A stretch of 21,964 nt of DNA from a virus, in the IMG/VR virus record IMGVR_UViG_3300017989_000479, positions 1 through 21,964 of that record. One strand, given 5' to 3'. A model generated the notes under the pieces. It worked only from the letters and a program-made list of their open reading frames with translations, searched no databases and had not been told where the DNA came from. The position numbers and the translations under genes were made by a program. Of this stretch, positions 1-21,964 are shown piece after piece; position 1 is the stretch's first letter; the number at the start of each line of letters is the position of its first letter.

Positions 1-48
1 CCTCTGAGCACGCGGGGCCGAAATTGAGATTTCCGATATGAGCGAGCG

Positions 49-510
49 ATGAGAGGGCGAAAACCGAAATCACCGGAGCAGCGGACGAAGGACGGCAGCA
101 AGAAACGGCCGACCCATGAAGAGAATCCGCCCGAGTACGAACCGGCGATCCCCGAGTGTCCTGCGCACATCACCGGCGAGGCGCGCAAGGAGTGGGACCG
201 ATTGGCAGAGCGGTTGCAGGCGGCGGGAACATTGACGCATGAGGCGAGATCGACGCTTGCCGGCTTCTGCGTGGCGTGGCAAATGCATATGGAGGCGTTC
301 GCGTTGGTCGAAGATCGTGGTTTGCTCCTGGAGGATGCCAAAGGCAAGGAATTCAAGAACCCGGCGGCGAACATCCTGAACGATTCACTTCGTCAAATGA
401 ACACCTTCGCGGCCGAACTCGGCATTACCCCGAGCAGTCGGGGGCGAGTGCAAGCGGTGAAAGTTGAAAAGGAAGATCCGAAGAAACGATTCTTCAAAGT
501 GGTGGGCTAG
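49..510 (+). CDS. terS: Phage terminase small subunit, P27 family
   Basis: This 153-residue protein fits the P27-type small terminase, which binds the packaging start on phage DNA and hands it to the large subunit. The N-terminal 30 residues are basic and proline-rich (MRGRKPKSPEQR), as is usual for the family. A helical core follows (about 35-120) with the family-like stretch around ECPAHITGEARKEWDRLAERL and a later segment resembling NPAANILNDSLRQMNTFAAELG. The C-terminus is basic (VEKEDPKKRFFKVVG). The ATG at 49 is the only reasonable start that keeps the basic N-terminus; a GAGCGAG stretch just upstream is a weak ribosome site. The large terminase follows after 96 bases. Identification rests on sequence pattern and gene order, both consistent. 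Confidence 0.9.
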   Translation: MRGRKPKSPEQRTKDGSKKRPTHEENPPEYEPAIPECPAHITGEARKEWDRLAERLQAAGTLTHEARSTLAGFCVAWQMHMEAFALVEDRGLLLEDAKGKEFKNPAANILNDSLRQMNTFAAELGITPSSRGRVQAVKVEKEDPKKRFFKVVG

Positions 511-606
511 GTTCGCAACCGAAAAGCGGCTTCCTCCGGGCCGCCTGCCTGCTATTGGTATTCGGAGGACTGACGGTCGGAGGTCCGTCGTAATGAGAGT
601 AGAGCT

Positions 607-2262
607 TTGGCGACCGACGCCCCGACGATCAATCTGGACCTGCAACGGACGATCCGGCTGATACCCGGCTACGATCCGTTTGCGACGGCCGGTGACTGCT
701 GGTTCGATGCCGACGCTGCGCAGATGGAAATTGATTTCGTAGAGGAGTGTTGTACCCGGCCCGGCGACGACGGACAGCCCGTACCGTTCCTCTTGGAGCC
801 GTGGCAAAAAGCAATCATCGGGAACCTCTACGGCTGGAAGCGGCCCGACGGGTCCCGCCGATACCGCGAGTGTTTTGTCTTTGTCCCCCGGAAAAACGGC
901 AAGACCTCGCTGGCCGCCACGTTGATTTGCGGTTCACTCTTCTTACGCGCCCACCTCGGGCTGCAATGTTACAGCGCGGCGGCCGACCGCGATCAGGCCC
1001 GCATTGTCTTTGGCGACGTCAAGCGGATGATCTCCGACGAACCGAATATGGAAGAGGCGGCGACGATCTATCAAAACTCGGTCGTCGTCGGCAACGGCAG
1101 TTACAAGGCACTCAGCGCCGAGGCTGGCACCAAGCACGGCCTACGCCCCGACTTGGTCATTAATGATGAACTACATGCCCACAAGTCGGCCGAGCTTACC
1201 GACGTGCTGATGACCGGCACGGCGATCAAGGGCAAACAGCCGTTGGTCGTGCATTTGACCACCAGCGACTACGAGCGCGAGGGCTCGATCTGCAATGACA
1301 AACACGACTATGCCTCGAAGGTCCGCGACGGGATTCTCGAAGACGCCGCGTTTCTGCCGGTCATCTACGAGGCGAGCATTGACGACGATTGGACCGACCC
1401 GGAAGTCTGGGCGAAGGCCAACCCGAACTACGGCGTTTCGGTGTCGGAAGATTACTTGGCCCGCGAATGCAAGCGAGCCCAGGACAGCCCGGCCTATGAG
1501 AACACGTTCAAGCGACTGCACTTGAATATCCGAACTGAGCAGGACGTGCGATGGCTGTCGATGACCGCGTGGGACGCCTGCCCGGCGACGATCAGCCCGA
1601 GCGACCTGGAGGGCCGACCGTGCTGGTGTGGCCTGGACCTTTCGAGCCGGTTGGACCTGACGTGCCTGGCGATGGTGTTCAAGTCCCCAAAGGGTGAGGA
1701 CCGCTTTGTCGACCATGGATGGCGCACCATCGTCAAGACTTGGGTGCCCCAGGACGGCGCGACGAAGCGACAGAAGAACGACCGGGTGCCCTACTTGCAG
1801 TGGATTCGCGAGGGCTGGATCGACACGACGCCCGGCCCGTCGGTCGACTATGACGTGATTCGCCGCGACATCAACGAGTTGGGGAAGATCTATGACATTC
1901 GCGAGATTGCGACCGATCCGTGGGGCGCGCCGCAGTTGCTTCAACAACTCGACGGCGATGGTCTTACAGTGTTCGAGCATCGCCAAGGCTATGTTAGCAT
2001 GTCGTCGCCTACTAAAGACTTGGAGGCGGCGATCATCGACGGCACGCTGGACACCGGTGGCAATCCGGTCTTGCGTTGGGCTGCATCAAACGTCGTGGCC
2101 GAAATGGACGCCGCAGGGAACATCAAACCAAACAAGAAAAAGAGTAGCGAGCGGATTGACCCGATCGTTGCTCTGGTGATGGGCTTCGGACGCGCGTCAT
2201 TGCACGCACGGCAGCCCGAGCGGCGATCCTACTACGAAGACCATGGGGTGGGGATGCGATGA
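607..2262 (+). CDS. terL: Phage terminase large subunit (ATPase and nuclease), Terminase_1 type
   Basis: This is the packaging motor, which pumps DNA into the prohead and cuts it. It has 551 residues, normal for HK97-like large terminases. The ATPase half has a Walker A-like PRKNGKT at 94-100, a Walker B PDLVINDELHAH with the acidic pair D187-E188, and a coupling motif around LVVHLTTS at 213-220. The RNase H-like nuclease half has three acidic positions in expected places: D344 (CGLDLSS), D437 (IATDPWG) and D518 (ERIDPIVAL). The start is TTG at 607. The frame is closed by a TGA at 571 and has no upstream ATG, and a purine-rich GAGAGTAGAG precedes the TTG. The stop overlaps the portal start (ATGA). 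Confidence 0.96.
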   Translation: MATDAPTINLDLQRTIRLIPGYDPFATAGDCWFDADAAQMEIDFVEECCTRPGDDGQPVPFLLEPWQKAIIGNLYGWKRPDGSRRYRECFVFVPRKNGKTSLAATLICGSLFLRAHLGLQCYSAAADRDQARIVFGDVKRMISDEPNMEEAATIYQNSVVVGNGSYKALSAEAGTKHGLRPDLVINDELHAHKSAELTDVLMTGTAIKGKQPLVVHLTTSDYEREGSICNDKHDYASKVRDGILEDAAFLPVIYEASIDDDWTDPEVWAKANPNYGVSVSEDYLARECKRAQDSPAYENTFKRLHLNIRTEQDVRWLSMTAWDACPATISPSDLEGRPCWCGLDLSSRLDLTCLAMVFKSPKGEDRFVDHGWRTIVKTWVPQDGATKRQKNDRVPYLQWIREGWIDTTPGPSVDYDVIRRDINELGKIYDIREIATDPWGAPQLLQQLDGDGLTVFEHRQGYVSMSSPTKDLEAAIIDGTLDTGGNPVLRWAASNVVAEMDAAGNIKPNKKKSSERIDPIVALVMGFGRASLHARQPERRSYYEDHGVGMR

Positions 2263-3932
2263 AACGATACACACGCAAGGTGCGATTGCAGGAGCGGACA
2301 TTCCCCCGACGTGGCCCGCAGGCTGTTTCGAGGGCACCGCATGACGACTATTGGTATCAGCCGAGGCCTGGAGGCGCGACGGCCGGAGGGGTCGCGGTGA
2401 CCGAAGAGTCGGCGATGACTTACGCCACGGTGTGGGCCTGCGTCAACAAGCTCAGCAAGACCATTGCCACGCTGCCGGCACACATCAAAGAACACACCGG
2501 CACGAACGCGACACGCAACGCGACCGAACAGCGGTTGGATTCGCTGTGGCGGGTCAAGCCGAATGATGACATGACGGCCGTTCAGTTCCGCGAAGCCGTG
2601 ATGGCCAACGTTCTGTTGTGGGGCAATGCTTACATTCTGATCGAAGAGGATTACAGCGGCATCAAAGCGTTGCAGTTATTGCTGTCTCGCCATGTGACGG
2701 TCGACCGTCGGCAAGATGGCAAGCTGATCTACGACTATCGCGAACCGGGCAAAGAATTGAAGACGTACCAGGCCCACCAGGTCCTACACATCGCGGGGCT
2801 CGGGTTCGACGGAACGATGGGACTGTCGGTGATCGGCTACCATCGGCAGACGGTCGGCGTAGGGCTCGGCGCAACGAATCACGTCAACTCGTTTTTGGAG
2901 AACGGCGCACAGACCGGCATGGTGATCGAGCGGCCCCTAGACGCGCCCGACCTGTCCAAGGATGGCGAGAACCGAGTACTCGATTCGTTTGACGGTCGGC
3001 ACGTGGGGTCGGGGAACGCCTGGCGGACTGCGCTCTTACGCGAGGGGATGACGCTCAAAGCCGTTGGGATGCCACTGAAAGACATGGAGTTTATTTCGCT
3101 CCGGCGATTCCAAAAGGGCGACATTGCGGCGATCTTCGACGTGCCGCTGACGAAGATCCACGAGAACGAGCGCGACACGTTTTCCAACGTCGAGCACAAA
3201 AACATCGACTGGAAAACCGACTCGATCCTGCCGTGGTGCGTGCGGCTGGAAAACGCGGTCGACGCCAAGTTCTTCGAGGGGACGAGCTTCTTCCTGAAAC
3301 ATAACCTGGCCGGGCTGGTTCGCGGCGACACCGAGACGCGATACAACGCCTATGCGGTCGGGCGTCAATGGGGCTGGTTGTCGGCCAATGACATCCGCGA
3401 ATGGGAAGACATGAATCCGATAGAAGACGGGGACGTGTACCTGTCGCCGATGAACATGGTGCCTGCCGATCAGGTAGGCGAACTGCCAGCGAAGGAAACG
3501 CCGGCACCCAACGCGCCCGACCCGACGAAGGCAATGGACATGCACGGCCCGTTCCGCCGATTGGCCACCGAAGCCGCCCAGCGTTGCGTGACGAAGGAAG
3601 TCAAGGCGGTTGGGAATGCGTGGAGGAAGCACGCGAAAGCCGGGACGGTTGGCGATTTTGTCGCTTGGGCGGAGAAATTCTACGAGGGGCACGCTGGCTA
3701 CATACGTGAGGTCATGCGGCCGGTTGTCCACGAGTGGATTGAGGCATCTCAAAAGAGTGACGATCAGCGAATCATTCACGACGCATCGGAAGTGCGCGAG
3801 CGATTCCAGTGCCTCAGAGCAACGGCAATGGCCGCGCCAGAGCAGGTCCCTCAATTCCTCCAAGACCTATCCGAAACCTTTGCCACCTCGCTGGTGGACG
3901 ATATTGAAAAACGACTAACCGAAGGGACATAA
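2259..3932 (+). CDS. Phage portal protein, HK97 family, with C-terminal extension
   Basis: The portal forms the dodecameric ring at one capsid vertex through which DNA enters and leaves. Typical HK97-portal features are visible: VTEESAMTYATVWACVNKLSKTIA near 47-70 (split here only for reference), a segment with NVLLWGNAYILIEED, and the later FDVPLTKIHENERDTFSN stretch that family members use in the stem or clip. The core appears to end near residue 410 (YLSPMNMVPADQVG). About 145 further residues form a charged, mostly helical tail (PFRRLATEAAQRCVTKEVKAV onward). HK97 portals are usually near 400 residues, so this tail is extra, though similar extensions exist in other phages. It overlaps the terminase stop by four bases and is followed by the protease after two bases. 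Confidence 0.95.
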   Translation: MKRYTRKVRLQERTFPRRGPQAVSRAPHDDYWYQPRPGGATAGGVAVTEESAMTYATVWACVNKLSKTIATLPAHIKEHTGTNATRNATEQRLDSLWRVKPNDDMTAVQFREAVMANVLLWGNAYILIEEDYSGIKALQLLLSRHVTVDRRQDGKLIYDYREPGKELKTYQAHQVLHIAGLGFDGTMGLSVIGYHRQTVGVGLGATNHVNSFLENGAQTGMVIERPLDAPDLSKDGENRVLDSFDGRHVGSGNAWRTALLREGMTLKAVGMPLKDMEFISLRRFQKGDIAAIFDVPLTKIHENERDTFSNVEHKNIDWKTDSILPWCVRLENAVDAKFFEGTSFFLKHNLAGLVRGDTETRYNAYAVGRQWGWLSANDIREWEDMNPIEDGDVYLSPMNMVPADQVGELPAKETPAPNAPDPTKAMDMHGPFRRLATEAAQRCVTKEVKAVGNAWRKHAKAGTVGDFVAWAEKFYEGHAGYIREVMRPVVHEWIEASQKSDDQRIIHDASEVRERFQCLRATAMAAPEQVPQFLQDLSETFATSLVDDIEKRLTEGT

Positions 3933-3934
3933 CC

Positions 3935-4792
3935 ATGACACCGCTACCGAAGCCACTCACGCAACTCATCAACGCCACCTATGGCGACGTCTGGGCTATC
4001 CGACTCGACGTGATGGCAACGGCCATGACCCGATTGTCCAACGGCATCGAACCCGAGGCGCGAACGCATCGGATGCCAACGGTCGAGGGCAATGTCGGCG
4101 TGCTCCCGCTGACCGGGATCATCACGCAACGCTCGGGCAACGGGCTGATGGAAATGTTGTTTGGCGGCGTGAAGGTCGACGCCTTCTCGGCCGCGTTCAA
4201 GCAGATGGTCGACACGCCGTCGGTCGGCGCGATCGTGTTGGACATCGACTCACCGGGCGGGTCGGTCTTCGGTGTGAACGAACTGGCCACCCAGATCCGC
4301 GAGGCACGCGGAAGTAAACCGATCATCGGTGTGGCGAACAGCATGGCGGCGTCGGCGGCCTACCTGATCGGCTCGGCCGTCGACACGCTGGCGGTGACAC
4401 CCGGTGGACAGGTCGGTTCGATCGGCGTCTACTCGACCCACCAGGACTTCTCGGAAGCCGATGCCCAGTTCGGCGTCAAGACAACGCTGATCTCGGCGGG
4501 CAAGTTCAAGACGGAGGCCAACCCCTACGAGCCGCTGACCGACTCGGCTCGCGAGCACATGCAAGAGCAGGTCGACGCCTACTACGAACAGTTCGTCGGG
4601 GCCGTGGCCAAGGGGCGGGGCAAGTCGGCCGCGACGGTCCGCGGTAAGTTCGGGCAAGGCCGGATGCTCATGGCCGCCGATGCCCTGGAAGTCGGCATGG
4701 TCGACCGCGTGGCGTCTCTCGATCAGGTCCTTGCCGAATTGACTCGCGGCAGCAAGAGCCGGAAAAACAGAAACAGGGCGGCAGTGCTATGA
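3935..4792 (+). CDS. S49 (SppA/ClpP-fold) prohead maturation protease
   Basis: A 285-residue serine peptidase of the S49 type, which in this gene position removes scaffold segments from capsid proteins during head maturation. Landmarks are the DIDSPGGS loop at 103-110, the nucleophile serine S140 in NSMAASAAYLIGSA, the GSIGVYSTHQDF strand near 161-172, and a lysine at 190 or 192 in SAGKFKTEANPYEPL. K192 gives the 52-residue Ser-Lys spacing seen in SppA dyads. There is no signal peptide, which supports a phage head role rather than membrane signal-peptide digestion. The C-terminus is basic (RGSKSRKNRNRAAVL). It overlaps the next gene by four bases (ATGA). Confidence 0.94.
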   Translation: MTPLPKPLTQLINATYGDVWAIRLDVMATAMTRLSNGIEPEARTHRMPTVEGNVGVLPLTGIITQRSGNGLMEMLFGGVKVDAFSAAFKQMVDTPSVGAIVLDIDSPGGSVFGVNELATQIREARGSKPIIGVANSMAASAAYLIGSAVDTLAVTPGGQVGSIGVYSTHQDFSEADAQFGVKTTLISAGKFKTEANPYEPLTDSAREHMQEQVDAYYEQFVGAVAKGRGKSAATVRGKFGQGRMLMAADALEVGMVDRVASLDQVLAELTRGSKSRKNRNRAAVL

Positions 4793-5001
4793 TCCGATTG
4801 ACCCAACGCCAGGAGGACGTGGTTCGGTTCGTGCGTGATTACGTGGCCGAGCGGCACTACTCGCCAAGCGTCCGTGACGTGGCGAAGTGGTTCGGGATCT
4901 CACCCAACGCGGCGTGGTGCCACGTCAAGGCGATCGAGGCGAAAGGCGTGATGGCGCACTCACCGGGGATACCCCGGAGCCTGCGACTACTTGACACCTG
5001 A
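4789..5001 (+). CDS. Stand-alone LexA-type winged-helix DNA-binding protein
   Basis: The 70-residue product matches the LexA N-terminal DNA-binding domain from end to end. It opens with LTQRQEDVVRFVRDYVAER, has the helix-turn-helix region YSPSVRDVAKWFGISPNAA, and closes with the wing-like CHVKAIEAKGVMAHSPGIPRSLRLL. LexA itself continues with an S24 self-cleaving peptidase domain; here the frame stops directly after the winged helix, so RecA-stimulated self-cleavage cannot occur. It is translationally coupled to the protease and followed by a 234-base untranslated leader before the capsid gene. Inference: it may bind DNA near the capsid leader or a host SOS site. A LexA-like domain inside a head operon is not the usual arrangement. 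Confidence 0.88.
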   Translation: MIRLTQRQEDVVRFVRDYVAERHYSPSVRDVAKWFGISPNAAWCHVKAIEAKGVMAHSPGIPRSLRLLDT

Positions 5002-5235
5002 TAATCTAGGGCAATCGCTCGAAATGTGCGATACTACGCCCTGACGAAAACATACGGCAATCGCCGGGTGCCTCGGCAGAGATTCGTGGGCCATGCGGTT
5101 GTAACGATTCGGCGCGATTAGGCAGAGTATCTAACGCGAAGTTTCACGGCTCGATTTACACAATCAGCCCTGGACGCTTCGCGTTTTCCTTTGCGCTGTG
5201 CTCCAGGCATTCCCCGTGACTGGAGTATCAGCACG
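5002..5235 (+). promoter_or_regulatory. Untranslated leader of the major capsid gene with inverted and direct repeats
   Basis: This is a non-coding gap inside an otherwise overlapping gene train. It holds a perfect 9-bp inverted repeat, AACGCGAAG at 5133-5141 and CTTCGCGTT at 5177-5185 (35-base loop), and a direct repeat GGCAATCGC at 5010-5018 and 5056-5064. The capsid ribosome binding site (GGAG, 5222-5225) lies at the downstream edge. No convincing -35/-10 pair was found; TTGACA at 4991-4996 lacks a properly spaced -10. Such a leader could set high capsid expression or be a target of the adjacent LexA-like protein; that is inference. Confidence 0.4.
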
Positions 5236-6585
5236 ATGACCAAGAGACAGAGGGAGCTTGCCCAGCAACGCGAGCAAGCCCGCAACGACGCCAAGGCCAT
5301 TCTGGCCACGGCGGAGGCCGACAACGAACGGGGCCTCACCGAGGAAGAGCAGGCCGCATTCGACGGCCATGTGGCGACCGCCGAGCAGTGCGAGCAGGAA
5401 TATGCCGCCATCGAGGCGCGTGAGCAGGCCGCCTCGCAACTGCGACAAGGCGATGGCTGGTCGCAAGCCCAGCAACCGACCCTCCCCGGTCGCCATCCGG
5501 CGACCGTCACGCAAACCACGCCCCCGCCGCAAGAGCCCGAGGGCTTTTCGACGTTCGGGCAAATGTTGCAAGCCGTGGCGAGTGCCGGCAGCGGCGTCGG
5601 TGCCGTCGATCAACGATTGCTGTCGCCGATGGCTGCCGTCTCGGGAATGTCCGAGGGAGTCGGCGCGGACGGCGGTTTTCTAGTCGGCACCGACATCAGC
5701 AACGAACTGATGAAGCAGACCTACGAGACGGGTATTCTCGCGTCTCGCTGTTCGCGTACGTCGATCTCGGCCAACGCCAACGGTTTGAAAATCAACGGCA
5801 TGAACGAGACGAGCCGCGCCGACGGATCGCAGTGGGGTGGCGTGACGTCCTACTGGCTCAACGAAGCGGGCGAGAAGACCGGCAGCAAACCGGCCTTCCG
5901 TCAGATCGAACTGAACCTGCAAAAGCTCATCGGACTGTGTTACGCAACCGACGAACTGCTGCAAGACGCCTCGGCGTTGGAATCCATAATCATGGAGGCC
6001 TTTCCGAACGTTTTCGGTTACAAGCTCGACGACGCGATCATTCGCGGAACGGGAGCGGGACAGCCGAAGGGCATCCTGGCCGCCGGCCCGAAGGTGCGTA
6101 TCACCAAGGAGACCGGGCAGAAGGCGACAACCATCGTTGCGGAGAACATCGAGAAGATGTACGCCCGCATGTGGTCGCGTGGCTTGTCCAACGCGGTCTG
6201 GCTCATCAACCAGGACTGTTGGCCGCAACTCTTCCAGCTGCACCACGTCGTGGGCACCGGCGGCGTCCCGATGTTCGTGCCCGCCGGTGGTCTCAGCGGC
6301 GCGCCGTTCGGCACGCTCTTGGGTCGGCCGATCATGCCGATCGAGCAGGCCGCGACCCTCGGCACCGAGGGCGACATCATGTTCTGCGACTTCTCGCAGT
6401 ACAAGCTGATCGACAAGGGCGGCATTCAGACCGACTCGTCGATCCACGTCCGGTTCGTCTATGACGAGTCGGTTTTCCGGTTTGTCGTCCGCGTCGACGG
6501 TCAACCGATGTGGGCCTCCGCGTTGACTCCCGCCAACGGCAGCAACACGGTTAGTCCGTTTATCACTCTCCAATCCCGAACCTAA
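5236..6585 (+). CDS. Major capsid protein, HK97 fold
   Basis: This 449-residue protein builds the capsid shell. Residues 1-75 are charged and helical (KRQRELAQQREQARNDAK, then EEEQAAFDGHVATAEQCEQ), which fits the delta/scaffold domain removed by the upstream protease. A Gln/Pro/Thr-rich linker (75-105) follows. From about 130 the HK97-fold signature appears: GVGADGGFLVGTDISNEL, LNLQKLIGLCYATDELLQD, the EAFPNVFGYKLDDAIIRGTG segment and GQPKGILAA, then a C-terminal part with FCDFSQYKLIDKGGIQ and RVDGQPMWASALTP. The open frame can be extended to a TTG at 5191, but ATG at 5236 is preferred because GGAG sits 10 bases upstream and the delta domain begins there. Confidence 0.95.
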   Translation: MTKRQRELAQQREQARNDAKAILATAEADNERGLTEEEQAAFDGHVATAEQCEQEYAAIEAREQAASQLRQGDGWSQAQQPTLPGRHPATVTQTTPPPQEPEGFSTFGQMLQAVASAGSGVGAVDQRLLSPMAAVSGMSEGVGADGGFLVGTDISNELMKQTYETGILASRCSRTSISANANGLKINGMNETSRADGSQWGGVTSYWLNEAGEKTGSKPAFRQIELNLQKLIGLCYATDELLQDASALESIIMEAFPNVFGYKLDDAIIRGTGAGQPKGILAAGPKVRITKETGQKATTIVAENIEKMYARMWSRGLSNAVWLINQDCWPQLFQLHHVVGTGGVPMFVPAGGLSGAPFGTLLGRPIMPIEQAATLGTEGDIMFCDFSQYKLIDKGGIQTDSSIHVRFVYDESVFRFVVRVDGQPMWASALTPANGSNTVSPFITLQSRT

Positions 6586-6602
6586 GAAAGGAGGTGACCA
6601 CG

Positions 6603-7079
6603 ATGAAAACGGTACTTCCCGAAAAATTCAAGATTGTCAACGGCACTCCGGTTGCCACCACCAACGGCGGAATCACCTGCGACTACATCTCGTTGAAGGA
6701 TGCCATCAGCGTGACCATTGTCGCCGAGCTATTGCAGGCGGCGACACACGCAACCGTGCTGGGCGTCAACGAGGCGACGGCGGTGGCGGGTACGAGTGCC
6801 GCCGCCGTGACGGCCGTCCAGAACGTCTGGAAAAATGCCGACGTGTCTTCGACCGACACGCTGGTCAAGGCGACCAACGCGGCATCGATCGCGGCGACCG
6901 CCGGCACGACCAATCAGCAGCTTGTGATGCAGTTCGATCCGGCCACCTTGTCGGACGGTTTCGATTGTATCGCGGCAACGCTGTCGGATTCCAGTGAGGC
7001 CACCAACTTCGCAACGGTGACTTACTTCATCGAAACCCGGTATCCGCAGGCGACACCGCCTACGGCGATCACTGACTAA
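6603..7079 (+). CDS. Structural protein candidate (Thr/Ala-rich, 158 aa), downstream of capsid
   Basis: Function is not established. The protein is rich in Ala, Thr and Val with alternating hydrophobic residues that suggest beta strands, few charges in its middle, and a C-terminal motif ETRYPQATPPTAITD. I associate similar proteins with unannotated genes next to capsid genes in environmental phage genomes, so a virion role (shell decoration or similar) is inferred. The start is ATG 6603: a near-perfect Shine-Dalgarno AAGGAGGTGA at 6588-6597 ends five bases before it. A GTG at 6594 lies inside that ribosome site and is not the likely start. The strong site implies high expression, in keeping with an abundant structural protein. 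A GC hairpin (7098-7131) follows. Confidence 0.8.
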   Translation: MKTVLPEKFKIVNGTPVATTNGGITCDYISLKDAISVTIVAELLQAATHATVLGVNEATAVAGTSAAAVTAVQNVWKNADVSSTDTLVKATNAASIAATAGTTNQQLVMQFDPATLSDGFDCIAATLSDSSEATNFATVTYFIETRYPQATPPTAITD

Positions 7080-7097
7080 GCCCGATTCCTTTCGTGT

Positions 7098-7131
7098 AGC
7101 CCGGCCGGGTTCTACTTGGCTCGGCCGGGCT
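7098..7131 (+). terminator. GC-rich hairpin after the 158-aa structural gene (possible attenuator)
   Basis: A perfect 10-bp inverted repeat, AGCCCGGCCG at 7098-7107 and CGGCCGGGCT at 7122-7131, has a 14-base loop and lies 19 bases after the stop codon. Only TCATT follows, not a U-tract, so full termination is doubtful. It could block 3' exonucleases and protect the capsid mRNA, or partly reduce downstream transcription. Confidence 0.55.
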
Positions 7132-7171
7132 TCATTCAACACGACCATCGATAACAAAGGACAACCCCGAG

Positions 7172-8095
7172 ATGGGAACAAAAACAGCACTTTTCGCACG
7201 CAACCAAGTCGGCGGCATGTTTCATGTCGAAGACCAATCACTAACCACCGGCGACCGCTGGTTCGTCCACAGCGGCACCGGGACCGACGGTGCCGGTTAC
7301 GGCCAGAACCCCGACAGCCCGTGCGCGACGATCGACTATGCGATCGGTCTTTGCACGGCCAGCAAGGGCGACGTGATCTACGTCATGCCCGGCCATGCCG
7401 AGAACGTCACCACGGCGACCGGGATCAATTGCGATGTAATCGGGGTTACGATCATCGGCCTCGGCGAGGGCGACCTAATCCCAACGGTTTCGTTTACGGC
7501 GGCAGCCGGCAGCGTCACCGTGAGCGTGGCCAGCGTGACGATCAAGAATATCAAGTTCGTGGCCAACTTCGCCACCGGCGTCACGACGGGTTTCACGATC
7601 GCGGCGGGAGCCGACGGGCTCACGCTCGACGGTATCCGCATGCACGACACGTCGGCGGCCAACGAGTTCCTGATCCACGCCAGCATCGCCACGGGGGTGG
7701 ACCGGTTGACGATCAAGAACTGCCGATTCATCGGCTTGGCCGGCACGATGAGCGGGTCGCTCGTGTTCGCCGGTACGTCGTTGGATACCGAAATCTGCCA
7801 CAACTATTGGCGGGTCGATTCGTCCGATTCGGTGATCCATCACGACACGGGCGTGGCGTCGAATATGTACCTGCACCACAACGCTATCATCAACATCGAC
7901 ACGAACACGGCCGAGTACTGCGCGGAGTTCAAGACGGGCTCCACCGGTTGCGCTCACGACAATCGGTTCGGCTACAACAAGGTCGACGCCGAGGTGAGCA
8001 AGGGCGATGCCATGTTCTGGTTCGAGAACTACGCATCGAACACGATCGCCGAATCCGGCTTGCTTGATCCGGCTACCTCGCACAGCATCCCGTAA
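7172..8095 (+). CDS. Right-handed beta-helix (pectate-lyase-like fold) virion protein
   Basis: The 307-residue protein has the typical opening of phage and secreted beta-helix proteins: FVHSGTGTDGAGYGQNPDSP at 31-50, an ATIDYAI turn, then GDVIYVMPGHAENV at 66-79. Repeating coil motifs follow, each with a strand and an Asn/Asp turn: VTIIGLGEG (92-100), VTIKNIKFV (122-130), LTLDGIRMHD (150-159), LTIKNCRFIG (179-188), EICHNYWRV (207-215) and MYLHHNAIIN (232-241). No catalytic set of a polysaccharide lyase can be identified, so it is probably structural or sugar-binding. Gene position between capsid and head-tail connector suggests a head-associated protein; tail fibres are normally encoded after the tape measure. 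ATG 7172 follows AAAGGA by 10 bases. Confidence 0.85.
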   Translation: MGTKTALFARNQVGGMFHVEDQSLTTGDRWFVHSGTGTDGAGYGQNPDSPCATIDYAIGLCTASKGDVIYVMPGHAENVTTATGINCDVIGVTIIGLGEGDLIPTVSFTAAAGSVTVSVASVTIKNIKFVANFATGVTTGFTIAAGADGLTLDGIRMHDTSAANEFLIHASIATGVDRLTIKNCRFIGLAGTMSGSLVFAGTSLDTEICHNYWRVDSSDSVIHHDTGVASNMYLHHNAIINIDTNTAEYCAEFKTGSTGCAHDNRFGYNKVDAEVSKGDAMFWFENYASNTIAESGLLDPATSHSIP

Positions 8096-8106
8096 GGAGG
8101 TGACTC

Positions 8107-8535
8107 TTGCTGAACAAGAAAGTTCACGACGTGGTGACGCTTGCGAGTGTCACCACGGCGGCCGGGGCGGTCAACGCGAATTCGGATGCGGTGACGTTGC
8201 CCGCGAGCATGCGGGCGGTGTCGTTCGTTCTGGACGTGTCGGCCGCCGCAACCGATGTCGGCGACACGCTGGACGTGAAGGTCCAGACGAAGATCGACGG
8301 CACCAACTGGGTCGACGTGATCCATTTCACCCAAGTGCTCGGCAACGGCGGCACGAAACGGTTTATCGCCAAGCTCTGCGCGAGCACGGCGGAAACGCTG
8401 TTTTCCGACGCAACGCTGGCCGCCGGGACGACCGTGCGTCATTTGCTCGGCGACGAGTGGCGGGTCAATCACGTCCAGGTCGACGGCGACTCGGACGCAT
8501 CGTTTACCTTCACCGTCAAAGCCTGCCCGATGTGA
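8107..8535 (+). CDS. Small beta-rich virion protein candidate (142 aa)
   Basis: Function is unknown. The sequence alternates hydrophobic and polar residues through most of its length (VVTLASVTTAAGAVNANSD, AVSFVLDVSAAATDVGDTL, LDVKVQTKIDGTNWVDVIHF), which predicts a compact beta sandwich. It ends with FTFTVKACPM. The start is TTG at 8107, unusual but well supported: AGGAGGTGA at 8095-8103 overlaps the previous stop and is correctly spaced, and no ATG lies nearby. Such a strong site suggests a protein made in quantity. The pair of small beta-rich genes surrounding the beta-helix gene forms a three-gene unit between capsid and connector, probably shell decoration or an external appendage; this is inferred from position. 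Confidence 0.78.
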   Translation: MLNKKVHDVVTLASVTTAAGAVNANSDAVTLPASMRAVSFVLDVSAAATDVGDTLDVKVQTKIDGTNWVDVIHFTQVLGNGGTKRFIAKLCASTAETLFSDATLAAGTTVRHLLGDEWRVNHVQVDGDSDASFTFTVKACPM

Positions 8536-8539
8536 GCCC

Positions 8540-9103
8540 ATGAAAAGCACCCTCGTCACACCCGCGACCGTCGAACCAGTACGCGTGCCGGAGGTTCGCG
8601 AGCACAGCCGTATCGACATCCAGGACGAAGACCCGTATCTGTCGACCCGGATCACGGCGGCGCGGGTGGCGGCCGAGGCGTTTACCCGCTCGGTCTTCAT
8701 CACGCAGACGTGGGACGATTCGTTCGATTCGTTCGGCGGCGGCCTCGTGTTGGCCAAGCAACCAGTCCAGAGCATCACGAGCGTGACCTACACCGACGGC
8801 GACGGCGACACGCAAACGCTGTCGACGGATGTGTACGAACTGGGCGAGTTGCACGGCTGCGGTGTCGTGCGTTTGAAATACAACCAGGTCTGGCCGAGCG
8901 ACGCGCGAAGCCATCCTGATTCGATAACGGTTCGGTACGTGGCGGGCTACGGCCTGGCCACGTCCGTGCCGCAACCGATCAAGTCGGCCATCGAGCTTTA
9001 CGTCTCGCACTACAACGAGGCTCGCGAGGGCGAGACGCCGCTGTCGCAAGCGTTTCGCGCGATGCTCGGGCCGTATTCGTTTTTTCGATTCGCGAACCCA
9101 TAA
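8540..9103 (+). CDS. Head-tail connector protein (phiE125 gp8 / HK97 gp6-like)
   Basis: This 187-residue protein fits the adaptor that docks under the portal. The N-terminal part shows the family pattern VTPATVEPVRVPEVREHSRID, followed by DEDPYLSTRITAARVAAEAFT helices near 30-55. A central beta region (QTWDDSFDSF, then KQPVQSITSVTYTDGDG) and the VRYVAGYG strand near 130 come next. The C-terminal helix IKSAIELYVSHYNEAREG is also typical. This layout is common in the phiE125 gp8-like connector family. It begins four bases after the previous stop, and a small gene follows after 11 bases. Confidence 0.88.
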   Translation: MKSTLVTPATVEPVRVPEVREHSRIDIQDEDPYLSTRITAARVAAEAFTRSVFITQTWDDSFDSFGGGLVLAKQPVQSITSVTYTDGDGDTQTLSTDVYELGELHGCGVVRLKYNQVWPSDARSHPDSITVRYVAGYGLATSVPQPIKSAIELYVSHYNEAREGETPLSQAFRAMLGPYSFFRFANP

Positions 9104-9114
9104 GGAGAGTGGCC

Positions 9115-9276
9115 GTGAAACTGGCGATCAAGTGGCTTGACACCGACAAGGTCGAGGAACTGGAGCGCCCCGACGCCCTGCGGATGGTGCGCCGTGGCCG
9201 TGCGTTGCTGGCGAAGGTGGGGGAACCGAAACCGGCACCCAAACCGAAACCGGCAAAGGACGCCGAGCGATGCTGA
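9115..9276 (+). CDS. Small basic protein with Lys-Pro-rich tail (53 aa)
   Basis: A short gene with GTG start at 9115, preceded by AAGGAGAG at 9102-9109. The product begins MKLAIKWLDTDKVEELERPD, is basic in the middle (MVRRGRALLAK) and ends in a Lys/Pro-rich stretch (EPKPAPKPKPAKDAERC). Its stop overlaps the next start by seven bases, which supports it as a real member of the operon. Function is unknown. Small proteins at this place, between connector and head closure genes, are often phage-specific and poorly conserved. Confidence 0.6.
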   Translation: MKLAIKWLDTDKVEELERPDALRMVRRGRALLAKVGEPKPAPKPKPAKDAERC

Positions 9277-9521
9277 TCCCATTGCAACAGATCCGACGAC
9301 GCGGCGCGGACAGCGACCCGGTTATCGTCACCATCGGAATCAACCCCGAGACGATCGAGGAGGCCGAGCCGCACGCAGACGCGTATGTGGGGGGCGATTG
9401 CGTCAAGTTGGCCGTGCATGGCGATCGGGTGCTGTATTGCACGGGGACCGTCGAGAACGTCGTCAGGCAGACCATGGAGGCCGTTTGGGGGCCGCCGCGA
9501 CCGGAGGCATGTGAACGATGA
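9270..9521 (+). CDS. Small hypothetical protein in the connector module (83 aa)
   Basis: Not recognised as a known family. It begins MLIPLQQIRRRGADSDPVIV and contains a beta-rich middle (GDCVKLAVHGDRVLYCTGTV) and a helical end (ENVVRQTMEAVWG). It overlaps both neighbours (seven bases upstream, four bases ATGA downstream), so translation is likely coupled. Placement before the head closure gene suggests assembly or regulation of that step, but the sequence alone does not show a role. Confidence 0.65.
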   Translation: MLIPLQQIRRRGADSDPVIVTIGINPETIEEAEPHADAYVGGDCVKLAVHGDRVLYCTGTVENVVRQTMEAVWGPPRPEACER

Positions 9522-9835
9522 GGACGGGCCGACTTCGCCATCGCGTGACGATCCAGCAACCGAAGGCCGGTTCGGCGAACGAGTACGGCGAGATCATCAA
9601 CACATGGACAACACTCGACACGATTTGGGCCGACGTCTTCGAGCTTTACGGCAGCGAGGCAGTTGCGGCGGCTCAGGTGTCGCCCGAGGCGTCGGTGCGC
9701 GTCACAACCCGGTATCGGGCCGACGTGTCGGAGGACATGCGAATCAAGTGGGGAGAGCGGTACTTGTACCCGGTGGCGTTGATTAAGGACGTTCGTAAGA
9801 CGTCGATCGCGTGGTTCTGTCGGGAGGAGCGGTGA
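9518..9835 (+). CDS. Phage head closure / head-tail joining protein (SPP1 gp16-like)
   Basis: The 105-residue product is a clear member of the Phage_H_T_join group: it opens RTGRLRHRVTIQQPKAGSAN, has the YGEIINTWTTLDTIWADVFE segment common to the family, and ends with a strand-rich region (YLYPVALIKDVRKTSIAWFC). These proteins close the connector after packaging and receive the tail. The stop TGA shares bases with the next ATG (TGATG). Confidence 0.92.
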   Translation: MRTGRLRHRVTIQQPKAGSANEYGEIINTWTTLDTIWADVFELYGSEAVAAAQVSPEASVRVTTRYRADVSEDMRIKWGERYLYPVALIKDVRKTSIAWFCREER

Positions 9836-10398
9836 TGGCGCAGCAAAGGGGGGCGGATGGTCGATTCTTAGCGGGGCCGAAATCTCCGGCCGCGCCAATG
9901 CTCGATGTCACGATCGCGGGCATCGACGAACTCAACGAAGCGTTTCGCCAGATGCCCGAGAACATCGTCCAGAAGATCGTGCGGCGGGCGGTCAAAGAGA
10001 CGGCCCCCATTTTCGAGTGGGGCGTCAAGCGAAACGCGAGGAAGCATCGCGACACGGGGGACATGGAGAAGTCGATCACGACCGTCATCAAGACGTACCT
10101 ATCGAACAACTACGTTTACGCCGCGATCGGTCCAGGCGGATCGGACCCGCATGCCCACCTGGTGGAGCACGGGCATCGGATCGTTAGGGGTGGCACGGCG
10201 AAACGATCATCCGGCCATAAGACCGGCATGGATCGGCGTGGTAAGCGTGGCATGGGAGCGACCACCGGTTTCGTGCCGCCCCATCCGTTTGTGCGCCCTG
10301 CCGAGGATGCCCATAAGGCGGTTGTCGAACGGTTGTTGGAGTTGAAACTACTCCAGGGCACGCAAGCCGAACTAGAGAGAATCCTTAAGGCTGGATAA
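9835..10398 (+). CDS. HK97 gp10-like tail/connector protein
   Basis: This 187-residue protein fits the HK97 gp10 family, taking part in head-tail joining or tail termination. The first 25 residues are a Gly/Pro-rich lead (AQQRGADGRFLAGPKSPAAP). The family core follows: VTIAGIDELNEAFRQMPENI, then VRRAVKETAPIFEWGVKRNA, the strand YVYAAIGPGG, the HAHLVEHGHRIV motif (around 108-119) and PPHPFVRPAEDA near the C-terminus. The frame extends upstream to 9811, but ATG 9835 is preferred because it overlaps the preceding stop (TGATG) and has GGGAGGAG just upstream. Confidence 0.92.
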   Translation: MAQQRGADGRFLAGPKSPAAPMLDVTIAGIDELNEAFRQMPENIVQKIVRRAVKETAPIFEWGVKRNARKHRDTGDMEKSITTVIKTYLSNNYVYAAIGPGGSDPHAHLVEHGHRIVRGGTAKRSSGHKTGMDRRGKRGMGATTGFVPPHPFVRPAEDAHKAVVERLLELKLLQGTQAELERILKAG

Positions 10399-10826
10399 TG
10401 CCGGAAACGCGACTTGTTTACAAACTGAAAAACACGGAAGCGATCAGCACGATCGTCGGTACGAAAGTGTTCGCGATCGGGGCCCCGCTGGATGAGTCGG
10501 GGCAGGTGGCGGTTGCGTTGCCCTACATCACCTATCAGACGATCAGCGATCAGAGCGTGAACCATGCCGCAGGAGCGACAGACACCAATCATTGCCGAAT
10601 TCAAGTCGACTTATGGGCAAGCACCTATTCGGGCGTCAAGGCGCTGGCCACGGCGGTCAAGACGGCATTGAAGAGTTGGACCGACGACAGCGGCGACCCG
10701 ATCGTTTCGAGTTGCCACTATGAAAGTGGACAAGACATGCCCGAGCCGCCCTCGCCGGGACAAGAGCGGCGGATACACCGGGTGAGTCACGATTACATCC
10801 TGTGGTACGTCCCGGCGGCAGAATAA
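10398..10826 (+). CDS. Tail terminator-like protein, DUF3168 family
   Basis: The 142-residue protein has the DUF3168 layout: an N-terminal helix (LVYKLKNTEAISTIVGTKVF), the strand ALPYITYQTISDQS, the CRIQVDLWASTYSGVKALA segment with its conserved tryptophan, and a C-terminal strand region (HRVSHDYILWYVP). This family caps the tail tube and joins the head. It starts on the last base of the upstream stop (TAATG). Position before the tail tube gene agrees with this role. Confidence 0.85.
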   Translation: MPETRLVYKLKNTEAISTIVGTKVFAIGAPLDESGQVAVALPYITYQTISDQSVNHAAGATDTNHCRIQVDLWASTYSGVKALATAVKTALKSWTDDSGDPIVSSCHYESGQDMPEPPSPGQERRIHRVSHDYILWYVPAAE

Positions 10827-10838
10827 GGAGCCTAGCAG

Positions 10839-11207
10839 ATGGCAGGCGAAAACGATGGATTTAATGGATCAACGATGACGTTCGCGTCGGTGACGTTCGG
10901 CGGGCTGCTGTCGTTGGAATATACCGAGTCGGGAGCGGCGGTTGACGTGAGCAGTTCGGAGGACACGGCAACGTCTTATCGGACAGGCATTCCCGACCCG
11001 CAACTCGTGGCGACGTTCGTCGGCGGGCTTCCGGCCGCCGGTTGTGCGATCGGCACGCAAGGCGCGTTGACCGCCGGGTGGGAGGATGGCACGGACGACG
11101 GAACGCTCGCTAATGCAATCGTAGTGGATCGAGGCACCAGCGGGTCGAAAGACGGCGCGATCACCTCCACCGTGACATTCAAGCCGGGCCAAGCCGACGC
11201 GGCCTAA
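10839..11207 (+). CDS. Tail tube (major tail) protein candidate
   Basis: The 122-residue acidic protein is rich in Gly, Ala, Thr and Ser with an even beta pattern: NGSTMTFASVTFGGLLSLEY, a negatively charged centre, and a strand near the C-terminus (DGAITSTVTFKPGQ). The identification rests mainly on position, between the tail terminator and the gpG-like chaperone, which is the usual place of the tube protein. It is shorter than many tube proteins, though compact ones exist. AAGGAG at 10825-10830 is well spaced. A hairpin (11240-11268) follows, as is common after this abundant product. Confidence 0.8.
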   Translation: MAGENDGFNGSTMTFASVTFGGLLSLEYTESGAAVDVSSSEDTATSYRTGIPDPQLVATFVGGLPAAGCAIGTQGALTAGWEDGTDDGTLANAIVVDRGTSGSKDGAITSTVTFKPGQADAA

Positions 11208-11239
11208 CCGAACACAAGCAGATTTTCCTGCGGCTGGCT

Positions 11240-11268
11240 CGGTGGCGGCGTGGCAATGCCAGCCACCG
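11240..11268 (+). terminator. Hairpin with later T-rich stretch after the tail tube gene
   Basis: CGGTGGC at 11240-11246 pairs with GCCACCG at 11262-11268, and a nested TGGC/GCCA (11251-11254 and 11258-11261) lengthens the fold. A T-rich stretch begins only about 20 bases later (CCTTTTACTATTTGTTTTT). This may be a partial terminator or mRNA-stabilising structure that raises tail tube messages relative to downstream genes. Confidence 0.45.
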
Positions 11269-11332
11269 CCGGGCCGTCGTGGGGGACCTTTTACTATTTG
11301 TTTTTACCGTTTTGCCGTAGGAGAACCAAGTC

Positions 11333-11725
11333 ATGTCACTGAAAGAAAAGATCCAAGCGAGTCGATCGAAGCGGGTCATCCAGCCGGTCGAGACGCCCGA
11401 GTGGCCCGACGCCGATGGGAGCGTCTTCGTGCGCAACCTGTCGGCCAAAGAGCGGGACGACTGGGAGGCTGACATCTGCAAAAACCCGAAGAAACGGGAC
11501 TTATCGAACCTCCGCGCGAAGTTCGTCGTGTGGTGTGTCTGCGATAAGGCGGGTGAATTGACGTTCGGGCCGCAAGACGCGGGATGGCTCGGCGACGAGT
11601 CGGCGGCCGTGATTGAGCGGTTGTGGGAAGAGGGCCGGAAGATTTCCGGGATCAGCGACGAGGACAACGAGGACTTGGCAAAAAACTACGGCGAAACCAC
11701 CGACGACGCTTCGCCTACTTCCTAG
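11333..11725 (+). CDS. Tail assembly chaperone, gpG-like (unshifted product)
   Basis: The 130-residue protein lies between the tube and tape measure genes, the standard place for gpG-type chaperones that keep the tape measure soluble and recruit tube subunits. It is acidic and helical, starting MSLKEKIQASRSKRV and containing NLSAKERDDWEADICKN and DESAAVIERLWEEGRK. Twelve codons from its end it passes over an A AAA AAC slip site (11680-11686), where a fraction of ribosomes shift to give the longer product. AGGAG (11319-11325 region) precedes the ATG. Confidence 0.88.
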   Translation: MSLKEKIQASRSKRVIQPVETPEWPDADGSVFVRNLSAKERDDWEADICKNPKKRDLSNLRAKFVVWCVCDKAGELTFGPQDAGWLGDESAAVIERLWEEGRKISGISDEDNEDLAKNYGETTDDASPTS

Positions 11726-12021
11726 CGCGATCGTTCGGCGAGTGGGATGTCGACGCGATGCTTGAAGAGATGTCGTGTCGGCAGTTCGACGAGTGGATGG
11801 CCTATTACGAGGTGGCCCCGTGGGGGCCGGAACGCGATGCGTTGCACGCGGGGATCGTTGCCAGCGCGGCGGTGGCTCCCCATTGTAAGAAGGGGCAAGT
11901 GCCCAAGGCGAGCGACTTCATGCCCGATTTCATTCAGCCACCGAAGCCGGTTATGAAACTGTCCGACATGAAATCGCAGTTTCGGGCGTTCGCCAATGCG
12001 ATCGACAGAAAGAAGAAATAG
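11333..12021 (+). CDS. Tail assembly chaperone, gpGT-like -1 frameshift fusion
   Basis: After -1 slippage at 11680-11686 the first 118 residues are joined to 111 residues read from 11686 in the other frame (LRRNHRRRFAYFLARSFGEW onward), giving a product of about 229 residues that ends with TAG at 12019-12021. The second part has no good start of its own, contains the typical T-domain region (VDAMLEEMSCRQFDEWMAYY then EVAPWGPERDALHAGIVASA) and stops directly before the tape measure ATG. In lambda and many siphophages this G/GT ratio is needed for tail assembly. The frame arithmetic, heptamer phase and gene position all agree. Confidence 0.88.
11680..11686 (+). other. Programmed -1 ribosomal frameshift site (A AAA AAC)
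   Basis: The heptamer AAAAAAC is in the X XXY YYZ phase relative to the gpG frame (codons GCA-AAA-AAC). A short hairpin follows closely: GGCGAA at 11690-11695 and TTCGCC at 11710-11715. The zero-frame stop is at 11723-11725. This is the known siphophage chaperone arrangement; efficiency cannot be read from sequence. Confidence 0.88.
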
Positions 12022-13716
12022 ATGGCGGTCGGCACTGCGGTCAAAATTGTGATGGGCGTCAACTCCAATGGGGTTGCGAGCGGCCTGCGCAAGATCAATG
12101 CCGACCTTCGGAAGTTCGAGCGGACGGCCATGCAAACCATGCGGGCCGCGCGTACGCCCCTGGAACAATACCAACACGAAGTCCACAAGCTCGACACCTG
12201 GATGGCGAAAGGGAAAATCACCGCGAATGAACACGCCTACGCGATGCGCAACCTGGGCGTCACCTACGCGGGTGTAATCCCCCCGGCGACGATGGCCGGT
12301 CGTGCGATCAAGGCGGTGGGCCTGACTGCCGCCAAGGCGTCGGGGATGGTCAAGGGGCTGGCCGGTAGTCTCGGGATGCTCGGGCCGATGGCGGCGGTGT
12401 TCGCGGCGTTTCGCATTGGCGGCAATGTCGAGGACTTCAATCAGGCGATGAATTCCTCTCTTGCCATTATGACAAACGTCAGCGACAAGATGCGGAAGGT
12501 GATGGAGAAGACGGCGCACGATGTCGCCAGTGCAACGAAGTTTTCCTCCGCCGAAGCCGCAGAGTCTTATTACTTCCTGGCGTCGGCCGGAATGGACGCC
12601 GCCCAAGCGGTTGCCGCCCTGCCGACCGTCGCGAAGTTTGCTCAGGCGGGCATGTTCGACATGGCGACCGCCACCGACAAGTTGACCGACGCGCAGATGG
12701 CTCTTGGGCTCAGTTTCAAAGACCCGCTTAAAAACATGAAGAGTATGAAGCGTGTCGGGAACGTGCTCGTGGCTGCGTCAAACGCGGCCAATCAATCGGT
12801 GGAGCAGTTTAGTACGTCGCTCACTACAAAGGCGGCAACGGCGATGAGGAACTACAACGTCTCGCTAGAGGAGGGCGTTGCATTGCTGGCAATGTTTGCC
12901 AACCAGGGCGTCAAGGGGGAGGCTGCCGGAACCGGGTTGTCTATTGTGTTGCGTGACCTAACGACAAAGGCAATCAGAAACAAGGAGGCGTGGGAAGATC
13001 TCGGCATGGGGCAGGCAGTGTATGCAAACGGCGCGTTTCAGGGGCCCATTGCTGCAATTACCGCGATAGAAAACAAACTAAAGGGGATGGGCGACGAGTT
13101 GCAGAAGACCACGATAATGCAACTAGGATTCAACGACAAATCGGTTACCAATATCCAGTCGCTAGTAGGTTTCACTGCCAAGCTGGACGAGTTGCGCACG
13201 AAGTTTAGCGAAGTGGGCGAGGAGATCGACAGAGTATCCAATAACCAACTAACGCCGCTTGGCAAGGCGTGGGAAAAACTTACGGCCGAATGGAATAGGT
13301 TCACGACGGAGAGCGGCACCGGTGCGCTGGAGGGGCTTAGTGAAGTAATCGACATGCTAACCGAGGGCCTCAAGCGGTTACCGAAATACATAATGACATC
13401 GCAGTTAGGCTTTGTGGAAATGGCAATCGCTGCGCAAAAGGCTAGCAATGCGGTTCCGAAGTGGCTGCGATACGCACTAAAACCGCCGGGAATCAGCGCA
13501 ATTGAGTGGGCGACCGGAGCAGACACCACGGGCGTTGACATGCTGCCCGAACTGGAGCAACAGAGCATCACTCTCCAGAGAAAACTACGAGACATCGAGA
13601 AGAACGACAGGACATCCAAAGAACAACTCAACGAACTCCAAAAAATGAACACGCGACTCGAACAGATCGAAGACAAGTTGGAACCCCAGCAGGAAGCAGA
13701 GATCCCGGTAAACTGA
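12022..13716 (+). CDS. Tail tape measure protein, TP901 family
   Basis: The 564-residue protein sets tail length and is delivered through the tube. The first 80 residues are helical and charged (NADLRKFERTAMQTMRAAR), followed by a hydrophobic segment (LAGSLGMLGPMAAVFAAF, about 114-131). The TP901 core then shows its usual motifs: TAHDVASATKFSSAEAAESY and YYFLASAGMDAAQAVAALP, then LPTVAKFAQAGMFDMATATD and the later ANQGVKGEAAGTGLSIVLRD. The C-terminal 50 residues form a coiled coil (KLRDIEKNDRTSKEQLNELQ). At roughly 0.15 nm per residue, the relation seen in other siphophages, the tail would be about 85 nm. No lysozyme or peptidase motif is visible. It starts directly after the chaperone stop. 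Confidence 0.93.
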   Translation: MAVGTAVKIVMGVNSNGVASGLRKINADLRKFERTAMQTMRAARTPLEQYQHEVHKLDTWMAKGKITANEHAYAMRNLGVTYAGVIPPATMAGRAIKAVGLTAAKASGMVKGLAGSLGMLGPMAAVFAAFRIGGNVEDFNQAMNSSLAIMTNVSDKMRKVMEKTAHDVASATKFSSAEAAESYYFLASAGMDAAQAVAALPTVAKFAQAGMFDMATATDKLTDAQMALGLSFKDPLKNMKSMKRVGNVLVAASNAANQSVEQFSTSLTTKAATAMRNYNVSLEEGVALLAMFANQGVKGEAAGTGLSIVLRDLTTKAIRNKEAWEDLGMGQAVYANGAFQGPIAAITAIENKLKGMGDELQKTTIMQLGFNDKSVTNIQSLVGFTAKLDELRTKFSEVGEEIDRVSNNQLTPLGKAWEKLTAEWNRFTTESGTGALEGLSEVIDMLTEGLKRLPKYIMTSQLGFVEMAIAAQKASNAVPKWLRYALKPPGISAIEWATGADTTGVDMLPELEQQSITLQRKLRDIEKNDRTSKEQLNELQKMNTRLEQIEDKLEPQQEAEIPVN

Positions 13717-13717
13717 C

Positions 13718-14575
13718 ATGAGCGTATCCGCGGCAGTACGACTGGAAGGTAAGCGAACCGGCCCGCTCTGGAGCACGGACGGCTCTCGCAAGTACACCGA
13801 CCAATACCGCGTCATCACGTCCGGCGACGATGTGACCGGCGATCTCGTGGAGAAGGCGGCCGGACTACCGCAACGCAACAGCGCCCACCCACGCGACTCC
13901 GGGGCGATCGTCACGAACATCAAGCCGGAACAGCAGAACGCCACCGTCTGGTTTGTGCGAGTGACGTGGAACAGTCGACACGGCGACACGCAACGCCAGT
14001 CGGACAACCCGACCGACGATCCAGTCAAGATTCGATGGGAAGAACTCTACACCGAGGAAGATCGGGAGACGGACGTCAACGGCATCGCGTTCAAGGATTT
14101 GGCCGGAACACCGCTGCGGAACATCCCGAAAATCCCCGTGTCGTACCAGCGGCTCATTATCGAACAGAACCGGCTCGACTTCGACCCGGCACTGGCTCGA
14201 TCCTACGCCAACAAGGTCAATTCCGACTGGTTCCACGGCAATAAGCCGGGGACGTGTCGAATGAAGCAGCCGACCGCGAGCGAGCAGAGCCGCAACGGCC
14301 AATCGTATTGGCGAGTCGTCTACGTGATCGACATCAACGAGGATGGGTGGCAGCCGATCGAACGCAAGAACGAGGGGCCGGAATACGTTTGTATTTTCGG
14401 TGGTCCGGGTGAACCCAATCAAACGAGACTGATGACCGACGATCTCGGAGTAGAGACCGGCGATGTCGGTTTGCTTGACGACGTGGGCGACAAGCTCCCG
14501 AAAGGCAGGGAGCCCATCATGCTTGCGTTTACGATCTACAAGGAAAAGGCCTTCGGGCCGCTGAATCTAACATAG
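13718..14575 (+). CDS. Tail-tip or baseplate-like structural protein (285 aa)
   Basis: Not a named family to me, but I associate this style with genes after the tape measure in related phages. The first 60 residues have a beta layout (MSVSAAVRLEGKRTGPLW). The middle contains YQRLIIEQNRLDFDPALARS, which resembles an interface region, and an aromatic-rich strand region SYWRVVYVIDINEDGWQP with CIFGGPGEP following. The end is FTIYKEKAFGPLNLT. It occupies the slot where a distal tail protein would be expected, so a tail-tip role is likely, but no Dit or Tal signature could be seen. It begins two bases after the tape measure stop. Confidence 0.72.
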   Translation: MSVSAAVRLEGKRTGPLWSTDGSRKYTDQYRVITSGDDVTGDLVEKAAGLPQRNSAHPRDSGAIVTNIKPEQQNATVWFVRVTWNSRHGDTQRQSDNPTDDPVKIRWEELYTEEDRETDVNGIAFKDLAGTPLRNIPKIPVSYQRLIIEQNRLDFDPALARSYANKVNSDWFHGNKPGTCRMKQPTASEQSRNGQSYWRVVYVIDINEDGWQPIERKNEGPEYVCIFGGPGEPNQTRLMTDDLGVETGDVGLLDDVGDKLPKGREPIMLAFTIYKEKAFGPLNLT

Positions 14576-14585
14576 GGGCCATGGC

Positions 14586-15839
14586 ATGGGCACGGTAGTA
14601 TGGAACGGTGACGCGACGGCGGTGGCTCATGTGGCCAATGCCTCGATTGACTCCGTCGACGGCACTCCGGCAAACAACACGTTTACCGTGACGATCGACG
14701 GGTTAGCGATCTCCCAGGTCGGCGACACCGACGTGGCGACAACGGCCGCCGCGCTGGTCGTGCTGCTAAATGCCTCGACCTATGCGCAGTTCGCGGAGGT
14801 TACCTGGACGAACCCGAGCGCCGGAAACATCACGGGCACCGCCGACACGGCCGGCGTTCCGTTTACGGCGACACTGACCGAGACCGGAGCGGGCACCGGC
14901 GCGGTCACCGACTTCTCGGACACGACTGCAAGCGCCGGGCCAAACGACTGGTCAACGGCCGCGAACTGGGACACGGGCGCGGTACCAGTCGACGACGATG
15001 ATGTTGTCATCGAGAACTCGGCCATCCCGATCTATTACGGGCTCGACCAGTCGGCCGTCGAACTGGGGTCCCTGCGTATCGAGCCGACCTTTACCGCAAC
15101 CGGCGGCATCGGGCTGCCGAGAACCAATGCAAGCGGGTATGTCGAATATCGCCGTACCGCGTTGAAACTCTCGGCCACGACGGCGGTGATCGACGGCAGC
15201 GGCACGGGGCGGATTAACATCGAATGGGACACCGATGACAAGACGGCTTGCACGATCAACGGGACGGGGACGGCGGCCGAGACGGGCGTACCGCCGATCC
15301 TCTTGTCCGGCGGACATGCGGACAACACGCTGAACGTGAACAAAGGGACCGTGGCCGTTGGCTATTACGCTGGAGAGACGGCGACACTCACGACCGCCGA
15401 CGTCGGCTACATCACCAACCAGGGCAGTGACGCCACTGTTTCTTTCGGGTCGGGCGTGACGCTTGGGACACTGACGACCCGAGGCGGCACGACCACCGCC
15501 GAATGCAACACAACGACCGCGACGAACAGCGGCGGGACGCTCGACATTGCCGGCGCGGCGACCTCTGGCACCCTCAACAATCGTGGCGGCACGGTCTACT
15601 ACACGTCGACCGGCACTTGCACCACACTCAACGCAAGCACGGGGTCGGTAACCGACTTCCGCCGCAACAGCAGCGGACGAACCGTCACGAACGCCAACGT
15701 CTATTCAGGCGCGGCGATCTACGACCCGGCGGCGTCGGTGACGTGGACCAACGGTCTCGACCTACGGGAGTGCGGGTTCCAAGACGTGGCACTCGACCTC
15801 GGTGACCATCTGACCTGGACCCCATCCGCGATCGTCTGA
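14586..15839 (+). CDS. Thr/Gly-rich beta-solenoid tail fibre or receptor-binding protein candidate
   Basis: The 417-residue protein is rich in Thr, Ala, Gly and Asp with few Lys. An N-terminal part (1-110) looks like two beta domains (NNTFTVTIDGLAISQVGDTD). A segment near 115-140 carries the PNDWSTAANWDTGAVPVDDDD pattern, which is common at the start of adhesin or autotransporter-like solenoids. From about 180 to 390 short repeating strands follow, with TTRGGTTTAECNTTT and LNNRGGTVYYTSTG as obvious repeats of a TxxGGT unit. This architecture fits a host-binding fibre. AGGGG at 14575-14579 is a modest ribosome site; ATG at 14581 is out of frame and closes at once. The stop shares bases with the next start (TGATG). 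Confidence 0.75.
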   Translation: MGTVVWNGDATAVAHVANASIDSVDGTPANNTFTVTIDGLAISQVGDTDVATTAAALVVLLNASTYAQFAEVTWTNPSAGNITGTADTAGVPFTATLTETGAGTGAVTDFSDTTASAGPNDWSTAANWDTGAVPVDDDDVVIENSAIPIYYGLDQSAVELGSLRIEPTFTATGGIGLPRTNASGYVEYRRTALKLSATTAVIDGSGTGRINIEWDTDDKTACTINGTGTAAETGVPPILLSGGHADNTLNVNKGTVAVGYYAGETATLTTADVGYITNQGSDATVSFGSGVTLGTLTTRGGTTTAECNTTTATNSGGTLDIAGAATSGTLNNRGGTVYYTSTGTCTTLNASTGSVTDFRRNSSGRTVTNANVYSGAAIYDPAASVTWTNGLDLRECGFQDVALDLGDHLTWTPSAIV

Positions 15840-16708
15840 TGGCCAAGACCTTTACCGACGATTCACAGCGACGTATTGCCCGCGTGGTCATCGACCACGA
15901 GAACGAGCCGCGCGACCTCACGGCACCGCCGCGTGTGCCTCGGTCGCCGTTGCCGTTTCAGTTTCGCCGGTTCGAGCTAAAAGAGCCGTTCGCGCTGGTC
16001 GAGGGTGAGACCTACCAAACGGCCGAAGCGTATTTCCTCAAAGATGACGGCACGGTCGAGGACGGCACGCACACGGGCGACCGGCCATCGTTCACGGTAA
16101 CCGACATTCTCAATACGCGGTTCGGGTTGGGTAACGGTGAGCTTTCGTCCCCCTATGATCGCGGGTCGCAAGGCACATGTTATCATCCACACGACGTCGA
16201 CCGGTGGGAGGTGGTCGACATGCGGGCGATCGACATGATGCGTTTCGAGTTGAAAGAGGCGTTGACACCGGGCGGGACGGTTGACGCCTACTACCTGGAC
16301 GCGGCGGGGTCGATTCAATCGGGCGTGGTCTTTGAGGTGACGGATGTTCTTGGGGTGCATCGGGGCCGGGCCAACGGAGCTTTCTCGTCGCCACATCATC
16401 GCGGTTCGCAAGGCTACGCGTGGTACATGCACGATCTGGAACGATTCGAGATAATGAAGTTGCAGCCGCATGCGTTGCAAATCATGGGTGACTTGACGGC
16501 AGACGTGTCAGGCGGCATTTCGTTTACGATGGAAAATGTTTACGTGATGCAACCACCCGGCGCAATCATCACCGACACGAATCCAGCAAGCTCGACGTTC
16601 TCGGTTACGAATCGCGAGTTTGACGGCGATGAGGGCGATGAAGCAATTGCCACCTGGGACGAAAACGACGGCGACTGGAAAGCACTCGATGTGATGTGTC
16701 CGAGCTAA
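15839..16708 (+). CDS. Tail-end structural protein with tandem internal duplication (289 aa)
   Basis: Function unknown. Two copies of a domain of about 80 residues are clear: RFELKE at 44-49 and 135-140, a valine-rich strand with TDI/TDV at 88-90 and 168-170, G-x-x-SSP-x-x-RGSQG at 100-112 and 180-192, and HD-x-x-R-x-E at 118-124 and 198-204. The second copy is shorter near its N-terminal side, where the first has a GTVEDGTHTGDRPS insertion. A third, unrelated part (about 215-289) is beta-rich and contains SFTMENVYVMQPPGAIITD. Duplicated domains of this kind are frequent in fibre or carbohydrate-contact proteins, so a tail-surface role is likely by position. It begins TGATG with the previous gene. 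Confidence 0.72.
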   Translation: MAKTFTDDSQRRIARVVIDHENEPRDLTAPPRVPRSPLPFQFRRFELKEPFALVEGETYQTAEAYFLKDDGTVEDGTHTGDRPSFTVTDILNTRFGLGNGELSSPYDRGSQGTCYHPHDVDRWEVVDMRAIDMMRFELKEALTPGGTVDAYYLDAAGSIQSGVVFEVTDVLGVHRGRANGAFSSPHHRGSQGYAWYMHDLERFEIMKLQPHALQIMGDLTADVSGGISFTMENVYVMQPPGAIITDTNPASSTFSVTNREFDGDEGDEAIATWDENDGDWKALDVMCPS

Positions 16709-16711
16709 GCA

Positions 16712-17266
16712 ATGATCCACCAACCGAAAAAAACACTGTTGCAGTTTCCGGGGCTCTGGCTGCCCGGCTCGCCGTTGCCTGGGGCGATGGGGTTCGGGCG
16801 GCGGTGTTGTTGTGGGGGGTGCCCGCATTGTGACGGAACCAGTCCGGATTCACTTTCCCTCGTGTTTACAGGCTTCATCGACTACGCCTCATGTACGGAT
16901 TGTGATGAGGATTACGCAGGCCCACTGGTAGTGCCTGCCACCGGTGACGCCTATGAGTTTGGCGACTGGTGCGTGCGAGAATACCAGGACACATTCTCGG
17001 ACCTGGGTGGATGTACTAACACAACGCAAATCACGGTCACTTGGCAATGGTATGAACTGTCTGGGAACTATCTTGACATCGAACTCTACTATGGCGCTGA
17101 CGGATGTGGTCGAGTGTTTCGCTATGTAGACAGTGACACAGAGAGCCCATTAAGCTGTGACCTTGAGGACTTTTCTGTGCCATATTATTCTGGAATGCAA
17201 CCTCCGTGCTATGGCATACCCTGTTTAACCACTCCCGCACCAACGTGCGAAGTGACCGCTCTGTGA
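16712..17266 (+). CDS. Cysteine-rich tail-end protein (14 Cys in 184 aa)
   Basis: Not a recognised family. The N-terminal 25 residues are hydrophobic and proline-rich (LLQFPGLWLPGSPLPGAMGF) and lead into RRCCCGGCPHCDG, a dense cysteine cluster. Further cysteines occur in pairs or singly (SCTDCDED, GDWC, GGC, DGC, LSC, PPC, IPC, PTC). Cysteine number and spacing suggest disulfide-stabilised or metal-bound domains. A clear lipobox is lacking. Base composition after about 16900 is less GC-rich and codon choice is more even than in the neighbours, hinting at separate origin. It starts three bases after the previous stop and overlaps the next gene by four bases. A virion surface role is only inferred. 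Confidence 0.68.
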   Translation: MIHQPKKTLLQFPGLWLPGSPLPGAMGFGRRCCCGGCPHCDGTSPDSLSLVFTGFIDYASCTDCDEDYAGPLVVPATGDAYEFGDWCVREYQDTFSDLGGCTNTTQITVTWQWYELSGNYLDIELYYGADGCGRVFRYVDSDTESPLSCDLEDFSVPYYSGMQPPCYGIPCLTTPAPTCEVTAL

Positions 17267-17565
17267 CCGACTGCCCATTTCAACTCAACGCCGACGGCCT
17301 CTGGCAATGTCCCGATTGCGACTGGGTCTACCCACGCAAGTCGGAAAAGCCGCCCCGCCGCAACTGTCCGAAAGCAAAGTCTCGTGGCCTCGGTGACACG
17401 ATCGCCAAGATCACGAAGGCCGTAGGGATCAAGCCGTGCGGCGGCTGCAAGAAGCGGCAGAAGAAACTGAACGAGTGGTTTCCCTACTCACCCGAACAGC
17501 CACGCCAAGACGGCCAGCAAGCCGGTGATGGCGAGGCACGCGGCGACGTCGCGCCAGTCGGGTAG
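17263..17565 (+). CDS. Small zinc-ribbon-like protein at the end of the late operon (100 aa)
   Basis: The product has two cysteine pairs: CPDC at 16-19 with additional C4 and C35 (the C-x11-C-x2-C-x15-C spacing could bind a metal), and PCGGCKKRQKKLNEWFP near 58-74. The second motif, CxxC followed by KRQ and LN-x-WFP, is a pattern I recall from small uncharacterised proteins of phage late regions. The C-terminal 25 residues are polar and probably disordered. GTG at 17263 is chosen because it overlaps the upstream stop (GTGA); the frame extends back to 17206 but that would overlap the Cys-rich gene by 60 bases. It is the last plus-strand late gene and converges on the next gene with 14 bases between. 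Confidence 0.65.
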   Translation: MTDCPFQLNADGLWQCPDCDWVYPRKSEKPPRRNCPKAKSRGLGDTIAKITKAVGIKPCGGCKKRQKKLNEWFPYSPEQPRQDGQQAGDGEARGDVAPVG

Positions 17566-17579
17566 GCTGGGGTTGTATC

Positions 17580-17762
17580 TCAATCGTTGGCCAGCCTGCC
17601 GACGACAAAGATACCGATGCCGCCGAAGATGGCGAGCATGGCAACGCCACTTACCGCAGGGTTAACGTCGCCGAGCCCCACCGCGGCAAAGAATAAAGCC
17701 GCTCCGGCGGCTGCCGCGATCGTGCCGACCGCAATGAGTGTTTTCCCTGAAATCCCAAGCAT
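17580..17762 (-). CDS. Small two-helix membrane protein (60 aa), convergent to late genes
   Basis: The peptide MLGISGKTLIAVGTIAAAAG continues with two hydrophobic segments, about residues 8-28 and 38-54, separated by a short GDVNPAV turn, and ends GRLAND. It looks like a two-pass membrane protein. The ATG whose reverse complement is 17760-17762 is preferred since an AAGGAGG lies seven bases upstream; a longer frame reaches 17852 without a ribosome site. It could be a holin-like protein, or a lysogenic-conversion gene given its separate minus-strand promoter and place next to the attachment site. The sequence does not decide between these. Confidence 0.6.
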   Translation of the reverse strand: MLGISGKTLIAVGTIAAAAGAALFFAAVGLGDVNPAVSGVAMLAIFGGIGIFVVGRLAND

Positions 17763-17842
17763 GGCATAGCCTCCTTGTGGGTAAAAGAGCCCGGCGGGCC
17801 GCTGCCCCTGCAATCCGTGCCGACCCGCCAAGCTCAACCCCA

Positions 17843-17871
17843 CGTCTACCATATCGCCGCGCTCGAGTCAA
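17843..17871 (-). promoter_or_regulatory. Promoter for the minus-strand membrane peptide gene
   Basis: Read on the minus strand: -35 TTGACT (17871-17866), a 17-base spacer and -10 TAGACG (17848-17843) preceded by TGG, an extended -10 feature. The start of transcription would be near 17836, giving a leader of about 70 bases before the ATG at 17762. The -10 match is only moderate. Confidence 0.45.
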
Positions 17872-17917
17872 CACCCCGCTCCCCCTCTGTGTGGGTCATC
17901 CGCGATCCATGAGCCAC

Positions 17918-17943
17918 AACCCGGCATCCAGCCGGGTTTTTTT
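17918..17943 (+). terminator. Strong intrinsic terminator
   Basis: AACCCGGC at 17918-17925 and GCCGGGTT at 17931-17938 form a perfect 8-bp stem with a 5-base loop, followed by a T-run (T 17937-17943). It acts on plus-strand transcripts and separates late transcription from the attachment/lysogeny region. Confidence 0.9.
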
Positions 17944-17983
17944 GTGCGCGGTTATGCTGGTTGTGAGGCCGCTGAAACTTTCA

Positions 17984-18040
17984 GTAGGTTCAGGACCTAG
18001 TGGCCTTCGGGCCGTGGAGGTTCAAGTCCTCTCTTCGGCA
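17984..18040 (+). other. attP candidate: 3' portion of a tRNA-Leu(CAG) gene
   Basis: From the anticodon arm to the discriminator base, this is a tRNA-Leu: anticodon loop TTCAGGA (17989-17995; U33, anticodon CAG) with 4 of 5 stem pairs, long variable arm GGCC-TTCG-GGCC (18002-18013), T-arm GGAGG-TTCAAGT-CCTCT (18016-18032), then the acceptor 3' strand CTTCGGC and A at 18040. The matching 5' half (expected acceptor GCCGAAG and D-arm) is absent upstream. A truncated tRNA next to a tyrosine integrase is the classic phage attachment site: integration would restore the host gene. The shared core would be at most about 57 bases, probably starting in the anticodon loop. Confidence 0.82.
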
Positions 18041-18128
18041 CTCAGAAGCTAACGGCGGTGTCCAGGATCGGTAACGACTGGGGGTTGCATTGCTGTGGAC
18101 CTTGAAACCACCGCCGTTGGTTTTCTGA

Positions 18129-18157
18129 TTGACAGAGCATACCACAATTGGTATTCT
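18129..18157 (+). promoter_or_regulatory. Promoter of the XRE repressor
   Basis: A perfect -35 TTGACA (18129-18134), exactly 17 spacer bases and -10 TATTCT (18152-18157; four of six consensus bases). Transcription would start about 18163-18165, coinciding with the A of the ATG at 18164, so the mRNA may be leaderless. No Shine-Dalgarno sequence precedes that ATG, which supports the idea. Confidence 0.7.
18139..18154. promoter_or_regulatory. Operator-like palindrome ATACCACAATTGGTAT
   Basis: Six-base arms ATACCA and TGGTAT are perfectly inverted around CAAT, occupying most of the spacer and the first bases of the -10 of the repressor promoter. A related half-site, TTGGGTAT, follows at 18158-18165. 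Its size fits an XRE dimer, and binding there would block RNA polymerase, so autorepression is likely. Confidence 0.65.
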
Positions 18158-18163
18158 TTGGGT

Positions 18164-18460
18164 ATGACCATCATGATTTCCGACGAAACTGCCGTCCAAA
18201 ACATTTCCACCAACCTGCAAAGATTGCTTGACGATCGAGGCTGGACGCAGGCACATCTCGCGAAACTAACCGGCGAGTCGTCGACGACAATTACCCGTGT
18301 AGTGCGTGGCCTCAATAAGCCAGGGCCGGGGATTCTTGCTCGAATCGCCGAGGCACTCGACGTATCGATTGACCGCCTCGTCGGGCCGCCACCAAAAAAC
18401 TTTACAAATTTCGCCAAGAATCCGGGGACTCCGCTTGACACGGTTCCTACAAATTTGTAA
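18164..18460 (+). CDS. XRE-family (Cro/CI-type) transcription regulator
   Basis: The 98-residue protein carries a full HTH_3 domain: NISTNLQRLLDDRGWTQAHL leads into the recognition region GESSTTITRVVRG and ends with the fourth helix and DVSIDRLVGPP. About 25 C-terminal residues (KNFTNFAKNPGTPLDTVPTN) are polar without an S24 peptidase, so this is a small CI/Cro-like regulator that is not self-cleaving. ATG at 18164 fits the mapped promoter; ATG 18173 is an alternative, and the frame extends upstream to a GTG at 18095 that lies ahead of the promoter. Position between attP and the integrase suggests control of lysogeny or of int. The gene ends within an ACAAATTTGT palindrome. Confidence 0.88.
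   Translation: MTIMISDETAVQNISTNLQRLLDDRGWTQAHLAKLTGESSTTITRVVRGLNKPGPGILARIAEALDVSIDRLVGPPPKNFTNFAKNPGTPLDTVPTNL
18403..18458. repeat. Paired TACAAATTT repeats at the 3' end of the regulator gene
   Basis: TACAAATTT occurs at 18403-18411 and again at 18448-18456, 45 bases apart. The second copy lies in a perfect 10-bp palindrome ACAAATTTGT (18449-18458). They could be binding sites for a regulator or recombination arm sites upstream of int; they also encode protein (FTNF and PTNL), so coincidence remains possible. Confidence 0.35.
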
Positions 18461-18698
18461 ATTAGCGTGCGAGTGATGCGGTGTGAGTGAGATCCGGACG
18501 GACGACTCACGCAAAAAGCGATTTCAAAACCACAGCACCTCTAGCCGCCTCTGCGGCGATCGGGTGCGACCGACTCGGACACCCACGACCTCTGGGGTTG
18601 CGCCATGGACTATAGGCGTCTGTATTTTTCTGCGCTTGCGGGAAACCGTAAGCTAGACTTGCGGACACGGACGCCGAACATCCAAGGAGCTACCGGCT

Positions 18699-19574
18699 AT
18701 GAGCCTGTCCGACTACATCGAGAACGTCTACGCACCGGGGCGGTTGACACTGCGGCCAACCACGGTGGCGCAATACCTCTATGCGGCACAGTCGCTACAG
18801 AAGTTCTACGCGGAACCGGTCGAGGTCGATTCGCTCTGCGACGATATGGTGTTGCCCTGGCTGTCGGCCCGGTTGCGGCAAGTCTCGCCGCGAACGGTCA
18901 AGCGAGAGCGCGGCGACGTGCTGACGATCTGGCGGTGGGCCCACAAGAAAGGGCATTGTCCGGTCGGGCCGATCGACATTCCGACGATCCGCTGCGTGAA
19001 GCGAATACCGGCGTATTGGCGAGTCGACGAATTGGAGCGGTTGATCGGTGCGTGTCGCGCGTTGTCGGGAACCATGAAGGGCACGGCGATTCCCAAGGCG
19101 GCATGGTGGTCCAGCTTCATTCTCTTTCTCTACGATACCGGCTCGCGATTGTCGGCGGCCATGGCGGTTGGACCGGGCGACCTGAGTTTGGCCCAGCGGT
19201 GTGTTGTGCTGCGAGCCGACGCGGCGAAGACGGGCATCGAGCAGGCGATCAACTTGTCGGATCAAACTGTCGCGGCGGTGGCCGGGCATTACGCAACCGA
19301 TCGGGAATTCGTGTGGCCGTGGTGCTACAGCAAGCGGCGCATCTGGCCGAAACTCAAGCGGCTGCTGACGGCCGCCAATCTGCCGCACGATCGCTATCGA
19401 ATGTTTCATTGCCTGCGGCGCACGACGGCAACCCTGACCGCCGCCGCGTCTTCGATCGACGTGGCGCGCCGACAGTTGGGACACACCACGGAAGCGATGA
19501 CGCGAAACTATATCAACGAAGCGGCACTCTCTTTGCCGCAATCGGCCGACGTGCTGCCACGGCCGAAATTCTGA
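18699..19574 (+). CDS. int: Tyrosine recombinase / phage integrase
   Basis: The 291-residue enzyme joins attP with the host attB and reverses this on induction. The N-terminal core-binding domain (about 1-95) includes LRPTTVAQYLYAAQSLQKFY and VKRERGDVLTIWRWAHKKG. The catalytic domain has all expected residues: R150 in YDTGSRLSAAM, K177 in ADAAKTG, H237-x-x-R240 in FHCLRR, H262 in QLGHTTEAMT and the nucleophile Y271 in TRNYINEA. It is shorter than lambda Int and lacks an obvious arm-binding N-terminal domain, so it may be of the simpler type. AAGGAG at 18684-18689 is nine bases ahead of ATG 18699. The tRNA-Leu attP lies about 660 bases upstream in the same orientation, and a terminator follows. 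Confidence 0.95.
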   Translation: MSLSDYIENVYAPGRLTLRPTTVAQYLYAAQSLQKFYAEPVEVDSLCDDMVLPWLSARLRQVSPRTVKRERGDVLTIWRWAHKKGHCPVGPIDIPTIRCVKRIPAYWRVDELERLIGACRALSGTMKGTAIPKAAWWSSFILFLYDTGSRLSAAMAVGPGDLSLAQRCVVLRADAAKTGIEQAINLSDQTVAAVAGHYATDREFVWPWCYSKRRIWPKLKRLLTAANLPHDRYRMFHCLRRTTATLTAAASSIDVARRQLGHTTEAMTRNYINEAALSLPQSADVLPRPKF

Positions 19575-19632
19575 GTCCGAGTTGGGGCGGCGGCGGAACA
19601 GTTTGCGAGAGTCATCTCGATCGGCGACTCTC

Positions 19633-19670
19633 GGGCCGGAATCGACCGGCCCCGCCGCCTTCTTTCTTTT
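19633..19670 (+). terminator. Terminator after the integrase
   Basis: A GGGCCGG/CCGGCCC stem (19633-19639 and 19646-19652, six-base loop) is followed after CGCCGCC by TTCTTTCTTTT. Upstream a second hairpin GAGAGTC/GACTCTC (19607-19613 and 19626-19632) and GGCGGCGG repeats that can pair with CCGCCGCC (19652-19659) allow alternative folds. The U-tract is slightly displaced. Confidence 0.65.
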
Positions 19671-19790
19671 CGTGCGCGGTTCCGGCCGCGTGCGTTTGCC
19701 TGGCCTGGAAGTGCAGGGGAACAACAAGCGAATGCAGACCTGGGGAGTTTGCTGGTGGCAATTCCACTACCCAAGTTCGCGTTCCCCCAG

Positions 19791-19815
19791 GGCGGTTCGA
19801 TTCCGCCCTCGGGCT
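19791..19815 (+). repeat. tRNA-like T-arm and acceptor 3' strand (copy A)
   Basis: GGCGG-TTCGATT-CCGCC is a perfect T-arm (19791-19807), followed by a possible acceptor strand CTCGGGC and T. No matching 5' acceptor or anticodon arm was found. The surrounding 31 bases match copy B at 26 positions, including the trailing GGCTCTTTG. It looks like a tRNA fragment or degenerate tRNA. Confidence 0.4.
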
Positions 19816-19988
19816 CTTTGTTTCACACACCCTTACTAGCAAGACGAGAGCTCTGAGCGATCACGGGGTTATTGGGGCTGGCACTAGGACCGAGCGGAAA
19901 AGCCAGCAGGTGCGCCGCACCACACAACCCACGATGCTCGGCAGTGATAACAGAGCAACAGAAAGATCGCGTGGCACCGAGCGACGAA

Positions 19989-20063
19989 GTGCGGCATCGG
20001 TGCAATTTTGCCGGGGGTTGTCCAGCGACCTAGGCGTGGGCGGTTCAATTCCGCTACCCGGCT
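19989..20063 (+). other. Degenerate tRNA-like element (copy B), possible anticodon CCA
   Basis: The T-arm GGCGG-TTCAATT-CCGCT (20039-20055) and acceptor strand ACCCGGC (20056-20062) are clear. Upstream, GGGTT-GTCCAGC-GACCT (20015-20031) forms a five-pair anticodon arm (two wobbles) with U33 and CCA in anticodon place (Trp), and CGGT/GCCG (19998-20001 and 20010-20013) can be a D-stem. The 5' acceptor strand at 19989-19995 pairs poorly (four of seven), so this is probably a decayed tRNA or only tRNA-like. Confidence 0.35.
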
Positions 20064-20179
20064 CTTTGAAGCAAGCGGTTAGATGTTGTGGTGGGGTGTT
20101 CGGTTCCGCTTCACAATCGACACAACCCTCCGTCATCGTCGGCGTAGAAGGCGACGGGCCGGTTGGAGGCCGGCAATAT

Positions 20180-20254
20180 GGCCCCGCAGTGGAGGTCGCG
20201 ACTTCACTGGGTAAACAACCCTGGGATAAGCAGGTTCGATTCCTGCCGGGGCCA
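20180..20254 (+). tRNA. tRNA-like cloverleaf with atypical D and anticodon arms
   Basis: The 75-base element has a perfect 7-bp acceptor stem (GGCCCCG at 20180-20186, CGGGGCC at 20247-20253), A as discriminator base, and a perfect T-arm GCAGG-TTCGATT-CCTGC (20230-20246). Two spacer bases lead to a hairpin GTGGAG-GTCGCGA-CTTCAC in the D position, then GGGT-AAACA-ACCC (20209-20221) in the anticodon position. The D loop lacks the usual GG pair, and the anticodon loop lacks U33 in the standard phase, so no anticodon can be assigned. Outline and length are those of a tRNA; it may be a pseudogene, a modified phage tRNA or a tRNA mimic. Confidence 0.45.
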
Positions 20255-20280
20255 CTGGACTGTTTGTTTTTCTCTCACCG

Positions 20281-20333
20281 CCCCACCCGCCGAACCCTTG
20301 GCAGGAATGCACTCGGCGAGTCGGGGCCTTTTT
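20281..20333 (+). terminator. Possible terminator after the tRNA-like elements
   Basis: CCCC (20281-20284) with GGGG (20323-20326) and CGCCGA (20288-20293) with TCGGCG (20313-20318) form a two-part stem, followed by CC and TTTTT (20329-20333). The internal loop makes it weaker than a standard intrinsic terminator. Confidence 0.35.
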
Positions 20334-20349
20334 CGCAGAGGGCACGACC

Positions 20350-20994
20350 ATGACGACATATGAGCCACCGCCTGGATGTGAGATCCGCGAGGCGATTCGC
20401 GAGGCGATTCAGTTGGCGACGGATACCGACACGATGGTTGAGATGACGTTCAATGGGGTGCGTTGCGAACTGCACCGCCTTTCGGATGCCGCACTGATTC
20501 ATCGTGACTGGGGGCTTGCGATGGAAGGCGTGTTCCCTCTTGGCGTCGGGCCGTTCCCCGCACCCACGCACAGCCCAGAGGTTGCCGAACACATCTCCAA
20601 AGCACGGGCGGAAAACGCACGGCGAGAGCAGGCGAGAGCCAAGGAGCGAGCGGAAAAGACACTCGCGAAAGAATCCAAACTTGCGGAAATGTTGGCCGAC
20701 GCGCCGCCGATTACGCTATCCGATCGACAGACATGGCGGAAGTGCGTTGCAGCGAACAGCGAACCCTACGGCGCGGCGTGCGTGCGGTACGCGGAAAACT
20801 GGGCGAGGCTCATGCAATCGCGAATCGACGCCGGGTGTTCTCTCGACGACGTGGCCCAAGAACTGAGTCACGTTGCGGACACCGAGGGGATTACCGGCTT
20901 CACGTACGGAGCGGCCATATCCATCCTCTCGCAGTGTTGGACACACGGAGATGCCCTGCGAGCGTGGCATGAGGGAGTGGAGGTGTCGCCATGA
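20350..20994 (+). CDS. Phage protein of unknown function with conserved C-terminal domain (214 aa)
   Basis: The C-terminal 95 residues carry a pattern I recall from uncharacterised phage and prophage proteins: TLSDRQTWRKCVAANSEPYG, YAENWARLMQSRIDAG, VAQELSHVADTEGITGFTYG and CWTHGDALRAWHEG. The histidine/acidic SHVADTEGITGF segment is the most distinctive. Residues 80-115 are a charged helix (ISKARAENARREQARAKERA) likely to be coiled coil. The N-terminal part (1-75) is unrelated and starts with a short EAIREAI repeat, visible in DNA as two copies of GAGGCGATTCGC-like sequence. The role is unknown. ATG 20350 has GAGGG upstream, and the stop overlaps the next start (ATGA). Confidence 0.78.
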   Translation: MTTYEPPPGCEIREAIREAIQLATDTDTMVEMTFNGVRCELHRLSDAALIHRDWGLAMEGVFPLGVGPFPAPTHSPEVAEHISKARAENARREQARAKERAEKTLAKESKLAEMLADAPPITLSDRQTWRKCVAANSEPYGAACVRYAENWARLMQSRIDAGCSLDDVAQELSHVADTEGITGFTYGAAISILSQCWTHGDALRAWHEGVEVSP

Positions 20995-21242
20995 AATGGA
21001 TTCTTCGCGACTTGCGAGATTACTGGGAGGGCTATCTCGCCACGGCGTTGGTATTGCTCGCCTTGCTCATGGCGATCAACGCGGCCGGTTGCAACCAGAT
21101 GGCCGACCGACCGTGGCCCCACCAGCCGACGCCGGACCACTGGCTGGAAAACGTGTGGATGAGCGAGAGCGAGTATCGGGCGAAGCGACAGTGGGAACGA
21201 GAAAACCCGCCGGAAAATCTGGCGGATCGGCTGACGAGGTGA
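20991..21242 (+). CDS. Small membrane-anchored or lipoprotein-like protein (83 aa)
   Basis: The first 14 residues are charged (MKWILRDLRDYWEG), followed by a hydrophobic helix (YLATALVLLALLMAINAAG, about 15-33) and then C34. AAGC at the end of the helix resembles a weak lipobox, so the protein might be a lipoprotein; otherwise it is a single-pass membrane protein. The rest is polar with many Trp and Pro (DRPWPHQPTPDHWLENVW) and a basic helix. An outer-membrane spanin (Rz1-like) is conceivable, but no inner spanin partner is seen, so this is only a possibility. GGAGGTG at 20979-20985 is a good ribosome site. Confidence 0.65.
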   Translation: MKWILRDLRDYWEGYLATALVLLALLMAINAAGCNQMADRPWPHQPTPDHWLENVWMSESEYRAKRQWERENPPENLADRLTR

Positions 21243-21270
21243 CGGACCACACACACGGAAGGACAACGGT

Positions 21271-21964
21271 ATGTGTAACTTTTTAAGCGCGATCGTCAAA
21301 CGCAATGGCGACATCATTTGTAAGCCGGACTGCACGGACTCCCACGAAGACCTGATCGACTTCGCCGGGCTGGTCGACGATGGGCGTGGTGCGTTTGTGC
21401 GAGTCGAGTTGACGCCGGATGGCAACGACTTCGCGAATGTCGACGACTACACATTCCGAGTCGACCAGCAAGATACGCCGGACTGGTGGACGGAGGACTT
21501 GGCCGCCAGTGTGGAGGAGTCGCTGCGAGATCGCGTGCGACGAATGATTATTGCCGAGGATCGCAAGATCGTGCTCGGTGGCTGCTGGATTGTGGTCGAT
21601 GGTGCGACGGTGCAGAAATCAATGAACGCGACAATCCGAATGATCGGCGGGACCATCAAGCTGATCTACGGCGGGACCATCGAGCGGATCGACGGCGGGA
21701 CCATCGAGCGGATCGACGGCGGGACCATCGAGCTGATCTACGGCGGGACCATCGAGCGGTTCTACGGCGGGACCATCGTGCGGATCTACGGCGGGACCAT
21801 CAAGCGGATCTACGGCGGGACCATCGAGCGGATCTACGGCGGGACCATCAAGCGGATCTACGGCGGGACCATCAAGCGGATCTACGGCGGGACCATCGAT
21901 CATATCGACGGCGGGACCATCGAGCGGATCGACGGCGGGACCATCGAGCGGATCGACGGCGGGA
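21271..21964 (+). CDS. Octapeptide-repeat protein with conserved MCNFLSAIV N-terminus (partial)
   Basis: The frame runs open past the window end, giving at least 231 residues. The N-terminal 110 residues match a pattern I know from uncharacterised repeat proteins of phages and bacteria: MCNFLSAIVKRNGDIICKPD, then TDSHEDLIDFAGL, FVRVELTPDG, YTFRVDQQDTPDWWTEDL and RRMIIAEDRKIVLGGCWIVV. From about residue 118 (GATVQKSM, NATIRMI) an eight-residue period begins, and from 126 it becomes the regular GGTI-x-x-[IF]-[YD] unit repeated 13 times and continuing. This predicts a beta-solenoid with two strands per turn or similar. AAGGA at 21259-21263 precedes the ATG. Function unknown; no catalytic motif is visible. 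Confidence 0.82.
   Translation, partial: MCNFLSAIVKRNGDIICKPDCTDSHEDLIDFAGLVDDGRGAFVRVELTPDGNDFANVDDYTFRVDQQDTPDWWTEDLAASVEESLRDRVRRMIIAEDRKIVLGGCWIVVDGATVQKSMNATIRMIGGTIKLIYGGTIERIDGGTIERIDGGTIELIYGGTIERFYGGTIVRIYGGTIKRIYGGTIERIYGGTIKRIYGGTIKRIYGGTIDHIDGGTIERIDGGTIERIDGG
21646..21964 (+). repeat. 24-bp tandem repeat array (13 full units and a partial)
   Basis: Units start every 24 bases from 21646 with GGCGGGACCATC, then variable bases for codons 5-8. Thirteen full units end at 21957 and a fourteenth begins at 21958. The first 12 bases are the same in all units; changes are confined to GAG/AAG/GTG/GAT, CGG/CTG/CAT, ATC/TTC and TAC/GAC. Since 24 is divisible by three, unit gain or loss keeps the reading frame. 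Confidence 0.97.

What the first reader, a model, noticed from the sequence alone, without database searches (positions are those of the whole stretch)
21646..21964. Near-identical octapeptide solenoid repeats in a phage early-region protein
The repeat DNA is almost invariant in its first 12 bases, while residues 5-8 vary among Glu/Lys/Val/Asp, Arg/Leu/His, Ile/Phe and Tyr/Asp. This looks like recent expansion with selected or tolerated variation on one face of a solenoid. The N-terminal part (MCNFLSAIV, TDSHEDL, DWWTED) is conserved-looking, so the family may be a widespread but undescribed repeat protein. Copy number could change by slippage without frame loss, giving size variants. The charge pattern (mixed Glu/Lys columns) might suit binding to another repeated polymer or self-assembly.
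Basis: partly seen in the sequence, partly recalled or inferred. Interest (0 to 1): 0.72.

Follow-up and report, generated by a model that had tools for sequence, protein, structure and literature searches.

The report
Phage protein with swappable variable tails
The repeats belong to an undescribed family of phage proteins that keep the same front domain but swap and rapidly vary the back end (repeat arrays of changing length or, in relatives, a domain rewritten by a dedicated mutation machine), which suggests a phage-made binder that keeps up with a changing target.

Summary
A 24-bp, in-frame array (13.3 copies, window 21645-21964) encodes GGTI-x-x-[IF]-[YD] octapeptides. The window, a virus contig, stops inside the array. 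The same phage in another contig (L006, 99.93% identical over 5.6 kb) has the whole gene: 198 aa, 9 units against at least 13 here, so copy number differs. AlphaFold2 gives a regular beta-solenoid (pLDDT 92-95 over most of the repeats).

Profile searches with the N-terminal ~110 residues find about 70 relatives, mostly phages of gut clostridia and Bacteroidota. No Pfam, PHROG, NCBIfam or PDB family matches the N-domain. It is a carrier with exchangeable C-terminal modules: 8- or 9-residue solenoid arrays (most), pentapeptide, MORN, 18/19-mer repeats and, in one clade, a DUF6273/C-type-lectin-like domain. Five of that clade were examined: each has a template repeat (68 of 71 VR/TR differences at template adenines) and a reverse transcriptase. 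One pair of near-identical phages differs by exactly six 9-mers.

Best reading: an early phage protein with a fixed effector or anchor domain and a fast-diversifying binding module; ligand unknown. Copy-number-variable octapeptide arrays were already known (Bordetella phage VR2/bbp36, unrelated carrier); the module-swapping carrier appears new.

The parts
21271..21963 (+). Repeat-protein gene, 5' part (231 codons shown; runs off the contig end)
   Evidence: ORF; intact 198-aa version in L006:5001-5597
21257..21263 (+). Shine-Dalgarno-like GGAAGGA, 7 bases before the ATG
   Evidence: sequence shown; not tested further
21271..21609 (+). N-terminal carrier domain (residues 1-113): MC.F.S ... DSHEDL ... 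FVRVE..P ... VDQ...PDW; predicted b-b-a-b-b-a
   Evidence: shared by ~70 loci; AF2 N-domain model pLDDT 81.6; no family or PDB match
21610..21645 (+). Transition: decayed proto-repeats (GATVQKS / MNATIRMI) that cap the solenoid
   Evidence: sequence; strands 113-118 and 121-125 in the AF2 model
21646..21964 (+). Octapeptide array, 13 complete GGTIxx[IF][YD] units plus a partial one; beta-solenoid

Best explanation
The gene encodes an early-region (probably non-virion) phage protein built from a conserved ~110-residue N-terminal carrier domain, a presumed effector or docking domain, and a C-terminal binding module selected to change fast. In this phage the module is an octapeptide beta-solenoid: unequal recombination or replication slippage between identical 24-bp units adds and removes units in frame, changing its length and the register of its surface residues, and point changes diversify the exposed positions. 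In relatives the same carrier bears 9-mer, pentapeptide, MORN or 18/19-mer modules, or a DUF6273/C-type-lectin-like domain rewritten by a diversity-generating retroelement (DGR). SHOWN: array, solenoid prediction, shared carrier, module swaps, DGR in one clade, in-frame copy-number change between near-identical phages. INFERRED: that the module binds a ligand; that the ligand is a fast-evolving host or rival-phage factor inside the cell (defence component, receptor or repressor); that the carrier domain delivers the effect.
For: Carrier homology across modules; the DGR-type N-domain is 60% identical to that of solenoid-bearing Dulem virus 35. DGR in the five loci examined (L016-L019, L028): VR/TR mismatches at TR adenines 16/16, 8/9, 14/15, 13/14, 17/17, with a YMDD reverse-transcriptase ORF downstream; RT and Avd each found in 6 of the scanned flank proteins, matching the six DGR-type loci included. 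L017/L018/L019 have identical N-domains and differ almost only in VR. Copy number: L022 vs L023 flanks ~99.97% identical, difference exactly six 9-mers; window vs L006. Tree: DGR module one clade (100/87); 8-mer and 9-mer states interchange many times, starred branches forcing 8-9 changes. Non-synonymous excess between units, z=3.7. Neighbours include anti-repressors, cI/S24 repressors, integrase, ERF, SSB, Gam, YqaJ, DnaC loader. Solenoid model pLDDT 90, pTM 0.82.
Against: No ligand, localisation or phenotype is known. The N-domain has no detectable homologue of known function, so 'effector/anchor' is inference. Window and most relatives are short-read metagenome contigs, so individual array lengths may be misassembled. 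The DGR clade is a single acquisition, so module equivalence rests on a shared carrier rather than repeated parallel fusions. The four DGR-type records searched lacked PF04860 portal and PF03354 TerL matches; that they are phages rests on IMG/VR's call. DGR targets in phages are usually virion tail proteins, so a virion role is not excluded. The synonymous scarcity could partly reflect homogenisation of the array.
Confidence: 0.5

Rival explanations
1. Virion-displayed adhesin or receptor-binding protein: the carrier anchors the protein on tail or capsid, and the variable module binds host surface or mucus, as for DGR targets such as Mtd or Hoc-like proteins.
For: DGR-diversified C-type-lectin domains in phages are usually receptor-binding (PMC10743442, PMC11792537); long solenoids are common in tail spikes; some arrays score above Pfam's cut-off for the T4 gp5 C-terminal beta-helix (L011, 39.7 bits; L078, 35.8 bits).
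Against: Gene lies among repressor, anti-repressor, recombination and replication genes, not in the tail module; in the window it is ~8 kb from the tape-measure gene and beyond the integrase.
Confidence: 0.2
2. Structural mimic or scaffold: the solenoid imitates DNA or another polymer (as pentapeptide proteins MfpA/Qnr do for gyrase) or self-assembles like bactofilin; length sets reach rather than specificity.
For: One relative (L053) carries pentapeptide-like repeats; bactofilin BacA is among weak Foldseek matches (TMt 0.35, E 2.6).
Against: Arrays are not consistently acidic: net charge -9 to +6 over 58-205 residues. A DGR-type lectin module on the same carrier is not explained by mimicry or assembly.
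Confidence: 0.12
3. Neutral expansion: the array is tolerated junk that grows and shrinks by slippage, with no function in its variation.
For: A close homologue has only two repeats (L051, 45% identical) and L063 only one; identical DNA units slip readily.
Against: Reading frame, turns and strand pattern kept in every array; non-synonymous excess; repeated replacement by other folded modules; DGR targeting of the same carrier.
Confidence: 0.13
4. Assembly artefact: the length difference between window and L006 and the contig ends inside arrays come from short reads collapsing repeats.
For: About 20 relatives also run off contig ends in or near the array, so assemblers do break there.
Against: Units carry distinct marker bases; L022 and L023 assemble through both ends and differ by one clean block of six units; Bordetella phage genome records differ likewise (7, 14, 20, 21 copies). 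The array itself is not an artefact.
Confidence: 0.1

Closest known systems
Bordetella phage BPP-1/BMP-1/BIP-1 Bbp36, variable region 2 (VR2)
   Same: 24-bp in-frame octapeptide array (GTATAG + two variable residues), copy number varying between near-identical phages (14, 21, 20; 7 in vB_BbrP_003), gene a few genes downstream of the cI repressor; not essential according to PMC2884959, role unknown.
   Different: Carrier domain is DUF7666 (PF24703), with no detectable relation to this N-domain; it has a conserved C-terminal cap; no module swapping was examined there.
DGR variable proteins with DUF6273 / C-type-lectin domain (Faecalibacterium prophages, tentaclins)
   Same: The DGR-clade relatives of the window gene have VR/TR pairs, Avd and RT; VR lies in a DUF6273-like domain (PMC11792537, PMC10743442).
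   Different: The window protein has no DGR or lectin domain; the carrier N-domain is not described for those proteins in the passages read.
Mycobacteriophage Tweety gp54 / Che8 gp57 / PMC gp51 tetrapeptide/octapeptide array
   Same: Copy-number-variable repeat protein in the region right of the integrase (PMC2884959).
   Different: Different repeat; suggested there to be unstructured; no Pfam match to the gene.
T4 gp5 C-terminal triple-stranded beta-helix (octapeptide repeats)
   Same: Octapeptide periodicity; some relatives' arrays pass the Pfam cut-off for PF22178.
   Different: The window and L006 proteins do not match it; AF2 builds a confident solenoid from one chain; the gene is not in a baseplate context.
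Bactofilins, pentapeptide-repeat proteins, RTX and ice-nucleation beta-rolls
   Same: Regular beta-solenoid built from short repeats.
   Different: No significant sequence or Foldseek match; repeat signatures differ.

Membership tests
DGR variable protein (window/L006 gene itself) | VR matched by a TR with adenine-specific differences, plus RT | tested here: not met
   No RT family among the proteins scanned for window and L006 neighbours and no lectin domain; only relatives L016-L019, L028, L061, L062, L065, L067, L069, L072, L074 are DGR-type, of which five had TR/VR examined
DGR variable protein (relatives L016-L019, L028) | VR/TR mismatches at TR adenines, Avd, RT | tested here: met
   68 of 71 mismatches at TR-A with RT ORF downstream; Avd and RT each matched by 6 flank proteins, the number of DGR-type loci scanned
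Shared MC.FKS carrier-domain family (new) | N-domain with invariant S6, R44, E46, P49, D65, P70, W72 and near-invariant C2, S24-H25 | tested here: met
   A4 alignment; profile hits
Bbp36 / DUF7666 | DUF7666 N-terminal domain | tested here: not met
   hhalign of A4 vs Bbp36 probability 0.2%; DUF7666 not hit by L006
T4 gp5 C-terminal domain (PF22178) | Profile match above cut-off | tested here: not met
   Not matched by window or L006, though relatives L011 and L078 match
T4 gp5 C-terminal domain (PF22178) | Intertwined homotrimer | not testable with these tools
   Only monomer prediction available; monomer solenoid is confident
Pentapeptide-repeat DNA mimics | A(D/N)LXX repeat | tested here: not met
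   Period 8, GGTIxxIx; only relative L053 looks pentapeptide-like by eye
Bactofilin | Bactofilin profile or fold | tested here: not met
   No Pfam hit; Foldseek BacA E 2.6
Phage receptor-binding/tail protein | Virion incorporation | not testable with these tools
   Gene position argues against; needs virion proteomics

The most novel reading that the evidence does not exclude
Phages carry a family of non-virion, intracellular proteins with one conserved effector domain and interchangeable, hypervariable recognition modules, diversified either by repeat-array recombination or by a retroelement: in effect a phage-encoded variable-receptor system aimed at host defences or competing phages.
Probability: 0.35. 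Interest if true: 0.87.

Novelty: new variant of a known kind. Interest (0 to 1): 0.66.

Why it matters
Two quite different diversification routes, DGR hypermutation and tandem-array recombination, appear on the same small phage domain, located among lysogeny and replication genes rather than tail genes. That points to a fast-changing target of an early phage protein, which is unexpected if DGR targets are thought of as receptor binders. It also puts the unexplained Bordetella VR2 array in a wider class of early phage proteins that pair a conserved N-domain with a copy-number-variable octapeptide array, and gives a concrete gene family for deletion, interaction and copy-number experiments.

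Tried and rejected
Pfam, PHROGs, NCBIfam, PADLOC and PDB sequence searches of the protein gave no family; weak hits (HTH_26, RecR_C, Bflower_2) fall in the low-complexity array, are below cut-offs and were rejected. Foldseek of the full model and of the N-domain gave nothing with E<0.001 in PDB; BFVD gave two uncharacterised phage proteins. Homology of Bbp36 to this family was tested and rejected. A conserved link to the neighbouring Tad4 gene was rejected: one match, L006's own copy, among 117 flank proteins of relatives. DNA mimicry as a general role was rejected on charge. Plasmid collection: no match. Occurrence in bacterial genomes is rare: 3 of 391 Clostridia genomes, two of them the seeds. 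Literature searches found no description of the carrier family; the library is open-access only. The number of strands per coil was not determined (no coordinates returned).

Full report
Observation. The window ends with ORF 21271->21963, open at the contig end. Tandem Repeats Finder gives one strong array, 21645-21964, period 24, 13.3 copies, 92% matches, no indels, score 528. Read in frame it is GGTI followed by E/K/V/D, R/L/H, I/F, Y/D; GGCGGGACCATC is identical in all 13 complete units. The window is itself a 21,964-bp virus record with terminase, portal, S49 protease, tape measure, integrase and HTH genes.

The intact gene and copy number. L006 (41,145-bp virus contig) is the same phage, 99.93% identical over 5,579 bp. 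There the gene is complete: 198 aa, nine units, then GDMR and a stop. The first five units are the same; after that the window continues for at least eight more while L006 has four. A cleaner case is L022/L023: fully assembled on both sides, flanks about 99.97% identical, and the arrays differ by one block of exactly six nonapeptides. Among Bordetella phage genomes the analogous VR2 array has 14 (BPP-1), 21 (BMP-1), 20 (BIP-1) and 7 (vB_BbrP_003) units.

Structure. With a 22-sequence alignment AlphaFold2 models L006 with mean pLDDT 90.2 and pTM 0.82; the repeats are one ~6-residue strand per octapeptide separated by two-residue turns, pLDDT about 92-95 until near the end. This supports a beta-solenoid. 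The tool returns no coordinates, so strands per coil, and whether the variable residues share a face, remain open. Foldseek finds no significant PDB match for the full model or the N-domain; BFVD finds two uncharacterised phage proteins.

Family. tblastn with the whole protein found three phage records. Profiles of the N-terminal ~110 residues then found 29 and 61 viral loci and 11 genome contigs, the named hosts being mostly gut clostridia and Bacteroidota. Across 31 members S6, R44, E46, P49, D65, P70 and W72 are invariant, and C2, S24, H25 nearly so. No Pfam, PHROG, NCBIfam or PADLOC family matches the N-domain. In a sample of 391 Clostridia genomes only three matched, two being the seeds: the domain behaves as a phage gene.

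Modules. After the same carrier domain come: 8-residue arrays (GGTIERIY, DSATVRAY, GSATIENA, NSSVVAWE); 9-residue arrays (GSATVENIC, SSQVGEMWG, DSSTVQRMY); pentapeptide-like repeats (L053, by eye); MORN repeats (L020, PF07661 E 2.6e-12); 18-mers (L037) and 19-mers (L035, L099); almost nothing (L051 two units, L063 one); and a DUF6273-like domain. On a tree of the N-domain the DUF6273 type is one clade (100/87), while 8-mer and 9-mer states interchange repeatedly, with starred branches forcing 8-9 changes. Caveat: 102 columns for 70 rows leave many forks unresolved.

DGR in relatives. In the five DUF6273-type loci examined (L016-L019, L028) an 83-87-bp imperfect repeat of the gene's 3' end lies a few hundred bases downstream; differences fall at adenines of the downstream copy in 16/16, 8/9, 14/15, 13/14 and 17/17 positions, and an ORF with YMDD follows. 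Six of the scanned flank proteins match RT and six match the Avd accessory protein, the number of DGR-type loci in that scan. The DUF6273 assignment itself is weak: 20.2 and 20.0 bits for L018 and L016 against a cut-off of 23.5, and no hit for L028. L017, L018 and L019 have identical N-domains and differ almost only inside VR. This meets the definition of a diversity-generating retroelement. The DGR-type N-domain is 60% identical to that of Dulem virus 35, which carries 9-mers.

Selection. Dropping the first and last unit of each array and counting single-base codon variants once, 28 arrays have 118 amino-acid-changing and 17 silent variants; 99.1 +/- 5.1 changing are expected from the consensus codons with transitions weighted twofold (z=3.7). 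This is a modest, pooled signal; homogenisation could contribute.

Context. In L006 the order is integrase, Tad4-domain gene, small membrane-like ORF, repeat gene, CsrA homologue, large ORF, YqaJ recombinase. Across 117 flank ORFs of relatives the recognisable neighbours are anti-repressors, repressors, integrases, ERF, SSB, Gam, exonucleases and helicase loaders. This is the early/lysogeny region. I infer, but have not shown, that the protein acts inside the cell.

Most likely function. A fixed N-domain plus a module diversified by two routes is what a binder under pressure from a changing partner looks like. The partner could be a host defence component, a rival phage's repressor or another host factor. 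That step is inference (overall confidence 0.5). The main rival is a virion adhesin, as most phage DGR targets are; gene position argues against it but virion proteomics would decide.

Comparison. Copy-number-variable octapeptide arrays in early phage genes are known from Bordetella VR2 (PMC2884959 cites 9-20 copies and non-essentiality), but Bbp36 has a DUF7666 carrier, unrelated to this one. DUF6273 as a C-type-lectin DGR target is known (PMC10743442, PMC11792537). I found no description of this carrier family or of array/DGR exchange on one carrier; the literature searched was open-access only. Hence 'new variant of a known kind'.

Noticed in passing
window 20350-20994: Gene immediately upstream carries a Tad4 (type I Thoeris inhibitor) domain, PF25186, E 7.8e-27, residues 123-208, behind an extra N-terminal ~120 residues; the phage may carry an anti-Thoeris gene.
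   Followed up: partly
L006:5680-5868: Phage-encoded CsrA homologue (PF02599, E 6e-16) just downstream of the repeat gene.
   Followed up: no
L028:3001-3771: The DGR-type relative that lacks Cys2 (Gly) also lacks the otherwise near-invariant His25 (Tyr), suggesting the two residues work together (active site or metal site?).
   Followed up: no
L011/L012 (one 170-kb contig) and L078/L085 (one 92-kb contig): Two paralogues of the carrier gene with different arrays on one virus contig.
   Followed up: no
L111:32776-33705, L112, L148, L149: Bordetella phage Bbp36 units vary mainly in the last two residues (YR, ES, NY) with copy number 7-21; the carrier is DUF7666, with a relative in Burkholderia phage Mica annotated as ice nucleation protein.
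   Followed up: partly
L021, L025, L027, L029, L030, L038, L040, L043, L046, L056, L059, L060, L081, L088 and others: About 20 relatives, like the window, end in or near the array: repeat arrays break assemblies, so the family is probably under-counted in databases.
   Followed up: no
G010-G013 (142-201 kb virus records): DGR-type carrier genes sit in large records with several integrases but no PF04860 portal or PF03354 terminase match; these may be large phages, phage-plasmids or misclassified elements.
   Followed up: partly
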